NCBI RefSeq assembly: GCF_001552375.1
Contig: NZ_BCRB01000006.1
Coordinates: forward strand, 1 to 64,000
Length of the DNA: 64,000 nucleotides
Direction of reading: 5' to 3'
Source: Cellulomonas iranensis NBRC 101100 = JCM 18110
Lineage (GTDB): Bacteria; Actinomycetota; Actinomycetes; Actinomycetales; Cellulomonadaceae
Below, in pieces: positions 1 through 64,000 of the stretch (positions are counted from its first letter, which is position 1; each line of letters starts with the position of its first letter). A program made the translations under genes and the position numbers. Below the pieces are notes generated by a model, which saw only the letters and a list, made by a program, of their open reading frames with translations, searched no databases and was not told the origin of the DNA.

Positions 1-805
1 GCCGCGACCGCCGCGCGGGCACCGGGCCCCCCGCGGCCTCGCGCGGCGCGGACGTGCGGCCGTGCGCGAGCGCGACCTGCGCACCGGCGAGCACGTCCGG
101 GTCGGGCACGAGGACGGGCTCGGCGTCCGCGCACGCGAAGGCGGCGTCGACGACGTCGCCCGCCGCGGCGTTCGTGCGCAGCAGGCGCTCGAGCGCGTCG
201 CGCAGCCGCAGCGTGCCGTCGAGACCCGCGGCGAGGTGCGCGTCGAGGGGCGCCATGAGCCCCAGCAGCGTCGCGAGGAGCCGGTGCACGTCACCGGTCG
301 GGCTGCCGTCGCCGCGCAGCGCGCCGCGCAGGTCGACCAGGACGGGCATGCCGCCCGGCCGCACGACCACCCGGTCGGCGCCGACCGCCCCGTGCGCGAG
401 GCCGGCGGCGTGCAGCGCCCCGAGCGCCTGCGCGACCGGCACCGCGAGCGTCACGACCTCGCCGTCCGCGAGCGGCGGGCGCGCCGCCCGGACGGCGGCG
501 ACGGTCGGGCCGGGCACGTGCTCGCAGACCACCGCGACGCGACCCGGTGCGAGCGGCTCGACCGCGTGGACGCGCGCGAGGTGCGGGTGGTCGAGCGCCA
601 GGAGCGCCGCGGCGCGCGTCGCGAGGGTCGCGTCCGCGGGTGCGTCGAGGACCTGGACCTCGAGCCAGCGCTCGTCCGCGTCGTCGAGGGGCCGCGCGAC
701 CCACCAGGACCCGTCGGTGCCGACCGGGGACGCGGGCCGTGCACCGAGCGCGTGCAGCAGCCGGAGGACGTCGTCAGGGGGCGGGACCGTGGGCACGGCC
801 GTCAT
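1..805 (-). CDS. Protein kinase-like (pseudokinase) protein, 3' end cut by window
   Basis: An open frame runs from ATG at 805 to the window edge (268 codons). It resembles the C-lobe of Ser/Thr protein kinases: residues 131-148 (LHAAGLAHGAVGADRVVV) align with the catalytic loop, but HRD is replaced by HGA (138-140). The DFG region reads VDLRG (157-161), and no VAIK-type lysine is visible in the N-lobe. All three catalytic signatures are therefore absent, so it probably binds a partner or nucleotide without phosphorylating. The C-terminal part is outside the window, so fusion to another domain cannot be excluded. It lies downstream of the oxidoreductase on the same strand, with a 71-bp gap. 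Confidence 0.7.
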   Translation of the reverse strand, partial: MTAVPTVPPPDDVLRLLHALGARPASPVGTDGSWWVARPLDDADERWLEVQVLDAPADATLATRAAALLALDHPHLARVHAVEPLAPGRVAVVCEHVPGPTVAAVRAARPPLADGEVVTLAVPVAQALGALHAAGLAHGAVGADRVVVRPGGMPVLVDLRGALRGDGSPTGDVHRLLATLLGLMAPLDAHLAAGLDGTLRLRDALERLLRTNAAAGDVVDAAFACADAEPVLVPDPDVLAGAQVALAHGRTSAPREAAGGPVPARRSR

Positions 806-876
806 CCAACACGCGGTGCCCGGCGGCGCGTGCGCGTCGTCCACAGGCCCCGGCACGGCGGCGGGCGCGCCGCGGG

Positions 877-1923
877 TCAGCCCAGGAGCTGCGGCACCCC
901 GGTCTCGGCGGCGACGCGCGCGGCGTCGAGCACGCGCGCGGTGGCCACGGCGTCGGCGGGGTCGACGGGCACGGGGCCGTCGGCGCGCAGCCACGCCTGG
1001 ATCGCGCGGTACACGTCCTCGTGTCCGCCGGGCGCGCGAGGCACGGGGGTGCGCTCGGCGCCGCGCACCAGCCAGCCCTCGTGCGCCGGCTCGTCGGGGC
1101 CGCGCTGCGCGTCGAGCGCGTCGTCGAGCACGGCGAACGGCGTCGGCTCGCCCTCGAAGCTCGTCACGAGGTACGCCCCGCGCTCCCCCAGCACACGGGT
1201 GCGCGGCCCGGGCGCGCCGACGAGCCCGCCGGCCCACAGGTGGGACACGACGTGGTGGCCGTCGGCGTCCGCCGCGTGCTCGAGCGCGAGGAACACGTCG
1301 TCGAGCGCGGGCGTCGTCAGCGCGCGCAGCTCGGCGTGCACGCGGCGCACGGGGCCGAACAGCTGCACCGCCGAGTCGACGAGGTGCGCGCCGAGGTCGA
1401 GCAGCAGGCCGCCCGCGACCGCGTCCTGCTCCTTCCAGCGGTGCTGCGGCTCGGGGCGGTACCTCTCCCAGCGCCGTTCGAACCGGTGCACGCGACCGAG
1501 CTCGCCGGCGTCGAGCAGCGCGCGCAGCGTGAGCTGCTCGGGGTCCCAGCGACGGTTCTGGAACACCGTGAGCCGCCCGCCGCGCTCCTGCGCGAGCCGC
1601 ACGAGCGCCGCGGCCTGCACGCGCGTGGTGGCCAGCGGCTTGTCGACCAGCACCGCGACGTCCGCGTCGAGCGCGGCGCGGACGTGCGCCGCGTGGTCGC
1701 CCGTCGGGCTCGCGACGACGACGAGGTCGAGCTCGTCGCGCAGCGCGAGGAGCGCCTCGACGTCGGGCACGACGTGCGCGCCGGGCCAGTCGGCCACGAC
1801 CTGCTCGCCGCGGTTCCGCGTCACCACGGCCACGACGCGCTGGCCCGTCGCGCGCGCGAGGCGCGCGTGGATGCCGCGCCCCGCGCCGCCGTACCCGACC
1901 AGTCCGATGCGCAGCGGCTCCAT
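877..1923 (-). CDS. Gfo/Idh/MocA-family NAD(P)-dependent oxidoreductase
   Basis: Predicted cytosolic dehydrogenase acting on a sugar, inositol or similar polyol. The N-terminal Rossmann fold starts at residue 4 with RIGLVGYGGAGRG. A DKP triad (LVDKPLATT), the counterpart of the family's EKP, provides the catalytic-site lysine. A family-typical GGLLLDLGAHLVD segment follows near residue 160. About 348 aa is a normal length. ATG at 1923 is preferred over the in-frame GTG at 1932 because it places the Rossmann strand at the usual distance from the N-terminus. The MMPL gene ends just upstream at 1934, so the two may be co-transcribed. Substrate is unknown. Confidence 0.85.
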   Translation of the reverse strand: MEPLRIGLVGYGGAGRGIHARLARATGQRVVAVVTRNRGEQVVADWPGAHVVPDVEALLALRDELDLVVVASPTGDHAAHVRAALDADVAVLVDKPLATTRVQAAALVRLAQERGGRLTVFQNRRWDPEQLTLRALLDAGELGRVHRFERRWERYRPEPQHRWKEQDAVAGGLLLDLGAHLVDSAVQLFGPVRRVHAELRALTTPALDDVFLALEHAADADGHHVVSHLWAGGLVGAPGPRTRVLGERGAYLVTSFEGEPTPFAVLDDALDAQRGPDEPAHEGWLVRGAERTPVPRAPGGHEDVYRAIQAWLRADGPVPVDPADAVATARVLDAARVAAETGVPQLLG

Positions 1924-1933
1924 GCCCGCCACT

Positions 1934-4258
1934 CTACGAGCGGCGCGCGGGATCCTCGTCCGCCGCGGTCCGTGCGGTCGCCGCGTGGACGCCGTGCTCG
2001 GGACGTCGTGCGAGCGCCGACGGCCACCAGGTGCGCGCCCCGAGGTCGTGCACGAGCCCCGGCACCAGCAGGCTGCGCACGACGAACGTGTCGAGCAGCA
2101 CGCCGAACGCGACGATGAACGCGAGCTGCGCCATGAACAGCAGCGGGATCACCGACAGCGCCGCGAACGTCGTGGCGAGCACGAGGCCGGCGGACGTGAT
2201 GACGCCGCCCGTGACCGCGAGGCCACGCACCACGCCGGCGCGGGTGCCGACCGCCGCGGACTCCTCCCGGACGCGCGTCATGAGGAAGATCGAGTAGTCG
2301 ACGCCGAGCGCGACGAGGAACACGAACCCGTAGAGCGGGACGACGGGGTCCGCGTCGGGCAGGTCGAGCACGTGGTCGAACACGAGCGCCGAGACCCCGA
2401 TCGCGGCCGCGAACGACAGCACGTTGGCCCCCATGAGCAGCAGCCCGGCGGCCACCGAGCGCAGCAGCAGCATGAGGATCAGCAGGATCACCGTGAGGAC
2501 GACCGGGACGATGACCCGCAGGTCGCGCGCACCGGCGACCTGGGTGTCGAGCGTCTCGGCGGCGGGGCCGCCGACGAGCGCGTCGGGGGCGACCGTGACG
2601 ACCGCGTCGCGCAGGTCGGCGACGGTGTCGACCGCCTCCTGGCTGTCGGACGGCGCCTCGGTCGCCACGTCGACGCGGACCCGGCCGTCGACGACGACGG
2701 GGTCGGCCGGGGCGGCACCGGGGCCGCCGGGGGCGGCGCCGGCGGGTGCGCCGGTCGAGCCCGTGTAGGGCGTGGCGGACGCGACGCCGTCGACGTCCTG
2801 CGCCGCGGCGACGACGGCGTCGAGCTCGTCCTGCGCGACGATCACGACCGCGGGCTGCACGGCTCCCGCGGGGAAGTGCTCGGCGAGCACCTCCTCGCCC
2901 GCGACCGAGTCGACGGGGGTGAGGAACACGTCGGTCTGGCTCGTGCCGGACGCGCGGAACGTCGGGACGAACGCGGCCGCGACCAGCAGCACGGCGGCGC
3001 TGACGAGCCACACGGGACGGGCGCGGCGCGCGACGAACCGCGCCCAGCGCGCCCACAGGCCGGTGCCCTCGGAGGGGTCGGCGGCGGCGGGCGGCACCGT
3101 GGCCGCGTGCTCGCCGTGCGTGGCGGCGGTGGTCGTCGCCGTGGCAGGCCGGGGCGCGCGGGGCCAGAACAGCGCGCGCGAACGACGACCGGCGACGAGG
3201 AGCATCGCGGGCAGGAACGTGAGCGCGGCGAGCAGCGCGGCGCCGATGCCGATCGCGGCCACGGGGCCGAGGCTGCGGTTGGACGCGAGGTCGGACAGCA
3301 GGAGGCACAGCAGCCCCGCCACGACGGTCCCCGCGCTGGCGGCGACGGGTTCGAGCGTCTGGCGCCACGCGACGCGCATCGCGTCCGCCGGGTGCTCGGC
3401 GTGCCGCAGCTCCTCGCGGTAGCGCGCGACGAGCAGGAGCGAGTAGTCGACGGCGGCGCCGACGACGAGGATCGACAGGATGCCCTGCGCCTGGCCGTTG
3501 AGGACGAGCACGCCCGCGTCGGCGAGCTCGTAGACCACCAGCCCGGCGAGCGCGAGCGCGAACACGGCCGTGAGGATGACGACGAACGGCAGGAACGGGG
3601 ACCGGTAGACGACCACGAGGATGAGCAGGACCGCGCCGAGCGCGACGAGCAGGAGCAGGCCGTCGATGCCGGCGAACGCGGTGCCGAGGTCGGAGACGAA
3701 GCCGGCGGGTCCCGTGACCCACGCGTGCAGGCCGACGTCGCCGGCGGTGGTGGGGGTCGCGCCGAGGTCGTCCGCGAGCGCGGTCCGCAGGTCGCCGACG
3801 AGCAGGTTCGTGAGGGACTCGTCGTCGACGAGCTGCTCGGCGGCCTGTCCGTCGAGCGGGACGGGCACGAGGATCGCTGCGCCGTCCTGCGACGGCACCG
3901 GCACGACGGGTCCGGTGAGGTGGTCGGCCCACGTGCCGCCGTCGACGGGCAGGGCCGGGACCTGCTCGGCGAACCGCGCGACGGCCTGGAGCTGGGCGTC
4001 GGTGACGTCCGAGCCGTCCGCCGGGGCGAGCACGACGAGCGCAGGTAGGGTCTGCGTGTCGACGAAGTCGCGTGCGGCCTCGGCCGCGCGGGTGGACTGC
4101 GCCGACGACGGCAGGAACGCCGCCGCGTCGTTCGTCTGGACCTGGGAGAGGCGTCCTTGGGCCATGCCGCCCACGGAACCGAGACCGAGCCAGACGACGA
4201 GCACGACGGCGACGGCGACCGCGCGCGCCACGGGATTCCTCAGCATGCTGAGCATCAT
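1934..4258 (-). CDS. MMPL/RND-family membrane transporter
   Basis: A 774-aa integral membrane protein with the duplicated MMPL architecture. Each half has one N-terminal helix, a large extracytoplasmic domain and a helix bundle. The first helix is residues 9-32 (VARAVAVAVVLVVWLGLG). GAAVDYSLLLVARYREE in the first bundle and ALGVDYSIFLMTRVREE in the second carry the family Asp-Tyr pairs used in proton coupling. Starts are ATG at 4258 or 4255; the open frame continues upstream but that is antisense to the divergent marR gene. Only 36 bp separate it from the MarR regulator, implying repression by that protein. Likely exports lipids or a toxic compound; substrate not inferable. Confidence 0.9.
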   Translation of the reverse strand: MMLSMLRNPVARAVAVAVVLVVWLGLGSVGGMAQGRLSQVQTNDAAAFLPSSAQSTRAAEAARDFVDTQTLPALVVLAPADGSDVTDAQLQAVARFAEQVPALPVDGGTWADHLTGPVVPVPSQDGAAILVPVPLDGQAAEQLVDDESLTNLLVGDLRTALADDLGATPTTAGDVGLHAWVTGPAGFVSDLGTAFAGIDGLLLLVALGAVLLILVVVYRSPFLPFVVILTAVFALALAGLVVYELADAGVLVLNGQAQGILSILVVGAAVDYSLLLVARYREELRHAEHPADAMRVAWRQTLEPVAASAGTVVAGLLCLLLSDLASNRSLGPVAAIGIGAALLAALTFLPAMLLVAGRRSRALFWPRAPRPATATTTAATHGEHAATVPPAAADPSEGTGLWARWARFVARRARPVWLVSAAVLLVAAAFVPTFRASGTSQTDVFLTPVDSVAGEEVLAEHFPAGAVQPAVVIVAQDELDAVVAAAQDVDGVASATPYTGSTGAPAGAAPGGPGAAPADPVVVDGRVRVDVATEAPSDSQEAVDTVADLRDAVVTVAPDALVGGPAAETLDTQVAGARDLRVIVPVVLTVILLILMLLLRSVAAGLLLMGANVLSFAAAIGVSALVFDHVLDLPDADPVVPLYGFVFLVALGVDYSIFLMTRVREESAAVGTRAGVVRGLAVTGGVITSAGLVLATTFAALSVIPLLFMAQLAFIVAFGVLLDTFVVRSLLVPGLVHDLGARTWWPSALARRPEHGVHAATARTAADEDPARRS

Positions 4259-4260
4259 GA

Positions 4261-4270
4261 CGCCGCGGCG
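4261..4270. promoter_or_regulatory. Candidate MarR operator (palindrome)
   Basis: A perfect 10-bp palindrome, CGCCGCGGCG, lies in the 36-bp gap between the divergent MMPL and marR start codons. Position suits a MarR operator, but GC-only palindromes are common in this genome, so the call is weak. Confidence 0.25.
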
Positions 4271-4294
4271 ACGCCTCGGCAACCTGGAGGACGA

Positions 4295-4792
4295 GTGAGC
4301 ACGCAGCAGCCGCGGGGCCGGCCCGACCACTGGCCGGTCGGACGCCTGCTGTCGACGGCCGCGCGCCGCGTCGAGCGCGCGTGGGACGCGCACCTCGCGT
4401 CCTGGGACCTCAACCACGCGAGCCTGCCCGTGCTGGTGCACGTCTCCATGGGCGCTATGTCCCAGCGCGAGCTCGCCGACGCGTGCGGCGTGACCGAGCA
4501 GACCATGAGCCGCGTCGTGGCCCGGCTCGAGCGCACGGGGTACGTCACACGGCGCCGTCACGACGACGACCGACGCCGGCACGTCATCGCGATCACGCCC
4601 GACGGCGCCCGCGCGCTGGCCGCGTGCGCCGATCCGGGGCCCGCCCAGGAGAGCGTGCTCGGACACCTGGCGCCCGAGCGCCGAGCGCTGCTCGACGAGC
4701 TGCTGCGCGAGGTCGTGCGCCCCGAGGACCTCGACCCCGAGGGCGTCGCGGCCGCCGCCCGGCCGGGGACCGCCGACGAGGGCTTAGCCTGA
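4295..4792 (+). CDS. MarR-family transcriptional regulator
   Basis: A 165-aa winged-helix regulator. The recognition region is [20 protein letters not shown] (about residues 57-76), followed by the wing [19 protein letters not shown] with its conserved DxR signature. GTG at 4295 is chosen because a strong GGAGG lies four bases upstream (4286-4290); the frame is open further upstream but antisense to the MMPL gene. Divergent from the MMPL transporter, the usual arrangement for a ligand-released repressor controlling its own gene and an exporter. Its stop codon overlaps the -10 element of lipB. Confidence 0.88.
4785..4790 (+). promoter_or_regulatory. -10 element of leaderless lipB transcript
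   Basis: TAGCCT ends seven bases before the lipB ATG, with no ribosome-binding site between. Transcription would begin at or next to the start codon. Confidence 0.5.
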
Positions 4793-4797
4793 CGTGC

Positions 4798-5481
4798 ATG
4801 CGCGTCGAACCGCTCGACCTCGGCACCCGCCTGCAGCCGTACGTGCCGACCTGGGACCTGCAGCGCGAGGTGCACGCGGCCGTCGCCGCGGGCGAGCGCG
4901 AGGACACCCTGCTGCTCGTCGAGCACGAGCCCGTGTACACCGCGGGCAAGCGCACGGCCCGCTCGGACCGCCCCGTCGACGGCACGCCCGTCGTCGACGT
5001 CGACCGCGGGGGTCGCATCACGTGGCACGGCCCCGGGCAGCTGGTCGGCTACCCGATCGTGCGGCTCGCCGAGCCCGTCGACGTGGTCGCGTACGTCCGC
5101 GCGCTCGAGGACGCGCTCATGCGCACGTGCGCCGACGTGGGCGTCGCGACCGTGCGCGTCGAGGGTCGCAGCGGCGTGTGGCTCCCGGCCGACCCCGCGG
5201 ACGCCTCCCCCGCACCCCGCCGCGAGCGCAAGGTCGCCGCGATCGGCGTGCGCGTGGCCCGCGGCGTCACGATGCACGGGTTCGCGCTGAACTGCACGGC
5301 GTCGCTCGACTGGTACTCGCGCATCGTGCCGTGCGGGATCGACGACGCCGACGTCACGACCCTGAGCGCCGAGGCCGGGCGCGAGGTCACGATCGCCGAG
5401 GTCACGCCGCTCGTCGTCGCCCACCTGCGCGACGCGCTCGCGCCGCTGCTGGCCGCGGGCGCGGCGGTCGCCGCGGGTTGA
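4798..5481 (+). CDS. lipB: Lipoyl(octanoyl) transferase LipB
   Basis: Transfers octanoate from octanoyl-ACP to lipoyl domains of 2-oxoacid dehydrogenases and GcvH; first step of lipoate synthesis, cytosolic. The 227-aa product has the [17 protein letters not shown] block (70-86) and the catalytic lysine in [10 protein letters not shown] (Lys145). It also has the catalytic-dyad cysteine in VPCGIDD (Cys179). The start is ATG 4798, preceded only by a -10-like TAGCCT, suggesting a leaderless mRNA. lipA follows 0.7 kb downstream, separated by an opposite-strand flavodoxin-like gene. Confidence 0.96.
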
Positions 5482-5505
5482 GACGGCGGTTCCGACCCCG
5501 GGCCG

Positions 5506-6009
5506 CTACGCCTCCTGGCCCACGGTCCGCAGCTCGCGCGCGACGCCCTCCGCCCACGTGCGCACGACGTCGAGGTCCCGGAAGTCCCCCGCGTCCGCGC
5601 GCGTGAGCGCGACGAGCGCGCGCTCGGAGATGTTCAGGCCGTCGCGGTCCAGCCGGCCGGCGAACGTCGCGACGTCGCGCACCCCGACGGTCTCGGCGAT
5701 CCGCGTGACGTCGTCCGGCACCGTCGCCGGCACCGGCGGGTCGCCGACGGGTCCCGACCAGAAGAGCCACACCGGGCGCTGCCGCAGCTGGCCGCCCTGC
5801 CGGTCCACGAGGTCGCGCAGGCCGAGCGCGAGCCGCCCGACGTACACCGCCGAGCCGAGCACGACCGCGTCGTACGGCTCGACGTGCTCGACCTCGTCCG
5901 GCTCGACCTCGTCGACGTCGTGCCCGGCCGACCTCAGGACCTCGGCGACCACGTCGCCCATCTCGCGCGTCGCGCCGTGCCGCGACGCGACCGTCACCAG
6001 GACGTGCAC
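5506..6009 (-). CDS. Flavodoxin-domain protein
   Basis: A 167-aa protein with a flavodoxin-like fold. The N-terminal MHVLVTVASRHGATREMGD segment supplies the FMN phosphate-binding loop (SRHGAT). AVVLGSAVYVGR around residue 50 matches the second FMN loop of HemG/menaquinone-dependent protoporphyrinogen oxidase-like proteins. The GTG start has a GAGGAGG ribosome site nine bases upstream. It is convergent with lipB and divergent from lipA, so not part of the lip operon. Probable electron carrier or oxidase; true HemG function is unproven. Confidence 0.82.
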   Translation of the reverse strand: MHVLVTVASRHGATREMGDVVAEVLRSAGHDVDEVEPDEVEHVEPYDAVVLGSAVYVGRLALGLRDLVDRQGGQLRQRPVWLFWSGPVGDPPVPATVPDDVTRIAETVGVRDVATFAGRLDRDGLNISERALVALTRADAGDFRDLDVVRTWAEGVARELRTVGQEA

Positions 6010-6162
6010 CGTGCCACCTCCTCGCCCGGTCGCTCGGCGACCACGGACCCCCCGCGGGTCGCGGACCGGTATCTGCCCAGCGTCCCTCCCGGTCGTCGCG
6101 CCCGCCCGGGACGGAGGTCCCCGTCACACCCGGACGACGGGCCGGGCGCCGACCGCGCGGGT

Positions 6163-6168
6163 TAGTCT
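6163..6168 (+). promoter_or_regulatory. -10 element of leaderless lipA transcript
   Basis: TAGTCT lies six bases upstream of the lipA GTG, with no Shine-Dalgarno sequence between. Confidence 0.5.
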
Positions 6169-6174
6169 GGCCGC

Positions 6175-7188
6175 GTGACGATCGCACCCGAGGGACGCCG
6201 CATGCTCCGGGTGGAGGCCCGCAACGCCGCCACGCCGATCGAGAAGAAGCCCGAGTGGATCCGCACGCGTGCGACCACCGGCCCCGAGTACAGCGAGCTC
6301 AAGGGCCTCGTGCGCCGCGAGGGCCTGCACACGGTCTGCGAGGAGGCGGGCTGCCCCAACATCTTCGAGTGCTGGGAGGACCGCGAGGCGACGTTCCTCA
6401 TCGGCGGCGACCAGTGCACGCGCCGGTGCGACTTCTGCCAGATCGACACCGGCAAGCCGGCCGACTTCGACGCCGACGAGCCGCGGCGCGTCGCCGAGTC
6501 GGTGCAGGCCATGGGGCTGAAGTACTCGACCGTCACGGGCGTCGCGCGCGACGACCTGGCCGACGGCGGTGCGTGGCTCTACGCCGAGACCGTGCGGCAG
6601 ATCCACGCGCTCAACCCGGGGACCGGCGTCGAGCTGCTGATCCCCGACTTCAACGCGGTGCCTGAGCTGCTCGACGTCGTCAACGAGTCGCGCCCCGAGG
6701 TGCTCGCGCACAACCTCGAGACCGTGCCGCGCATCTTCAAGCAGATCCGCCCCGGCTTCCGCTACGAGCGGTCGCTGTCGGTCATCACGCGCGCCCGCGA
6801 GGCCGGGCTCGTGACCAAGTCGAATCTCATCCTCGGCATGGGCGAGACGACGCAGGAGGCCGCGGACGCGCTGCGCGACCTGCACGAGGCCGGCTGCGAC
6901 CTCGTCACCATCACGCAGTACCTGCGCCCCTCGGTGCGCCACCACCCCGTCGACCGCTGGGTGCGGCCCGAGGAGTTCGTCGAGCTGTCGGCCGAGGCCG
7001 AGCGCCTCGGCTTCCTCGGCGTCATGTCCGGGCCGCTCGTGCGCTCGTCGTACCGCGCCGGACGGCTCTGGGGCCAGGCGATGCGCCGCCGCGGGCTGCC
7101 GATCCCCGACGCGCTCGCGCACCTCGGCGAGCCGACGACGTCGCGCCAGGAGGCGTCGTCCCTGCTGGCCCGCGCGACCGTCGGCTGA
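6175..7188 (+). CDS. lipA: Lipoyl synthase LipA
   Basis: Radical-SAM enzyme inserting two sulfurs into protein-bound octanoyl groups. Both iron-sulfur motifs are present. The auxiliary cluster uses Cys55, Cys60 and Cys66 (CX4CX5C). The SAM cluster uses Cys81, Cys85 and Cys88 (CTRRCDFC). The C-terminal RSSYRAG contains the conserved serine ligand of the auxiliary cluster. Length 337 aa fits actinobacterial LipA. The GTG start follows a TAGTCT hexamer by six bases. It acts after LipB to activate complexes such as the pyruvate dehydrogenase whose E1 (aceE) is encoded at 29.9 kb. Confidence 0.97.
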
Positions 7189-7203
7189 CCGGCCGCACCC
7201 CGG

Positions 7204-7209
7204 TAGACT
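7204..7209 (+). promoter_or_regulatory. -10 element before DUF4191 gene
   Basis: TAGACT ends eight bases before the ATG at 7218. There is no ribosome-binding site, consistent with a leaderless transcript. Confidence 0.45.
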
Positions 7210-7217
7210 CCTGACCC

Positions 7218-7943
7218 ATGGCACGCGAGCGCTCCACGTCCCCCGACGCCCCCGCCAAGGGCGGCAAGGTCAAGAAGACCCGGTGGTACCACCAGGTCTG
7301 GCAGGCGTACCAGGTCACGCGGCAGACCGACCCGGCGGTGACGTGGATCATCCTCGCCGTCTTCGCCGGGGTGCTCGCGCTCGGCGTGCTCATCGGGGCC
7401 CTGACGGGCCACGTCGTGTACCTGCTGGTCATCAGCGTGCCGTTCGCGCTGCTGGGAGCGATGTTCGTGCTCGCGCGCCGCGCCGAGACCGCCGCCTACG
7501 CGCGGATCGACGGGCAGCCGGGCGCGTCGATGGCCGCGCTCAGCACGCTGCGTCGCGGCTGGACGTTCACGCAGGAGCCCGTCGCGGCCGACCCCCGCAC
7601 GCAGGACCTCGTGTTCCGCGGCGTCGGACGCCCGGGCGTCGTGCTGATCGGCGAGGGCCCCGCGCACCGCATCGGCCGGCTGCTCGAGTCGGAGCGCAAG
7701 CGCACGGCGCGCGTCGTCTCGGGCGCGCCGATCCACCTGATCCAGGTCGGTGACGGCGAGGGCCAGGTGCCGCTGCGCAAGCTCCCCCGCACGGTCACGA
7801 AGCTCAAGGGCAACCTCACCAAGGCCGAGGTCGGCGAGGTGCTGCGCCGCGTGACGTCGCTCGGCGCGGTCAAGCTCCCGGTGCCCAAGGGCATCGACCC
7901 GATGCGTGCGCGCCCCGACCGCAAGGGCATGCGCGGCCGCTGA
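7218..7943 (+). CDS. DUF4191-family membrane protein
   Basis: A 241-aa actinobacterial protein of unknown function (DUF4191). The basic N-terminus (KGGKVKKTRWYHQVWQAYQ) is followed by two adjacent helices at about 41-61 (VTWIILAVFAGVLALGVLIG) and 65-88. A cytosolic C-terminal domain then contains TKLKGNLTKAEVGEVLRRV. It follows lipA with a 29-bp gap but has its own -10-like hexamer. The gene conventionally sits between lipA and an RDD protein, as here. No enzymatic motif is visible. Confidence 0.85.
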   Translation: MARERSTSPDAPAKGGKVKKTRWYHQVWQAYQVTRQTDPAVTWIILAVFAGVLALGVLIGALTGHVVYLLVISVPFALLGAMFVLARRAETAAYARIDGQPGASMAALSTLRRGWTFTQEPVAADPRTQDLVFRGVGRPGVVLIGEGPAHRIGRLLESERKRTARVVSGAPIHLIQVGDGEGQVPLRKLPRTVTKLKGNLTKAEVGEVLRRVTSLGAVKLPVPKGIDPMRARPDRKGMRGR

Positions 7944-7961
7944 CGTGCGAGGCGTCCGCCG

Positions 7962-8456
7962 TCAGCGACGGACGAGCACCGTGCCGGCGGCACGGTCGTG
8001 CAGGCCGCGCCCGTCGCCGTCCCAGACGACCGCGGGGATCACGAGGCACACGAGCAGCGTCCGCACGGCCGCGGCGACGATCCCGGGCGGGCCGTCGACG
8101 GGCGCCGGCGGCGTGCGCAGCGACGTCTGCGCGAGCCGGCGCACCTGCAGACCGAGCAGCCGGTGGCCGAGCGTGTGCCCGAGCGTGGCGACGAGCACGA
8201 GGTTCTCGACGGCGAACACCGCGAGCGTCGCGAGCTCGTGCCCGCGGAACAGGAAGAGCCCGTCGTCCCGCACCGGCAGCAGCACCGCGGAGACGGCGAG
8301 GCACGCGACCCAGTCGATCGCGAGCGCCACCAGGCGCCGGCCGGGCCGCGCCAACGAGCCGCTGCCCGACGCGGGGAGCCCGAGCCTGCTGCCGCGGTCC
8401 CCGTCGGAGCCGGGTCCGCCCTCGAGCCACGAGCCCACCGAGTCACGCGTCGCCAT
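7962..8456 (-). CDS. RDD-family membrane protein
   Basis: A 164-aa membrane protein with the RDD family's helices. RPGRRLVALAIDWVACLAVS (about 42-61) carries the conserved Arg and Asp, and a helix near 80-100 ends in GHTLGHRLLGLQVRR. The closing segment GRGLHDRAAGTVLV is also family-typical. The start is ATG 8456, with TACGCT six bases upstream. Convergent with the DUF4191 gene and divergent from glnA. Function unknown; some RDD proteins are implicated in ion transport. Confidence 0.87.
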   Translation of the reverse strand: MATRDSVGSWLEGGPGSDGDRGSRLGLPASGSGSLARPGRRLVALAIDWVACLAVSAVLLPVRDDGLFLFRGHELATLAVFAVENLVLVATLGHTLGHRLLGLQVRRLAQTSLRTPPAPVDGPPGIVAAAVRTLLVCLVIPAVVWDGDGRGLHDRAAGTVLVRR

Positions 8457-8462
8457 GCCACC

Positions 8463-8468
8463 AGCGTA
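8463..8468 (-). promoter_or_regulatory. -10 element before RDD gene
   Basis: On the minus strand TACGCT lies six bases before the ATG at 8456, again without a Shine-Dalgarno sequence. Confidence 0.4.
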
Positions 8469-8533
8469 CGTGCGCCCTGCACGTCGCCCGCCCGGTGCAC
8501 GGGACGCGAGATCGTTACACGGGGGCCCAGCGC

Positions 8534-8571
8534 GTAACCTGCCGGAAACAACGGGGCCACGGCGGGGAAAC
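8534..8571 (+). promoter_or_regulatory. GlnR-type box upstream of glnA1
   Basis: GTAAC (8534-8538), six bases, GAAAC (8545-8549), six bases, GCCAC (8556-8560), six bases, GAAAC (8567-8571). The strict 11-bp spacing matches the actinobacterial GlnR consensus gTnAC-n6-GaAAC repeated twice; only the third half-site is degraded. It lies 62 bp before the glnA start, so nitrogen-limitation control by GlnR is expected. Confidence 0.75.
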
Positions 8572-8633
8572 CCCCCGCTCCTAGCCTCGTCAGCGCCCGG
8601 GTCGACCGGGCACCACCGACCGAGGAGCAGCGG

Positions 8634-10058
8634 ATGTTCACGAAGCCAGAGGAAGTCCTGGCGTTCATCAAGAGCGAGGACGTCAAGTTCGTCGACGTGC
8701 GGTTCTGCGACCTGCCGGGTGTGATGCAGCACTTCAACGTGCCGGCCGCCTCGCTCGACGCGGACTTCTTCACGGACGGCCAGATGTTCGACGGCTCGTC
8801 GATCCGCGGCTTCCAGGCCATCCACGAGTCCGACATGAAGCTCGTGCCCGACGTCACGACCGCGTACGTCGACCCCTTCCGCGTCGAGAAGACGCTGAAC
8901 ATCAACTTCCACATCGTCGACCCGTACACCGACGAGCCCTACAGCCGCGACCCCCGCCAGGTCGCCGCGAAGGCCGAGGCGTACCTCAAGTCGACCGGCA
9001 TCGCGGACACCGCGTTCTTCGCGCCCGAGGCCGAGTTCTACATCTTCGACGACATCCGCTTCGAGACGAAGCAGAACGCGTCGTACTACTACATCGACTC
9101 GATCGAGGCCGCGTGGAACACGGGCCGCGAGGAGGAGGGTGGCAACCTGGGGCACAAGACGCCCTACAAGGGGGGCTACTTCCCCGTCCCGCCGGTCGAC
9201 CACTTCGCCGACCTGCGCGACCAGATCTCGCTGCAGCTCGACGCCCTCGGCCTGCAGGTCGAGCGCGCGCACCACGAGGTCGGCACCGCCGGCCAGGCGG
9301 AGATCAACTACCGCTTCGACACGCTGTCCAAGTCGGCCGACAAGGTGCAGCTGTTCAAGTACGTCGTGAAGAACGTCGCTCACGAGAACGGCCGCACGGC
9401 GACCTTCATGCCGAAGCCGCTGTTCGGCGACAACGGCTCGGGCATGCACGTGCACCAGTCCCTGTGGAAGGACGGCGAGCCGCTGTTCTTCGACGAGAAG
9501 GGCTACGGCGGCCTGTCGGACATCGCCCGCTGGTACATCGGCGGCCTGCTCAAGCACGCGCCGTCGCTGCTCGCGTTCACCAACCCCACGGTGAACTCGT
9601 ACCACCGCCTGGTGCCGGGCTTCGAGGCGCCGGTCAACCTGGTCTACTCGGCCCGCAACCGCTCGGCGTGCATCCGCATCCCCGTCACGGGCTCGAACCC
9701 CAAGGCCAAGCGCGTCGAGTTCCGCGTGCCGGACCCGTCGTCGAACCCGTACCTCGCATTCGCGGCCATGCTCATGGCCGGCCTGGACGGCATCCAGAAC
9801 CGCATCGAGCCGCCGGAGCCGGTCGACAAGGACCTCTACGAGCTGCCCCCCGAGGAGCACGCGCTCATCCAGCAGGTCCCGGGCTCGCTCGCCGAGGTGC
9901 TCGACAACCTCGAGGCCGACCACGACTGGCTGACCGCCGGCAACGTGTTCACGCCGGACCTCATCCGCACGTGGATCGACTACAAGCGCTCGGCCGAGGT
10001 CGACCCGATCCGGCTGCGCCCGCACCCGCACGAGTTCGAGCTGTACTACGACGTCTGA
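8634..10058 (+). CDS. glnA: Glutamine synthetase type I (GlnA1)
   Basis: ATP-dependent ligation of ammonia to glutamate; cytosolic dodecamer and main ammonium-assimilation enzyme. The 474-aa protein has [10 protein letters not shown] near residue 50 and the metal/ATP-site [19 protein letters not shown] (about 256-274). The adenylylation loop [11 protein letters not shown] carries the target tyrosine. The ATG has a GAGGAG site eight bases upstream. It is regulated transcriptionally by the GlnR-type box and post-translationally by the GlnE adenylyltransferase encoded at 11.9-15.0 kb. Confidence 0.98.
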
Positions 10059-10104
10059 TCGTCAGGTGTCACGGCTGCTCCCGTGAGCGCCTGACCTGCA
10101 GGAA

Positions 10105-10139
10105 AGCACCCCCGTCGCCCTCGAGGCGACGGGGGTGCT
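10105..10139. terminator. Bidirectional terminator between glnA1 and MCP gene
   Basis: A 15-bp perfect stem (AGCACCCCCGTCGCC and its complement) with loop CTCGA sits between two convergent genes, so it can serve both strands. No long T tract, as usual in high-GC genomes. Confidence 0.85.
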
Positions 10140-10168
10140 CCGCTGTGCGCACCCGGTCCCGGTGGCGC

Positions 10169-11773
10169 TCAGTACCGGAAGTGCGACACCCGGGCGCGCA
10201 GGTCCTCCGACGTGCGGGCCATCTCGCCGATCGCGGCACCCATCTGGTTGAGGGTCTCCGACGACGAGCTCGCGGCCGTGGCGACGCCCGTGATGTTCGA
10301 GGCGATCTCCCCCGACCCCGCGGCCGCCTCGCCGACCGACCGCGACATCTCGGTGGTCGTGGCGGTCTGCTCCTCGACCGCCGACGCGATCGTCAGCTGG
10401 TAGTCGTTGATCGACGCGATGATCTCGGCGATCTCGCCGATCGCACCGACGGCGCCGGACGTGTCGGTCTGGATGGCCTCGACACGCCGCACGATGTCCT
10501 CGGTGGCCTTCGCGGTCTCCTGCGCGAGCTCCTTGACCTCGCCCGCCACGACCGCGAACCCCTTGCCCGCCTCGCCCGCGCGGGCCGCCTCGATGGTCGC
10601 GTTGAGCGCCAGCAGGTTCGTCTGCTCCGCGATCGACGTGATCACCTTGACGACGTTGCCGATCTCCTGCGACGACGTCCCCAGGCGCGAGACCTGCTCG
10701 TTGGTCGCCGCCGCGGCGTCGGTGGCCTGGCCCGCGACCTTGGCGGCCTGCGACGCGTTCTGCGCGATCTCGCGGATCGAGGCACCCATCTGCTCGGCGC
10801 CCGCCGCGACCGACTGCACGTTGCGCGACACCTGCTCGGCCGCGGCCGCCACGACGCCCGCCTGAGCCGACGTCTCGTCCGATCCCGCGACGACCTGGGT
10901 CGACGCGGCGGCGAGCTCCTCGGCCGCCGACGCGACGGTGTGCGCGGACTCCGCGACGCCGGACACGACCTCGCGCAGGCTCGTCTGCGCGAGGTCCAGC
11001 GAGCGCGCCATGTCACCGAGCTCGTCGGTGCTGCGCACGTGCGCCGTGTGCGTGAGGTCGCCGTCCGCCATGGCCTCGAGCGCCGTGCGCACCTCCCCGG
11101 CGTCCAGGGCGAGCCGCCGCGCGACCCGCAGACCGACCACCACGACGACGGTCAGGCCGAGCAGCAGCACGCCCACCACGGTCGCCAGCGTGCGGTTGAC
11201 GTTGGCGCCCGACGCAGCGGCGTCCGCGTCGGCGGCCGCAGCGACGGCCGCGTTCTCGGCGGCGATCGCGTCCGCACCGATCGTCGTCTGCGGCAGGATC
11301 GCCGCCCGGTAGAACGCCGCGGCCCCCGCGACGTCCCCGCCGTCGGCCATCGGGAACAGCTCGTCCTTCGCGAGGCCGACCATCTCGGTCCAGGCGCCCT
11401 CGAACGCCGCGAACGCGTCGGCGTCGGCGGCCTGGTCCTCGTACGCCGCGAGCTGCTCGGCGATCGTCGCGACGTAGCCGTCGAGCTGGTCGCGCAGGTC
11501 GCCGCGGACCTGCTCGGAGGCCGCCGGGTACTCGACCATGCGGGCCCGTCCGGCCTGGAACGCGCGCGCGAGGTCGCTGACCTGGCTCAGCTGGGCGACG
11601 TTCGCGCTGGTCCGCTCGACGTCGGCGCGCAGCTGCGTCAGGCCCAGCGCGGCGGACACCACGACGACGACGCCGACGAGGCCCGCGGCCGCGAGCAGTC
11701 CGAGGACCTTCCCCGCGATGGACAGACGCCGACCGCGGCGACGGGTGTGCGGGGCGACGGAAGGGTACGACAT
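10169..11773 (-). CDS. Methyl-accepting chemotaxis protein
   Basis: Membrane chemoreceptor of 534 aa. TM1 is near residues 20-45. A helical periplasmic sensor (about 50-190) follows, then TM2 ([20 protein letters not shown]), HAMP, and a cytoplasmic signalling hairpin whose tip contains [22 protein letters not shown] 11773 has AGGAGA five bases upstream; the longer open frame lacks such a site. The periplasmic four-helix-type sensor gives no ligand. Its presence implies a Che system and motility elsewhere in the genome. Transcribed alone, convergent with glnA1. Confidence 0.93.
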
Positions 11774-11921
11774 GGGTCTCCTGACGGTGGGCCGCGACGG
11801 CGCGCGACAGCGACCGCACACGGAGGGGGTTCACCTCTCCATCGGTTGCCCCGGGCGAAGGGTGAGCGCTCGTGGGCCGCGACCTGCACGGACGCCGCCT
11901 CGCGTCGGGACCGGGACCGCG

Positions 11922-14900
11922 TCAGCCGTAGAAGACGCGCTCGACGACGGCCCGCGCGCGCCGCGCGCCGCGCAGGTACGTGTCCTCGAGCTCGGCGCCC
12001 GAGCCCGGGGGCATCCCCAGGACGCGGGACACGCCGGCGAGCGCGACCCGGTCGTGCGGCAGGACGTCGGCGTGCGCGCCCTCGGCGCGGCCCGTCCACA
12101 GCACGTTCGCGTCCCGGATGCGCGACGCGAGCTCCCACGCCTCGCGCAGCACGGTCGCGTCGTCGGCGTCGAGCAGCCCGGCCTCGGTGGCGGCGGCGAG
12201 CGCGTCGAGCGTCGACGTCGTGCGCAGCGCGGGCACGGCGTGCGCGTGCAGCAGCTGCAGGAGCTGCGCCGTCCACTCGACGTCGCTGATGCCGCCGCGG
12301 CCGAGCTTGAGGTGGCGGGTCGGGTCGAGGCCGCGCGGCAGCCGTTCGGCCTCGACGCGCGCCTTGATGCGACGCACCTCGCGGACCGCGGCGGGGTCGA
12401 GCCCGCCCTCGGGGTAGCGCAGCGGGTCGACGAGCGCGACGAACCGCTCCCCCAGCCCGGTGTCCCCGGCGACCGGTCGGGCCCGCAGCAGCGCCTGGCT
12501 CTCCCAGGTCGCGGACCAGCGCGCGTAGTACTCGGCGTACGCGTCGAACGAGCGCGCGAGCGGTCCGTTGCGTCCCTCGGGGCGCAGGTCCGCGTCCACG
12601 CTCAGCGTGGGCTCCGGCCCGACCGACCCCAGCAGCTGCCGCAGCTGCGACGCGACCGCGACCGCGAACTGCTGCGCGGCCTGCGGGTCGGCGCCCGGCA
12701 CCGGGTCGTGCACGAACAGCACGTCGGCGTCGGACGAGTACCCCATCTCACGGCCGCCCATGCGCCCCATCGCGACGACGAGCAGACGCGTCGGGCTCGC
12801 GTCGACCCCCGCGGCGGCGCGCGCCTCCGCCTCGGCGACACGCAGCGTGCCCGCGAGGACGGCGTCGGCCGCGTTCGTGAGGCTGTGCGACGCGCGCACG
12901 CCCGTCGTGCCGCCGAGCACGTCGGCGACGGCGGTCCGGGCGAGCTCGCGACGGCGCAGCGCGCGCAACGCCGTCACGGCGGGCACCGGTTCGCTCGCCC
13001 GCCGCAGCACGGCGTCGGCCTCCGCGACGAGCCGCTCGGCGGACCGTGGCGCGAGCTCGGCGTCGTCGTCGAGCCACGTCACGGAGTTCGGCGAGCGCGA
13101 CAGCGCGTCGGCCGCGTACCGCGAGGTCGACAGGACCTGCGCGAGACGCTGCCCCGCGGTGCCGGAGTCGCGCAGGAGCTTGAGGTACCAGTGCGTCGAG
13201 CCGAGCTGCTCGGACAGCCGCCGGAACGCGAGCAGACCGGCGTCGGGGTCGGCGCCCTCGGCGAACCAGCCGAGCATGACCGGCAGCAGCTGCCGCTGGA
13301 TCGCCGCCCGCCGCGAGACGCCCTCCGAGAGCGCGGCGATGTGCCGGACCGCACCCGCCGGGTCGCGGTAGCCGATGGCCGCGAGGCGCGCGCGCTGCGC
13401 CTCGGGCGCCAGGCTCGCCTCCTCGGTCGACAGCCGCGCCGTCGCCGGCAGCAGGGGTCGGTAGAACAGCTCCTCGTGCAGGCGCCGCACCTCGCGGCGC
13501 GTCGTGCGCCACCGCTCCAGCAGCCCCTCGGGGCCCTCGATGCGCATCCGCATGGTCCGGGAGAGCCGCCGCAGGTCGGGCTCCGACGTCGGCACCAGGT
13601 GCGTGCGCTGCAGGCGGTGCAGCTGGATCCGGTGCTCCATCATGCGCATCCAGCGGTAGCAGACCGCGAGCTGAGCGGCGTGCTCACGCCCCACGTAGCC
13701 GCCGGCCGCGAGCGCCGCGAGCGCCGTGAGCGTCGACGGGCTGCGGATCGACTCGTCGGCGCGCCCGTGCACGAGCTGCAGCAGCTGCACCGTGAACTCG
13801 ACGTCGCGCAGGCCCCCCGCACCGAGCTTGAGCTGCCGGTCCGCCTCCGCGCGCGGGATGTGCGCCTCGACGCGGCGCCGCATGGCCTGCGCGTCCTCGA
13901 CGAAGTTGTCGCGCTGCACCGCCGCCCACACGAACGGGTTGACCGTGTCGACGTACGCGCGGCCCAGGTCGGCGTCCCCGGCGAGCGGCCGCGCCTTGAG
14001 CAGGGCCTGGAACTCCCACGTCCTGGCCCACCGCTCGTAGTACGCGCGGTGGCTCGCGAGCGTCCGCACGAGCGGGCCGTCCTTGCCCTCGGGGCGCAGC
14101 GCGGCGTCCACCGGCCACAGCGCGGGCTCGCCCGCGGGCGCCGAGCACGCGCGCGCGAGGCCCGCCGCGAGCCGCGCGCCGGCCACGAGCGCCTCGTCCT
14201 CGGGCGTGCCGTCGACCGGCTCGGCGACGTACACGACGTCGACGTCCGACACGTAGTTGAGCTCGCGCCCGCCGGCCTTGCCCATGCCGATGACCGCGAG
14301 CCGCACGCCGCACCCCTCGTCGTCGAGGTCGGCGCGCGCGAGCGCGAGCGCCGCCTCGAGGGCCGCGGCCGCGAGGTCCGCGAGCGCGGCCGCGACACCC
14401 GGCAGCCGGGTCAGGGGGTCCTCGGCGGTGAGGTCGGTCGCGGCGATGCGCAGCAGCCGCGTGCGGTAGGCGCGCCGCATCGCGTCGACGCCCGGCGTGC
14501 CGGCCAGCCCGGCGACGGGCACGTCCGCGGCGGGGTCGGCGTCCACGGCGCGCAGCAGCTCGGCGCGCACGTGGGCGGCGGCGACGCCCGTGCCCGGCGT
14601 CGGGTCGGCGACCGCGAGCAGGTTCACGGGGTGCGCCGCGAGCGCGTTCCCGAGCGCCGACGACGCACCCGTGACGGCCAGCAGGCGGGCGCGCGCGGGG
14701 CCGTCGTCGGCGAGCACGTCGTGCAGCAGCGCCGTGAGGCGGTCGTCGCGCTGGACCGCGCCCGCGAGCTTGGCGACCGCGAGCAGCGCCTCGTCGGGGT
14801 CCCCGACCTCCGCGAGCGCCGCGACCACGTGCTCGACGACCTCGGCGTCGACGGCCGCGAGCGCGGGGTCGCCCAGGAGCCGTTCGCCCCGGGGCACGTC

Positions 14901-14963
14901 GGCCACGCCGACGCGCGTCAGCCGCGTCGGGAGCGACGAGCCGCGGCCCGGCGTCGTGGCCAC
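11922..14963 (-). CDS. glnE: Bifunctional glutamine-synthetase adenylyltransferase/deadenylase GlnE
   Basis: Adds and removes AMP on the regulatory tyrosine of glutamine synthetase. The 1013-aa protein shows the expected two nucleotidyltransferase modules. GMGKAGGRELNYVSDVDVVY is in the N-terminal half and AMGRMGGREMGYSSDADVLF in the C-terminal half, each with the G...DxD catalytic signature. GLRDVEFTVQLLQ and GISDVEWTAQLLQ also mark the repeat. The GTG start at 14963 lies two bases after the glnA2 stop, so the two are co-transcribed. The long open frame upstream of this start is antisense-type shadow over glnA2. Confidence 0.96.
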   Translation of the reverse strand: MATTPGRGSSLPTRLTRVGVADVPRGERLLGDPALAAVDAEVVEHVVAALAEVGDPDEALLAVAKLAGAVQRDDRLTALLHDVLADDGPARARLLAVTGASSALGNALAAHPVNLLAVADPTPGTGVAAAHVRAELLRAVDADPAADVPVAGLAGTPGVDAMRRAYRTRLLRIAATDLTAEDPLTRLPGVAAALADLAAAALEAALALARADLDDEGCGVRLAVIGMGKAGGRELNYVSDVDVVYVAEPVDGTPEDEALVAGARLAAGLARACSAPAGEPALWPVDAALRPEGKDGPLVRTLASHRAYYERWARTWEFQALLKARPLAGDADLGRAYVDTVNPFVWAAVQRDNFVEDAQAMRRRVEAHIPRAEADRQLKLGAGGLRDVEFTVQLLQLVHGRADESIRSPSTLTALAALAAGGYVGREHAAQLAVCYRWMRMMEHRIQLHRLQRTHLVPTSEPDLRRLSRTMRMRIEGPEGLLERWRTTRREVRRLHEELFYRPLLPATARLSTEEASLAPEAQRARLAAIGYRDPAGAVRHIAALSEGVSRRAAIQRQLLPVMLGWFAEGADPDAGLLAFRRLSEQLGSTHWYLKLLRDSGTAGQRLAQVLSTSRYAADALSRSPNSVTWLDDDAELAPRSAERLVAEADAVLRRASEPVPAVTALRALRRRELARTAVADVLGGTTGVRASHSLTNAADAVLAGTLRVAEAEARAAAGVDASPTRLLVVAMGRMGGREMGYSSDADVLFVHDPVPGADPQAAQQFAVAVASQLRQLLGSVGPEPTLSVDADLRPEGRNGPLARSFDAYAEYYARWSATWESQALLRARPVAGDTGLGERFVALVDPLRYPEGGLDPAAVREVRRIKARVEAERLPRGLDPTRHLKLGRGGISDVEWTAQLLQLLHAHAVPALRTTSTLDALAAATEAGLLDADDATVLREAWELASRIRDANVLWTGRAEGAHADVLPHDRVALAGVSRVLGMPPGSGAELEDTYLRGARRARAVVERVFYG

Positions 14964-14965
14964 GG

Positions 14966-16303
14966 TCAGACGAGCGGCAGGAACCGCTGCAGCTCGTACG
15001 GCGTGACCTGCGCGCGGTACTCGGCCCACTCCTGGCGCTTGTTGCGCAGGAAGTAGTCGAAGACGTGCTCGCCGAGGGTCTCGGCGACCAGCTCCGAGCG
15101 CTCCATGACGGCGATCGCCGCCTCGAGCGACGTCGGCAGCGGCTCGATGCCGAGCGCCTTGCGCTCGGCGTCGGTGAGCTCCCACACGTCGTCGTCGGCG
15201 CCCTCGGGCAGCTCGTAGCCCTCCTCGATGCCCTTGAGCCCGGCCGCGAGCAGCACCGCGAACGCGAGGTACGGGTTCGTCGCCGAGTCCACCGCGCGGT
15301 ACTCGACGCGGCTCGAGTTGCCCTTGCCGGGCTTGTACATCGGCACGCGCACGAGCGCCGAGCGGTTGTTGTGGCCCCAGCAGATGAACGAGGGCGCCTC
15401 GGCGCCGCCCCACAGCCGCTTGTAGGAGTTGACGAACTGGTTGGTCACGGCCGTGATCTCGGCCGCGTGCGTGAGCATGCCCGCGATGAACGAGCGCGCG
15501 ACCTTCGACAGCTCGAGCGGCGCACCCGGCTCGTGGAACGCGTTGCGGTCGCCCTCGAACAGCGACACGTGCGTGTGCATGCCCGACCCCGGCTGGTCGG
15601 CCAGCGGCTTGGGCATGAACGACGCGAACACGCCCTGCTCGAGCGCGACCTCCTTGACGACCGTGCGGAACGTCATGATGTTGTCGGCGGTGGTGAGCGC
15701 GTCGGCGTACCGCAGGTCGATCTCGTTCTGACCCGGACCGGCCTCGTGGTGCGAGAACTCGACCGAGATGCCCATGGACTCGAGCATCGTGATCGCGGCG
15801 CGGCGGAAGTCGTGCGCGGTGCCGCGCGGCACGTGGTCGAAGTAGCCGCCCTGGTCGACCGGGACGAGCGGCCGCGACGGGTCCGCGGGCGCGTCGAACA
15901 GGTAGAACTCGACCTCGGGGTGCGTGTAGAACGTGAACCCGCGGTCGCTCGCGCGGTTCAGCGCACGCTTGAGGACGTAGCGCGAGTCCGCGAGCGACGG
16001 CTCGCCGTCGGGCGTCAGCAGGTCGCAGAACATGCGCGCGGTGCCGTGCCGCTCGCCGCGCCACGGCAGGATCTGGAACGTCGACGGGTCGGGCTTGGCG
16101 ATCATGTCGGCCTCGTACACGCGCGTGAGGCCCTCGATCGAGCTGCCGTCGAAGCCGATGCCCTCGCTGAACGCCTGCTCGAGCTCGGCAGGCGCGACGG
16201 CGACCGACTTGAGCATGCCCAGCACGTCCGTGAACCACAGACGGATGAAGCGGATGTCCCGCTCCTCGACGGTCCGGAGGACGAACTCCTGCTGCCTGTC
16301 CAT
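14966..16303 (-). CDS. glnA2: Glutamine synthetase-like protein GlnA2
   Basis: A 445-aa type-I glutamine synthetase paralogue starting MDRQQEFVLRTVEERDIRF, an actinobacterial GlnA2 signature. It retains GFDGSSIEGL and the ATP/metal-site FMPKPLADQPGSGMHTHVS. At the loop where GlnA1 has [11 protein letters not shown], this protein reads DDDVWELTDAE, so the adenylylatable Tyr is replaced by Trp. Activity may therefore escape GlnE, or the enzyme may use another substrate, since several GlnA paralogues act on polyamines or ethanolamine. ATG 16303 is chosen over the longer frame because homology begins there. It is followed by glnE in an operon. Confidence 0.93.
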   Translation of the reverse strand: MDRQQEFVLRTVEERDIRFIRLWFTDVLGMLKSVAVAPAELEQAFSEGIGFDGSSIEGLTRVYEADMIAKPDPSTFQILPWRGERHGTARMFCDLLTPDGEPSLADSRYVLKRALNRASDRGFTFYTHPEVEFYLFDAPADPSRPLVPVDQGGYFDHVPRGTAHDFRRAAITMLESMGISVEFSHHEAGPGQNEIDLRYADALTTADNIMTFRTVVKEVALEQGVFASFMPKPLADQPGSGMHTHVSLFEGDRNAFHEPGAPLELSKVARSFIAGMLTHAAEITAVTNQFVNSYKRLWGGAEAPSFICWGHNNRSALVRVPMYKPGKGNSSRVEYRAVDSATNPYLAFAVLLAAGLKGIEEGYELPEGADDDVWELTDAERKALGIEPLPTSLEAAIAVMERSELVAETLGEHVFDYFLRNKRQEWAEYRAQVTPYELQRFLPLV

Positions 16304-16454
16304 GCGTACATCCTGCCTGATGACCCGACCCCGCAGGGCGTGCGTCCACCGCGCGGCGCGTCCGGGCCCGACCTGGGCTCCGCGCACGTGCCGGGACGCG
16401 TGCCGACGGCGGCGCGGGTGCCCGTCCCCGGGCGTCCCGCGAGGTGCCCCGGGC

Positions 16455-16460
16455 TAGGCT
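16455..16460 (+). promoter_or_regulatory. -10 element of leaderless panB transcript
   Basis: TAGGCT is six bases upstream of the panB ATG, with no ribosome-binding site. Confidence 0.5.
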
Positions 16461-16466
16461 CGCGCC

Positions 16467-17288
16467 ATGTCGACGAGCGACGCCCCGACCCCCCGCCGAG
16501 TCCGCGTGCACCACCTGCAGGCCGCGAAGGAGCGCGGCGAGCGCCTGACGATGCTGACCGCGTACGACGCGGTCACCGCGCGCCTGTTCGACGAGGCCGG
16601 CATCGACATGCTGCTCGTCGGCGACTCCATCGGGAACACGATGCACGGCTACGCGACCACGCTGCCCGTCACGCTCGACGAGATCGTCGTCGCCGCCCGC
16701 GCCGTCGCGGGCGCCGCGCGGCGCGCGTTCGTCGTCGCCGACCTGCCGTTCGGCACGTACGAGGCCGGACCGGAGCAGGCCCTCGCGAGCGCGGTGCGGG
16801 TCATGAAGGAGACCGGCGTCTCGGCCGTGAAGATCGAGGGCGGGCAGCGCTCGGTCCCGCAGATCCGCGCGCTCACCGCGGCGGGCGTCCCGGTCGTGGC
16901 TCACCTCGGCTACACGCCGCAGTCCGAGAACGCGCTGGGCGGCCCGCGCGTGCAGGGCCGCGGCCAGGCGGCCGAGCAGATCAGCGACGACGCGGTCGCC
17001 GTCACCGAGGCCGGTGCCGTCGCGGTCGTGCTCGAGATGGTGCCCGCGCCGGTCGCGGCACGCATCACCGAGGTCGTGCGGATCCCGACGATCGGGATCG
17101 GCGCCGGCGCGGAGTGCGACGGGCAGGTGCTGGTGTGGGTCGACATGGCCGGCATGGGCGACTGGTCCCCGCGCTTCGCCAAGCGGTTCGGCGAGGTCGG
17201 GCAGGCGCTCACCGCGGCGGCCCGGGCCTTCGCCGACGAGGTGCGCGGGGGCGCGTTCCCCGCCGCGGAGCACTCCTTCGACGCGTGA
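16467..17288 (+). CDS. panB: 3-methyl-2-oxobutanoate hydroxymethyltransferase PanB
   Basis: First committed step of pantothenate/CoA synthesis: transfers hydroxymethyl from methylene-THF to ketoisovalerate. The 273-aa TIM-barrel protein shows [19 protein letters not shown] and [14 protein letters not shown] (metal-binding Asp). It also has [17 protein letters not shown] and [10 protein letters not shown]. It is monocistronic: glnA2 is divergent and the SPOR-like gene convergent. panC/panD are not in the window. Confidence 0.97.
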
Positions 17289-17313
17289 GCCGGCGGGGCG
17301 GCCGCGGGCGCCG

Positions 17314-17496
17314 TCAGGCGTTCTCCTCGGCTTCCCGGCGGTCCTCCTCGTCCCACGCCTTCGAGCGCTCGCGCGCGGTCTCGAGCGCGTGCGCGGCCTC
17401 CTCGCGCGTGGCGTACGGGCCCATGCGGTGCGACCAGTCGCTGCGCGGACCCTCCTCGACCTCGTGCGTCCGGGTGTTGAAGTAGAACTCGGCCAC
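17314..17496 (-). CDS. Small SPOR-like protein
   Basis: A 60-aa acidic protein beginning [20 protein letters not shown] and containing [20 protein letters not shown]. This matches short actinobacterial proteins annotated as SPOR-domain containing. The GTG at 17496 is supported by GGGAGG seven bases upstream. No transmembrane or signal segment. It is divergent from map and convergent with panB. Role unknown; a peptidoglycan link would be inference from the domain name only. Confidence 0.75.
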
Positions 17497-17541
17497 CAGG
17501 GCACCTCCCGTCCCGGCGGGCCGGGCGGCACCGCCGCTACG

Positions 17542-17547
17542 TAGACT
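17542..17547 (+). promoter_or_regulatory. -10 element of leaderless map-ppgK transcript
   Basis: TAGACT ends seven bases before the map ATG, without a Shine-Dalgarno sequence. Confidence 0.5.
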
Positions 17548-17554
17548 GCCAGTC

Positions 17555-18424
17555 ATGCCGCCGGTCCACTCGCGCACCGCCCTCACCCCCGGCCGCGTCG
17601 GCCCCCGACGCACGGTCCCGGCGCACGTCGCGCGTCCCGAGTACGTCGACAAGCCGATGCCGACACCCTGGCGGGGCTCGGACGTGCTGGACGCCGACAC
17701 CGTCGAGCGTGTGCGCGTCGCGGCTCGGCTCGCGGCGCAGGCGCTGCAGGAGGTCGGCCGGCACGTGGCCCCCGGGGTCACGACCGACGAGCTCGACGCG
17801 ATCGGCCACGAGTTCCTCGTCGACCACGGTGCCTACCCCTCGACGCTCGGCTACCGCGGCTTCCCGAAGTCGCTGTGCACGTCGCTCAACGAGGTGATCT
17901 GCCACGGCATCCCCGACTCGACCGTGATCGAGGACGGCGACATCGTCAACGTCGACGTCACGGCGTACGTGGGCGGCGTGCACGGCGACACCAACGCGAC
18001 GTTCCTCGCGGGCGACGTCGACGAGGACTCGCGCCTGCTCGTCGAGCGCACGCGCGAGGCGCTCGAGCGCGGCATCAAGGCCGTCCGCCCGGGCCGGGAG
18101 ATCAACGTCATCGGCCGCGTCATCGAGAAGTACGCCGCGCGGTTCGGGTACGGCGTGGTGCGCGAGTTCACGGGCCACGGCGTGGGCCCCGCGTTCCACA
18201 CGGGCCTCGTCGTGCCGCACTACGACGCCGCACCCGCGTACGACACCGTGATCCAGCCCGGGATGGTGTTCACGATCGAGCCCATGCTCGACCTGGGCAC
18301 CGCGGACTGGGAGATGTGGGACGACGGCTGGACCGTCGTCACGGCCGACCGCAGCCGGTCGGCGCAGTTCGAGCACACCCTGCTGGTCACCGACACCGGG
18401 GCGGAGGTCCTGACGCTGCCATGA
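17555..18424 (+). CDS. map: Type I methionine aminopeptidase
   Basis: Removes initiator methionine from nascent proteins. The 289-aa protein carries the metal ligands in [20 protein letters not shown] (two Asp), [11 protein letters not shown] (His) and [10 protein letters not shown] (Glu), with the last Glu near QFEHTLLVT. The N-terminal extension starting [14 protein letters not shown] is typical of actinobacterial MetAP1c. Its stop overlaps the start of ppgK by four bases (ATGA), so the two are translationally coupled. It works downstream of the peptide deformylase encoded at 39.3 kb. Confidence 0.97.
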
Positions 18425-19215
18425 GTAAGGACGAGCACACGGGCGAGAAGCACGCGCACGACGACGAGGTGACGACGGCCTTCGGCGTCGACATCGGCGG
18501 GTCGGGCATCAAGGGCGCGCCGGTCGACCTGGGCACGGGCGAGTTCGCCGCCGACCGGGTGCGCATCCCGACGCCGCAGCCCGCGACGCCGCAGGCCGTC
18601 GCCGAGACCGTCGCCGAGGTCGTCGACGCGTTCTCGCTCGGCACGCACGTGCCCATCGGCGTGACGTTCCCGGCCGTCATCCGGCACGGCGTCGCGCAGT
18701 CCGCCGCGAACGTCGACGACTCCTGGATCGGCACCGACGTCGAGAAGACGATCGGCGCCGCCACGGGGCGGCGCGTCGTGGCCGTGAACGACGCCGACGC
18801 CGCCGGGTACGCCGAGGTCGTCCACGGCGCCGCCAAGGACGTCCCGGGCGTCGTGCTGGTCGTCACGCTCGGCACGGGCATCGGCTCGGCGCTCGTCGTC
18901 GACGGCGTGCTCGTGCCCAACACCGAGCTCGGGCACCTCGAGATCGACGGCCACGACGCCGAGTCGCGCGCGTCCGACGCGGCGCGCGACCGCGAGGACC
19001 TCACGTTCGAGCAGTGGGCGACGCGGCTGCAGCGCTACTTCACCGTGGTCGAGAACCTGTTCTGGCCCGACCTCATCGTCGTGGGCGGCGGCGTCAGCAA
19101 GAAGCACGACCAGTTCCTGCCGCTGCTCGACCTGCGCACGCCGATCGTGCCCGCGGGGCTGCGCAACGCGGCCGGCATCGTCGGGGCCGCGCACCTGGCC
19201 GCGAGGCGTCGCTGA
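18421..19215 (+). CDS. ppgK: Polyphosphate glucokinase
   Basis: ROK-family kinase phosphorylating glucose with polyphosphate or ATP. The 264-aa protein has the phosphate-binding [18 protein letters not shown] (residues 20-37), a catalytic [11 protein letters not shown] (Asp) and [13 protein letters not shown]. The C-terminal [14 protein letters not shown] closes the sugar site. ATG 18421 overlaps the map stop. The next gene starts two bases after its stop, so a three-gene unit is likely. Confidence 0.95.
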
Positions 19216-19216
19216 C

Positions 19217-19522
19217 GTGCCCGGCTGGGTCGTGGTCGTCGCGGCCGTGGTCGTCGCGCTCGTGGCGCTCGACCGGGCCGTGGCGCACGGGTGGTTCGAC
19301 CGCTGGCGGGTGAGCGTCCGCTCGGGGCGGGACGCCGACGGCGGCGGCGTCACTGGCGGCGGCGGAATGATGGGCGACTTCGTCGAGATCTTCCAGCCGA
19401 GCGTCACGCACCTCGTGGCCGAGCAGGAGCGGCAACGGCTCGACGTCGTGCGCGAGGGCGACGCGGCACCTCCACGAGATCGACCCGCCCCGGACGGAGA
19501 CACGCAACCTACGGTCCCGTAG
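19217..19522 (+). CDS. Small membrane protein (DUF6191-like)
   Basis: A 101-aa protein: one N-terminal helix ([20 protein letters not shown]), then a soluble tail with [20 protein letters not shown] and a polar C-terminus. It resembles short actinobacterial DUF6191 proteins, recognised only by pattern. The GTG start is one base after the ppgK stop. Its stop codon falls inside the palindrome that appears to control the desaturase. Confidence 0.6.
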
Positions 19523-19525
19523 GGT
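19508..19525 (+). promoter_or_regulatory. Palindromic operator overlapping a -10, upstream of desaturase
   Basis: CCTACGG (19508-19514), two bases, CCGTAGG (19517-19523) form a perfect inverted repeat. The right arm overlaps a -10-like TAGGGT (19520-19525). It lies about 70 bp before the desaturase start and suits a TetR-type repressor of lipid genes. Confidence 0.55.
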
Positions 19526-19596
19526 GGGCGGCATCCGGAAGACGAGCACCTGCTCACTCCACGGCTGGGAAGTCGACGTCGAGCCCTGGAGGTCAT

Positions 19597-20688
19597 GTGG
19601 CTCCTGCACCCGTACCCACCGCTCCCACCCGCCCGCGACAGGCGGCCGCCACCGGCAGCTACCACGAGCTCCTGGCGGAGGTGCGTGAGGCCGGTCTGCT
19701 CGAGCGGACGCTCGGGTTCTACGCCTGGCTCGTCGCCGGCCTCACCGTCGCGCTCGCCGGCCTCGTGACCGCGTTCGTGCTGATCGGCCACTCGTGGTGG
19801 CAGCTCGCGGTCGCCGCCGGCCTGGGGATCGTGCTGACGCAGTTCGCGTTCGTCGCGCACGAGGCGTCGCACCGCCAGGTCATGCTGACGGGCCCCGCCA
19901 ACGACCGGCTGGGGCGGATCCTCGCCAACGGCGTCGTCGGCATCAGCCACTCGTGGTGGATGACGAAGCACACGCGGCACCACGCCAACCCCAACCGGAT
20001 CGGCAAGGACCCGGACATCGAGCGGGACACGATCTCGTTCCTCGAGCAGGACGCCGCGCAGCAGAGCGGGTTCATGGGCGCCCTGACGCGCCGCCAGGGC
20101 TGGCTGTTCTTCCCGCTGCTGACGCTCGAGGGCGTCAACCTGCACGTGCTCGCGGTCCGCAGCCTCCTCGCGTCGCCGTCGACGCGTGCGCGCAACCTCG
20201 AGCTGCTGACGATCGCCCTGCGGCTGAGCGTCTACGTCGCGCTGGTCGTGTGGGCGCTGCCGCTGGGCATGGCCGCCGCGTTCCTCGCCGTGCAGCTCGC
20301 GGTCTTCGGCGTGTACATGGGCGCGTCGTTCGCGCCGAACCACAAGGGCATGGCGGTCATCCCCGCCGAGAGCCGGCTCGACTTCCTCTCCAAGCAGGTC
20401 CTCACGTCGCGCAACATCCGCGGCGGCGCCTGGGTGACGACGCTCATGGGCGGCCTGGACGCGCAGATCGAGCACCACCTCTTCCCGAGCATGGCGCGCC
20501 CCCACCTCGCGCGGGCCCGTCGCATCGTGCGGGAGCACTGCGCACGCGTCGGCATGCCGTACACCGAGACGTCGCTCGCGCGCTCCTACCTCCTGGTCGT
20601 GCAGTACCTCAACCGCGTGGGCCTCGCCGCGCGCGACCCGTTCGACTGCCCCATGGTGCAGCGGTTCCGCCCGCGCAGCTCACGCTGA
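19597..20688 (+). CDS. Membrane fatty-acid desaturase
   Basis: A 363-aa di-iron acyl desaturase of the membrane histidine-box family. The three boxes are visible: HEASH (FVAHEASHRQV), HTRHH (KHTRHHANP) and QIEHH (DAQIEHHLFPSM), with paired hydrophobic helices before and after. It inserts double bonds into acyl chains for membrane fluidity and needs an electron donor not encoded nearby. GTG 19597 is favoured by GGAGG four bases upstream. It is preceded by a palindrome overlapping a promoter and followed by a hairpin. Confidence 0.93.
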   Translation: MAPAPVPTAPTRPRQAAATGSYHELLAEVREAGLLERTLGFYAWLVAGLTVALAGLVTAFVLIGHSWWQLAVAAGLGIVLTQFAFVAHEASHRQVMLTGPANDRLGRILANGVVGISHSWWMTKHTRHHANPNRIGKDPDIERDTISFLEQDAAQQSGFMGALTRRQGWLFFPLLTLEGVNLHVLAVRSLLASPSTRARNLELLTIALRLSVYVALVVWALPLGMAAAFLAVQLAVFGVYMGASFAPNHKGMAVIPAESRLDFLSKQVLTSRNIRGGAWVTTLMGGLDAQIEHHLFPSMARPHLARARRIVREHCARVGMPYTETSLARSYLLVVQYLNRVGLAARDPFDCPMVQRFRPRSSR

Positions 20689-20751
20689 CGACACCAGGCT
20701 GACGCCCGACGACGCGCGTCACAGGATCTGCACAGGTCCCGCCGCCGACCC

Positions 20752-20777
20752 GACGCCCGCACCCGCGGGCGGGCGTC
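20752..20777 (+). terminator. Hairpin after desaturase gene
   Basis: GACGCCCGC (20752-20760) pairs with GCGGGCGTC (20769-20777) across an 8-base loop. It lies between the desaturase and DUF817 genes and has no T tract. Confidence 0.5.
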
Positions 20778-20795
20778 GCGCGCTGAGATGGTCAC

Positions 20796-21719
20796 GTGCT
20801 GCGCGACCTGCGACTCCACCTCCCGCGGCCCGGCGTGCGCGAGCTCACGGTCGTCGAGGAGCGCATCGACGCGTGGGCGCGCGGCCGCCTCCAGCGCCTG
20901 CGGGGCCGACGCGCGCGGACGTGGCTCGTCGAGCTGACGGTCTTCACGCTCAAGCAGGGCTGGGCGTGCCTGTTCGGCGCCCTGCTGCTGGCGCTTCTTC
21001 TCGCGGCGCGGTTCTGGTACCCCGACGGCGCGTGGCTCGCGCGGAACGACGCCCTGACGCTGGCGGCCCTCGGCCTGCAGGTCGGCATGCTCGCGACCCG
21101 GCTCGAGACGGTGCGCGAGATGCGCGTCGTGCTGCTGTTCCACGTCGTCGGCACCGTCATGGAGGTCTTCAAGACCGACGTCGGGTCGTGGTCCTACGCG
21201 ACCGAGGGCGTGCTGCGCGTCGGCGCGGTGCCGCTGTTCTCGGGGTTCATGTACGGCGCGGTCGGCTCGTACCTCGTGCGCGTGTTCCGCATCTTCGAGC
21301 TGCGGTTCGACCGCTACCCGCGGCGCTGGGTGACGGCCGTCGTGGCGGCGGCGATCTACGCGAACTTCTTCACGCACCACTGGGTGGCCGACGCCCGCTG
21401 GGTGCTGGTCGGCGCGGTCGTGGTCGTCTTCGGCCCGTGCGTCATGCACTTCCGCGTGCACGCCGCGCGTCTGCGCATGCCGCTGCTGCTGGCGTTCACG
21501 CTCGTGGCGTCGTTCATCTGGCTCGCCGAGAACGTCGCGACGTTCGCCGGCGCGTGGCTCTACCCGTCGCAGGAGGCCGGGTGGCACCCGGTCGGCGGGG
21601 CGAAGCTCGGGTCCTGGTTCCTGCTGATGATCATCTCGGTCGTGCTCGTCACGTGGGTGCACCCGCCGCAGCGGCCCGACGCCCCGGCGACGCCCGGCGA
21701 CGCGACGGGGGGCCACTGA
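20796..21719 (+). CDS. DUF817-family integral membrane protein
   Basis: A 307-aa protein with about seven predicted helices from residue 47 onward (LVELTVFTLKQGWACLFGAL). It has family-typical polar residues in EVFKTDVGSWSYATEG, GFMYGAVGSY, YANFFTHHW and FIWLAENVATFAGAWLYP. DUF817 has no established function. The GTG start at 20796 has no clear ribosome site. Its stop is 12 bp from the end of the convergent PilZ gene. Confidence 0.83.
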   Translation: MLRDLRLHLPRPGVRELTVVEERIDAWARGRLQRLRGRRARTWLVELTVFTLKQGWACLFGALLLALLLAARFWYPDGAWLARNDALTLAALGLQVGMLATRLETVREMRVVLLFHVVGTVMEVFKTDVGSWSYATEGVLRVGAVPLFSGFMYGAVGSYLVRVFRIFELRFDRYPRRWVTAVVAAAIYANFFTHHWVADARWVLVGAVVVVFGPCVMHFRVHAARLRMPLLLAFTLVASFIWLAENVATFAGAWLYPSQEAGWHPVGGAKLGSWFLLMIISVVLVTWVHPPQRPDAPATPGDATGGH

Positions 21720-21731
21720 CGGGTGCCGGGC

Positions 21732-22328
21732 TCAGTGCCGCGCGGCGCGCTCGCGCGCCCACGCGCGGTGCAGGCTCAGCACCAGCCGGAAGAGCCGCTC
21801 GCGCGTGCGCTCGTCGAGCTCGAGGAGATCGCAGCCGTACCGCCACTCGTGCTGCCCCTCCTCGACGCGCAGCACGCGGGCGACGAGGTCGACCGACTCG
21901 TCGCCGACGGGCATGGGGAAGCGCACGACGTCACCCCGGTGGAGCAGGCGCCGCGTCACGAACCGCACGCCCGACGCGCTGACGTCGACGACCGTGACCG
22001 GCAGGGCCTGCGTGCCGCCGGCGGTCTCCAGCTTGCCCAGCGCGCTCACACGGTAGAACGCGCGCGCCGCGGACCTGCGCTGGTTCGGCTCGCCGCGCTC
22101 GAGCACGACGACACGCACCTCACCGTCCGTCATGCCGCCCAGCAGCCCGACGTACGGGCAGCGGCCGCGCACCGGGTCGAGCACCGTGACCGTCGCCGCG
22201 TCGCCGATCTCGCGCCCCTCGGGGAGCTCGTCCACCTCGAGCACGAGCAGGTCGCCCTCGAAGGTCCGGACGTGGCCCTCGACCTCGCCGGTCTTCGTCC
22301 CGAGACGGCACAGGGCCAGCTCGTGCAC
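21732..22328 (-). CDS. PilZ-domain c-di-GMP-binding protein
   Basis: A 198-aa protein with an N-terminal YcgR-like beta domain and a C-terminal PilZ domain. The c-di-GMP signatures are an RxxxR motif in NQRRSAARAFYRV (about 84-96) and DxSxxG in VVDVSASGVRF (about 113-123). GTG 22328 has GAGGAGG six bases upstream. Likely couples c-di-GMP to motility or surface behaviour; together with the chemoreceptor at 10.2 kb it suggests a motile organism. Partners are not in the window. Confidence 0.87.
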   Translation of the reverse strand: MHELALCRLGTKTGEVEGHVRTFEGDLLVLEVDELPEGREIGDAATVTVLDPVRGRCPYVGLLGGMTDGEVRVVVLERGEPNQRRSAARAFYRVSALGKLETAGGTQALPVTVVDVSASGVRFVTRRLLHRGDVVRFPMPVGDESVDLVARVLRVEEGQHEWRYGCDLLELDERTRERLFRLVLSLHRAWARERAARH

Positions 22329-22448
22329 GTGACACCTCCTCGGGTTCGCGCAGGACGCGCCGCGGCGCGTCCACGATCAGGACATCCGCCCAGTTGTACT
22401 GGGCGGCCCCTTCGCCGCCAACCGCCGGCCGGGTGGTCACGGACAAGA

Positions 22449-22730
22449 TCACCCGGCGCGGGGGTCGCTCCCCCGGGTGGGGCGTACGTCCTCGTCCGCG
22501 TCCGCCGACGAGGAGGGCCCGTCGCCGCCGTCACGCCGACGCCGGTGCGTCTGGCGGAACTGCTCGGCGATCTGCTGGGCCTGCGCGCTCACCAACCAGC
22601 GGTAGGAGTCGTGCAGGCGAGCGGTACGTGCAGGGTCGAGCCCACGGTCGCAGGCCGACAGCCAGGCACGCTTCGCGGCGAGGATGTCCGCGTCGGTCAC
22701 GTCCACACGAGGGTCGGTCTCGTCTGCCAT
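22449..22730 (-). CDS. Hypothetical protein, 93 aa
   Basis: Starts MADETDPRVDVTDADILAAK at ATG 22730. The middle is helical (AAKRAWLSACDRG, YRWLVSAQAQQIAEQFRQ) and the tail is charged and low-complexity. No known domain is recognised. It lies between rnpB and the PilZ gene on the same strand. The clean start and helical middle support it as a real small gene. Confidence 0.6.
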   Translation of the reverse strand: MADETDPRVDVTDADILAAKRAWLSACDRGLDPARTARLHDSYRWLVSAQAQQIAEQFRQTHRRRRDGGDGPSSSADADEDVRPTRGSDPRAG

Positions 22731-22854
22731 ATGTCCAGAATGAGCGCCTATGCCCGCAATGTGCGCGTCGTCCGGCAGCATTCACCCGCTGCACCAGGCT
22801 CCCGGGTGACGCTTTTCACCCGGTGCTGGGCCATGCAGGTCAAGCGCCCGAAGG

Positions 22855-23243
22855 GCGGATGAGTCAGCCGGTACGCCGGGTTCTGTCCCCCCGTCCGGTT
22901 GCCCGGGCAGGGGTGGCGACCATCCATCTACGACGTACGTTGCCGCACGCCTCCAGCGGCCTACCCGGGAGCTCGGGCGGGCAACCCTCGAACGCTCCCT
23001 GTCTGGCCTTGCTCCGGGTGGGGTTTGCCGAGCCGCACCGGTCACCCGGTGCGCTGGTGGTCTCTTGCACCACCGTTTCACCCTTACCCCGCCGGCCGAG
23101 GCCGACGTGGCGGTCTGTTCTCTGTGGCACTGTCCCGCGGGTCACCCCGGGTGGGCGTTACCCACCACCCTGCCCTGCGGAGCCCGGACGTTCCTCGGCG
23201 GGACCCGAGGGTCCCGACGCGGCCGCCTGGCTGACTCATCCGC
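22855..23243 (-). ncRNA. rnpB: RNase P RNA, bacterial class A
   Basis: The catalytic RNA of RNase P. The 5' and 3' ends pair as helix P1: GGATGAGTCAGCC at 23241-23229 with its complement at 22857-22869. The conserved core is present: GAGGAACGTCCGGGCTCC near the 5' end, ACAGAA before the 3' P1 strand, and the GGGTAAGGGTGAAACGG region. About 389 nt fits high-GC actinobacterial rnpB. TAGGCT at 23256-23251 on the same strand would start transcription at the RNA 5' end. Confidence 0.95.
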
Positions 23244-23250
23244 GGCGGTC

Positions 23251-23256
23251 AGCCTA
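23251..23256 (-). promoter_or_regulatory. -10 element of rnpB
   Basis: TAGGCT on the minus strand, about seven bases before the first base of helix P1. It lies immediately after the tautomerase gene's stop codon. Confidence 0.45.
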
Positions 23257-23262
23257 CCCGTG

Positions 23263-23646
23263 TCAGACGTCGACGCGGTACGGCAGCGCGAGCTCGTCGC
23301 CGCTGCGCCCGCGGATGCCCCAGTGCGTGGGCGGGCTCTCGAGGACCACGACCTCGAGGTCGTCGGCGTCGAGCCCGAGCGCGGGGGCGACGTCGTCGAA
23401 GAACGCCGCGATCAGCGCGCGCACGGCCGCCGGGCTGCGCGCGCCGAAGCAGACCACCTCGACCACGAGGCAGGCGTCCGAGCGCGGCGCGACGAGGTCG
23501 TCGTCGTCCAGCAGGGAGAAGCGGTGGAACCGCTTGTCGGCGGGCAGCCCCCACGCGCCGGTGAGCGCGGTGTGCACGGCGTCGGACACCTCGGCACGCC
23601 GCGCGGCCCACACCGAGCGCCGCCCGTGGATCTTGACCTGCGCCAC
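23263..23646 (-). CDS. Tautomerase-family protein lacking the N-terminal proline
   Basis: A 127-aa protein of the tautomerase superfamily (Tautomerase_2 type). It begins VAQVKIHGRRSVWAARRAEV, with DKRFHRFSLLDDDD, VEVVCFGARSP and a C-terminal ESPPTHWGIRGRSGDE. In most family members residue 2 is Pro, which becomes the catalytic N-terminal base after Met removal. Here the second codon is GCG (Ala). GTG 23646 is the only start that matches the conserved N-terminus. Either catalysis differs or activity is lost. rnpB follows on the same strand. Confidence 0.8.
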   Translation of the reverse strand: MAQVKIHGRRSVWAARRAEVSDAVHTALTGAWGLPADKRFHRFSLLDDDDLVAPRSDACLVVEVVCFGARSPAAVRALIAAFFDDVAPALGLDADDLEVVVLESPPTHWGIRGRSGDELALPYRVDV

Positions 23647-23686
23647 GTCACACCCCTGCGTCGTCGGACGCCCGGCGCGCACACCG

Positions 23687-23692
23687 TACCCT
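23687..23692 (+). promoter_or_regulatory. -10 element of leaderless yaaA transcript
   Basis: TACCCT is six bases before the GTG at 23699 and there is no ribosome site. Confidence 0.45.
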
Positions 23693-23698
23693 CGTGCG

Positions 23699-24481
23699 GT
23701 GCTCGTCCTGCTCCCGCCGTCCGAGGGCAAGACGCCCGCCCCCGCCGACGCCGCCCCGGTCGACCTGTCGACGCTCGCGCACCCCGCGCTGACGCCGGTC
23801 CGCGAGCGCGTGCTCGACGCGCTCGCCGCGGTCAGCGCCCGGCCCGACGCGTGCACCGTGCTGGGCGTCTCCCCCGGCCTCGCCGCCGAGGTGGCGCGCA
23901 ACACGACGATCCGCACCGCCCCGGCCGCACGCGCGTCCCGGGTCTACACGGGCGTGCTGTACGGCGCGGCGGCCCTGGACACCCTGAGCCCGGCGGCACG
24001 GGCACGCGCCGTCGCGAGCGTGCGCGTCGTCTCGGCGCTGTGGGGCGTGCTCACGGTGGACGACGCCGTGCCCGCCTACCGGCTGTCGATGGGGACTGAC
24101 CTCCCAGGCGTCGGCCCGCTCGCCGCCGCGTGGCGCGGGCCGCTGGGCGACGCGCTGGACGTCGAGGCCGACGGCGACCTCGTCGTGGACTGCCGCTCGG
24201 CGGCCTACCGGGCCGCGTGGACGCCGCCGGCGGGCGCCCGCTGGGTCGACGTGCGCGTGCTGCGGGAGGTCGACGGCCGCCGGTCGGTCGTGTCGCACCA
24301 CGCCAAGCACACGCGTGGCGTGCTGACGCGTCACCTCGTGACCCGGCGCGGCCGCGCACCGCGCGACGCCGAGGAGCTCGCGCACGCCGCCAGCGCGCTC
24401 GTGGGCGACGCGCTGCACGCGGTCGAGCTCGGGCCCGCGCCGCGACGCGGTGCGCGCACGCTCAGCCTCGTCGTGCTCTGA
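23699..24481 (+). CDS. yaaA: YaaA-family peroxide-stress protein
   Basis: A 260-aa protein of the YaaA/DUF328 family, linked in E. coli to lowering free iron and DNA damage under peroxide stress. Family motifs are the N-terminal LVLLPPSEGKT, ASRVYTGVLYGAAAL, VVSALWGVLTVDDAVPAYRL and SHHAKHTRGVLTR. GTG 23699 places LLPPSEGK at residues 4-11 as in the family; the long open frame upstream is antisense to rnpB. It is convergent with the histidine phosphatase gene, with a hairpin between. Confidence 0.9.
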   Translation: MLVLLPPSEGKTPAPADAAPVDLSTLAHPALTPVRERVLDALAAVSARPDACTVLGVSPGLAAEVARNTTIRTAPAARASRVYTGVLYGAAALDTLSPAARARAVASVRVVSALWGVLTVDDAVPAYRLSMGTDLPGVGPLAAAWRGPLGDALDVEADGDLVVDCRSAAYRAAWTPPAGARWVDVRVLREVDGRRSVVSHHAKHTRGVLTRHLVTRRGRAPRDAEELAHAASALVGDALHAVELGPAPRRGARTLSLVVL

Positions 24482-24588
24482 CACCCGCGCGGGCCGCGTC
24501 GACGCGACCCGCGCGTCGGTGCGCGACGTCCTGGGGCTGCGCGGCTCCGCGCGCGCCTGCCACGTGGCCGCCGGCCCCTGTGCGGCTC

Positions 24589-24609
24589 TCCGGCCGCCAG
24601 ACGGCCGGA
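24589..24609. terminator. Hairpin between convergent yaaA and histidine phosphatase genes
   Basis: TCCGGCCG, loop CCAGA, CGGCCGGA: an 8-bp perfect stem between two convergent genes, usable from either side. Confidence 0.55.
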
Positions 24610-24627
24610 ACGCCGCACACGAGCGCC

Positions 24628-25431
24628 TCAGCCGCGCGCCCAGCCCTCGCTCGGCGCCCCCGCGACCGCGATCTCGTCGCGCCGGTCGGCGAACAGCCGG
24701 ACGATGCTCACGGACGCGGGTGCCACGCGCAGCTGGCTCCAGGTGCCCGGATCGGACCCGAGCGTGACGCCGAGCGCCGCGCGGATCGCCACCGCGTGCG
24801 ACACGACCACGACCGTGCGGTCCCCGCCGCCGGCGCGCAGCGCGTCGAGCCCGCGCCGCAGCCGCTCGCCCACGTCGGCGATGGACTCGCCGCCGGGCGG
24901 CCGCACGCGGCCCGACGTGTGCCACGGCTCGAGCTCGCCGGGCCACCGCTCCTCGATCTGCTCGGCCGTGAGCCCCTGCCACGCGCCGAAGTCGGCCTCC
25001 TGGAAGGCCGCGTCGGTGCGCACCGGCAGCCCGAGCCGCTCGGCGATCACCGCGGCGGTCTCCTGCGTGCGCACCATCGGGGACGCGACGACCTCGCCCG
25101 GGAAGGGGATGTCCCCCCACAGGTCGCGTCCGACGCGCTCGACGAGCGCCGCGGCGGACCGGGCCTGCGCACGGCCGTGCTCGTCGAGCGGCGGACCGGG
25201 CTCCGACGAGCCCGAGTACCCGCGGGACACCGTCATCGTCGTCTGGCCGTGCCGCACCAGCACGACCGTCGTCGGCTGCTCGTCGTCGAAGCGCGGCGAC
25301 GCGCCGGACGGCCGGGACGCCCGGCGCCGCGGCGTGGCCGAGGCGCCCGACGCGGTCGGGTCCGCCGGGTCGACCGCGAGCGGGTCGAAGGTCGGGTCGG
25401 GCGAGGCGTCGGCCGGCTGCGTCGGGGTCAC
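24628..25431 (-). CDS. Histidine phosphatase (phosphoglycerate-mutase-like)
   Basis: Contains the catalytic LVRHGQT (His61 with the chosen start), GYSGSSEPGPPLDEHGRAQA, ASPMVRTQETA, the acidic EADFGAWQG and the second catalytic His in VVVVSHAVAIR. In mycobacteria the equivalent gene, also beside the zinc-ribbon gene, carries an N-terminal RNase H domain. Here about 50 disordered residues precede the phosphatase, with no RNase H. GTG 25431 is provisional; the frame is open to 25575. Function may be alpha-ribazole phosphatase-like or a general acid phosphatase. Confidence 0.82.
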   Translation of the reverse strand: MTPTQPADASPDPTFDPLAVDPADPTASGASATPRRRASRPSGASPRFDDEQPTTVVLVRHGQTTMTVSRGYSGSSEPGPPLDEHGRAQARSAAALVERVGRDLWGDIPFPGEVVASPMVRTQETAAVIAERLGLPVRTDAAFQEADFGAWQGLTAEQIEERWPGELEPWHTSGRVRPPGGESIADVGERLRRGLDALRAGGGDRTVVVVSHAVAIRAALGVTLGSDPGTWSQLRVAPASVSIVRLFADRRDEIAVAGAPSEGWARG

Positions 25432-25538
25432 CCCCGCAGTCTCGGCCGTGGGCGCCCGGGCGTCCAACCGGTGTCGGCGCGCCACCGCCCCCGCCCGGGC
25501 GCGGCCTCCCGCACCGGCGGGCCCGCGGTCCGCGGGCG

Positions 25539-26276
25539 TCAGCCCTCGGCGCCCCGCACGAGGATCCGGCCGCACTCCTCGCAGCGCACGATCGCGTCCG
25601 CCGGGCGCGCACGGATCGCCTCGAGGTCGAGCGGGTTGAGCTCGAGGCGGCAGCCCTCGCAGCGGCTGCCGCGCAGGGCCGCGGCCCCGCTGCCGCCGAG
25701 CTGGCCGCGCAGCCGCTCGTAGAGCGCCACGAGCCCGGCGTCGAGCCCGTCCGCGGTGCGGTCGCGCTGCGCACGCACGCGGTCGGCCTCGGCGTCGACC
25801 TGCGCCCAGCCGGCGTCGCGCTCGGCGACGACCTCGTCGCGCGCGGACACGAGCGCGGCGTGCGCCTGCTCGAGCTCGGCGAGCGCCGCCTCATGGGCTT
25901 CGAGCCGCTCCATGACCTCGAGCTCGACGTCCTCGAGGTGCGACTGCCGGGCCGCGAGGCTCGCGAGCTCGCTCGTGAGCGCCTGCGCGTCCTTCGCCGA
26001 CACCTGCCCCGCGTCGAGGCGCTGCTGGTCGCGCGTGGCGCGGTTGCGCACCTGGGCGACGTCGGCCTCGGCCTTCGCGAGCTCGGCGCGCAGGTCGGAG
26101 GCCGCCGTGCGCGACGTGACGAGCGCGGTGTCGAGGTCCGCGAGCTGGGCGTCGAGCTCGACGATCCGGGCGAGCGCCGGGAGCGACCGCCGCTGGTGCG
26201 CGAGCTGCGCGAGTCGGGTGTCGAGCTCCTGGACGTCGAGGAGTCGTCGCTGGTCGGCTGCGGGGGCGGTGCTCAC
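25539..26276 (-). CDS. C4-type zinc-ribbon coiled-coil protein
   Basis: A 245-aa protein: a long antiparallel coiled coil (about 10-190, rich in Ala/Glu/Arg heptads) ending in a zinc ribbon with CEGC and CEEC pairs (CRLELNPLDL between). It is the homologue of the conserved actinobacterial Nif3 neighbour (Rv2229c type), a proposed nucleic-acid-binding or chaperone-like protein. GTG 26276 overlaps the Nif3 stop in GTGA, so translation is coupled. Molecular role unknown. Confidence 0.9.
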   Translation of the reverse strand: MSTAPAADQRRLLDVQELDTRLAQLAHQRRSLPALARIVELDAQLADLDTALVTSRTAASDLRAELAKAEADVAQVRNRATRDQQRLDAGQVSAKDAQALTSELASLAARQSHLEDVELEVMERLEAHEAALAELEQAHAALVSARDEVVAERDAGWAQVDAEADRVRAQRDRTADGLDAGLVALYERLRGQLGGSGAAALRGSRCEGCRLELNPLDLEAIRARPADAIVRCEECGRILVRGAEG

Positions 26277-27460
26277 GGAGATCCTTCCGGCTGGGACGTC
26301 TGCCGCACGTGTCCCGTCCACGGGTCGGTGCGGCGCGTGCTGACGCGGGTCTCCACCGTAGTGCCCCCGGCTGCCAGGTCGGCGCGCAGGTCCACCGCGG
26401 CGCGCGGCAGCCACACCCACTCGGACGCCGCGTGCGCGAGGTCGACCAGCGCGGGCCGCGGCGGGCCGCCCGCCGACTCGAACGCGGCGCGTTCCTGCTG
26501 CTCGGACGCGGGGTGGTGACGCAGGTCCGCCGTGACGTACGCGTCGACGTCGGCGGCGCGCACGGCGTCGAACAGCGAGTCGCCCGACCCGCCGAGCACG
26601 GCGACGCGCCGCACGGGCATGTCCGGGTCGCCCGCCCAGCGCACGCCCTGCGCCGTGGCGGGCACGGCCGCGGCGACGTCGGCGGCGAACCGCACGAGCG
26701 GCACGGGCTCCGGGAGCGTCCCGACGCGCCCGAGCCCCGTGTCACCGGGCAGCGCCGCGAGCTCGAGGACGTCGAACGCGGGCTCCTCGTACGGGTGCGC
26801 CGCGCGCATGGCGGCGACGACGCGCGCCCGCAGGCCGCGGGGCGCGACCATCTCGACGCGCACCTCGGGCAGCGTCTCGCGGCGCCCGACCTCGCCGACC
26901 GCGGGTGCCGCACCCGCGAGCGGCGTGAACGTCCCTTGCCCGGTGGTGGTCCAGGCGCACCGCTCGTAGGCGCCCACGTGCCCGGCGCCGGCGGCGGCCA
27001 TCGCGTCGACGAGCGCGTCGGCGACGTCGACCGGCGCCATCACCACGTGCTTGTCGAGCGCGGGCGCGTCGGCGGCCACGAGCGGCACGGTGCCGACGAG
27101 GCCGAGGACGTCGGCGAGCGACTCGGCGACACCGCCGTGCGCCGAGTCCGCGTTGGTGTGCGCCGTGTACAGGCCGCACCCCGCGCGGACCAGGCGGTGC
27201 ACGAGCGCACCCTTGTACGTCGTGGCGGCGACCGAGTGCACGGGTCGCAGCAGCAGCGGGTGGTGGGTCACGAGCAGGTCGGCGCCCCACTCCTCGGCCT
27301 CGTCGACGACCGCCGCGACGGGGTCGACGGCGAACAGCACGCGCCGCACGGGCGCGGCGGGGTCGCCGACCGCGAGGCCGACGCGGTCCCACTGCTCGGC
27401 GGTGCGGGGCGGGTACCGGGTCTCCAGGGCGCGGACGACGTCCGCGAGCGTCGCGGTCAC
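26273..27460 (-). CDS. Nif3-like dinuclear metal-centre protein
   Basis: A 395-aa protein of the Nif3/YqfO family. Metal-site segments are LLVTHHPLLLRPVHSV (two His), YTAHTNADSAHGG (His, Asp) and the C-terminal DLRHHPASEQQERAAF. An inserted domain (about 140-290) includes MRAAHPYEEPAFDV, as in the larger YqfO class. Proposed as a GTP cyclohydrolase I type 2 or a hydrolase, but unproven. GTG 27460 overlaps the dehydrogenase stop (GTGA) and its own stop overlaps the next gene. Confidence 0.92.
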   Translation of the reverse strand: MTATLADVVRALETRYPPRTAEQWDRVGLAVGDPAAPVRRVLFAVDPVAAVVDEAEEWGADLLVTHHPLLLRPVHSVAATTYKGALVHRLVRAGCGLYTAHTNADSAHGGVAESLADVLGLVGTVPLVAADAPALDKHVVMAPVDVADALVDAMAAAGAGHVGAYERCAWTTTGQGTFTPLAGAAPAVGEVGRRETLPEVRVEMVAPRGLRARVVAAMRAAHPYEEPAFDVLELAALPGDTGLGRVGTLPEPVPLVRFAADVAAAVPATAQGVRWAGDPDMPVRRVAVLGGSGDSLFDAVRAADVDAYVTADLRHHPASEQQERAAFESAGGPPRPALVDLAHAASEWVWLPRAAVDLRADLAAGGTTVETRVSTRRTDPWTGHVRQTSQPEGSP

Positions 27461-28506
27461 GGCAGCACGAGCGCCTTGGTGCACGTGCGCTCGTCCATCG
27501 CGCGGTACGCGTCCGCGACGTCGTCGAGCGCGAACGTCCCGTCGAACACCAGGCCCGGCTCGATGGTCCCGGCCCACACGTCGGGCAGCAGCCCCTCGAT
27601 GTAGCCGCGCACGGGCGCGACGCCGCCGACCACGCCCTTGTTCGTGCCGAACATCAGCCCGACCGGCAGCTCGGGACCGCCCGCGGGGACGCCGACGAAC
27701 CCGACGCGGCCACCGGGCCGCACGGTCGCGAGCGCCTGCGCCATCGACTCCTTGGTGCCGACGCACTCGAGCACGCCGTCAGGCCCGACGCCGCCGAGCA
27801 GGTCGAGCACGGCGGCCGCGCCCTCGTCGCCACGCTCGGCGACGACGTCGGTCGCGCCGAACCGGCGCGCGAGCGCCTGCCGGGCCGGGTTGCGCGACAT
27901 CGCGACGATCCGCTCGGCACCGAGCCGGCGCGCCGCGATGACGCCGCACAGCCCGACCGCGCCGTCGCCGACGACCGCCACGGTCGACCCGGCGCGCACG
28001 CCCGCCGACAGCGCGGCGTGGTGCCCGGTCCCGAGCACGTCCGTGAGCGTGAGGACGTGCGGCAGCAGCGCGTCGTCCGGGTGCTCGGGCGTGACGACGA
28101 GCGTGCCGTCGGCCAGGGGCACGCGCACGTACTCGCCCTGCGCGCCGTCGGACGGCACGCCGTCGTGGTCGGGCGAGCCCCACCACGCGACCTGCTCGCA
28201 CGAGGTGTGGACGCCGTTGCGGCAGTGCACGCACGTGTTGTCGCAGATCGAGAACGGCGCGACGACGAAGTCGCCGACGCGCACGCGACGCACGTCGGAC
28301 CCGACCTCCTCGACCACGCCGACGAACTCGTGCCCGATCCGGTGAGGGCCGTCGGTGGGCCGCACGCCGCGGTAGCCCCACAGGTCGGAGCCGCACACGC
28401 ACGTCGCCACGACGCGCACGACCGCATCGGTGGGTCGCTGGATCTCGGGGTCCGGCACCTGCTCGACGCGCACGTCGCGGGGGCCGTGGATCACTGTCGC
28501 TCGCAC
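27457..28506 (-). CDS. Zinc-dependent alcohol dehydrogenase
   Basis: A 349-aa MDR-superfamily NAD(P)-dependent dehydrogenase. Catalytic zinc ligands are Cys and His in TCVCGSDLWGY and GHEFVGVVEEVGSDV. The structural-zinc region has CDNTCVHCRNGVHTSC (four Cys). The nucleotide fold is VAVVGDGAVGLCGV. First gene of the run that continues through Nif3 and the zinc-ribbon gene with GTGA overlaps. GTG 28506 follows TAGGCT by six bases. Substrate is not evident. Confidence 0.92.
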   Translation of the reverse strand: MRATVIHGPRDVRVEQVPDPEIQRPTDAVVRVVATCVCGSDLWGYRGVRPTDGPHRIGHEFVGVVEEVGSDVRRVRVGDFVVAPFSICDNTCVHCRNGVHTSCEQVAWWGSPDHDGVPSDGAQGEYVRVPLADGTLVVTPEHPDDALLPHVLTLTDVLGTGHHAALSAGVRAGSTVAVVGDGAVGLCGVIAARRLGAERIVAMSRNPARQALARRFGATDVVAERGDEGAAAVLDLLGGVGPDGVLECVGTKESMAQALATVRPGGRVGFVGVPAGGPELPVGLMFGTNKGVVGGVAPVRGYIEGLLPDVWAGTIEPGLVFDGTFALDDVADAYRAMDERTCTKALVLP

Positions 28507-28512
28507 ACCGGA

Positions 28513-28518
28513 AGCCTA
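28513..28518 (-). promoter_or_regulatory. -10 element of leaderless alcohol dehydrogenase transcript
   Basis: TAGGCT on the minus strand, six bases before the GTG at 28506. Confidence 0.5.
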
Positions 28519-28593
28519 CGGCGCGGGCCACCCGCGGCGCCCGGCGACGGCGGCGTCGGCGCTGCCCGCACGCCGGTAGGCTGACCGACCGCA

Positions 28594-28671
28594 GGGGCCT
28601 GTAGCTCAGTTGGTCAGAGCGCCGCGCTTACACCGCGGAGGTCGTCGGTTCGAGACCGGCCGGGCCCACCA
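28594..28671 (+). tRNA. tRNA-Val (anticodon TAC)
   Basis: Acceptor GGGCCTG pairs with CGGGCCC with one G-U. The anticodon stem CCGCG/CGCGG encloses loop CTTACAC with anticodon TAC at 28629-28631. The T arm contains GGTTCGAGACC, and the CCA end is encoded (28669-28671). A TAGGCT at 28576-28581 is a plausible -10. Confidence 0.96.
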
Positions 28672-28737
28672 GCACGCGTCACCGGGCCCGGGACCCGAGC
28701 GTCGCGCGCGCGCCGCGTGATCGACGCCGCACGGGCG

Positions 28738-29205
28738 TCAGAGCGTCGCGAGGGCCTCGCGGTAGGCCTCGAGGGGTCGCGCACGGCCACGCGGGTGCAC
28801 CAGGCTCCAGCGCAGCACGCCGTCGGCGTCGACGAGGAACGAGCCGCGCAGCGCGTGCCCGGTCGACTCGTCGAGCACGCCGAAGGCACGCGCTGCCGCG
28901 CCGTGCGGCCAGAAGTCCGACAGCAGGTCGAACGGGTAGCCCTCACGCTCCGCCCAGGCGCGCAGCGTGAACATCGCGTCGCACGACACCGCGACGAGCC
29001 GGGCGCCGGCGTCGTCGAACAGGCCGATCTCGTCGCGCAGCTCGCCGAGCTCGCCCGTGCAGGTGCACGAGAACGCGAAGGGGACGAACACGAGCACGAG
29101 CGGCTCGCCGCGCAGCTCGGACAGCGCCACGGGCGTGCCGTGCGTGTCGGGCAGCGTGAGGTCGGGGACGGGGTCGCCGACGCGCAGGGTCTGCCCTGCG
29201 CTCAC
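28738..29205 (-). CDS. Peroxiredoxin (AhpE/1-Cys type)
   Basis: A 155-aa thiol peroxidase of the AhpC/TSA family reducing peroxides in the cytosol. The active site is PFAFSCTCTGEL: the second Cys is the peroxidatic one (CTGE as in AhpE). The additional Cys two residues earlier is unusual. VAVSCDAMFTLRAWAE and SFLVDADGVLRWSLV are family segments. No clear C-terminal resolving Cys is seen. GTG 29205 overlaps the DUF3052 stop (GTGA), so both are co-translated. Confidence 0.92.
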   Translation of the reverse strand: MSAGQTLRVGDPVPDLTLPDTHGTPVALSELRGEPLVLVFVPFAFSCTCTGELGELRDEIGLFDDAGARLVAVSCDAMFTLRAWAEREGYPFDLLSDFWPHGAAARAFGVLDESTGHALRGSFLVDADGVLRWSLVHPRGRARPLEAYREALATL

Positions 29206-29624
29206 TTGCCGCGGCCGCGCGTCGCCAGACGCGTGGCCGACCAGTCGGGGCCGATGGCGAACGTCGTCATCGCGTGCAGGCCGGACGTGGTCGCGGCCTC
29301 CTCGATGTCGGAGTGCGACACGTGGCCCGGGCGCCCGGCCTTCGGCGAGAACACCCAGATGGGGCCCGAGTCGTCGAGGACCGTCATCGCGTCGACGAGG
29401 TAGTCGGTGAGGTCGCCGTCGTCGTCGCGGAACCAGATGATCGCGCCGTCCGTGACGTCGTCGTAGTCCTCGTCGACGAGCTCGCTGCCGGTGACGGCCT
29501 CGAGCGCCGCGCGCACGTCCCCGTCGACGTCGTCGTCGTAGCCGAGCTCCTGGATCGTCTGCCCGGAGCTGAAGCCGAGCCGAGCGACCGCCTGAGACAC
29601 GGCGTCGTCCGCGGTGGGTGACAC
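29202..29624 (-). CDS. DUF3052-family protein
   Basis: A 140-aa actinobacterial protein starting VSPTADDAVSQAVARLGFSS, with QTIQELGYDDDVDGDVRAAL and IIWFRDDDGDLTDYLVDAM, all typical of DUF3052. It sits next to aceE as in mycobacteria (Rv2239c region). Acidic and cytosolic, no catalytic motif. GTG 29624 matches the usual homologous start; further upstream the frame is low-complexity. Coupled to the peroxiredoxin gene downstream. Confidence 0.85.
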   Translation of the reverse strand: MSPTADDAVSQAVARLGFSSGQTIQELGYDDDVDGDVRAALEAVTGSELVDEDYDDVTDGAIIWFRDDDGDLTDYLVDAMTVLDDSGPIWVFSPKAGRPGHVSHSDIEEAATTSGLHAMTTFAIGPDWSATRLATRGRGK

Positions 29625-29756
29625 GTCGAGCGGTTCCCTTCTCCCGGGGCCGCTCACGTGACGCGGACCCACCTGTTGATGTCGGGACACGTTAGCCCAC
29701 CGCACGCCCCGAGGCCCTGGGAAGCGGGCAGCGGGAACGCGTGTCACCGACGTCAC

Positions 29757-29770
29757 GCCCTGATCAGGGC
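29757..29770. promoter_or_regulatory. 14-bp perfect palindrome upstream of aceE
   Basis: GCCCTGATCAGGGC lies in the 298-bp gap between divergent DUF3052 and aceE, about 155 bp before aceE. A second palindrome, GACACGTGTC (29836-29845), follows. Both are candidate operators; the regulator is unknown. Confidence 0.35.
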
Positions 29771-29922
29771 CCGCGGGTGTGACTTTCGGGCCTCGCCGGA
29801 CGGAGAATGGTGCGACCACCCGCCATCCCCCTGCCGACACGTGTCAGGGCGTCGGGTGCCGACACGGAGCGTGCCGAGGCGCCGACAGGCGCCGGGCGCG
29901 CACGAGACGCGAAGGAGCACCG

Positions 29923-32670
29923 GTGGCTTCCATCGACGAGACGGGCCCCCTGATCGGCGGTCTGCTTAGCCAGGTCCCGGACATCGACCCGGAGGAGACC
30001 GGTGAGTGGCTCGAGTCCCTCGACGGCCTGATCGGGGACAAGGGCGGCCCGCGCGCGCGGTACGTCCTCATGAGCCTGCTGCGGCACGCACGTGAGCGCA
30101 ACGTCGCGATCCCGGCGTCGCTGAACACCCCGTACGTCAACACCATCGCGGTGCACAACGAGCCGTACTTCCCGGGCGACGAGGTCATCGAGCGCCGCTA
30201 CCGCTCCTGGATCCGCTGGAACGCCGCCGTCATGGTGACGCGCGCGCAGCGTCCCGGCATCTCGGTCGGCGGCCACATCTCGTCGTACGCGTCGGTCGCG
30301 ACGCTCACCGAGGTCGGCCTCAACCACTTCTTCCGCGGCAAGGACCACCCCGGCGGCGGCGACCAGGTGTACTTCCAGGGGCATGCCTCCCCCGGCGTGT
30401 ACGCGCGTGGCCTGCTCGAGGGCCGCCTGACCGAGCACCAGCTCGACGGGTTCCGCCAGGAGCTGTCGCACCCCGGCGGCGGCCTGCCGTCGTACCCGCA
30501 CCCGCGCCTCGCGCCCGACCTGTGGGAGTTCCCCACGGTGTCGATGGGCCTGGGCCCGTCGTCGGCGATCTACCAGGCGTGGACCAACCGCTACCTGCAC
30601 AACCGCGGGATCAAGGACACGAGCCAGCAGGACGTCTGGGCGTTCCTCGGCGACGGCGAGATGGACGAGCCCGAGTCGCGCGGCATGCTGCAGCACGCCG
30701 CCCAGCAGGGCCTGGACAACCTCACGTTCGTCGTGAACTGCAACCTGCAGCGCCTCGACGGCCCGGTCCGCGGCAACGGCAAGATCATCCAGGAGCTCGA
30801 GGCGCAGTTCCGCGGCGCCGGCTGGAACGTCATCAAGGTCATCTGGGGCCGCGAGTGGGACACCCTGCTCAACGCCGACAAGGACCGCGCGCTCGTGCAC
30901 CTCATGAACACGACGCCCGACGGCGACTTCCAGACGTTCCGCGCCGAGGACGGCGCGTTCATCCGCGAGCACTTCTTCGGGCGCGACCCGCGCACCAAGC
31001 AGCTCGTCGAGAAGATGACGGACGACGAGATCTGGGCGCTCAAGCGCGGCGGCCACGACTACCGCAAGCTCTACGCGGCGTACAAGGCCGCACGTGAGCA
31101 CACCGGCCAGCCGACCGTCATCCTCGCGCACACCATCAAGGGCTACGGCCTGGGCTCGGGCTTCGCCGGGCGCAACGCCACGCACCAGATGAAGAAGCTC
31201 AAGATCGACGAGCTCAAGACGCTGCGCGACTCGCTGCACATCCCGATCACGGACGAGCAGCTCGAGGCCGACCCGTACCTGCCCCCGTACTACAACCCGG
31301 GGCCGGAGGACGAGGCGATCCAGTACATGCTCGAGCGTCGCCGTCAGCTCGGCGGCTTCGTGCCCGAGCGCCGCAGCACGCACACCAAGCTCACGCTGCC
31401 GGGCGACAAGGTCTACGAGACGCTCGCCAAGGGCTCGGGCACGCAGGAGGTCGCCACGACCATGGCGCTCGTGCGCCTGTTCAAGGACCTCGTGAAGGAC
31501 AAGGAGTTCGGCCACCGCCTGGTGCCGATCATCCCCGACGAGGCGCGCACGTTCGGCCTGGACTCGATCTTCCCGAGCGCGAAGATCTTCAACACCAACG
31601 GCCAGAACTACATGGCCGTGGACCGCGAGCTCATGCTGAGCTACAAGGAGTCCGAGGCCGGGCAGATCATGCACACCGGCATCAACGAGGCCGGGTCCGC
31701 GTCCGCGTTCCAGGCGGTCGGCACGTCGTACGCCACGCACGGCGAGCCGCTGATCCCGTTCTACTTCTACTACTCGATGTTCGGGTTCCAGCGCACCGGC
31801 GACCAGTTCTGGGCCGCGGGCGACCAGATGGCGCGCGGGTTCCTCATCGGCGCCACCGCCGGCCGCACGACCCTGACGGGCGAGGGCCTGCAGCACGCCG
31901 ACGGCCACTCGCCGCTGCTCGCGGGCACCATGTCGCACGTCGTGCACTACGACCCGGCCTACGGGTACGAGATCCGGCACATCGTGCGCGACGGCATCGA
32001 GCGGATGTTCGGCGAGAACGCGCAGGGCCGCGACCAGGACGTCATCTACTACCTGACGGTCTACAACGAGCCGATGGTGCAGCCGGCGGAGCCCGAGGGC
32101 GTCGACGTCGAGGGCATCCTCAAGGGCATCCACCTGGTGTCCCCGGCCGAGGGTGACGGGCCGCGCGCCCAGATCCTCGCGTCCGGCGTCGCCGTGCCGT
32201 GGGCGATCGAGGCGCAGCACCTGCTCGCCGAGGACTGGGGCGTGCGCGCCGCGGTCTGGTCGGTCACCAGCTGGAACGAGCTGCGCCGCGAGGCGCTCGC
32301 CGCCGAGCAGCACGCGTTCCTGCACCCGGGCGAGGAGCCCCGCACGCCGTACCTCACCGCCAAGCTGCAGGGCGCCGAGGGCCCGTTCGTCGCCACCACG
32401 GACTTCGACCACCTGGTCGCCGACCAGGTGCGCGCGTGGGTCCCCGGCCGGTACGCGACGCTCGGCGCCGACGGCTTCGGCTTCTCGGACACGCGGGCCG
32501 CCGCACGTCGTCACTTCAAGATCGACGGGCCGTCGACCGTCGTGCGCGTGCTGCAGCAGCTCGTGCTCGAGGGCAAGGTCGACCCGTCCCTGCCCGCGCA
32601 GGCCATCGAGCGCTACCGCCTGCACGACGTCACGGCCGGCACGTCCGGCAACACGGGCGGCGACGCCTGA
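29923..32670 (+). CDS. aceE: Pyruvate dehydrogenase E1 component, homodimeric type
   Basis: Thiamine-diphosphate enzyme decarboxylating pyruvate and acetylating the lipoyl group of E2. The 915-aa single chain is typical of gammaproteobacterial/actinobacterial AceE. ThDP/Mg binding is in [12 protein letters not shown] and [17 protein letters not shown], and [20 protein letters not shown] is near the N-terminus. GTG 29923 has AAGGAG seven bases upstream; the open frame before it has no homology. Monocistronic, ending at a very strong terminator. Its E2 partner needs lipoate made by LipA/LipB. Confidence 0.97.
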
Positions 32671-32685
32671 CGCGCGCCCCCGCGC

Positions 32686-32726
32686 ACGACGAGACCCCCG
32701 GCCGCAGCGGCCGGGGGTCTCGTCGT
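32686..32726. terminator. Strong bidirectional terminator after aceE
   Basis: An 18-bp perfect stem (left arm 32686-32703, right arm 32709-32726) with loop GCAGC, located between convergent aceE and the TPR-like gene. Confidence 0.9.
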
Positions 32727-32775
32727 TCCTGGACCGTGACGCGGAGGCAGCCGCCGTGGCGGCGCCTGCCCGGCG

Positions 32776-33462
32776 TCAGGTGCCGGGGATGGACTGCTGG
32801 GCCTGCGCGACCTCGCGCGTCAGCTCCGCCTTGAGCGGAGCGACGGCCGAGGCGTCGGGGTAGAGGTCGAGCGACGCCAGGTGCTGCTTGGCCTCGAGGG
32901 GACGGTCGGCCAGCAGCGCGGCGTGCACGAGCGCGCGCGCGACCTCGGGGGCGTGCTCGCGGGGACGCCAGTGCCCGACGCCGAGGTTGAGCGCCTCGAC
33001 GGGCTGCCCCGCCTCGGACAGCAGCGCGAGCGCCTGCGCGAGCGCGAGCCCGGACGGGTCGCGCTCGGCCGCGGTCGTGAGCCGCCGGATGGTGCCCTCG
33101 TGGTCGTCGCGGACCGAGAGCCGCGCGAGCTCCACGAGCGGGTACCAGGCGCGGGGGTTGCCGGCGAGCTCCTCCCCCAGGGCCCAGACCGCCAGATCGG
33201 CGGCGTGCTGCCGCTCGTGCTCGGCGTTCGGGGCCGTCAGCGGGTCGTCCTCCGGCACGGACTCGGCGGCGCGGCGGCGGACGATCTCGGCGAGCGCCTG
33301 GAAGGCCCGTTCGTTGTTGGGGTCGTCGCTCAGCATCGACCGCAGCGCGTCCTCGTGGAGGGTGTCCCCCCGGCGCGAGGCCGTCGTCGGGCGGCGCGCC
33401 CCGACCCGGGAGGCCGAGGAGGGTCGCCGCATGAGCTGGCGCAGGCGGGGCAGGAGAGCCAT
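32776..33462 (-). CDS. TPR-like hypothetical protein
   Basis: A 228-aa protein with helical repeats that resemble degenerate tetratricopeptides. Examples are ALRSMLSDDPNNERAFQALA, GNPRAWYPLVELARLSVRDD, DPSGLALAQALALLSEAGQP and ADRPLEAKQHLASLDLYPDA. Length, the basic N-terminus and the repeats suggest a cytosolic scaffold found in Micrococcales. ATG 33462 follows TAAGGT by six bases. It is divergent from the FasR-like gene. No assigned function. Confidence 0.75.
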   Translation of the reverse strand: MALLPRLRQLMRRPSSASRVGARRPTTASRRGDTLHEDALRSMLSDDPNNERAFQALAEIVRRRAAESVPEDDPLTAPNAEHERQHAADLAVWALGEELAGNPRAWYPLVELARLSVRDDHEGTIRRLTTAAERDPSGLALAQALALLSEAGQPVEALNLGVGHWRPREHAPEVARALVHAALLADRPLEAKQHLASLDLYPDASAVAPLKAELTREVAQAQQSIPGT

Positions 33463-33468
33463 GGCGCG

Positions 33469-33474
33469 ACCTTA
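33469..33474 (-). promoter_or_regulatory. -10 element before TPR-like gene
   Basis: TAAGGT on the minus strand, six bases before the ATG at 33462, with no ribosome site. Confidence 0.45.
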
Positions 33475-33537
33475 TCCGTTCTGCCCCGTCCGCACCCGTT
33501 CTGGGAGCGCCCCCGCCGTTCGACGACGCGCGACGGC

Positions 33538-33557
33538 TTTGTCGACTTCCCACAAGC
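33538..33557 (+). promoter_or_regulatory. Candidate FasR operator, site 1 (fasR promoter)
   Basis: TTTGT-N5-TCC-N-ACAAGC, an imperfect inverted repeat (TTGT-N9-ACAA) just upstream of the -10 TATGCT (33566-33571). The same fixed positions recur before fabD. Suggests autoregulation. Confidence 0.6.
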
Positions 33558-33565
33558 CCGCCGCC

Positions 33566-33571
33566 TATGCT
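33566..33571 (+). promoter_or_regulatory. -10 element of leaderless fasR transcript
   Basis: TATGCT ends seven bases before the ATG at 33579. This favours that start over the in-frame ATG at 33567, which lies inside the hexamer. Confidence 0.5.
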
Positions 33572-33578
33572 CGCGGCC

Positions 33579-34832
33579 ATGGCGACGTCTCCGAGGACGC
33601 CGGCGGCGCGCACGCCCCGCCGCCGCGGCACCACCCCGCAGGCCGGCGCGGCGGCCCCCGTCCTCCCCCCGGCCGGAGCCGACCAGAGCGAGACGCAGCG
33701 CCGCGTGCGCGAGGGCGCGGGGCTGCTCGCCGCGGCCGCGATGCGCCGGCTCGACGCCGACCTCGAGTGGTACCGCGCGCTGCCCGCCGAGGACCGGTCG
33801 TGGGTCAACCTCGTCGCGCAGGCCGGCATCACGGCGTTCATCTCGTGGTACGCCGACCCGACGCGCCCGCCGCACGGCGTCGGCGAGATCTTCGCGGCCG
33901 CGCCGCCCGAGCTGACCCGGTCGATCTCGTTGCAGCACACGCTGCAGCTGGTCCGCGTCGTCGTGGACGTCGTCGAGACGCACTCCGACCGGCTCGCGGC
34001 GCCCGGCGCCGAGCGCGAGCTGCGCGAGGCGGTCATGCGGTACTCGCGCGAGGTCGCGTTCTCGGCCGCCGAGGTCTACGCGCGCGCCGCCGAGGTGCGC
34101 GGCGCGTGGGACGCGCGGCTCGAGGCGCTCGTGGTCGACGCGCTCGTGCGCGGCGACGGCGACGACTCGCTGCGCTCGCGCGTGTCGGCGCTCGGGTGGA
34201 GCGGACGCGGCTCGACGCTCGTCGTGGTCGGCACGGCCGCCGCGCACATGGACGAGGTGCGCTCGGCCGACCTGCGGCGCGCGACCCGCCGGTCGGCCGA
34301 CGACGCGCTCGTCGGGATCATGGGCGACCGCCTGGTGGTGTTCCTCGGCGGCGAGGGCGACCTGCGCGCCGCCGCGATGTCGCTGCTGCCGCGGTTCGGG
34401 CCGGGACCCGTCGTCATTGGGCCGCTCGCGCCCGGGCTCGCCGAGGCGACCCGGTCGGCGCGCGCGGCCCTCGCCGGGCTCGCGGCCGCACCGGGCTGGG
34501 AGCAGGCGCCGCGGCCCGTGCTCGCCGACGACCTGCTGCCCGAGCGCGTGCTCGTCGGTGACGACGACGCACGACGTGCGCTCGTCGAACGGGCCTACAC
34601 GCCGCTCGCCGCGAGCCAGGGCTCGCTGCTCGAGACGCTGTCGGCGTACCTCGGCGCGGGGCGCTCGCTGGAGGCCGCCGCGCGCACGTTGTACGTCCAC
34701 CCCAACACGGTCCGCTACCGGCTCAAGCGCGTCGCGGACGTCACGGGGTGGGACCCGCTGGACGCGCGGGAGTCGTACGTGCTGCAGACGGCCCTGGCCG
34801 TCGGGCGGCTCGACGCCGCCGCGGCCCCCTGA
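33579..34832 (+). CDS. fasR: PucR-type regulator, FasR-like activator of fatty-acid synthesis
   Basis: A 417-aa regulator with a central GGDEF-like/PucR region and a C-terminal helix-turn-helix (LSAYLGAGRSLEAAARTLYV, HPNTVRYRLKRVADVTGWDP). In Streptomyces a homologue in the same position, directly before fabD-fabH-acpP-fabF, activates the fab operon (FasR). Position and domain structure support that role here. A 20-bp motif shared by its own promoter and the fabD promoter is the likely binding site. The symbol follows the Streptomyces name, not the unrelated TetR-type FasR. Confidence 0.85.
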   Translation: MATSPRTPAARTPRRRGTTPQAGAAAPVLPPAGADQSETQRRVREGAGLLAAAAMRRLDADLEWYRALPAEDRSWVNLVAQAGITAFISWYADPTRPPHGVGEIFAAAPPELTRSISLQHTLQLVRVVVDVVETHSDRLAAPGAERELREAVMRYSREVAFSAAEVYARAAEVRGAWDARLEALVVDALVRGDGDDSLRSRVSALGWSGRGSTLVVVGTAAAHMDEVRSADLRRATRRSADDALVGIMGDRLVVFLGGEGDLRAAAMSLLPRFGPGPVVIGPLAPGLAEATRSARAALAGLAAAPGWEQAPRPVLADDLLPERVLVGDDDARRALVERAYTPLAASQGSLLETLSAYLGAGRSLEAAARTLYVHPNTVRYRLKRVADVTGWDPLDARESYVLQTALAVGRLDAAAAP

Positions 34833-34868
34833 GCCCCGCGCCCGCCGGAGGCGTGCCGCGACGCGGCC

Positions 34869-34888
34869 TTTGTACAGGTCCGACAAGC
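34869..34888 (+). promoter_or_regulatory. Candidate FasR operator, site 2 (fabD promoter)
   Basis: The same TTTGT-N5-TCC-N-ACAAGC arrangement as at 33538-33557, located 66 bp upstream of the fabD start in the 121-bp gap after fasR. Conserved positions are identical while the spacer bases differ, as expected for a protein-binding site. Confidence 0.65.
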
Positions 34889-34953
34889 ACGGGACCCGAG
34901 GTTGGTACGTGCCGTGACCGGGTGACGGCGCGCGCCCACGGCACAGTGGTCGG

Positions 34954-35925
34954 GTGCTCGTCGTCGCCTGCCCCGGCCAGGGGGCCCAGTCCCCCGGCAT
35001 GCTCGTCCCGTGGACCGAGGTCGACGGCTTCGCCGACTCCCTCGCGCGTGCGAGCGACGTCGTCGGGGTCGACCTGCTGGCCCACGGCACCACGTCCGAC
35101 GCCGAGACGATCCGTGACACCGCGGTGGCCCAGCCGCTGCTCGTCGCCACCGCGCTCGCGAGCCTGCGCGCGGTGCTCGGCACCGACGCCACGACCGACC
35201 TCGCACGGCTCGCGCCCGCGTCGTTCGACGTCGCCGCGGGCCACTCGGTCGGCGAGCTCGCGGCCGCCGCGGCCGCGGGCGTCCTGACCGACGACGACGC
35301 GCTGCGGCTCGTCGCGGTGCGTGGCGCCGCGATGGCGCACGCGGCCGCCGCGACCCCGACGGGCATGAGCGCCGTGCTCGGCGGCGACCCCGACGAGGTG
35401 CTGGCGCGGCTCGAGGCGCTCGACCTCGTGCCCGCGAACGTGAACGGCGGCGGGCAGGTCGTCGCCGCGGGGGCGCTCGACGCGCTCGCCGCGCTCGGCA
35501 CCGAGGCCCCGGCGCGTGCGCGCGTCGTGCCGCTGCAGGTCGCGGGCGCGTTCCACACCCGCTACATGGCGCCGGCCGTCGACGAGCTCGCCGCGGCGGC
35601 CGCCGCGGTGACGCCGCGCGAGCCCGTGGTCACGCTGCTCGGCAACGCCGACGGCGCGGCCGTCACGAGCGGCGCGGACGCGCTGACCCGCATCGTCGGC
35701 CAGGTCGCGCGCCCCGTGCGCTGGGACCTGTGCCAGGCCACGCTGCTCGAGCTGGGCGTCACGGCGCTGCTCGAGGTCGCACCCGGTGGTGTCCTCACCG
35801 GGCTGGCGCGACGTACGCTGCCGGGCGTCGAGACGCTCGCGCTGAAGTCCCCCGCCGACCTCGACGCCGCGCGCGACCTCGTGCGTCGGCACGCCGGCAC
35901 CACCGCACAGGAGAGCCAGTCGTGA
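34954..35925 (+). CDS. fabD: Malonyl-CoA:ACP transacylase FabD
   Basis: Loads malonyl onto ACP for type II fatty-acid synthesis. The 323-aa protein starts with VACPGQGAQSPGM. The nucleophile is in AGHSVGELAAAA (Ser near residue 95), and GAFHTRYMAPA supplies the catalytic His. The GTG start is followed by fabH with a GTGA overlap. First gene of the fabD-fabH-acpP-fabF operon downstream of the FasR-like regulator. Confidence 0.97.
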   Translation: MLVVACPGQGAQSPGMLVPWTEVDGFADSLARASDVVGVDLLAHGTTSDAETIRDTAVAQPLLVATALASLRAVLGTDATTDLARLAPASFDVAAGHSVGELAAAAAAGVLTDDDALRLVAVRGAAMAHAAAATPTGMSAVLGGDPDEVLARLEALDLVPANVNGGGQVVAAGALDALAALGTEAPARARVVPLQVAGAFHTRYMAPAVDELAAAAAAVTPREPVVTLLGNADGAAVTSGADALTRIVGQVARPVRWDLCQATLLELGVTALLEVAPGGVLTGLARRTLPGVETLALKSPADLDAARDLVRRHAGTTAQESQS

Positions 35926-36926
35926 CCCGTCCGACCCTCACGCAGTCCACCGGCCCCGCGCACACGCGCATCCTCGGACTGGGCGGTGTGCGCGGCGAGC
36001 GCGTCGTGCCCAACGACGAGCTCGTGGGCCCCATCGACTCGTCCGACGAGTGGATCCGCCAGCGCACCGGCATCGTCACGCGTCGTCGCGCCGAGGCGGG
36101 CACCGACGTGCTCGACCTCGCCGAGGGTGCCGCGCGCGCCGCGCTCGAGAACGCCGGGCTCACGGGCGCCGACATCGACGCCGTGATCCTGTCGACCGTC
36201 ACGTACTTCCACCAGACGCCCGCCGGCGCCGCGATCGTCGCGGACCGCATCGGCGCGACGCCCGCCGCGGCGTACGACATCTCGGCCGCGTGCGCGGGCT
36301 ACTGCTACGGCATCGGCCAGGCCGACGCGCTCGTGCGCGCCGGCACGGCACGCAACGTGCTGGTGATCGGCGCCGAGAAGATGAGCGAGTTCGTCGACCC
36401 GACGGACCGCACGATCTCGTTCCTGCTCGGCGACGGGGCCGGCGCCGTCGTCGTCGGCGCGTCCGACACGCCCGGCATCGGCCCGACGATCTGGGGCTCC
36501 GACGGCGGGCAGGCGCAGGCGATCCGCCAGACGCACTCGTGGCTCGCGACGCGCGACGAGGGCGCCGGCTGGCCGACGCTGCGCCAGGAGGGCCAGTCGG
36601 TCTTCAAGTGGGCGGTGTGGCAGATGGCGCCCGTCGCGCAGAAGGCCATGGACGCCGCCGGGATCGCCCCCGAGGACATCGAGGCGTTCATCCCGCACCA
36701 GGCGAACATGCGGATCATCGACCAGATGATCAAGCAGCTCAAGCTGCCCGACTCGGTCGTCGTGGGCCGCGACATCGCCGACACCGGCAACACGTCGGCC
36801 GCGTCGATCCCGCTCGCGGCCGAGCGGCTGCTGCGCGAGGGCCAGGTGCCCTCGGGCGCGCTGGCCCTGCAGATCGGCTTCGGCGCGGGCCTCGTCTACG
36901 CCGCGCAGGTCGTCGTCCTGCCCTGA
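35922..36926 (+). CDS. fabH: 3-oxoacyl-ACP synthase III FabH
   Basis: Condenses acyl-CoA primers with malonyl-ACP to start fatty-acid chains. The 334-aa protein carries the Cys-His-Asn triad: ISAACAGYCYG (Cys), FIPHQANMRI (His) and DTGNTSAAS (Asn). DEWIRQRTGI near the N-terminus is also typical. GTG 35922 overlaps the fabD stop by four bases, with AGGAG about nine bases upstream. Branched primers are likely in this group but cannot be deduced from the sequence. Confidence 0.97.
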   Translation: MTRPTLTQSTGPAHTRILGLGGVRGERVVPNDELVGPIDSSDEWIRQRTGIVTRRRAEAGTDVLDLAEGAARAALENAGLTGADIDAVILSTVTYFHQTPAGAAIVADRIGATPAAAYDISAACAGYCYGIGQADALVRAGTARNVLVIGAEKMSEFVDPTDRTISFLLGDGAGAVVVGASDTPGIGPTIWGSDGGQAQAIRQTHSWLATRDEGAGWPTLRQEGQSVFKWAVWQMAPVAQKAMDAAGIAPEDIEAFIPHQANMRIIDQMIKQLKLPDSVVVGRDIADTGNTSAASIPLAAERLLREGQVPSGALALQIGFGAGLVYAAQVVVLP

Positions 36927-37007
36927 CCCGTGACCCGGGCGGACGGCGCACCGTGCGCCTGTACCGTTCAGCACGTCCCTGCACCACCTGACACGAGGAG
37001 ACCCCCG

Positions 37008-37256
37008 ATGGCGCACAGCGAGCAGGAGATCCTGGCCGGCCTGGCCGAGATCGTCAGCGAGGAGACCGGTCTGCCGACCGACGCCGTCCTGCCCGAGAAG
37101 TCCTTCACCGACGACCTCGACATCGACTCGCTGTCGATGATGACGATCGTCACGCTGGCGGAGGAGAAGTTCGAGGTCCGGATCCCCGACGACGAGGTCA
37201 AGAACCTCGCGACCGTCGGCGACGCCGTGAGCTTCATCGCGAGCGCCCAGGCCTGA
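37008..37256 (+). CDS. acpP: Acyl carrier protein
   Basis: An 82-aa acidic carrier protein. The phosphopantetheine serine lies in DLDIDSLSMMTIV. The helical segments EEKFEVRIPDDEVKNLATVG are typical. ATG 37008 has GAGGAG about eight bases upstream. It is third in the fab operon, shuttling acyl intermediates between FabD, FabH and FabF. Confidence 0.97.
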   Translation: MAHSEQEILAGLAEIVSEETGLPTDAVLPEKSFTDDLDIDSLSMMTIVTLAEEKFEVRIPDDEVKNLATVGDAVSFIASAQA

Positions 37257-37340
37257 GCCTGCGCGCCGCACCTGCGGCCACGGGCGGTGCGCCGGCACCC
37301 CTGCCGTGCGCACCGCCCGACCCACCCGAGGAGAACCCCC

Positions 37341-38585
37341 ATGAGCACCGTCCCCGAGGTCGTCGTCACCGGCCTGGGCGCCACCACGCCGCTCGGCGGT
37401 GACGTCCCCAGCACGTGGCGCGCCGCGCTCGCCGGCGAGTCCGGCGCCCGCCCGTTCGACAACGACTGGGCCGAGCGCTACGAGATCGGCGTGTCGTTCG
37501 GCGCGACCATCAAGGTCACGCCCGACCAGGTGCTCACGCGCCCCGAGATCAAGCGCATGGACCCGTCCGCGCAGTACGCCGTGATCGCGGCGCGCGAGGC
37601 GTGGGCCGACGCGGGCGCCCCCGAGGTCGACGGCGAGCGCCTGGGCGCGGTCGTGTCGTCGGGCATCGGCGGCATCTGGACGACGCTCGACGCGTGGGAC
37701 ACCCTGCGCGAGAAGGGCGGCCGTCGCGTGCTGCCCATGACCGTGCCGATGCTCATGCCGAACTCCCCCGTCGCGTACGTCTCGCTCGAGCTCGGTGCGC
37801 GTGCGGGTGCGCACGCGCTGGTCTCGGCGTGCGCGTCCGGCGCGGAGGCGATCGGCTACGGCGTCGAGATGATCCGCTCGGGCCGCGCCGACGTCGTCGT
37901 CGCCGGTGGCACCGAGGCCACCATCCACCCCATGCCGATCGCCGCGTTCGCGGCGTCGCGCACGCTGTCGTTGCGCAACGACGACCCGACCGGCGCCTCG
38001 CGGCCGTACGACGTCGACCGTGACGGCTTCGTCATCGGCGAGGGTGCGGGCGTGGTGGTGCTGGAGTCGGCCGCGCACGCGGCCGCCCGCGGTGCGCGCG
38101 TGTACGCGCGCATCGGCGGCGTCGGCCTGTCGGCCGACGGCTACCACATCACGTCCCCCGAGCCGTCGGGCGACGGCCAGGTCCGCGCGATGCGCGCGGC
38201 CCTCGCCGACTCGGGCGTCGCCGCGCGCGACGTCGTGCACGTCAACGCGCACGCGACGTCGACGGTCGTCGGCGACCTCATCGAGGCCCGGTCGATCCGC
38301 GGCGTCCTGGGCGACGACGCCGACCACGTGGCGCTCTCGGCCACCAAGTCGATGACGGGTCACCTGCTGGGCGGCGCAGGCGCGCTCGAGACGATCTTCA
38401 CGGTGCTCGCCGTGCACGACCGGCAGGCGCCCCCGACGATCAACGTCGAGAACCCCGACCCCGAGCTCGTGCTCGACCTGGTGCGCGGCACGCCGCGCGC
38501 GCTGCCGGACGGCCCGATCGCGGCCGTCAACAACTCGTTCGGGTTCGGCGGTCACAACGTCGCGCTGGTGGTCACCTCCGCCTGA
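37341..38585 (+). CDS. fabF: 3-oxoacyl-ACP synthase II FabF
   Basis: Elongating beta-ketoacyl synthase. The 414-aa protein has the nucleophile in VSACASGAEAI (Cys) and the two histidines in VNAHATSTVVGD and TGHLLGGAGALE. NNSFGFGGHNVALV is near the end. ATG 37341 has GAGGAGAA upstream. It is last in the fabD-fabH-acpP-fabF operon and is followed by a terminator hairpin. Confidence 0.97.
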   Translation: MSTVPEVVVTGLGATTPLGGDVPSTWRAALAGESGARPFDNDWAERYEIGVSFGATIKVTPDQVLTRPEIKRMDPSAQYAVIAAREAWADAGAPEVDGERLGAVVSSGIGGIWTTLDAWDTLREKGGRRVLPMTVPMLMPNSPVAYVSLELGARAGAHALVSACASGAEAIGYGVEMIRSGRADVVVAGGTEATIHPMPIAAFAASRTLSLRNDDPTGASRPYDVDRDGFVIGEGAGVVVLESAAHAAARGARVYARIGGVGLSADGYHITSPEPSGDGQVRAMRAALADSGVAARDVVHVNAHATSTVVGDLIEARSIRGVLGDDADHVALSATKSMTGHLLGGAGALETIFTVLAVHDRQAPPTINVENPDPELVLDLVRGTPRALPDGPIAAVNNSFGFGGHNVALVVTSA

Positions 38586-38604
38586 CGCCGCATCGCCGCA
38601 CGCT

Positions 38605-38646
38605 CACGTCGCCCCGTCCGCGCCCTGGCGCAGGCGGGGCGACGTG
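38605..38646. terminator. Terminator after fabF
   Basis: CACGTCGCCCCG (38605-38616) pairs perfectly with CGGGGCGACGTG (38635-38646). The loop holds a second small stem (GCGCC/GGCGC). It lies between convergent fabF and DUF3145. Confidence 0.8.
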
Positions 38647-38672
38647 CTCCGGGTGGCACCTCGGCGGTGCGG

Positions 38673-39173
38673 TCAGCCCACGCGGTGCAGCCAGCGCACG
38701 GGCGCGCCCGCGCCCGCGTAGCGGAACGGCTCGAGCTCGTCGTCCCAGGCCTGCCCGAGCGCGAGGTCGAGCTCGGCCCGCAGCCGCTCCGGGTCGCCCG
38801 CGTGCTCGAGGGCCGCGCGGATGCGGTCCTCGGGGACGACGACGTTGCCGTGCACGTCCGTCTGGGCGTGGAAGATGCCGAGCTCGGGCGTGTGGCTCCA
38901 GCGGGAGCCGTCGACGCCGACGCTGGCCTCCTCGGTCACCTCGTACCGGAGGTGGGCCCAGCCGCGCAGCGCGGACGCGAGGCGCGCTCCCGTGCCGGGT
39001 GCGCCCTGCCAGGACAGCTCGGCGCGGTAGAAGCTCGGACCGGCCGGCTGCGCGGTCCAGTCCATGCTGACGCGCACTCCCAGCGCGTTGCCGGCCGCCC
39101 ACTCGACGTGGGGGCACAGCGCACGCGGCGCGGAGTGCACGAAAAGGACACCGCGGGTGACGGCACCGGCCAT
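38673..39173 (-). CDS. DUF3145-family protein
   Basis: A 166-aa protein starting MAGAVTRGVLFVHSAPRALC, with HVEWAAGNALG and a C-terminal LGQAWDDELEPFRYAG. This is the actinobacterial DUF3145 family, commonly beside the fab operon. ATG 39173 is supported by GGAGG seven bases upstream. Cytosolic, no catalytic motif, function unknown; genomic context hints at lipid metabolism. Confidence 0.87.
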   Translation of the reverse strand: MAGAVTRGVLFVHSAPRALCPHVEWAAGNALGVRVSMDWTAQPAGPSFYRAELSWQGAPGTGARLASALRGWAHLRYEVTEEASVGVDGSRWSHTPELGIFHAQTDVHGNVVVPEDRIRAALEHAGDPERLRAELDLALGQAWDDELEPFRYAGAGAPVRWLHRVG

Positions 39174-39316
39174 GTTGTCCTCCCAGTGGGCTCGAGGGTC
39201 GCCTTCCCCAACGACCTCGTACCCCGACAGGAAGCGTCGACGGCACAGCACCACGCACGCGGCGTGCAGGCACAGGATGCCTCATGCGTCCCCGCAGGTC
39301 CAGCGGACGCGCGGGA

Positions 39317-39805
39317 CTAGAGCTGCTCGCGGATCGCGCGCATCGCCTTCTTGCGCACGGACCGCTCGAGGCGGTCGAGGTAGAGCAGCCCGTCGAGGTG
39401 GTCCACCTCGTGCTGGAGGCACCGCGCCATGAGCTCGACGCCCTCGACCACGACCTCCTTGCCGTCGAGGTCGGTGCCGACGACGCGCGCGTACCAGGCG
39501 CGGTGCGTCGGGTACCACAGCCCCGGCACCGAGAGGCAGCCCTCGTCGCCGTCCTGGTACTCGTCCTCCGACAGCTCGACGATCACGGGGTTCAGCACGT
39601 AGCCGATCTCGTCGTCGATGTTCCACGAGAAGGCGCGCAGGCTCACGCCGATCTGGTTGGCCGCGAGCCCGGCGCGACCGTCCTGGTCCACCGTCTCGAG
39701 CAGGTCCTCGACGAGCGAGCGGACGCGGTCGTCGATCGTGGTGACGGGGTCGCACGGGGTGCGCAGGACGGGGTCGCCGACGGTGCGGATCTCACGCAGG
39801 GCCAT
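39317..39805 (-). CDS. def: Peptide deformylase
   Basis: Metallo-hydrolase removing formyl groups from nascent peptides. The 162-aa protein shows all three motifs: GLAANQIG (about 46-53), EGCLSVPG (Cys metal ligand) and QHEVDHLDG (two His ligands and the catalytic Glu). ATG 39805 has AAAGGA nine bases upstream. It works before methionine aminopeptidase (17.6 kb). Confidence 0.97.
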
Positions 39806-39890
39806 GACCCGATCCTTTCACGTCGCGCGGGCACGAGGCGCCACGCAGCGGCTCTCGCGGCGCGGTGCGCACGAGGCGCTGGACACAGCA

Positions 39891-39925
39891 CGACGCCGGT
39901 GGTGACCAGGTCACCACCGGCGTCG
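39891..39925. terminator. Terminator downstream of bldC
   Basis: A near-continuous inverted repeat with 17-base arms (39891-39907 and 39909-39925), probably folding as a 15-bp stem with a small loop. It lies between bldC and def, both on the minus strand. Confidence 0.8.
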
Positions 39926-39961
39926 GGACGTGCGGTGCGTCGTCGTCGGACGACGCGGGGG

Positions 39962-40186
39962 TCACTCCCCGGCGCGCTGCTGCGGGACGCCCGTGAGGAG
40001 CTGACGCACCTCGGCCTCGTGGAAGCGGCGGTGCCCGCCCAGCGTGCGGACGGCGGAGAGCTTGCCGGCCTGCGCCCAGCGCGTCACCGTCTTGGGGTCG
40101 ACGCGGAACAGGACCGCGACCTCACCCGGCGTGAGCAGCGCGCCCTGCGTGAGGGGGGCGTCGGTGGCAGGCGTCTGAACAGCCAT
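39962..40186 (-). CDS. bldC: BldC-family MerR-like DNA-binding protein
   Basis: A 74-aa protein that is essentially one winged helix-turn-helix: LLTPGEVAVLFRVDPKTVTR, WAQAGKLSAVRTLGGHRRFH, EAEVRQLL. This matches actinobacterial BldC, a small regulator that binds DNA as head-to-tail oligomers and controls development in Streptomyces. ATG 40186 has AAGGAG about eight bases upstream. In this non-sporulating-type genome its targets are unknown. Confidence 0.92.
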   Translation of the reverse strand: MAVQTPATDAPLTQGALLTPGEVAVLFRVDPKTVTRWAQAGKLSAVRTLGGHRRFHEAEVRQLLTGVPQQRAGE

Positions 40187-40291
40187 GGGTGGTGCTCCTT
40201 CGTCGTTCGGTAGCTCGGCTGACCCCGTGGGCCCCGTGGCTTTGCGTCCCCACCTTGCGGCGGGTTTGCCGTTTGTCGCTGACGAAGGACG

Positions 40292-40320
40292 ACTATGCCC
40301 GAAACTGGACAAGCGTGCAA
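40292..40320 (-). promoter_or_regulatory. Candidate sigma-A promoter of bldC
   Basis: On the minus strand TTGCAC (40320-40315), a 17-base spacer, then CATAGT (40297-40292), about 105 bp before the bldC start. The A/T-richer surroundings stand out locally. Confidence 0.4.
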
Positions 40321-40361
40321 GAACCGGAGCCCGCCGGATCTGTCCCGGAGCGGGTGAAACG

Positions 40362-41144
40362 TCACAGGCGGCCGAAGCGGGCCCTGACCGCGCAGTAACC
40401 ACCGAACGCGACGAGCCCCAGCGCGACCAGGACCAGCAGCACCGGACCTGCCGGGGCCTCACGCAGCGCCTGCAGCGCACCGTCGAGCCCGGACGCCTCG
40501 TCGGGGTTCGCGTGGAGCGCCGCCACGACGAACAGCACCCCGACGACGCCGAGCGCCACACCCTTGGCCGCGTAGCCCACGACCCCCGCGGTCCGTGCCA
40601 CGCGTCCGGTCGTGCCGCTCGGCAGCCGCTGCAGGTCCTCGAGGAACTTCTTCGCCAGACCCTTGTAGACGTGGTACGCGCCGACCACGACGACGGCGAC
40701 GCCGACCGCGCCGACCAGCACACGCCCCGCGGGCGCCTGCATGAGCTGACCGGTCATGCTCGTGGTCTGGCCGCTGCTCGAGGAACCGCCACCCTGCACC
40801 ACCGAGAACGCCGTGCCCGCGAGCACGAGGTACACGACGGCCTTCGCCCCGCACTTCACGCGGTCGGACGTCTCCCCCGCCGCCCCGCTCAGCGCCGCCG
40901 CAGCCTGCCACGCGCCCAGCGCGACGAACGCCACGACCGACACCCACAGCACGAGCGCCCCGAACGACGTCTGCGCGATCTGCTGGAACGCCCCCGACTG
41001 GTCGGCGCTGCCCTCGCCCGAGCCGAGCGCGAGCTGCAGCGCCAGCACCCCGATGAGGACGTGCACCAGACCGCTCGCCGCGTACCCCGCGCGCGCACCG
41101 ACCTCCCACGCGTGCTGACCCGACCTCGCCGCGACCGTGGACAT
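40362..41144 (-). CDS. DUF1206-family membrane protein
   Basis: A 260-aa protein with about six helices arranged as three repeats of a two-helix unit. Each repeat begins with an R/K-G-[YV] type motif: ARAGYAASGLVHVLIGVLAL, KCGAKAVVYLVLAGTAFSVV and RTAGVVGYAAKGVALGVVGV. This internal triplication is diagnostic of DUF1206. A GGGAGG lies shortly before the start. Function unknown. Confidence 0.9.
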   Translation of the reverse strand: MSTVAARSGQHAWEVGARAGYAASGLVHVLIGVLALQLALGSGEGSADQSGAFQQIAQTSFGALVLWVSVVAFVALGAWQAAAALSGAAGETSDRVKCGAKAVVYLVLAGTAFSVVQGGGSSSSGQTTSMTGQLMQAPAGRVLVGAVGVAVVVVGAYHVYKGLAKKFLEDLQRLPSGTTGRVARTAGVVGYAAKGVALGVVGVLFVVAALHANPDEASGLDGALQALREAPAGPVLLVLVALGLVAFGGYCAVRARFGRL

Positions 41145-41286
41145 GCGACCTCCCTCGCTGCGGGCTCCCCCACCCGTGCCGGCCCGCGCCGGACGCCCGC
41201 GGCGATGCTCGCAGCGGTCGGCCCGCTCCGCGACCGGAACGCCGCGAACCGGGCGCGAGCGCTCCCCTCGGTAGGCTGCCGCCTGC

Positions 41287-41360
41287 GGGCCAGTAGCTCA
41301 GTCGGTCAGAGCAGCGGACTCATAATCCGTCGGTCGTGGGTTCAAGCCCCACCTGGCCCA
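41287..41360 (+). tRNA. tRNA-Met (anticodon CAT)
   Basis: Acceptor GGGCCAG/CTGGCCC, anticodon loop CTCATAA with CAT at 41321-41323, T loop GGTTCAAGC. CCA is not fully encoded (ACCG). Elongator Met is the best reading; a lysidine-modified Ile tRNA is less likely but not excluded. TAGGCT at 41272-41277 is a probable -10. Its 3' half is the attachment site of the adjoining island. Confidence 0.92.
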
Positions 41361-41363
41361 CCG
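41325..41363 (+). other. attL of the genomic island (tRNA-Met 3' half)
   Basis: Bases 41325-41351 are identical to 47392-47418 (27 nt). Two of the next three bases differ, then nine identical bases follow (41355-41363 and 47422-47430). This is the classic footprint of a tyrosine integrase using a tRNA 3' end. Confidence 0.8.
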
Positions 41364-41370
41364 CGCTGAC
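41355..41370 (+). repeat. Target-site duplication, left copy
   Basis: GGCCCACCGCGCTGAC directly abuts the IS left end and is repeated exactly at 42710-42725. It includes the last six bases of tRNA-Met. Confidence 0.8.
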
Positions 41371-42709
41371 TGTGTTGTTCCGGCTGATGCTGGACGTTGG
41401 ATGTTCGGCTGAGGGTTGACGGGGTTCCGGTTGAGGGTTGACACCGGTTCCGGTTGATCCTTGACGCTCTTCCATGAGGGAGATGAGCGTGGCCGAGCAG
41501 CGGTACAAGGCGGTGTCGGCTGTCATCGCGGATGGTCGGACGATCACCGAGGTCGCAGCGTCATGGGGCATCTCGCGCCAGACGTTGCATGTGTGGCTGG
41601 CCCGGTACGAGGCCGGAGGGCTCGAGGCGTTGGTCGACCGGTCGCACCGGCCGGTGTCCTGCCCGCACCAGATGGATCCCGACGACGAGGTCGCGGTGCT
41701 GGAGATGCGACGCACTCACCCGGGGTGGGGTCCGGTGCGGATCGTTCACGAGCTGGCCCGGCGCGACATCGTGGTCTCACGCTCGGGGGTCTACCGGGCG
41801 CTGCGCCGCGCTGAGCTCATCGTGACCGGTGGGCGACGTCGGCGTGATGAGCACTGGCGTCGCTGGGAGCGCGGTCGGGCGATGGAGCTGTGGCAGATGG
41901 ACGTGGTCGCCGGGGTGGTGCTCGTGAACGGGACCTCGACGAAGTGCCTGACCGGGATTGACGACCACTCCCGGTTCTGCGTGTGCGCGAGGTTGATGCC
42001 AGCTGAGCGCACCCGGTTCGTCTGCGAGGGGCTGAGCGACGCGTTGGACCAGCACGGCGTCCCCGAACAGATCCTGACCGACAACGGCAAGGTGTTCACC
42101 GGCCGCTTCAACCATCCGCCGGTCGAGGTGCTCTTCGACGCGATCTGCCGGCGTAACGGCATCGAGCACCTGCTGACCCAGCCCCGATCACCGACCACCA
42201 CCGGGAAGATCGAACGGTTCCACCGCACTCTGCGCACGGAGTTCGGCACTTCTCGGCAGTTCGCGACCTTCGCCGAGGCCCAGGACGCACTCGATCGGTG
42301 GGTTGCCTTCTACAACACCGACCGGCCGCACCAGGCCATCGCCATGGCGACCCCCGCAGCAAGGTTCGCCGGCGCGGCCCACCGTGAGCGAGCCCCCGAG
42401 CCCGACCGCACCGGACCGCAGTGGGTCGCCCGCAAGGTCTCTACCGTCGGCGTCGTCTGCGTGTCATGGCAGCAGGTCTCGGTCGGGGTCCACCGCGCAG
42501 GCGAGCGCTGCGATGTCCTGGTCGGTCCGGACACCTTGCAGTTCTGGGTCGGCAACGAGCTGCTGCGCACTGTCCAGCGCACCAGCACCGGTCCCGTCCG
42601 CAACAAGCGAGCCCTGGGAGGTGCACTGACCAAGACCCGACGAGCACACTGACGACAACGTCAAGGATCAACCGAACCCGAACCGTCAAGCATCACCCGG
42701 AACCCAACA
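41371..42709 (+). mobile_element. IS481-family insertion sequence
   Basis: 1339 bp with imperfect terminal inverted repeats (37 of the outer 51 bases match without gaps; both ends start TGT and share TTCCGG, TGATGC and GACG blocks). It encodes one DDE transposase and is flanked by a 16-bp direct repeat. The left end additionally holds four iterations of a TTCCGG-type motif (starting 41378, 41404, 41425, 41448) and the right end two, probably transposase-binding sites. Intact and possibly active. Confidence 0.85.
41474..42652 (+). CDS. IS481-family transposase (DDE integrase fold)
   Basis: A 392-aa transposase. The N-terminal HTH is ITEVAASWGISRQTLHVWLA, with a second HTH-like region near GPVRIVHELARRD. 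The rve-type catalytic core has Asp in LWQMDVVAG, Asp in ILTDNGKVF and Glu in GKIERFHRTLR. The C-terminal region is VARKVSTVGVVCVSWQQVSV, as in actinobacterial IS481 members. Alternative in-frame starts at 41483 and 41489 have a GAGGGAG site nearby. All catalytic residues are intact. Confidence 0.93.
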   Translation: MREMSVAEQRYKAVSAVIADGRTITEVAASWGISRQTLHVWLARYEAGGLEALVDRSHRPVSCPHQMDPDDEVAVLEMRRTHPGWGPVRIVHELARRDIVVSRSGVYRALRRAELIVTGGRRRRDEHWRRWERGRAMELWQMDVVAGVVLVNGTSTKCLTGIDDHSRFCVCARLMPAERTRFVCEGLSDALDQHGVPEQILTDNGKVFTGRFNHPPVEVLFDAICRRNGIEHLLTQPRSPTTTGKIERFHRTLRTEFGTSRQFATFAEAQDALDRWVAFYNTDRPHQAIAMATPAARFAGAAHRERAPEPDRTGPQWVARKVSTVGVVCVSWQQVSVGVHRAGERCDVLVGPDTLQFWVGNELLRTVQRTSTGPVRNKRALGGALTKTRRAH

Positions 42710-42725
42710 GGCCCACCGCGCTGAC
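42710..42725 (+). repeat. Target-site duplication, right copy
   Basis: Exact copy of 41355-41370 immediately after the IS right end (CAACA). Confidence 0.8.
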
Positions 42726-42785
42726 CTGCACGTTCGCACGCCGCCACCGGATTCGCGGGCGCCTCGTGCAGCAAAACGTGCAGCA
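42726..42785. repeat. Integrase arm-type repeats near attL
   Basis: CTGCACG (42726-42732, inverted) and two direct CGTGCAGCA copies (42765-42773 and 42777-42785). The same words appear near attR (47235-47254 and 47326-47332), as expected for integrase arm sites split to both ends on integration. Confidence 0.55.
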
Positions 42786-42832
42786 GCGGAAGCCCCTCAG
42801 GTCGGTGAACCCACGCGCCGATGTCCCAGGTC

Positions 42833-43024
42833 ATGAGCGACTCCCCGCGCACGAAGGCCGACCGGTCCATGCCCGTTCCGCTGGGCGTCGGCATCGCACT
42901 GGTGCTCGTTGGCGCACTCGTCGGACCCGGGCCGCTGCGCCTCGTCGGGTCCGTCGGCGGCGTGCTCGCGATCGCCTACGGCGTCGGTCAGCACCTGCGC
43001 CAGACGCGCGACCCCGAGGCCTGA
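42833..43024 (+). CDS. Small membrane protein, hypothetical
   Basis: About 63 aa from ATG 42833 (or 67 from the in-frame ATG at 42821). After a basic start there is a hydrophobic hairpin (PLGVGIALVLVGALVGPGPL and LVGSVGGVLAIAYGVG) and a polar tail. Two short membrane segments are likely. No known family is recognised and no strong ribosome site is seen. It is the first gene inside the island after the IS. Confidence 0.45.
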   Translation: MSDSPRTKADRSMPVPLGVGIALVLVGALVGPGPLRLVGSVGGVLAIAYGVGQHLRQTRDPEA

Positions 43025-43386
43025 CGCACAACCTCAGGGGTGTGTGCGTCGTCGAACGGACCCTTTGCGCCGCGTAACGCGCTCGGTGGGCACCCAAGCG
43101 AGCCACGGGCCACGCCCGGGGACGTCCTGCCGAATGCACACCGCACCGCGCGCAGTCGCGAGGACGTGCACCTCGAGCACTCACGCGCGCCGTCCCAGAG
43201 CTCGACGTCCGCGAGCGCTGGTACCGGCGGGTCGACGACATGCCGGGGGCCGGCGGGCTCGCCGTGATTGACGGCCCAGCGGCAGCAGTCCGGGTGGCCG
43301 GGTGGGATGCGCACGAGGACCACGGTCGCGCCGGGGTGCGACAGGCACGCCAGCGCCCTCGTCGGGTGGAGTCCGCTGATCCGCAT
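42988..43386 (-). CDS. Possible decayed ORF in a 364-bp gap
   Basis: Between 43025 and 43388 no gene is convincing. The best candidate is a 132-codon minus-strand frame (MRISGLHPTRALACLSHPGA...). Its first 75 codons, as far as ELWDGARE, show the strong G/C third-position bias of real genes, then the bias fades. It could be the remnant of an island gene. No domain recognised. Confidence 0.25.
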   Translation of the reverse strand: MRISGLHPTRALACLSHPGATVVLVRIPPGHPDCCRWAVNHGEPAGPRHVVDPPVPALADVELWDGARECSRCTSSRLRAVRCAFGRTSPGVARGSLGCPPSALRGAKGPFDDAHTPEVVRQASGSRVWRRC

Positions 43387-43475
43387 GGGTGGACCTGCGC
43401 CCGATCGTCAGGCAGGCGCATGACCAGCCGCTACGGTTCTCGGCGTCCGTTTTGCTCTGTTTGCAGGGGGTGCTG

Positions 43476-45772
43476 GTGACGACGTCCGTCGTCGACGACC
43501 GTCAGGTGGGCACTGCGCCACTGCGGGAGTGGTGGCAGGTCTGGGCGGAGCGGCGCGCGCAGTGGTGGGCGGAGCGACCCGTGCTGGCTCAACGGTGGAC
43601 ACGGGTGCGTGCGGTCGGGCCATGGGCCGCGTTGGCGTGGGCGGCCGGGTTGTTCGTGTTCGTCCCGGACGTGCGCCTGTCAATGCGCGCGTGGCTGGGG
43701 TGCGTGTGGGTAGTCGTGGCGTGGTGGGCCCTTGCGCGGACGAAGACGTTGACGTGGACCGGGTTCATGCGGTTCTTCGCCGCGTGCATTCCGTGGTCGG
43801 TCGCGATCGGCCTGATCTCGACGTGGCTCGCCAGCTCGGCGCTGAGCGCGGCCGTGCGGGACGTCGGCCCCTCGATGGGGATCGCCTCGATCACCGAGGA
43901 GACCCTCAAGCTCGTACCTGTCGCGCTGGTCGCGATGCTCGCGCCGCGTCGAGCGTCACGGTTCGCCGCGGTCGACTGGCTGCTGCTCGGCCTGGCGTCC
44001 GGCACCGCCTTCCTCCTGGTCGAGGAGAGCCTGCGGCGCCTCACATTGAGCATGGAGCCGCAGAGCCTCCTCGGTCGACTGTTCGAGGCGATGCTTCCTC
44101 GTTCCGAGGGGCTCCCGCCGGACTGGACGACGTTCCGGCCGTGGCCTCCGCTGCCGACGGACTGGGCACAGGCTGGTCGCGGCTTCGGTGGACATGGCGT
44201 GGTCACCGCGATTGTCACGGTCTCGTAGGTCTGGTGCTGGTCGCGCTTCGGCACGTTCGGGGCCGCTCGGACCGTGCAGCGCAACTGGTGCGCGCCGGTG
44301 CGGTGACGGTGCCGTTCGTGGCGCTGGTCGTCGCGATCGCCGACCACGCGGCGTACAACGGCGGCGGCGGGCTCAACGCCCCGGACGGAACGCCGCGGTG
44401 GTTGGATCCCGCCACGACGAACGTGCCATGGTGGATCCGCGCACCGTGGTCGCTGTTCGGCCATGGACACTTCCGCCCGACCGTGCTCGTCGTGCTGGCC
44501 GTCGTCCTGCTGCTGCTCGACGGCGCGCGCCTGGCGCGGGTGCCCGCCGCGACGCTCGACCCTCGCCCTCGACCCGGATGGATCGACCGCGTCACGGGCG
44601 CACTGGCCGCGACGACCCGGCGGTGGCCCGCTGCGCTGCGCGCACTGCCGGCACGGTGCGCGTTCGCCGTGCTAGGCACCGGATGGGTCCTGGCGCGTGA
44701 CTGGCGCACCGCCCTGGCCGGGTTCGCACCCGAGCCCGGGCAACCGCACCTGGCGGCCGTCCGGCAGGGCGCCTCGCTCCTGGCCGGTCAACGCGCCGCT
44801 CGTGAGCTCGGGTACGCCGAGCTCGCCGGCCGCGTCGACGTGCGCACCCGACGGTGGATCGCGGGCGTGGCGCTGCTCACGCTGCTGGCCGGAGCGTTGG
44901 TGCTCGCGCCTTTCACCGCGCAGGGCCTCGAGCGCACCTACGACCTGTTGGGCTGGCTGGCAGGGGTCATGGCCGCCGTCGCCTCGTGGTGGGACGGCCT
45001 GTCACCGGCCCAGAAGACAGCGATCGGCTTCGGTGTCGGAGCGCTGCTCGCCCTGACCCCGCTCGGGCTGGGCGGCGCCCTGTTCACCACGGGTGCCCTG
45101 ACGTGGGCGATGGACAAGCGCGAGGGCATCGCGACCTTCGCCCAGGACCCGAGCACCGCCACACGCGACTACCTGACCACGACCCCACCGTCCCAGATGG
45201 CCATGGACGGCGTCGCGTTCGTGTTCACGTTCCTCCCAGCTGGCGCCGGAGCCGCCACAGGCACCGTGATGCGCCCCGCCCTGCGCGAGGCGGCCTGGGC
45301 GCTACGCCACCACCCCGGCGAGCTCCTCGACAGCATCGCCGCACGCATCCGCTGGCAGCTACGCCACGCCGACGAGGACATCGGCGCCGTCGTCGTCCAG
45401 TCCAAGCGCCTGCCAGGTGACCCGGCCTCTGTCGGCTGGGCCACCACACAGCAGTACCGGACGACCTTCGAGCGCGCCTACCCCGAACTGCCGATGCAGG
45501 ATCTCGTGATCCACCACGCTGTCGAGCAGCAGGTCATGCGGCGATACCCCGGGCTCTTCGACAGGTACGAGCTCCACTCGATCGAGAACCTTCGCGGCAT
45601 CCCCACCCACTTGAACCGCGACATCCACCTCGTCCGGATCCGTGAGCTCTGGGACGACTTCTACGACGCGTTCGCCGACGCTGGGCGCCCGCCCACCAAG
45701 GCGGAGGTGCTTGGGTACACGACGAAGATCGATGATCTTCTCGGTCACCACTTCATCCCGAGGGAGCGTTGA
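43476..45772 (+). pseudogene. PrsW-type membrane protease fused to C-terminal HNH-like nuclease toxin (one frameshift)
   Basis: Read from GTG 43476 (AGGGGG five bases upstream), frame 1 stops at 44226-44228. The protein continues in the -1 frame to 45772, so one base appears lost near 44205-44225; rejoined it is about 765 aa. The N-terminal multi-helix part has all four PrsW-protease motifs: EETLK (43896-43910), FLLVE (44010-44024), GHGVVTA (His at 43193+1000) and, after the shift, DHAAYN (44342-44359). Further helices follow (WIAGVALLTLLAGALVLAPF; KTAIGFGVGALLALTPLGLG). The soluble tail has IHHAVEQQVM (His-His at 45512-45517), ENLRGIP and IHLVRIRELWDDFY, an HNH/EndoVII-like pattern. It overlaps the immunity-like gene by one base. 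Confidence 0.72.
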
Positions 45773-46206
45773 TGCACTGGATCAAGCCAGAGGTTGCTGG
45801 CGGGCTCGGTGAGGGATCGGACTACGACGTCGCTCGTGAGCCCCAGCTCCTGGGCGACCTGTACTTCGAGTTCGCTGACTGGCTCGGAGACGACATCGTG
45901 TCGACGTCGGGGTTCTGGCTCGTCACCGACCGGCTCGCTGATGCCTTCCGAAGCGCTGGGCTGACCGGCTGGGAGTTGGGTGTCGTTCACGTCTCTCGGT
46001 CGGAGGAGCTCGCGCGGCGCAAGCCTGATCTCGAGCTGCCGAACTGGAACCGTCTGCTCCCCACCGGCACTGAAGGTGACGACATCCTCCTGGTCCGTCG
46101 GGTGTACCTGTGCGTCAGCGAGCGCGCTCTGCAGGTCCTCCGCGGTTTCTCGATCGAGCACGCACGCGTCCGCGACGTCTCTGCCATCCCACCGCCGATC
46201 GTGTAG
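45772..46206 (+). CDS. Immunity-like protein for the PrsW-linked toxin
   Basis: A 144-aa acidic soluble protein starting MHWIKPEVAGGLGEGSDYDV. The segment SGFWLVTDRLADAFRSAGLT followed by GWELGVVHV resembles the ligand-sensor core of Imm11/Imm43-type immunity proteins; recognised by pattern only. Its ATG shares one base with the toxin stop (TGATG), with GGGAG five bases upstream, so both are made together. Toxin-immunity coupling is the usual layout of polymorphic toxin loci. It uses more A/T-ending codons than chromosomal neighbours. Confidence 0.65.
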   Translation: MHWIKPEVAGGLGEGSDYDVAREPQLLGDLYFEFADWLGDDIVSTSGFWLVTDRLADAFRSAGLTGWELGVVHVSRSEELARRKPDLELPNWNRLLPTGTEGDDILLVRRVYLCVSERALQVLRGFSIEHARVRDVSAIPPPIV

Positions 46207-46380
46207 CGCGCCGTGCACCCCGCCCCCCGCGGCGTCACGGCCCCGGACGCCCCGAGGTGCTGCCCTACCGCGAGCGCCCCGCCAGGCGACGCCGGGCATG
46301 ACGCTGCGACAGCCACTGCCGGGAGCGTCGGACCGACCACACTCCGTTCGAGTGCGGATCGAACAGCTTGTGAGGGTTTC

Positions 46381-47324
46381 ATGACGATCCTGAAGTTCGG
46401 CCCCGCCGCCGCATGGCCGCGCGACATCGTCCGCTCAAGCGCTCGCGCCCTCGTGCCGATGGCAGGAGGACAGCAGGAGCACCGCGACGTGAAGGCCTGG
46501 GCCGCCTCGCTGCGCTCCGGAGGCCTGTCGCCCGGGAGCGTGCAGCGCACCGTGCACCTGCTCTCTGCGTCGCTCAACGCCGCCGTGGAGGCCGAGGTGC
46601 TGCCGGCCAATCCCGCCGCGCGCCTGCGCCTTCCGGCGCCCGCGCCGTCGGTCGAGCGCTACCTCACGCACGAGGAGCTCGACGACGTCGTCGCGCACCT
46701 CGACGGCGTGTGGCGGCAGATGGCGATCCTGCTAGCCGGCACCGGCATGCGGTGGGGTGAGACCGCCGGGCTGCACCGGGGCCGCGTCGACGCCAAACGC
46801 GGCTTCATCGAGGTCGCCGAGGTCTCGTCCGACGCCGAGGGCGCGATGAAGCCGTTCCCGAAGGGCAAGTGCCCCCGGCAGGTCCCGATCGCTCCGTGGC
46901 TCGAGCTCGGCGCCCCGCGCCGCGGCGCGTGCACCCTCGGCGACGGGCACGACGTGTGCCGCGGTCCGCTCGTGCTCACGAGCGCATCCGGCACCGTGCT
47001 CGACCTCGACAACTTCCGGAAGCGGTGGACGGCCGCGTGCAGGGCCGCCGGCGTGGGGCGCGTGCGTGTGCACGACCTGCGGCACACCTACGCCTCGTGG
47101 CTGCTGCAGGCCGGGGTCCCGCTGGCCGAGGTCGGCCGGCTCCTGGGGCACCAGTCCCCGTCACCACCCAGCGGTACGCGCACCTCGCCGAGGTGCCGTC
47201 GACGGCCGTCCTGGCAGCGCTCGGGGACCGCGGGCGTGCAGCAAACGTGCAGCAGAGTGCTGCATCACAGGACACCACGACGCACCGCCGCGCTCATCTA
47301 CGGATCGTCGGAAACGGCACTTGA
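46381..47324 (+). pseudogene. Tyrosine integrase remnant (5'-truncated, frameshifted)
   Basis: Homology to phage/ICE tyrosine recombinases starts at HRDVKAWAASLRSGGLSPGS (about 46483). The N-terminal arm-binding domain is missing. The catalytic domain shows Arg (GTGMRWGE), HDLRHTYASWLL (His, Arg) and GRLLGHQSP (His). The frame then shifts by one base in the C run near 47155. The expected VTTQRYAHLAEVPS, with the nucleophilic Tyr, continues in the -1 frame to the stop at 47322-47324. It lies beside attR, as expected for the island's own integrase. Either decayed, or the shift is a sequencing error; the truncation is real either way. Confidence 0.85.
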
Positions 47325-47332
47325 CCTGCACG
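47235..47332. repeat. Integrase arm-type repeats near attR
   Basis: CGTGCAGCA at 47235-47243 and 47246-47254, inverted TGCTGCA at 47258-47264 and CTGCACG at 47326-47332 (within TGACCTGCACG, also found at 42722-42732). Matches the set beside attL. Confidence 0.55.
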
Positions 47333-47389
47333 AACACACCATCGGACATCACGACGCACCACAGGGCAGCACCCCCTGTCGTGCTCTCA

Positions 47390-48610
47390 TCATCCGTCGG
47401 TCGTGGGTTCAAGCCCCAACAGGCCCACCGTGACCGCATGCCCGCGCGACCGTCGCGCGGCGCGGAGCACCGGGACGCCCAGCGCCCAGGCCAGCAGGCC
47501 CAGCGCGGCGAACGCCGCGCCGAGGGCAGCCGTACCGGTCCAGCCCGCGACGGCGTGGGCCGCCGCGGTGGTGGTGGCGCCGAGTGCGGAGCCGAGCGAG
47601 TAGAAGACCATGTACGCGCCGACGACGGTCGCCGTCGCGTCGTCGCGGCCGTCGGTGAGGACGTGCTGGTTGCTGACGTGGACCACCTGGACCGCGAGGT
47701 CGAGCAGCACGACGCCGAGCGCGAGCAGGAGCAGCGAGCGCGGCAGCTCCGCGATGAGCACCCAGGAGGCGACCAGGAGCGCGAGGGCGACGCCCGTGGC
47801 GTGGTCGGCGCGCCCGCGGTCGGCCCAGCGGCCCGCGCGCGCCGCGCCGAGGGCGCCGGCGAGGCCGGCGACGCCGAACAGCCCGACGGCGGTCTCGCCG
47901 AGGTGCCAGGGCGCACCGGCGAGCGGGACGGCGAGCCCGCTCCAGAGCGTCCCGAACGACGCGAAGAGGAAGAACGCCACCGTGCCACGGCTGAGGAGGA
48001 CCGGGTCGCGGAACGCGCCGGCCAGGCCGCGCAGCGCCGCGCCGTACCGCGGCGGGGGGTCTCGCGGGTCGGGCGGGAGCACGCGCGGCACCACCAGGGC
48101 CAGGACGAGGGACACGGCGGCGAGGACCACGTAGACGGCGCGCCAGCCCCACGCCTCGGCGACCAGGCCGGCGACCACGCGCGAGCCGAGGATCCCGACC
48201 ACGACGCCGGACGTGACGGCGCCGATCGACCGCCCACGGTCGGTGGGCGAGGACACGCGAGCGACGTACGCGACAGCGCTCTGGACGACGACGGCGAACA
48301 GGCCCGCGAGCGCGAGGCCCGCGAACGCCACCCACGCGGCCGGGGCGGCGGCGGCGAGGCCGAGCCCCGCGGCGAGCGCGAGCAGGTGCGCGGCGACGAG
48401 CCGCCGGCTGTCGAGCACGTCGCCGAGCGGGACGAGCAGGACGAGCCCGGCGAGGTAGCCGAGCTGCCCGGCCGCCACGACCCAGCCGACCTCGCCGGGG
48501 GCAAGCCCGAGGTCGTGACCCATCGGCGCGAGCACGGGCTGCCCGGCGTAGACCCCGGCGACCGCGACCCCGCAGACCACCGCGAGCAGCGATCTCGTCC
48601 GTGCCGTCAC
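47390..48610 (-). CDS. MFS transporter with C-terminus encoded by attR
   Basis: A 12-helix major-facilitator exporter (406 aa). The first helices include LLAVVCGVAVAGVYAGQPVL. The conserved loop motif is PLGDVLDSRRLVAAHLLALA and YVARVSSPTDRGRSIGAVTS lies in the next loop. The last dozen residues (GLLGLEPTTDG) are encoded by the antisense of the tRNA-derived attR, so the stop codon is island-dependent. GTG 48610 is preferred over 48646 because hydrophobic sequence begins there. It is divergent from an HxlR regulator with a palindrome between, implying regulated drug or metabolite efflux. Confidence 0.88.
   Translation of the reverse strand: MTARTRSLLAVVCGVAVAGVYAGQPVLAPMGHDLGLAPGEVGWVVAAGQLGYLAGLVLLVPLGDVLDSRRLVAAHLLALAAGLGLAAAAPAAWVAFAGLALAGLFAVVVQSAVAYVARVSSPTDRGRSIGAVTSGVVVGILGSRVVAGLVAEAWGWRAVYVVLAAVSLVLALVVPRVLPPDPRDPPPRYGAALRGLAGAFRDPVLLSRGTVAFFLFASFGTLWSGLAVPLAGAPWHLGETAVGLFGVAGLAGALGAARAGRWADRGRADHATGVALALLVASWVLIAELPRSLLLLALGVVLLDLAVQVVHVSNQHVLTDGRDDATATVVGAYMVFYSLGSALGATTTAAAHAVAGWTGTAALGAAFAALGLLAWALGVPVLRAARRSRGHAVTVGLLGLEPTTDG
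47392..47430 (+). other. attR of the genomic island
   Basis: Copy of the tRNA-Met 3' half: 27 identical bases (47392-47418), two mismatches, then nine identical bases (47422-47430). It is not a functional tRNA because the 5' half is absent. Confidence 0.8.
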
Positions 48611-48659
48611 CCTCGCCCCTTCGGTAGCATTGTGAAACCAACGCACCGTAGGCCCGATC

Positions 48660-48676
48660 AGTTGCAGATCGCAACT
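48660..48676. promoter_or_regulatory. Candidate HxlR operator
   Basis: AGTTGC (48660-48665), five bases, GCAACT (48671-48676): a perfect inverted repeat between the divergent MFS and hxlR-like starts, 14 bp before the regulator's ATG. Confidence 0.6.
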
Positions 48677-48690
48677 TTGAAGGAGTGGTC

Positions 48691-49149
48691 ATGCCCGCCC
48701 ACGCTGCACCCCCCGTCTGGACGGACGCGGCGTGCCCGGTGGCCCGCGCCGCCGACCTCGTCGGGGACCGCTGGAGCCTGCTGGTCGTCCGCGACGCGAT
48801 GGACGGCGCACGGTCCTTCACGGAGCTCCAGCGCCGGACCGGCATCGCGCGCAACATCCTCAGCGACCGGCTCCGGCGGCTCTGCGCCTTCGGCGTCCTC
48901 GCGCAGGTCGACGCCCCCTCCGGCAGGCGTCAGGTGTACGAGCTCACGGTCGCCGGCAAGGACCTGTTCGGCGTCGTCGTCGCGCTCCGGCAGTGGGGCG
49001 AACGGCACGCCTTCGCCGACGGGGAACCCCGCTCCACGCTGGTCGACGGCCACGGCGAGCCGGTGCCGCGGCTGATCCCGACCGACAGCCACGGGCAGGA
49101 GCTGACCTGCGACGACGCGCGCGTCGTGCACGTCCGGCCCCCCGCGTGA
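48691..49149 (+). CDS. HxlR-family transcriptional regulator
   Basis: A 152-aa winged-helix regulator. HxlR hallmarks are CPVARAADLVGDRWSLLVVR near the N-terminus and SFTELQRRTGIARNILSDRL as the recognition helix, with LRRLCAFGVLAQVD following. The C-terminal extension (about 40 aa) is rich in Asp/His. ATG 48691 has AAGGAG six bases upstream. It is divergent from the MFS gene and probably represses it by binding the palindrome at 48660-48676. Confidence 0.9.
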   Translation: MPAHAAPPVWTDAACPVARAADLVGDRWSLLVVRDAMDGARSFTELQRRTGIARNILSDRLRRLCAFGVLAQVDAPSGRRQVYELTVAGKDLFGVVVALRQWGERHAFADGEPRSTLVDGHGEPVPRLIPTDSHGQELTCDDARVVHVRPPA

Positions 49150-49205
49150 CCACCGCGCCCGGACCTCCCGGCAGGTCTCGCCGCGCGCGCGGCACCACGC
49201 GCACC

Positions 49206-49211
49206 TAGCCT
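49206..49211 (+). promoter_or_regulatory. -10 element of leaderless PAP2 transcript
   Basis: TAGCCT, six bases before the ATG at 49218, without a ribosome site. Confidence 0.5.
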
Positions 49212-49217
49212 CTCGCC

Positions 49218-49922
49218 ATGCGCGACGCCGGAGCCCCGTCCCGAGCGCTGCTGCGCGCGGTGCTGCTCGGCGCCGCGGTCGCGCTGCCCGTCGTCGCGCT
49301 GGCGGTCGTCGTGCGCGGCGGGTCCAACGACGTCGTGCGGTTCGACGAGTCGACGGTCGTCGCGGCCACGGACCTCACGCGCGCGTCGCCGGCGCTGCGC
49401 ACCGCGCTCGTGCTGTGGCAGGACGTCCTCGCGCCGCGGTGGCTCAACCTCGTCGTCGTGCCGCTCGTGTGCGTGTGGGCGTGGCGGCGCCACGGTCTCG
49501 GCGCGCGCGCGGCGTGGGCCGGGGCCACGGTCGCCGCCGGGTGGGCGCTGCAGCTCGCCGCCAAGGGCCTCGTGCAACGCGCACGGCCCGTGATCGAGGA
49601 CGCGGTCGCGCACGCGCCCGGGTCGAGCTTCCCGTCCGGCCACGCGGCCGGCACGACCATGGCGGCTCTCGCCCTCACCGTCCTGGCGTGGCCGGCGCTG
49701 CGGCGGCGCGGCCGCGTGACCGCCGTCGCGGTCACGACGCTCGCGATCGTCGGCGCCGCGGCGGACCGCGTCCTGCTGGGCGTGCACTACCCGTCCGACG
49801 TCGTCGCCGGGACGCTGCTGGGCGTCGCGGTCGTCGGCGCGTCGTACGTCGGGTTCCGCGGCCGCGGCACCCACGACCCGGACGCCGCACCGGTGTCCGC
49901 CGGCCGCCCGGAGGGCGCATGA
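49218..49922 (+). CDS. PAP2-family membrane phosphatase (first copy)
   Basis: A 234-aa integral membrane phosphatase. Motif 1 is AAKGLVQRARP, motif 2 is SSFPSGHAAG (catalytic-acid His) and motif 3 is DRVLLGVHYPSDVVAG (nucleophilic His and Asp), here with Asp in place of the usual Ser before Arg. About five to six helices. Likely acts on lipid phosphates or undecaprenyl pyrophosphate. Its stop overlaps the start of a second PAP2 gene (ATGA). Confidence 0.9.
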   Translation: MRDAGAPSRALLRAVLLGAAVALPVVALAVVVRGGSNDVVRFDESTVVAATDLTRASPALRTALVLWQDVLAPRWLNLVVVPLVCVWAWRRHGLGARAAWAGATVAAGWALQLAAKGLVQRARPVIEDAVAHAPGSSFPSGHAAGTTMAALALTVLAWPALRRRGRVTAVAVTTLAIVGAAADRVLLGVHYPSDVVAGTLLGVAVVGASYVGFRGRGTHDPDAAPVSAGRPEGA

Positions 49923-50671
49923 GCAGGTTCTGGCACCGCTGGGAGACCGACACCCGCGCCCCGTCGGGCCGCGAGTGGCGGCGTGACGTGCTGCGGCGCG
50001 CGCTGCTGCCCACGGCCGTGCTGTGGTGCGTCGTGGTGGGGACCGGCTTCCTCCTCACCGGTCCGCTGCACGGGCTGCCCGCGGAGGCGGCCGTCAACCG
50101 GTGGTTCGTCGACGCGCGCACGCCCGCCCTCGACACCCTCACCACGTGGCTCTCCGCGATCGGCCAGACCGAGCCGCTGATCGGCGCGTGCCTCGTCGGC
50201 ATCGCGCTGACGTGGTGGCGCACGCGGCAGTGGTGGTACGCGACCGTGCTGGGGCTCGCGGTCGCGCTGCAGGCGGCGGTGTTCCTCAGCGCCGCGGCCG
50301 TGGTCGGCCGCGAGCGGCCCGACGTCGAGCACCTCGACCACGCGCCGCCGACGTCGAGCTTCCCGAGCGGGCACACCGGGGCCGCCGCCGCGTTCTACCT
50401 CACGCTCGCGCTCGTCGCGCAGCGCATCCGCCGCCCGGCGCTGCGGTGGACGGTCACGGTGCTGTGCGTGCTCGTGCCGTTCGCGGTCGGGACCGCGCGC
50501 GTCTACCGCGGCATGCACTCGGTGAGCGACGTGACCGTCGGGTTCCTCAACGGCGCGACCTGCGCCGTCATCGCGTGGGGCTACCTGCGGCGTTCGCCGC
50601 GGACGCCCGAGGAGGTCACGGACGCCCCCGGACCCGGCAGCAGCGTGCCGTCGCCCGCACCGGCCCGCTGA
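49919..50671 (+). CDS. PAP2-family membrane phosphatase (second copy)
   Basis: A 250-aa paralogue translationally coupled to the first copy. Motif 1 is AVVGRERPDVEHLD, motif 2 TSSFPSGHTGAAA and motif 3 ARVYRGMHSVSDVTVG. The longer N-terminal part has two helices flanking LHGLPAEAAVNRWFVDART. Tandem PAP2 genes suggest complementary lipid-phosphate substrates, but neither can be named. Confidence 0.9.
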   Translation: MSRFWHRWETDTRAPSGREWRRDVLRRALLPTAVLWCVVVGTGFLLTGPLHGLPAEAAVNRWFVDARTPALDTLTTWLSAIGQTEPLIGACLVGIALTWWRTRQWWYATVLGLAVALQAAVFLSAAAVVGRERPDVEHLDHAPPTSSFPSGHTGAAAAFYLTLALVAQRIRRPALRWTVTVLCVLVPFAVGTARVYRGMHSVSDVTVGFLNGATCAVIAWGYLRRSPRTPEEVTDAPGPGSSVPSPAPAR

Positions 50672-50714
50672 GCACCCCGGCACGTCGCGTGCCGGTGGCG
50701 CGGCACGCGCGGAC

Positions 50715-50720
50715 TACCGT
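50715..50720 (+). promoter_or_regulatory. -10 element before the gene at 50727
   Basis: TACCGT, six bases before the GTG, no ribosome site. Confidence 0.4.
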
Positions 50721-50726
50721 GGGGCC

Positions 50727-51239
50727 GTGGCCCTGTTCTCCCGACGCCGTCGCCTGCCCGACCCGCTGCGCCGCGCGCTCGACCTGCGCGCCGACGCGAT
50801 CCTCGCGAGCGCACCCCTCACCGACGGACGCTGGGCGGTGACGGCGCGTCGCGCGCTGCACCTCGTGGGCGACGAGGGCGCGGTGCGCACGCCGTGGGCG
50901 GACGTCGACCGCGGGTCGCTCGACGCCGCGACGAGCACCCTCACGGTGCACTGGGTCAGCGGGGCGCGCACCGAGCTGCCGCTCGACCCCGAGGCGGACG
51001 CGTGGGACTTCGCGCAGTCGTTCCGCGAGCGCGTGCAGCAGTCGGTGGTGCACGTCGAGCACGTCGAGGTCCCCGGCGCCCGCGGCCCCGTCCGCGTCGC
51101 GCTGCGGCGCGACGAGCACGGCGACCTGTTCACGCAGGTCATCGGCGACGGGACCGTCGACCTGGGCGACCCGGCGGTCGCACGGGTCGTCGCCGCGGCC
51201 GAGGCGCACGTGCGCGCCGAGGCGGGCCTCGCGCGCTGA
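50727..51239 (+). CDS. Conserved hypothetical protein, 170 aa
   Basis: A soluble protein starting MALFSRRRRLPDPLRRALDL. It contains WAVTARRALHLVGDEGAVRT, a PH-like beta segment (TPWADVDRGSLDAATSTLTV), then AWDFAQSFRERVQQSVVHVE and a helical end. It resembles an actinobacterial family without known function. Strong G/C third positions support coding. Transcribed alone between the PAP2 pair and tRNA-Asn. Confidence 0.75.
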   Translation: MALFSRRRRLPDPLRRALDLRADAILASAPLTDGRWAVTARRALHLVGDEGAVRTPWADVDRGSLDAATSTLTVHWVSGARTELPLDPEADAWDFAQSFRERVQQSVVHVEHVEVPGARGPVRVALRRDEHGDLFTQVIGDGTVDLGDPAVARVVAAAEAHVRAEAGLAR

Positions 51240-51328
51240 GCCCGTGCGACGTGGCGCACGTCGCACCGACCGCGGGCGGGACGGTGTCCGAGGCACCCTC
51301 GCGGGCCTGCTAGGGTTTTCCCGCACGA

Positions 51329-51401
51329 TCCCCCGTAGCTCAATTGGCAGAGCATTCGACTGTTAATCGAAGGGTTACTGGTTCGAGTCCAGTCGGGGGA
51401 G
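51329..51401 (+). tRNA. tRNA-Asn (anticodon GTT)
   Basis: 73 nt. Acceptor TCCCCCG/CGGGGGA, anticodon loop CTGTTAA with GTT at 51362-51364, T arm ACTGGTTCGAGTCCAGT, discriminator G, no encoded CCA. A TAGGGT at 51311-51316 is a plausible -10. Confidence 0.96.
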
Positions 51402-51425
51402 CATCCACGAGGCCTCCGGCCCGCG

Positions 51426-51998
51426 TCACCGCGGGCCGGGGGCCTTCGTGCTTCCCGAGCCGGGACGGCGCCGCGCCGGCGCGCGCAACGGCAGCCGGTG
51501 CAGCACGACGTCCTCGACCGCGCCGTCGCGCAGCGTGAACGTCAGGTACGTGCACGCCGGCTGCCGGCGCCGGTCGGTGGGCGACCCGGGGTTGAGCAGG
51601 CGCGTCCCGCGCGGCGTCACGGAGTCCCACGGCACGTGGCTGTGCCCGAAGACGAGCAGGTCGAGGTCGGCGAACCGCTCGTCGCAACGGCGCTCGCGCC
51701 CGCCGGCCGCACCGGTCTCGTGGACGACCCCCACGCGGACGCCCGCGACGGTGGCCGTGGCGACCTCCGGGACGCGTGCGACGAGGCCCGCGGGGTCGTT
51801 GTTGCCGTGGCACGCGAGGAGCCGGGTCGCGCGGCGCTCGAACGCGTCGAGCAGGTCCTCGTCGACCCAGTCCCCCGCGTGCACCACGAGGTCCGCGTCG
51901 TCGACGGCGCGCCACACGGCGGGCGGCAGGTCGCGGGCCCGGGCCGGGACGTGCGTGTCCGCGACGGCCACGACCCGCACCGCGTCGGCGGCCGTCAC
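51426..51998 (-). CDS. YfcE/MJ0936-type metallophosphoesterase
   Basis: A roughly 190-aa calcineurin-like phosphodiesterase. Metal-binding motifs are AVADTHVPAR (Asp, His), VVHAGDWVDE (Asp), ACHGNNDP (Asn) and LVFGHSHVPWD (two His), then LLNPGSPTDRRR. GTG 51998 is provisional; the frame remains open upstream into the hexanucleotide repeat where it would encode Pro-Val repeats. Substrate unknown. Followed immediately by tRNA-Asn on the other strand. Confidence 0.87.
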   Translation of the reverse strand: MTAADAVRVVAVADTHVPARARDLPPAVWRAVDDADLVVHAGDWVDEDLLDAFERRATRLLACHGNNDPAGLVARVPEVATATVAGVRVGVVHETGAAGGRERRCDERFADLDLLVFGHSHVPWDSVTPRGTRLLNPGSPTDRRRQPACTYLTFTLRDGAVEDVVLHRLPLRAPARRRPGSGSTKAPGPR

Positions 51999-52122
51999 CG
52001 CCACCCGCCGCGACGTCGGACCGGAGGCGCCGGGACGGCTGGGGCGACCGGGAGGGCCGGGACGCGTGTGGTCATCCCCCGATGCTCGCGCGCCACGCCC
52101 GCCGTCGCACCCGCGCCACCCC

Positions 52123-52181
52123 ACGGGCACGGGCACGGGCACGGGCACGGGCACGGGCACGGGCACGGGCACGGGCACGGG
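52123..52181. repeat. Tandem hexanucleotide repeat (ACGGGC)n
   Basis: About 9.8 perfect copies of ACGGGC in the intergenic region between the divergent metallophosphoesterase and holin-like genes, 43 bp before the latter's start. Perfect copies suggest copy-number instability. Length changes would alter promoter geometry rather than a reading frame. Confidence 0.9.
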
Positions 52182-52211
52182 AGGACCCTCGCCGCGGCAG
52201 CACGCCGGGGC

Positions 52212-52217
52212 TACGGT
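52212..52217 (+). promoter_or_regulatory. -10 element before holin-like gene
   Basis: TACGGT, six bases before the ATG at 52224. Confidence 0.4.
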
Positions 52218-52223
52218 GACCCC

Positions 52224-52646
52224 ATGACCCGCCTGCTGCTGCGCGCCGTCGTGTTCCTGGGCTCGGCCGCGCTCGGACTGCTCGCGGCCGCGCTGCTGGT
52301 CGACGGCGTGCGCGTGACCGCGTCCGGGTTCGTCGTCACCGTGGTGGTGTTCGCGGTCGCGCAGTCGCTGCTGGCGCCGTTGGCCGTGCGCGCGACCACG
52401 CGGTACGCCCCCGCGCTGCTCGGCGGCGTCGGTGTCCTGTCGACGTTCGTCGCGCTGCTGCTCGCACGGCTGCTCACGTCAGGGCTGCGCATCTCGGGGG
52501 TCGCGGCGTGGGTCCTCGCGACGCTCGTCGTGTGGGTCGTGACCGCGCTCGCGACGATCGTGCTGCCGCTCGTGCTGCGACGCGAGGACCGGCCCGCGGA
52601 CGGCCCTCCCGCCGCGGCCGGACGACGGCGCGGCGGCCGCGCCTGA
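52224..52646 (+). CDS. Phage-holin-family (four-helix) membrane protein
   Basis: A 140-aa protein with four predicted helices ([80 protein letters not shown]) and an Arg-rich tail. The pattern fits the chromosomal phage-holin-family/DUF membrane proteins of actinobacteria, usually not part of a phage. No phage genes are nearby. Role unknown. Confidence 0.72.
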   Translation: MTRLLLRAVVFLGSAALGLLAAALLVDGVRVTASGFVVTVVVFAVAQSLLAPLAVRATTRYAPALLGGVGVLSTFVALLLARLLTSGLRISGVAAWVLATLVVWVVTALATIVLPLVLRREDRPADGPPAAAGRRRGGRA

Positions 52647-53009
52647 CGCGACGCCGGCCCGTCCGCGCGACGGCGTGCGACCGGGCGGTCCCGGCACGCT
52701 CGAACACGCCCCTGACCTGCACGGACACCAGCGTCACCGACGGGGCTGGACGAACGTCCGCGCAGGCCTCACACTGACGACGTCCGTGCGCCGGACGCCG
52801 GGCTCCCGCCCCGTCGGCACGGGCCCTGCCGCGCCCCGCACCGCCGTTCCCCCTGCTTCTCCCCCGCTCCGCCCCGCGCGCCGTCGGACGCCCTCCGACG
52901 CCCGCCCGGGGACGTCGTGGACCCCGCACGCCCCACCCCGCTCGACCCCCGCTCGTCTCCCCCGTCACCACCCGTCGTCCGGCCCGTCCTGGCCGGGGAA
53001 GGACCCGTC

Positions 53010-53804
53010 GTGCTGCGCTCCGTGGCCGCCCACCTCTCGCTCGACGTGCACGCACCGCTCGAGCTGCTGCTGTCCGTGGCCGTCGCGGAGGGGCCCTTCG
53101 ACCGCACCGAGACGCTGCACGTGCGGTCCGACGACGCACCGCTCGACGTGCAGGAGATCAAGACGCCGCACGGCGGACGCGTGCACCGCGTGCTGGCGCC
53201 CGCCGGGCGCGTCGTCGTCGACTACCAGGCGACCGTCGTGGGGCGGTCCGTCACGACGCCCGTCGAGGACGTCGACCTGGTCGAGTACCGGCGCCCGAGC
53301 CGCTACGCCGAGTCCGACCGGCTGCTCGCGTTCGCACGCGACCAGTTCCGCGGCCTGTCCGGCGCCGCGCTGCTCGACGCCGTGGTCGCGTGGGTGAACA
53401 ACCACGTCACCTACCTGTCGGGGTCGAGCCTGCCGACCGACGGTGCGACCGACACGCTGCTCAAGCGTCGCGGCGTGTGCCGCGACTTCGCGCACCTCGT
53501 GGTCGCGCTGCTGCGCGCCTGCGACACGCCCGCGCGGCTCGCGGCCGTGTACGCGCCGGGCCTGCGGCCCATGGACTTCCACGCCGTCGCCGAGGCGTAC
53601 GTCGAGGGCGCGTGGCACGTGGTCGACGCGACCCGGCTCGCGCCGCGCGGCTCGCTGCTGCGCATCGCGACCGGGCGCGACGCGACCGACACCGCGTTCC
53701 TGTCGTACTACGGCGGCAGCCTGCGGCTGCGTGCCCTCACGGTCACGGCCGTGAGCGACACGCGTGTCGAGGACGACGGCACGGGGCTCGTCACGCTGGG
53801 CTGA
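53010..53804 (+). CDS. Transglutaminase-like cysteine protease-fold protein
   Basis: A 264-aa protein with an N-terminal beta domain and a transglutaminase core. The triad is Cys in RRGVCRDFAHL, His in MDFHAVAEAYVEG and Asp in HVVDATRLAPR. Most bacterial members are peptidase or amidase-like. GTG 53010 is chosen because AAGGA lies six bases upstream and homologous proteins start near LRSVAAHLSLDV. An in-frame GTG at 52917 would add a Pro-rich 31-residue extension. Convergent with dnaG. Confidence 0.88.
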   Translation: MLRSVAAHLSLDVHAPLELLLSVAVAEGPFDRTETLHVRSDDAPLDVQEIKTPHGGRVHRVLAPAGRVVVDYQATVVGRSVTTPVEDVDLVEYRRPSRYAESDRLLAFARDQFRGLSGAALLDAVVAWVNNHVTYLSGSSLPTDGATDTLLKRRGVCRDFAHLVVALLRACDTPARLAAVYAPGLRPMDFHAVAEAYVEGAWHVVDATRLAPRGSLLRIATGRDATDTAFLSYYGGSLRLRALTVTAVSDTRVEDDGTGLVTLG

Positions 53805-53808
53805 GCGC

Positions 53809-53830
53809 GGACGCCGCCGCGGGGGCGTCC
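53809..53830. terminator. Hairpin between transglutaminase and dnaG genes
   Basis: GGACGCC (53809-53815) pairs with GGCGTCC (53824-53830). It separates two convergent genes. Confidence 0.5.
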
Positions 53831-53849
53831 GACGTGCGGGAGCCCCGGG

Positions 53850-55805
53850 TCAGGCGCTCTCGCGCAGCGACCGACGGCGCGCCTCGAGCTCGAGGAGCTC
53901 GCCGAGCAGCGCGCGCTGCTCCCCCGCGTCGGCCGCCGCGTCGAGCCGCTGCAGGCGGCCGCGCACGTCGGCGATCCGGCGCGTGTACCCGATGTCGACG
54001 AGCCGCATGACGACGCCGCGCACGTAGCCCGGCAACGACTCCGGGCGGTCCTCGGGCAGCGGGGCGACCGACATCTCGGTGAGCAGCGGGCGCACCGGCT
54101 CGGCGGCCTCCTCGAGCACCGCGCCGACCCACGCGGCCTCGCCGCCGCGTGCCACCAGGTCGGCGGCCGCGCTCACGCCGCCCGCCGCGCGGACGGCCTC
54201 GTGCACGGCGCGGTAGGCCGGTGCCGTGCACGCGTCGGGCGCGAGCGCGTCGAAGTCCGGCGGGACGAGCGTGGGGTGCTGCAGCACGACCTCGAGCGCC
54301 GTGCGCTCGACCTGCGCGACGGGGTCGCGGCGGTCGGGCGCGGTCATGCGCGCGACCGGCACGGGTGCGGGTGCCGCGTCGCCCGCGACCGGCCGCCGGG
54401 CGTCCCGCTCGGGCCCGGGCCGCGCACCCGGGCGTGCACCGCGCCGGGACGCGTCGGACACCGCACGCCGCACGGCCGCGACGTCGTCCATGCCCAGCCA
54501 CCCGGCCAGCAGACGCTCGTACTCGGGCCGCAGCGCCGAGTCCCGGATGCCCGCGACCACGGGGGCCGCGGCACGCAGCGCCCCGACGCGCCCCTCGGCG
54601 GTCGTGAGGTCGTGCGCCGCGAGCGTCGAGCGGATGACGAACGCGAACAGCGGCTGCCGCGTGCTCACCAGCGCGCGCACCGCGTCCGGGCCGCGCGCCT
54701 GCCGCAGCTCGCACGGGTCCATGCCCGACGGCTCGACGGCCACGAACGTCTGCGCGCTGAACGCCTGGTCCTCGCCGAACGCGCGCAGCGCGGCCTTCTG
54801 ACCGGCCGCGTCGCCGTCGAACGTGAACACGATCTCGCCGCCCACCGACGACCCGCCCGCGAGCTGCACGCCCCCGGCGCCGCCCGCGTCGCCCACGAGC
54901 CGCCGCACGATGCGCGAGTGGTCGGACCCGAACGCGGTGCCGCACGTCGCGACCGCGGTGGGCACGCCCGACAGGTGCATCGCCATGACGTCGGTGTAGC
55001 CCTCGACGACCACGACCTGCTTGGCCTTGGCGATCTCCCGCTTGGCCAGGTCGATGCCGTAGAGCACGTGCGACTTGCGGTAGAGCGGCGTCTCGGGGGT
55101 GTTGAGGTACTTCGGTCCGTTGTCCTCGTCGTACAGGCGCCGCGCGCCGAAGCCCACGGTGTCGCCGGTGACCTCGCGGATCGGCCACACCAGGCGCCCG
55201 CGGAACCGGTCGTACACGCCGCGCTGCCCCTGGCTCACGAGCCCGGACGCGGTGAGCTCGGCCTCGGTGAACCCGCGCCCGCGCAGGTGACGCAGCAGCG
55301 CGTCCCAGCCCTGCGGCGCGTACCCCACGCCGAACGTCTCGGCGGCCGTACGGTCGAACCCGCGCTCCGACAGGAACGCGCGCGCGGCCGCGGCCTGCGG
55401 CGTCACGAGCTGCTCGCGGTAGAACTCCTCGGCGACGCGGTGCGCGTCGAGCAGCCGCCGACGACGACCGGGCTCCTCGCCGGGGCGCGTCGGGCCGCCG
55501 TCCTCGTAGCGCACCTGGAGGCCGACGCGCGACGCGAGGTACTCGACCGCGTCGGTGAACCCCAGCCCGTCGACGGCCTGGACGAACGCGATGACGTCGC
55601 CGCCCTCGCCGCACCCGAAGCAGTGGTAGCGCCCCACCTGGGGGCGCACGTGGAACGACGGCGTGCGCTCGTCGTGGAACGGGCACAGGCCCTTGAGGGA
55701 GCCGACGCCCGCGGGCCGCAGCGCGACGTGCGCGCCCACGACGTCCTCGATCCGGACGCGCTCGCGGACGGCCTCCACGTCCTCCCGCCGGATCCGTCCC
55801 GCCAC
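53850..55805 (-). CDS. dnaG: DNA primase DnaG
   Basis: Synthesises RNA primers at the replication fork. The 651-aa protein has the CHC2 zinc finger (CPFHDERTPSFHV then YHCFGCGEGGD). The TOPRIM catalytic core has VVVEGYTDVMAMH (Glu) and FTFDGDAAGQKA (DxD). A C-terminal helicase-interacting domain follows after a Pro/Arg-rich linker. A Gly-rich insertion (AGGAGGVQLAGGSSVGGE) lies just before the DxD. GTG 55805 follows TAGACT by seven bases. Confidence 0.97.
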   Translation of the reverse strand: MAGRIRREDVEAVRERVRIEDVVGAHVALRPAGVGSLKGLCPFHDERTPSFHVRPQVGRYHCFGCGEGGDVIAFVQAVDGLGFTDAVEYLASRVGLQVRYEDGGPTRPGEEPGRRRRLLDAHRVAEEFYREQLVTPQAAAARAFLSERGFDRTAAETFGVGYAPQGWDALLRHLRGRGFTEAELTASGLVSQGQRGVYDRFRGRLVWPIREVTGDTVGFGARRLYDEDNGPKYLNTPETPLYRKSHVLYGIDLAKREIAKAKQVVVVEGYTDVMAMHLSGVPTAVATCGTAFGSDHSRIVRRLVGDAGGAGGVQLAGGSSVGGEIVFTFDGDAAGQKAALRAFGEDQAFSAQTFVAVEPSGMDPCELRQARGPDAVRALVSTRQPLFAFVIRSTLAAHDLTTAEGRVGALRAAAPVVAGIRDSALRPEYERLLAGWLGMDDVAAVRRAVSDASRRGARPGARPGPERDARRPVAGDAAPAPVPVARMTAPDRRDPVAQVERTALEVVLQHPTLVPPDFDALAPDACTAPAYRAVHEAVRAAGGVSAAADLVARGGEAAWVGAVLEEAAEPVRPLLTEMSVAPLPEDRPESLPGYVRGVVMRLVDIGYTRRIADVRGRLQRLDAAADAGEQRALLGELLELEARRRSLRESA

Positions 55806-55812
55806 GGGCGTG

Positions 55813-55818
55813 AGTCTA
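55813..55818 (-). promoter_or_regulatory. -10 element of leaderless dnaG transcript
   Basis: TAGACT on the minus strand, seven bases before the GTG at 55805. Confidence 0.5.
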
Positions 55819-55934
55819 GGCGTCCGCGGGCGTGGTCGGATCGCGGCGACGGGCGGCCGGGTGTCGAATGTGGCGACCGTCGCTCGTCATGGCGACGACC
55901 GGGCGGCACGCGCCCGCGGCACGAGGAGGACGAC

Positions 55935-56276
55935 GTGGAGTACCTGCTGCTCATCTGCACCGACCCCGACGGCGAGGACGCCGCCCCCGGGGACCCGACC
56001 ATCGAGGAGTGGGGCGCCGACGTCGACGCGCGCGGCGTGTGGCGGCACGGCGACCGGCTGCGCCCCGTGGAGGCCGCGACGACCGTGCGACGCCGCGGCG
56101 ACCGCGTGGTGCTCACGGACGGCCCGTTCGCGGAGACCCGCGAGCAGATCGCGGGCTACGACGTGATCGACTGCGCGGACCTCGACGAGGCGCTCGCGGT
56201 CGCGGCGGCGCACCCGATGGCGCGCGCGGGACGCATCGAGGTGCGCCCCGTGTGGCCGCTGGGCGCCGACGACTGA
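55935..56276 (+). CDS. YciI/DGPF-domain protein
   Basis: A 113-aa single-domain protein starting VEYLLLICTDPDGED, with VVLTDGPFAETREQIAGYDV, the DGPF hallmark of the YciI-related family often encoded beside ECF sigma factors. No sigma-factor gene is adjacent here. GTG 55935 has GAGGA close upstream. Convergent with dgt and divergent from dnaG. Function not established. Confidence 0.87.
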   Translation: MEYLLLICTDPDGEDAAPGDPTIEEWGADVDARGVWRHGDRLRPVEAATTVRRRGDRVVLTDGPFAETREQIAGYDVIDCADLDEALAVAAAHPMARAGRIEVRPVWPLGADD

Positions 56277-56301
56277 GCGCACGGTTCCGTCCGTCGCGGC
56301 G

Positions 56302-57591
56302 TCAGTGCCGCGGCGGGCGGACCAGCCGGGAGTGCCACGCGACCGCCGACACGTCGGTGAGGGACGCGACCTGGTCGACGACGACGCGCAGGCGTGCGGC
56401 GTCGTCGCCGGCCGCGCGCCAGTCCGCCGCGAACGGCGGCTCGAGCGCGTCCGGGCCGCGGTCGGCCAGCACGGTCACCAGGTCGTGCAGCACGTCGCGC
56501 TGCCGCTGGTACAGCGGCTCGAGCTCGCGCGGCGCCATGACGTACGCGACCGCGAGGCCCTTGAGCACGAGGATCTCGGCGAGCGTCTCGTGCGGGACGA
56601 CGAGCTCGGCGGCGTAGCGGGTCAGCGGGCCGTCGCCGTAGCGCGCGCGGGTCGCCTGCTGCGCGGCCTTCGCGAACCGTCCGATGAGCTGGCTGGTCGC
56701 GTCCTTGAGGACCGCGAGCGCGCGCCGCGACCCGTCGAAGCCCGGCTCCCAGAGCCGCGCCGCCACCAGGCGGTCCATCGCGGCCTCGAGCTCCGGCCCG
56801 GACACCTGCGCGCCGTACCAGGTGTCGACCGCGTCGAGCACGCGGGCACGCTCGTCGGGGCGCGTGAGCACGCCGAGGTCGACGCGGTCGCCGACGACCG
56901 CGTCCTCGACGTCGTGCACCGAGTACGAGATGTCGTCGGCGAGGTCCATGACCTGCGCCTCGAGGCACTTGCGTCCCTCGGGCGCGTCGGCCCGCAGCCA
57001 CGCGAACACCGGCAGGTCGTCCTCGTAGACGCCGAACTTGTGCGTGGGACGCCCGCTCGCCGGGCTCACCGGGCCCTGCCCGTAGCGCCACGGATACTTG
57101 ACCGAGGCGTCGAGGCTCGCGCGCGTGAGGTTGAGGCCGACCGACGTGCCGTCGGGAGCGACGACCTTGGGCTCGAGGCGGGTCAGCAGGCGCAGGGTCT
57201 GGGCGTTGCCCTCGAAGCCGCCGATGCCGCGCGCGAGCTCGGCGAGCGCCCGCTCGCCGTTGTGGCCGAACGGCGGGTGGCCCAGGTCGTGCGCGAGGCA
57301 CGCGGTGTCGACGACGTCGGGGTCGCACCCCAGCGCCTTGCCGATCTCGCGGCCGACCTGCGCGACCTCGAGCGTGTGCGTGAGGCGCGTGCGCACGAAG
57401 TCGTCCGTGGAGGGTCCGAGCACCTGGGTCTTGGCGCCGAGGCGGCGCAGCGCCGAGGAGTGCACGAGTCGCGCGCGGTCCCGCTCGAACGGCGTGCGCT
57501 CACGCGACTTCTCCCCCTCGGCGAGCCAGCGGTCGCGGTCGGCGGCGCAGTAGCCGTCGAGGTCGCGGACGGTGGGGTCGAGGGCTGTCAC
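56302..57591 (-). CDS. dgt: Deoxyguanosinetriphosphate triphosphohydrolase-like protein
   Basis: HD-domain dNTPase of 429 aa hydrolysing dGTP or other dNTPs to nucleosides and triphosphate. Metal ligands are in RTRLTHTLEVAQVGREIG (His), CLAHDLGHPPFGHNGE (His-Asp and His) and DLADDISYSVHDVEDAV (Asp). The N-terminal DRDRWLAEGEKSRERTPFER is typical of the actinobacterial type. GTG 57591 follows TACCCT by six bases. It sits near dnaG, as in many actinobacteria. Confidence 0.95.
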   Translation of the reverse strand: MTALDPTVRDLDGYCAADRDRWLAEGEKSRERTPFERDRARLVHSSALRRLGAKTQVLGPSTDDFVRTRLTHTLEVAQVGREIGKALGCDPDVVDTACLAHDLGHPPFGHNGERALAELARGIGGFEGNAQTLRLLTRLEPKVVAPDGTSVGLNLTRASLDASVKYPWRYGQGPVSPASGRPTHKFGVYEDDLPVFAWLRADAPEGRKCLEAQVMDLADDISYSVHDVEDAVVGDRVDLGVLTRPDERARVLDAVDTWYGAQVSGPELEAAMDRLVAARLWEPGFDGSRRALAVLKDATSQLIGRFAKAAQQATRARYGDGPLTRYAAELVVPHETLAEILVLKGLAVAYVMAPRELEPLYQRQRDVLHDLVTVLADRGPDALEPPFAADWRAAGDDAARLRVVVDQVASLTDVSAVAWHSRLVRPPRH

Positions 57592-57597
57592 GTGCCC

Positions 57598-57603
57598 AGG
57601 GTA
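57598..57603 (-). promoter_or_regulatory. -10 element of leaderless dgt transcript
   Basis: TACCCT on the minus strand, six bases before the GTG at 57591. Confidence 0.45.
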
Positions 57604-57761
57604 GGCGTGGCGCCGCCCACGACCGGCGCGACGCCCGTCTAGAGCTCCGTGCCCACGGGGTCCGCGAGCACGATTCGTCAGCGCGCCGAGCAGCGACGCC
57701 AGCGGGCCGCGCCGCGCCCGCGTCCCCTCGCCGCTCGTGCCAGGGAGGGCAGCGGGACCGC

Positions 57762-58670
57762 TCAGCCCTTGACCGAGCCCGCCGTGAGCCCGCCCACGAT
57801 GTACTTCTGCAGGAACAGGAAGAGCAGCAGCACCGGCAGCGCGGCGATCACCGCACCGGCCGCGAACAGCCCCCAGTTGGCCTCGAGCAGCGACGACACC
57901 CAGCCGTACAGCCCGACGGCCACGGTCCAGTTGCGCTCGGACTGCAGCACGAGGCGCGCGATGATGAACTCGCCGAACGTCGCGATGAACGACAGCAGCG
58001 CGACGACCGCGAGGATCGGCGTGACGAGCCGCAGGATGATCGTCCAGTAGGTCTGCGCGTGCGTCGCGCCGTCGATCTTCGCGGCCTCGTCGAGCTCGCG
58101 CGGGACGGTGTTGAAGAACCCGTACATGAGGAACGTGTTCACGCCGAGCGCGCCGCCCAGGTAGACGGCGATGAGCGCGAGCTTGCTGTTGAGGCCGAGC
58201 GACGGGACGACGTTGCCGAGGCCGATGAGCAGCAGGAAGATCGCGACGAACGCGAGCATCTGCGGGAACATCTGGATGATGAGCAGCGCCGTGAGGCCCG
58301 CGCGGCGCCCCGTGAACCGGAACCGCGAGAACGCGTAGGCGGCCGCGGCGCCCATGAGGACCGTGCCGACGCCGGTGGCGATCGCGATCTGCAGGGAGTT
58401 GCCGAGCCACGTCCAGAACATCGTGCCGCCGAGCGCCTCGTAGTTGGCGGGGCTGAGCGACGCGAACAGCCGGTTGGAGCCCGTGAGCGTGCCGCCGTCG
58501 GTGAGCGAGGCGGAGATGACGTAGACGATCGGGAACACCGCGTACACGACGGCGACGACCCCGACGAGGTGCCGCCACCCGAGCTCGGCGAACCAGCGGT
58601 GCGGACGCATCCGGGGGGCGGCGGCGCGGGCCGCGGCGGTGCGCGTGGGCGTGACGTGCGACGTGGTCAT
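57762..58670 (-). CDS. malG: Maltose/maltodextrin ABC transporter permease (MalG type)
   Basis: A 302-aa inner-membrane permease with six helices. The EAA loop that docks the ATPase reads ELDEAAKIDGATHAQTYWTI. The C-terminal QKYIVGGLTAGSVKG is diagnostic of MalG, whose tail reaches into the binding-protein pathway. ATG 58670 shares one base with the malF stop (TGATG). It is the last gene of the malE-malF-malG operon. No ATPase gene is adjacent, as is usual where a shared MsiK-type ATPase serves several importers. Confidence 0.95.
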   Translation of the reverse strand: MTTSHVTPTRTAAARAAAPRMRPHRWFAELGWRHLVGVVAVVYAVFPIVYVISASLTDGGTLTGSNRLFASLSPANYEALGGTMFWTWLGNSLQIAIATGVGTVLMGAAAAYAFSRFRFTGRRAGLTALLIIQMFPQMLAFVAIFLLLIGLGNVVPSLGLNSKLALIAVYLGGALGVNTFLMYGFFNTVPRELDEAAKIDGATHAQTYWTIILRLVTPILAVVALLSFIATFGEFIIARLVLQSERNWTVAVGLYGWVSSLLEANWGLFAAGAVIAALPVLLLFLFLQKYIVGGLTAGSVKG

Positions 58671-60304
58671 CAGCTGATCTCCTCGAACTGCTTGGTGCGC
58701 TTGAAGGTGATCGCGGAGATCGTCGCGACGATGACGAAGATGACGATCGACAACGCGCTGGCCAGGCCGTAGTTCTTCGCGGCCGTGCCGTCGAGCCCGG
58801 ACACCGAGTAGACCATCGAGATGAGGATGTCGGTGTGGCCGAGCGGCACGGACGCGTCGGCGAACCGCGGCCCGCCGCCCGTGAGCATGTAGATGAGCGT
58901 GAAGTTGTTGAAGTTGAAGGCGAAGGACGAGATGAGCAGCGGTGCGGTCGCGACCAGCAGCAGCGGCAGCGTGACCGAGCGCCACGTGCGCATCGCGCTC
59001 GCGCCGTCGACCTTGGCGGCCTCGAGCACGTCGGACGGCAGGGACTGCAGGGCCCCGGTGCAGATGAGGAACATGTACGGGAACCCGAGCCACAGGTTGA
59101 CCCCGAGCACCGAGAGCTTCGCGAGCCACGGGTCGGTGAGCCACGGCACCGCGGCCCCGCCGAGCAGCACCTGGTTGACGAACCCGAAGGACCGGTTGAG
59201 CAGGCCGGACCACAGCAGCGCCGCGAGGAACCCCGGGATCGCGTACGGGAAGATCAGCAGCGTGCGGTAGATCTTGCGCCCGCGCAGCCGCGTGTCGTTG
59301 AAGGTGATCGCGAGGAACAGCCCCAGCAGGAACGTCGTGACGACGGACAGGATCGCGAACGCGAACGTCCACGCCAGGATGCGCAGGAACGGCCCCGCGT
59401 AGCGCTCGTCGCCGAACGCGGTGCGGAAGTTGTCGAAGCCGACCATGACGCGCCAGCCGACGTTGAGCCGCTGGCCGTCGTCCGACTGGAACCAGCCCTC
59501 GGACGTCGCGCGGTACACCGTGCCGGTGGCGACGTCGGTCATCGTGTCGGCCTCGGGGTCCCACGTGAGCGACGGCGTCGACACGAAGCCGGTGCGCGCG
59601 TCCTGCGTGCGGATCGAGCCGTCGTTCGGGTCGTCGGAGACGGGCACGCGCAGCGCGGTGACCTCGGCCTGCCGGGCCAGGATCTCCTGGCGTCCCAGCA
59701 CGGTCGCGTCGGGCACCTGCGTGACCCGGCCGTCCTCGACCGTCGCGCCGTCGGCCGCGGCGAGCGGCTGGTCGGCCGTGCCGACGAGCGCCTCGTCGTC
59801 CTCGACGACCGCGAAGCCCAGCTGCCCGCCGCGCTCGACGACCGTCAACGGGTACGAGGCCGAGCCCTCGACGCGGCGCTCGTTCTGGATGAGCAGCGCC
59901 TCGACGGCCTGCTCCTGGGTGGAGTTGTGGCCGTCGCCGTAGTTGGTGAACGCGACGAACCCCGTGTAGGCGACGACGTACACCTGGTAGACCAGCAGGA
60001 ACGCGAGCCCGGGCAGGATGTACTTCATCGGCAGCGAGCGCCGCGAGAAGTACACCCAGTCGGCGACCGCGACGAGCGCGACCATCGACACGAGGATGCC
60101 CATGCTGCCCTCGCGCCACGCCGCGAGGATCCCGAACACGCCGAGCGCGTTCACGACCGCCATGAGTGCGATCTTCACGAGCGTGCCGGGCCGGACGGGG
60201 CCGCGCCCGGGGCCGCGGCCCGCGCGGCGGTCGGTGGGGCCGGACGGACCCGGTGGTGTGACGGCGTCGCTCGTGCCGTCGACCGTGGGAGCCTGCGTGG
60301 ACAT
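58670..60304 (-). CDS. malF: Maltose/maltodextrin ABC transporter permease (MalF type)
   Basis: A 544-aa permease with the MalF-specific large extracytoplasmic loop (about residues 120-270, between the third and fourth helices). The EAA loop is VLEAAKVDGASAMRTWRSVT. The helices around FLLGLFLAITFNDTRLRGRK and LLIFPYAIPGFLAALLW match MalF. The soluble, disordered N-terminal 40 residues are rich in Gly/Pro/Arg. Overlaps malG by one base. A hairpin separates it from malE. Confidence 0.95.
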   Translation of the reverse strand: MSTQAPTVDGTSDAVTPPGPSGPTDRRAGRGPGRGPVRPGTLVKIALMAVVNALGVFGILAAWREGSMGILVSMVALVAVADWVYFSRRSLPMKYILPGLAFLLVYQVYVVAYTGFVAFTNYGDGHNSTQEQAVEALLIQNERRVEGSASYPLTVVERGGQLGFAVVEDDEALVGTADQPLAAADGATVEDGRVTQVPDATVLGRQEILARQAEVTALRVPVSDDPNDGSIRTQDARTGFVSTPSLTWDPEADTMTDVATGTVYRATSEGWFQSDDGQRLNVGWRVMVGFDNFRTAFGDERYAGPFLRILAWTFAFAILSVVTTFLLGLFLAITFNDTRLRGRKIYRTLLIFPYAIPGFLAALLWSGLLNRSFGFVNQVLLGGAAVPWLTDPWLAKLSVLGVNLWLGFPYMFLICTGALQSLPSDVLEAAKVDGASAMRTWRSVTLPLLLVATAPLLISSFAFNFNNFTLIYMLTGGGPRFADASVPLGHTDILISMVYSVSGLDGTAAKNYGLASALSIVIFVIVATISAITFKRTKQFEEIS

Positions 60305-60372
60305 CGCGCGCCTTCCGAGCGGTGGAGGTCGGCGCGTCGGTGCGCCGCAGAAGGTGGACCGGACCGCCCGGC

Positions 60373-60398
60373 CGCGCCGCGGGGGGATCCGCGGCGCG
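60373..60398 (-). terminator. Hairpin between malE and malF (attenuating)
   Basis: CGCGCCGCGG (60373-60382), loop GGGGAT, CCGCGGCGCG (60389-60398). Such hairpins after binding-protein genes usually raise binding-protein message over permease message. Confidence 0.55.
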
Positions 60399-60413
60399 AC
60401 CGGAGCGAGGGGG

Positions 60414-61649
60414 TCAGGAGCCGATGGCTCCCTGGATGTCGGCGATCATCTTGTCCCACGCCGCGACCGGGTCGGCCTGGCCGGAGATGATGTTCGCCTC
60501 GGTGACGCCCCAGAAGGCCCAGACGGAGCCCATCTCGGGGATCGAGGGCATCGGGACCGCGTCGGCGCCGACGGCCGCGAAGCCGGCGGTGATCGGGTCG
60601 GCGGACGCCTGCTCGGCGGCCGACTTGAGCGCCGGCGGGCGGTTGCCGGCCTCGTAGAGCGCGAGCTGCGCCTCGTCGGTCGCGATGTAGTTGACGAGGA
60701 AGTCGTTCGCCAGGAGCGCCTTGTCGCTCTGCGCCGAGACGTAGAACCCCTGGACGCCGACGAACGGCTGCGCGGCCTGCGGCCCGGCCGCGGGGACCGG
60801 GTCGATCGCGAGGTCGAGGTCCGCGAACTGCTCGAGCATCCACGGGCCGCCGACGATGAACGGCGACTCGCCGTTCTTGAACGCCTCGACCGCGATGTCG
60901 TACGTGATGTCGGTCGACAGCACGCCCGCCGCGCCCTGCGCCTGCAGCCACGTCGCGAACGCCTGCCCGGGCGCGCCGCCCATGGCGAGGTCGGCCGTGT
61001 ACGAGCCGTCCGCGTTCTGCGCGAACACGGGCGCGCCGAACGACGTCTGCAGCGGGTAGTACGTGTACGGGTCGCCCTCGGTGCTCGTCTGGATGAGGAA
61101 CGGGTACTTGGTGCCGGCGGCCTGCCCGGCGGCCACGGCCTCGTCCCACGTCGCGGGCGCGGTCGCGGCCAGCGCGGTGTTCCGGATGAGGGCGATGTTC
61201 TCGATCGCGTAGGGCAGGCCGTACACCTGGCCGTCCTGCGTGAACGCCTGGATCGCGACGTCCTCGAAGTCGGCGGTCTTGTCGCCGAGCTCGATGGGGG
61301 CGACGACGCCGTTGGTGGTGAGCTCGCCGAGCCAGTCGTGCGCGCCGACGGTGATGTCGGGGCCCTCGCCCGTGGGGACCTGCGCGAGGAAGTCCGCGCG
61401 GATGTCCTCGAAGTTCTTGAGCACGAGCTCGACGTCCACGTCGTTCTCGTCCTCGAACGCCTTGGCGGCCTGCTCGACCGCGTCCTTCCGGGTCTCGTCG
61501 ACCCAGACGACGAGGCCGTCGCCCGAGCCGCCGTCGGCCGTGCTGCCGGGCGTCGAGCCGCCCGTGGTGTCGTCGCTGGAACCGCCGCACGCCGTGAGCG
61601 TGAGTGCGAGGCCGAGCGCCACCGCTGCGGCCGGGATGCCTCGTCGCAT
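60414..61649 (-). CDS. malE: Maltose/maltodextrin-binding lipoprotein
   Basis: Extracellular solute-binding lipoprotein (family 1) of 411 aa. The signal peptide MRRGIPAAAVALGLALTLTAC ends in lipobox LTAC, giving Cys21 as lipid anchor, followed by a Ser/Gly/Thr-rich linker. The mature part has LVVWVDETRKDAVEQAAKAF, IQAFTQDGQVYGLPYAIENI and EAFKNGESPFIVGGPWMLEQ, all MalE-like. First gene of the transport operon and divergent from a LacI regulator. Substrate inferred from the permease type and the neighbouring alpha-glucosidase. Confidence 0.94.
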   Translation of the reverse strand: MRRGIPAAAVALGLALTLTACGGSSDDTTGGSTPGSTADGGSGDGLVVWVDETRKDAVEQAAKAFEDENDVDVELVLKNFEDIRADFLAQVPTGEGPDITVGAHDWLGELTTNGVVAPIELGDKTADFEDVAIQAFTQDGQVYGLPYAIENIALIRNTALAATAPATWDEAVAAGQAAGTKYPFLIQTSTEGDPYTYYPLQTSFGAPVFAQNADGSYTADLAMGGAPGQAFATWLQAQGAAGVLSTDITYDIAVEAFKNGESPFIVGGPWMLEQFADLDLAIDPVPAAGPQAAQPFVGVQGFYVSAQSDKALLANDFLVNYIATDEAQLALYEAGNRPPALKSAAEQASADPITAGFAAVGADAVPMPSIPEMGSVWAFWGVTEANIISGQADPVAAWDKMIADIQGAIGS

Positions 61650-61734
61650 CGTTCGTCTCCTGTAGTCGTTCGACTCACCGACGCCGGTCGTGCCGCCGTC
61701 GGCCCATGACGTGAAGGTAGGTGCGTTGCACCCG

Positions 61735-61757
61735 TTGCTGCAAATCGTTACGGTAAC
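61735..61757. promoter_or_regulatory. Candidate LacI/MalR-type operators between malE and its regulator
   Basis: Two short palindromes: TTGCTGCAA (61735-61743) and GTTACGGTAAC (61747-61757), in the 170-bp divergent region. Position is right for repression of malE and autoregulation. Confidence 0.45.
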
Positions 61758-61819
61758 TTTCAGGCAACGGTTTCACAGCGTGCTCCGCACGAGGAGCGGC
61801 ACCAGGACGAGGAGGTCCG

Positions 61820-62899
61820 ATGACCCCGACTACGCTGCCGTCTGTGCGCACACGACTGACCGACCTGGCCGAGCAGGCCGGGGTGAGCACCGCGACGGTG
61901 TCGCGCGTGCTCAACGGCAAGCCGGGCGTGTCCGCGCAGGCGCGGCAGGCGGTGCTCACGGCGCTCGACATGCTCGGCTACGAGCGGCCCGAGAAGCTGC
62001 GGATGCGCTCCGCCGGTCTCGTCGGGCTCGTGGTCCCCGAGCTCACCAACCCCGTGTTCCCCGCGTTCGCGCAGATCATCGAGACCATGCTCAGCGACCG
62101 CGGGTACACGCCGCTGCTGTGCACGCAGTCCCCCGGCGGCACCACCGAGGACCAGTACGTCGAGCTGCTCATGGAGCACTCCGTCGACGGCATCGTCTTC
62201 GTGTCGGGCCTGCACGCCGACACCACCGCCAGCAAGGACCGGTACCACCGGCTGCGGGGGCGCGGCGTGCCGCTCGTGCTCGTCAACGGCTATGCCGAGG
62301 GCGTGGACGCCCCGGCGGTGTCGACCGACGACTCCGCCGCGATGGACCAGGCGTTCCGCCACCTGTACTCCCTCGGCCACCGTGCGATCGGGCTCGCCGT
62401 CGGGCCCACGCGCTTCGTCCCTTCGCAGCGTAAGCGCGACGCGTTCGTCTCGCTCCTCGAGAAGCACCTCGGGGCCACCGACGCCGACGCGCACGTCGTC
62501 TCGACGCTGTTCACGGTCGAGGGCGGCCAGGCCGCCGCGACCGAGCTGTTCGCGTCGGGGCACACCGCGGTCGTCTGCGGCTCCGACCTCATGGCGCTCG
62601 GCGCCGTGCGCGCCGCTCGCCAGCTCGGCCTGCGCGTCCCCGAGGACGTGTCGGTCGTCGGGTTCGACGACTCGCCCCTCGTGGCGTTCACCGACCCGCC
62701 GCTGACGACCGTGCGCCAGCCCGTCGCCGCGATGGGCCACGCCGCGGTCTCGGCTCTCGTCGCCGAGATCACCGGCACGCGCGCCGCGCGCGCCGAGCTG
62801 CTGTTCCACCCCGAGCTCGTCGTGCGCGGCTCGACCGGCAGCGCACCCGCGGCGCCCGCGGACGCGCCCGTCGCCGCCGCGGTCCCCGCCGCGCGCTGA
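61820..62899 (+). CDS. LacI-family regulator (MalR-like)
   Basis: A 359-aa repressor. The N-terminal HTH is RLTDLAEQAGVSTATVSRVL and the hinge helix follows. The periplasmic-binding-like core includes GLVGLVVPELTNPVFPAFA, VDGIVFVSGLHAD, VVCGSDLMALGAVRAARQLG and VSVVGFDDSPLVAFTDPPLT. The Pro/Ala tail is low-complexity. ATG 61820 has AGGAGG five bases upstream. A second possible start, GTG 61844, follows TACGCT by seven bases, so a leaderless shorter form is conceivable. Flanked by malE and a GH13 gene, so a maltodextrin-responsive role is inferred. Confidence 0.93.
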   Translation: MTPTTLPSVRTRLTDLAEQAGVSTATVSRVLNGKPGVSAQARQAVLTALDMLGYERPEKLRMRSAGLVGLVVPELTNPVFPAFAQIIETMLSDRGYTPLLCTQSPGGTTEDQYVELLMEHSVDGIVFVSGLHADTTASKDRYHRLRGRGVPLVLVNGYAEGVDAPAVSTDDSAAMDQAFRHLYSLGHRAIGLAVGPTRFVPSQRKRDAFVSLLEKHLGATDADAHVVSTLFTVEGGQAAATELFASGHTAVVCGSDLMALGAVRAARQLGLRVPEDVSVVGFDDSPLVAFTDPPLTTVRQPVAAMGHAAVSALVAEITGTRAARAELLFHPELVVRGSTGSAPAAPADAPVAAAVPAAR

Positions 62900-62998
62900 C
62901 TGCGCGCGTCGTCCCCGCCCGACCCCCGGCGCCCCCGTGGGCCCCGGCGGCGCCCTCCGCGCCGTCCCCCGACCCCGCACCCTGCAGGAAGGCACCCC

Positions 62999-64000
62999 GT
63001 GACCCTCGCGTCCCCCTCGACCGAGCTCATCGCGCACCACCCCGACACCGGGACGCAGTGGTGGCGCACCGCCGTCATCTACCAGGTCTACCCGCGCTCG
63101 TTCGCGGACGCGTCGGGCGACGGCGTGGGTGACCTGCCCGGTGTCACGTCGCGCCTCGAGCACCTCGTCGACCTCGGCGTCGACGCGGTCTGGCTCTCGC
63201 CGTTCTACCGCTCGCCGCAGGCCGACGCCGGGTACGACGTCGCCGACTACCGCGACGTCGACCCGCTGTTCGGCACGCTCGCCGACGCCGACGCGCTCGT
63301 CGCGCGCGCGCACGAGCTCGGCCTGCGCGTCATCGTCGACCTCGTGCCGAACCACACGTCCGACGAGCACGTGTGGTTCCAGGCCGCGCTCGCCGCCGGC
63401 CCGGGCTCGCGCGAGCGCTCCCGCTACCACTTCCGCGACGGCCGGGGCGAGCACGGCGAGCTGCCGCCCAACAACTGGGAGTCGATCTTCGGCGGCCCCG
63501 CGTGGACGCGCACGACCGACCCCGACGGCACGCCCGGCCAGTGGTACCTGCACCTGTTCGACAGCAAGCAGCCCGACCTCAACTGGGACGACCCCGAGGT
63601 CCGCGAGGAGTTCGAGGACGTCCTGCGCTTCTGGCTCGACCGCGGCGTCGACGGGTTCCGTGTCGACGTCGCGCACGGCATGGTCAAGCAGCCGGGCCTG
63701 CCCGACTGGGACGGCCACGTCACGATGATCGAGGGCTCCGACGACGTCGACGGCGTCGACGCGGTCGACGGCTCGGGCAACCGCGGACCGATGTTCGACC
63801 AGGACGGCGTGCACGAGATCTACCGCGCGTGGCGTCGCGTGCTCGACACGTACGACGGCGACCGCGCCATGGTCACCGAGGCGTGGGTCGAGCCGCTGAG
63901 CCGCCTCGCGCGCTACGTGCGGCCCGACGAGGCGCACCAGTCCTTCAACTTCGCGTTCCTCGCGGCCGGCTGGCACGGTCCGTCGCTGCGCCGCGTGATC
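62999..64000 (+). CDS. GH13 alpha-glucosidase, 3' end cut by window
   Basis: An open frame of 334 codons from GTG 62999 (AGGAAGG about eight bases upstream) to the window edge. Glycoside hydrolase family 13: VIYQVYPRSFADASGDGVGD, DAVWLSPFYRSPQADAGYDV, the calcium/His region DLVPNHTSDEHVWF, the nucleophile in DGFRVDVAHG and the probable acid/base Glu in MVTEAWVE. Motif set fits alpha-1,4/oligo-1,6-glucosidase (GH13 subfamily 23/30-like). It hydrolyses imported maltodextrins; encoded right after the LacI regulator. The C-terminal part lies outside the window. Confidence 0.94.
   Translation, partial: MTLASPSTELIAHHPDTGTQWWRTAVIYQVYPRSFADASGDGVGDLPGVTSRLEHLVDLGVDAVWLSPFYRSPQADAGYDVADYRDVDPLFGTLADADALVARAHELGLRVIVDLVPNHTSDEHVWFQAALAAGPGSRERSRYHFRDGRGEHGELPPNNWESIFGGPAWTRTTDPDGTPGQWYLHLFDSKQPDLNWDDPEVREEFEDVLRFWLDRGVDGFRVDVAHGMVKQPGLPDWDGHVTMIEGSDDVDGVDAVDGSGNRGPMFDQDGVHEIYRAWRRVLDTYDGDRAMVTEAWVEPLSRLARYVRPDEAHQSFNFAFLAAGWHGPSLRRVI

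Follow-up and report, generated by a model that had tools for sequence, protein, structure and literature searches.

The region upstream of glnA1 in the 64,000-nucleotide stretch of Cellulomonas iranensis DNA analysed here (the window) carries what we regard, with high confidence, as a two-box a1-b1-a2-b2 GlnR site that would activate this glutamine synthetase gene. GlnR-dependent activation of glnA1 is very likely, and ordinary for the group, since glnR is present in the genome, the box is unique and conserved, and the −10 element is locked at 10 bp from it. The glnA1 box itself is ordinary; the new details are a fifth half-site upstream of it and a patchily distributed box before the second glutamine synthetase locus, glnA2. 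By glnA1 comparison, the named species closest to this genome belong to Cellulomonas. The genes flanking the box, and the four candidate half-sites within it, are as follows.

7962–8456, minus strand: divergent gene for an RDD-family membrane protein (PF06271, 36 bits; start picked by eye)
8534–8538, plus strand: candidate GlnR half-site a1, GTAAC (sequence, window and genome pattern scans)
8545–8549, plus strand: candidate GlnR half-site b1, GAAAC (sequence, window and genome pattern scans)
8556–8560, plus strand: candidate GlnR half-site a2, GCCAC, the weakest, over the −35 place (sequence, pattern scans)
8567–8571, plus strand: candidate GlnR half-site b2, GAAAC (sequence, window and genome pattern scans)
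8634–10058, plus strand: glnA1, type I glutamine synthetase, 474 aa (TIGR00653, 680.8 bits)

Positions 8534–8571 read exactly GTAAC-CTGCCG-GAAAC-AACGGG-GCCAC-GGCGGG-GAAAC, with half-sites beginning at 8534, 8545, 8556 and 8567 in strict 11-bp steps, which confirms letter by letter the arrangement described in the original prediction. The fit to the GlnR consensus claimed there also stands: against the strict a-b-a-b consensus this is the best place in the genome, with one mismatch where the next two places have three each. The lone mismatch is the second base of a2 (GCCAC versus GTNAC), and all four half-sites (GTAAC, GAAAC, GCCAC and GAAAC) hold the fourth-position A that is reported to be irreplaceable for GlnR boxes in the available part of a review (PMC10704036). 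With up to three mismatches allowed, the pattern GTNAC-n6-GAAAC-n6-GNNAC-n6-GAAAC has the glnA1 box as its sole match in the window, where dinucleotide shuffles give an expectation of 0.05, and the exact four-half-site pattern occurs once in the whole 3.97-Mb draft genome. The motif scan with a GlnR matrix that had been proposed as a check agreed: a matrix derived from 65 distinct boxes of relatives gave the glnA1 box 44.5 bits and the next window place −6.4, and a 54-column model gave it 45.6 bits (E 2.3e-11) and the next genome place 12.3, although these scores are not independent proof because the matrix was built from close relatives and the 54-column model contains the window's own box. 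Apart from glnA1, the genome hits of that model were two weak partial ones (12.3 bits with E 0.6, and 11.7 bits with E 1.0); it missed amtB and is therefore glnA1-specific.

Evolutionarily, the box is widely kept. Among 80 relatives sampled by glnA1 (kept from at least 581 found), 68 have a box with at most four mismatches within 300 bp upstream of the gene, and the strict four-half-site form is found in 71 of 121 genomes of the family, the Cellulomonadaceae (reversed control pattern, 0), leaving 50 genomes without it. At glnA1 of a Promicromonospora (L031), one spacing seems by eye to be 5 rather than 6 bases, and the box still ends 10 bp before TAGGTT. Downstream of the box, two further features were identified:

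8582–8587, plus strand: putative −10 element TAGCCT, 10 bp past the box (TAnnnT conserved at the same place)
8595–8611, plus strand: small hairpin close to the glnA1 mRNA's predicted 5′ end, stem GCCCGG/CCGGGC (folding)

The spacing to the −10 element was followed in 70 of the 73 matched family places (69 before glnA1, one, L209, elsewhere): TAnnnT begins at the 11th base after the box end in 69 of the 70, the exception is L209, which is not glnA1, and the 10-bp gap is found in 69/69 Cellulomonadaceae glnA1 promoters. In a wider set, the first T of TAnnnT is kept in 67 of 69 sequences, the A in all 69 and the last T in 67. The position of this element puts the predicted transcription start near 8594, and the fixed spacing means that the box covers the place of the −35 element; that a2 lies over the −35 place is also stated for S. 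coelicolor amtB in the accessible text of PMC5826061. As to the hairpin, 38 of 57 distinct glnA1 5′ regions fold more favourably than their shuffled versions do on average, several Cellulomonas relatives have similar 5′ stems with changed letters, and an Rfam search at this hairpin gave no match.

These observations bear on whether the four half-sites could be a random match in GC-rich DNA. Two-half-site matches are indeed common, with 190 in the genome at one mismatch or fewer (94 + 96, versus 11 + 18 for the reversed pattern); we dropped that list as a regulon because several inspected exact matches lie inside long open frames. The four-half-site form, in contrast, is expected only 0.05 times in the window even at three mismatches, the half-sites of the relatives' boxes are conserved while the spacers between them vary, and the −10 spacing is fixed, which together already refute chance; we treat it as negligible.

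The original prediction had been made dependent on a glnR gene in the genome, and one was found: a 241-aa protein with GlnR_1st (PF21695, 147.3 bits in a profile search) and an OmpR-type DNA-binding domain (PF00486, 105.2 bits). Its best match is the GlnR of 8hih (290 bits), then that of 8hig (273 bits), its DNA-binding domain is nearly identical to theirs, and 8hih is presumably a GlnR-polymerase complex. Such a complex is described in the available part of the review PMC10704036. A second PF21695 match (22.5 bits, below cut-off) was rejected as a second GlnR; by eye it looks receiver-only and adjoins a trpD-like frame. A strong GlnR match (E below 1e-20) is present in 74 of the 80 relatives, and the other six have only weak partial matches, one of which passes the profile cut-off and would bring the count to 75. 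With kinship ignored, a box with at most three mismatches accompanies 62 of the 74 relatives with GlnR versus one of the six without (Fisher p 0.0013), and a box with at most four mismatches 65 of 74 versus three of six (p 0.041). The clearest cases are two Micrococcales metagenome genomes (L010 and L011), which, with a glnA1 90% identical to the query, have no strong GlnR and boxes with eight and nine mismatches, an apparent joint loss of regulator and glnA1 box. As a counter-case, the metagenome assembly L038 has a good box (two mismatches) and no strong GlnR match, and nine of the 74 relatives with GlnR lack a box with at most four mismatches upstream of the matched glnA1.

Mechanistically, we posit that GlnR, an orphan OmpR-type nitrogen regulator whose gene lies elsewhere in the genome, would bind as two head-to-tail dimers that occupy the 11-bp direct repeats of the glnA1 box. 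The box would replace the −35 element and, ending 10 bp before TAGCCT, would allow bound GlnR to retain RNA polymerase at a promoter that is weak on its own, so that glnA1 transcription would rise at nitrogen shortage. A fifth half-site, in the b3 register of the three-box amtB promoter, would probably provide a further GlnR contact for a stronger or faster response. The sequence of the box, its conservation, its spacing and the presence of glnR are observations, whereas we infer GlnR binding, activation, the transcription start and the role of the fifth half-site; the original statement that the box "shows" nitrogen control of GlnA1 was thus too strong, while GlnR control itself is strongly supported by inference.

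The fifth half-site, overlooked in the original prediction, and its would-be partner are located as follows:

8503–8507, plus strand: possible a3 position, GACGC, degenerate, fourth place not A (sequence)
8514–8518, plus strand: putative fifth half-site GTTAC, b3-like, exactly 20 bp upstream of a1 (family recurrence)

Of 67 distinct family flanks, 40 have GTNAC at the −20 offset, and at most two have it at any other single offset. After flanks more than 50% identical were merged, it remained in 17 of 42 clusters (again at most two elsewhere), with a binomial tail of 2e-18 at an assumed background of 0.02, and in 15 of 17 clusters the base after it is A. Of the 69 sequences in the wider set, 11 carry the fifth site, and each of these belongs to the 18 assigned to Cellulomonas and neighbouring genera. 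A partner half-site 11 bp further upstream was not found at glnA1 here (GACGC), and of 70 family flanks, 43 have the fifth site, with the a3 position reading GNNAC in only nine of them and GNNNC in 29. The promoter of amtB-glnK-glnD in the same genome reads GAAAC-n6-TTTAC-n15-GTCAC-n6-GTAAC-n6-GCCCG-n6-GAAAC-n10-CACAGT, with a half-site (TTTAC) at −20 from a1 and a partner at −31, a layout like that at glnA1. We searched 40 family genomes, of which 39 had an amtB-like match, and obtained 30 loci in addition to this genome's own: NTNAC is at −20 in 31/31, and GWAAC is at −31 in 28/31 (GCAAC in the other three), counts for which the choice of box used a bonus for the −31/−20 pattern. A bonus-free scan had the −20 site in all 22 correctly oriented loci, the other nine being misoriented. 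At S. coelicolor amtB, according to the available part of PMC5826061, GlnR binds a3-b3, which activation requires and which makes it faster, whereas a2 can be dispensed with; the same text classes glnA among two-box targets. Given the amtB layout and the S. coelicolor a3-b3 site, the glnA1 promoter in Cellulomonadaceae looks as if it had two boxes plus a reduced form of a third, in which b3 is kept and a3 is degenerate.

Whether GlnR is the protein that reads these sites must be weighed against MtrA, an OmpR-type regulator whose recognition sequence is very similar and which could bind the main box mainly or also and repress under rich conditions, leaving GlnR to share or lose control of glnA1. 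Streptomyces MtrA is reported to recognise GlnR sites, compete with GlnR and repress nitrogen genes in the accessible portions of PMC9045223 and PMC12323332, so GlnR may not be the only protein to read the site, and the fifth site, as GTNACA, resembles the mycobacterial MtrA motif GTCACAgcg given in the available parts of the cited MtrA literature. Here a1 reads GTAACC, in keeping with the GTnACC-n5-GTnAC form that those excerpts give for MtrA, but the repeat 11 bp on is GAAAC; repeats 11 bp apart with GAAAC b-sites look more like the GlnR form. Sharing with MtrA would moreover be compatible with the GlnR role, as GlnR stays an activator in the available text of the cited work. We consider control mainly or also by MtrA very unlikely for this box.

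For the fifth half-site alone, service to another regulator (MtrA or PhoP) or to the divergent RDD gene, instead of GlnR, is quite possible, if somewhat below an even chance. The site lies 20 bp, not 22, from a1 and is therefore out of 11-bp phase with the box, the −31 partner is weak at glnA1 (GNNAC in 9 of 43), and PhoP also binds amtB a3-b3 in S. coelicolor, as the available part of PMC5826061 has it. Against this, the −20 half-site at amtB of these genomes is accompanied by a complete a3-type partner, and that same source establishes a3-b3 of S. coelicolor as a GlnR site. We also rejected by eye the idea that the fifth site serves the divergent RDD gene as its −10 element, since no TAnnnT results when GTNAC is read on the minus strand.

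The second glutamine synthetase locus lies further downstream, beyond a methyl-accepting chemotaxis-type protein gene (10169–11821, minus strand) between glnA1 and glnE:

11922–14984, minus strand: glnE, glutamine synthetase adenylyltransferase (NF010707, 1377.8 bits)
14966–16303, minus strand: glnA2, glutamine synthetase-like, 445 aa, ATG at 16303 (TIGR00653, 460 bits; relatives support the start)
16304–16466, no strand: glnA2-panB intergenic region, without a GlnR box (matrix scan)

The genes glnA2 and glnE overlap, and panB is divergent from glnA2. As originally predicted, no GlnR box precedes this locus: the best matrix scores are −22.2 on the glnA2 side (16301–16700) and −27.1 upstream of glnE, and the aligned half-site positions before glnA2 read ACGCC and GGTCG. 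Eight of 20 relatives (8/21 counting the window) nevertheless have GTNAC-n6-GNNAC, that is, two half-sites suited to one dimer, in the 110 bp upstream of glnA2, the second ending exactly 10 bp before a −10-like hexamer, CAGGAT/CAAGAT; two more have the second half-site only (10/21 counting the window), and the box is absent from the window and from six of the eight Cellulomonas relatives examined. CAGGAT stands 6–8 bases before the glnA2 ATG, which seems to leave almost no leader on the transcript. Elsewhere, the available part of PMC3662644 describes glnA1 and glnA2 of M. smegmatis as both bound and controlled by GlnR; for S. coelicolor, an initial report had GlnR not binding at the glnA2 promoter, whereas an acetylated form later did so (accessible portion of PMC8998196). 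Because of these reports and the relatives' glnA2 boxes, the contrast between the loci is not a general rule. The proposal that they are regulated differently holds only in part: the box is absent at glnA2-glnE in this genome, and separate regulation of glnA1 and glnA2-glnE would be at most local.

A genome scan for GTNAC-n6-GNNAC-n10-YANNNT found eight places versus one for the control. The best-looking candidate (L216:1501–1532) reads GTAAC-n6-GTGAC-n10-TACCGT and lies upstream of a gene for a family 5 solute-binding protein (PF00496), a possible further target of GlnR or MtrA. Other places precede aminotransferase, NUDIX-like and peptidase-like genes (named by reading) and, at L220, a histidine phosphatase gene (Pfam); at L221:1501–1532, GTCAC-n6-GTTAC precedes an rpfB-like gene (named by reading), the kind of gene that MtrA controls in mycobacteria. 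The window also holds a c-di-GMP-I riboswitch aptamer (40206–40280, minus strand, 59.4 bits), an RNase P RNA of bacterial class A (22856–23238, minus strand, 286 bits) and tRNA genes at 28595, 34757, 41287 and 51329.

Taken further, and with confidence just short of even, we suggest that glnA1 of the sampled Cellulomonadaceae departs from the textbook two-box promoter: a fifth GlnR contact at −20 would be a reduced form of amtB a3-b3, the GlnR-polymerase geometry would be common to glnA1 and amtB, signals of phosphate (through PhoP) or MtrA may compete at that upstream site, and a single-dimer form would control glnA2 in some genera and be missing in others, including this genome, leaving glnA2-glnE uncoupled from nitrogen control. 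A literature search with partial coverage of subscription journals had no title on the Cellulomonadaceae glnA1 promoter among the matches listed, and GlnR and Cellulomonas were barely mentioned together in the literature searched. The analysis backs the original sequence-only reading with independent evidence. GlnR control of glnA1 would extend to Cellulomonas relatives, the fixed 10-bp distance together with the −20 half-site offers a sharp and testable criterion by which to look for GlnR-activated promoters in Cellulomonadaceae, and the patchy glnA2 box may serve as a natural experiment in the gain and loss of nitrogen control at a second glutamine synthetase locus.

Among known systems, the closest is the actinomycete two-box glnA site (Tiffert et al. 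2008, via the available part of the review PMC10704036), which is conserved in many actinomycetes and has the same a-b-a-b order of gTnAc/GaAAc with 6-bp spacers, upstream of glnA on the coding strand; the site here differs in its a2, GCCAC, and in the fifth half-site 20 bp upstream. Compared by text description rather than box distances, it resembles the three-box promoter of S. coelicolor amtB in having an extra GlnR-type site upstream of a1 and an off-consensus a2 over the −35 place, whereas glnA1 keeps only the b3-like half-site. As in the M. smegmatis GlnR regulon, where the available part of PMC3662644 reports glnA1, glnA2 and glnE together and glnA1 as GlnR-bound and induced, glnA1 has the box; unlike in that organism, whose glnA2 is GlnR-controlled, the glnA2 box is missing in the Cellulomonas iranensis window. 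MtrA sites of Streptomyces and mycobacteria, as far as the accessible portions of PMC9045223, PMC12323332, PMC13189361 and PMC2945938 describe them, share the GTnAC direct repeats and overlap with GlnR targets, but the consensus cited there has a shorter spacer than the glnA1 box and no GAAAC b-site.

Follow-up and report, generated by a model that had tools for sequence, protein, structure and literature searches.

A predicted FasR operator at the fasR, fabD and fabG-fabI promoters of Cellulomonas

In Cellulomonas iranensis NBRC 101100, the gene fasR lies directly upstream of the fabD operon, as it does in relatives, and this arrangement raises the question of whether the encoded regulator recognizes a DNA element common to both promoters. 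The stretch analyzed here, hereafter the window, comprises the first 64,000 nucleotides of contig NZ_BCRB01000006.1. It carries fasR on the forward strand (33579..34832), which encodes a PucR-type regulator with a Pfam GGDEF_2 domain (PF17853) and a C-terminal HTH_30 domain (PF13556). The protein is orthologous to FasR of Streptomyces and to MabR of mycobacteria. Its best PDB matches are domains of M. tuberculosis MabR, Rv2242 (9f80/9fb1), and its identity is 51-53% to Streptomyces-like copies and 42-44% to mycobacteria-like copies, wherein both labels are inferred from kinship and from these same identities. The HTH recognition segment VH[PA]NTVRYRL is common to 13 of 13 aligned FasR/MabR-type proteins. 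The domains, the identity to Streptomyces-like copies, the shared HTH segment and the gene order bear out the proposal of an earlier note on this locus that the regulator is homologous to Streptomyces FasR and lies in the same synteny.

The fasR start codon (ATG at 33579) follows a -10 element, TATGCT (33566..33571, forward strand), that is kept in 52 of 53 aligned Cellulomonas promoters, and the transcript is apparently leaderless. The downstream operon, also on the forward strand, begins with fabD (34954..35925; malonyl-CoA:ACP transacylase, Acyl_transf_1) and continues with fabH (35922..36926), acpP for acyl carrier protein (37008..37256) and fabF (37341..38585), the last three as read from the ORF list. 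The fabD -10 element, CACAGT (34942..34947, forward strand), is accompanied by the sequence GGCA.aGT.GtCggGTG conserved in 57 promoters, and the GTG at 34954 likewise appears to start a leaderless message.

A quasi-palindrome upstream of fasR and fabD

The motif TTTGT-N5-TCC-N-ACAAGC had been reported at 33538-33557 and 34869-34888, and direct reading of the window verifies both positions exactly. The first copy, TTTGTCGACTTCCCACAAGC, precedes fasR. The second, TTTGTACAGGTCCGACAAGC, ends 65 bp before the fabD start codon. Pattern searching of the whole genome (3,966,347 bases, ~3.97 Mb) finds two exact copies only, and these are the same two sites. When up to 2 mismatches are allowed, the motif is matched at 5 places and a reversed control pattern at 3. 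The pattern was derived from the two sites themselves before counting, and because it was fitted to them, match counts from a single genome amount to weak or at most modest evidence.

The conserved portion of the motif is a quasi-palindrome, TTGT-N9-ACAA, with an inner GG..CC symmetry that yields the symmetrised consensus TTGT-R-GG-N3-CC-Y-ACAA. Its 17-bp core in the window is TTGTCGACTTCCCACAA at 33539-33555 before fasR and TTGTACAGGTCCGACAA at 34870-34886 before fabD, both given for the forward strand. The TCC of the original motif is one arm of the inner symmetric element. Many Cellulomonas fabD promoters conserve a GGA arm beside TTGT in place of TCC, so the fabD site is flipped in many relatives, and the terminal GC is also variable. 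The identical fixed positions noted earlier are therefore real for the two window sites, but the TCC and the terminal GC among them are partly accidental and vary in relatives. The literal pattern TTTGT-N5-TCC-N-ACAAGC is too narrow as a definition of the motif.

The earlier note had suggested phylogenetic footprinting of the fasR-fabD regions, and within Cellulomonas the motif is indeed kept. The core TTGT-N9-ACAA is present upstream of fasR in 58 of 58 loci, of which 56 fall inside a strict window and the other 2 are further upstream because the predicted N-terminus is longer. Upstream of fabD it is found in all 57 readable loci. The surrounding intergenic columns have mostly diverged in the genus, except for the -10 regions and one extra box at fabD. 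What these alignments show is where the sites lie, how well they are conserved, how they are arranged and that they go with fasR loci.

Across 61 genomes, TTGT-N5-TCC-N-ACAA has 134 matches, compared with 32 for the reversed control. Most of the matches (86) are at fasR or fabD, another 35 are directly before fabG-fabI, and the 13 that lie elsewhere have no target in common. One pair of matches (L094 and L097, both at 1501-1517) is orthologous between two related Cellulomonas species, and in L094 the match is followed, after about 120 bp, by a dehydrogenase E1-alpha-like gene. If this gene belongs to a branched-chain keto acid dehydrogenase, branched fatty-acid primers would come from it.

Palindromes of the form TTGTCCG-N3-CGGACAA were also considered as further FasR sites; they recur but were set aside for their different inner sequence. 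A perfect example, TTGTCCGATTCGGACAA, precedes an FtsH-like AAA+ ORF on contig 57 of the C. iranensis genome (L041:532-548), and it or a close variant was found in most of 10 relatives searched. Because its inner sequence differs from that of the FasR operator, this palindrome probably serves another regulator.

A predicted third target and two promoter geometries

An unbiased scan of the genome returned not only fasR and fabD but also, outside the window, fabG-fabI. In C. iranensis this third operator lies directly before the fabG-fabI operon on contig 11 (40644-40660; L005:1503-1519), and the near match to the full motif on that contig, TTTGTCGAGGTCCCACAACG, is the site just upstream of the operon. 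The exact core occurs in 57 of the 58 assessable Cellulomonas fabG promoters. When the 26 genomes lacking a strict-pattern match were examined at fabG-fabI, 22 carried the exact core and 1 a core with a single mismatch; the remaining 3 were not assessable owing to a contig end or to the lack of an adjoining fabG. FabG and FabI are both reductases of the FAS-II cycle and therefore, together with the products of fabD-fabH-acpP-fabF, cover most of the core pathway. Since the same site is found at fasR and fabG-fabI as well, one switch probably runs most of this pathway. Several Cellulomonas genomes also have an extra fabI copy without a neighbouring fabG (L387-L390).

The sites fall into two arrangements relative to the promoter elements. 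In the window, a gap of 55 bp separates the fabD core from the downstream -10, and the distance from the first base of the core to the start codon is 84 bp (84-85 bp across Cellulomonas). The fabG operator is separated from its -10 by 55 bp in 47 Cellulomonas promoters and by 56 bp in 10. By comparison, the gap at fasR is only 8-10 bp in Cellulomonas (10 bp in the window, measured from the 17-bp core), which places the operator over the -35 region and the spacer, with the core spanning roughly -39 to -23. All three genes look leaderless, and their start codons lie 12-14 bp past the first base of the -10. The 55-bp gap between operator and -10 offers a rule for predicting FasR-activated promoters.

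A further element lies between the operator and the -10 of Cellulomonas fabD, wherein a box, GGTTGGTgCg.GCCGTGACCGGG, is conserved in the window (34900-34925) and in relatives. It includes a possible weak second half-site, TTGGTACG (34902..34909, forward strand), 32 bp downstream of the start of the operator core, although such a half-site would account for only part of the box. In operator-matrix scoring, a secondary peak at +32/+33 downstream of the operator appears in 4 of 5 sets of activated promoters, namely fabD of Cellulomonas, of other Micrococcales and of Streptomyces/mycobacteria-like genomes, and fabG of Streptomyces-like genomes. The Cellulomonas fabG promoters show no secondary +32/+33 peak by the same scoring. 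Because MabR forms both tetramers and dimers (PMC11617747), a weaker second contact closer to the polymerase is conceivable. A second FasR half-site 32-33 bp downstream of the operator is suggestive only.

Because the geometry differs, with the operator at about -76 in fabD and over the -35 region in fasR, the same protein may act oppositely at the two promoters. We consider it somewhat more probable that FasR represses fasR than that regulation runs in the other direction. An unlikely, but serious, alternative is that FasR binds its own promoter and activates it. The activity of FasR/MabR as an activator at fabD (PMC5541348) is in keeping with positive autoregulation, and activation is easier to imagine in one Micrococcales family, wherein the fasR site sits ~25 bp before the -10. 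However, a protein positioned on roughly -39 to -23, as in Cellulomonas, would normally exclude the polymerase.

Relation to the operators of MabR and Streptomyces FasR

The closest known counterpart is the MabR operator at PfasII of M. tuberculosis, which has the same half-sites, the same 9-bp spacer and the same place before fabD. The recognition sequence of MabR there is 5'-TTTTGT(N)9ACAAAA-3', binding has been shown by gel shift, and replacement of this sequence abolishes both binding and isoniazid-induced activation (PMC5541348). Compared with it, the window sites (TTTGT-N9-ACAAG) have equal inner half-sites and differ in the outermost bases. The regulator is an orthologous PucR-type protein in both cases, whereas the M. 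tuberculosis operon is fabD-acpM-kasA-kasB rather than fabD-fabH-acpP-fabF. Streptomyces FasR, which is 42% identical to MabR, recognizes a highly similar repeat near -67 (PMC5541348), and in Streptomyces coelicolor FasR (SCO2386) activates the operon from this operator in the gene order fasR-fabD-fabH-acpP-fabF, as found here. The mycobacterial protein Rv3208 is also named FasR and also regulates fatty acid synthase genes, but it belongs to the TetR family, activates the fas-I operon and is unrelated to the fasR of the window.

Outside Cellulomonas, both sites are present in nearly all named loci of Cellulosimicrobium, Sanguibacter, Oerskovia and Promicromonospora, and likewise nearly always in those of Actinotalea, Flavimobilis, Puerhibacterium and Sediminihabitans. 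Other Micrococcales families mostly retain the fabD site at 80-86 bp from the start codon, in some cases with 1 mismatch; the site at the fasR promoter is frequent, yet missing in some. Of 119 Micrococcales genomes, 22 gave no FasR hit. Among three Streptomyces-like and four mycobacteria-like genomes, the fabD site lies at 85 or 99 bp, and the exact core was absent from every fasR promoter. In the four mycobacteria-like genomes read, no site was found at the mabR-type gene.

The fabG promoters differ more widely. Streptomyces-like genomes carry a variant, CTGT-N9-ACAG (consensus CTGTAGGGACCCGACAG); all 29 promoters read have it 55 bp upstream of the -10. In the mycobacterial family a site is found in 1 of 29 fabG promoters, which agrees with the published finding that mabA-inhA is preceded by no consensus MabR site although inhA drops upon MabR depletion (PMC5541348); Cellulomonas fabG-fabI does have such a site. 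In other Micrococcales families, most fabG promoters also lack the operator, so only part of the order shares this arm of the regulon. Three other Micrococcales genomes (L226-L228), whose fabG promoters have no FasR site, have a GGTAGTC-containing element resembling TACCGnnnGGTAGTCGGTAG in common there, which perhaps belongs to another regulator.

We infer from sequence that FasR binds the sites described here. It is quite improbable that the operator instead belongs to another regulator that co-ordinates fasR, fabD and fabG. Binding by FasR in this organism is a prediction, the position and palindromy of the site would suit many dimeric regulators, and SCO3201, when over-expressed, is another protein able to bind the fasR promoter in Streptomyces coelicolor (PMC7324645). 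Against this, the sequence is that of the proven MabR operator, it is found at the corresponding position next to the orthologous gene, and the proteins have the same recognition segment.

Still less credible is the idea that the fasR-side site acts on the divergent gene (32776..33462, reverse strand; no Pfam match) rather than on fasR. The site does lie between the two divergently transcribed genes, with 77 bp separating it from the ATG of the divergent one. Among relatives, however, anything between 61 and 132 bp separates the operator from the divergent gene, whereas the spacing to the fasR -10 is always 8-10 bp. The divergent gene was rejected as a target for this reason, and the operator is assigned to fasR. 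Finally, that two short AT-richer stretches should resemble each other by chance in a genome of 74% G+C is a negligible prospect: the pattern was picked after both sites had been seen, and at up to 3 mismatches the window holds 4 matches where 0.8 are expected, but all examined Cellulomonas loci keep the sites at fixed spacing, and genome-wide enrichment is confined to fab loci.

A model for FasR control of fatty acid synthesis

Conservation, the orthologous regulator and the match to the published MabR operator agree with the proposal that the motif is a FasR binding site. In our judgment, it is very probably the operator through which FasR activates the fabD operon and fabG-fabI and, less surely, restrains its own promoter. 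A FasR dimer would recognize the quasi-palindrome TTGT-NGG-N3-CCN-ACAA. From a position ~76 bp ahead of the fabD start, the dimer would activate the fabD-fabH-acpP-fabF operon, and from an equal distance (~-76) it would activate fabG-fabI. On the -35 region and spacer of its own promoter, FasR would limit fasR transcription, giving negative autoregulation. The signal that raises the affinity of FasR for DNA is probably long-chain acyl-CoA, by analogy with MabR, whose affinity increases with C18-C22-CoA (PMC5541348).

A more extended version of this model can be put forward only tentatively. FasR would directly control most of the core FAS-II pathway, acting on fabD-fabH-acpP-fabF and fabG-fabI from -76 while repressing itself, and a tetramer might reach the polymerase via the weak half-site, roughly three helical turns further downstream. 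Its scope would be Cellulomonas and close relatives, with Streptomyces included through the sequence variant and the mycobacteria without the fabG-fabI arm.

The regulator and its operator are thus of a known kind, found in a new genus. The reading of the motif as a FasR operator is upheld; that it is the palindrome already described for MabR had been overlooked, as had the differing geometry of the sites and the third target, fabG-fabI. In the openly readable literature we found no description of FasR/MabR autoregulation or of a direct fabG-fabI site. As far as we could find, the autoregulatory site and the fabG-fabI target had not been described before, and together with the rule of a 55-bp spacing they are what this analysis adds.

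The product of inhA is the target of isoniazid. The fabG-fabI site bears on a mycobacterial puzzle, namely that inhA falls with MabR depletion without a MabR site of its own (PMC5541348). The direct site in Cellulomonas and its variant in Streptomyces-like genomes suggest that control is direct in these organisms and indirect in mycobacteria. A regulator known mainly from mycobacteria and one Streptomyces is now extended, with a precise operator, to a large group of soil actinobacteria.
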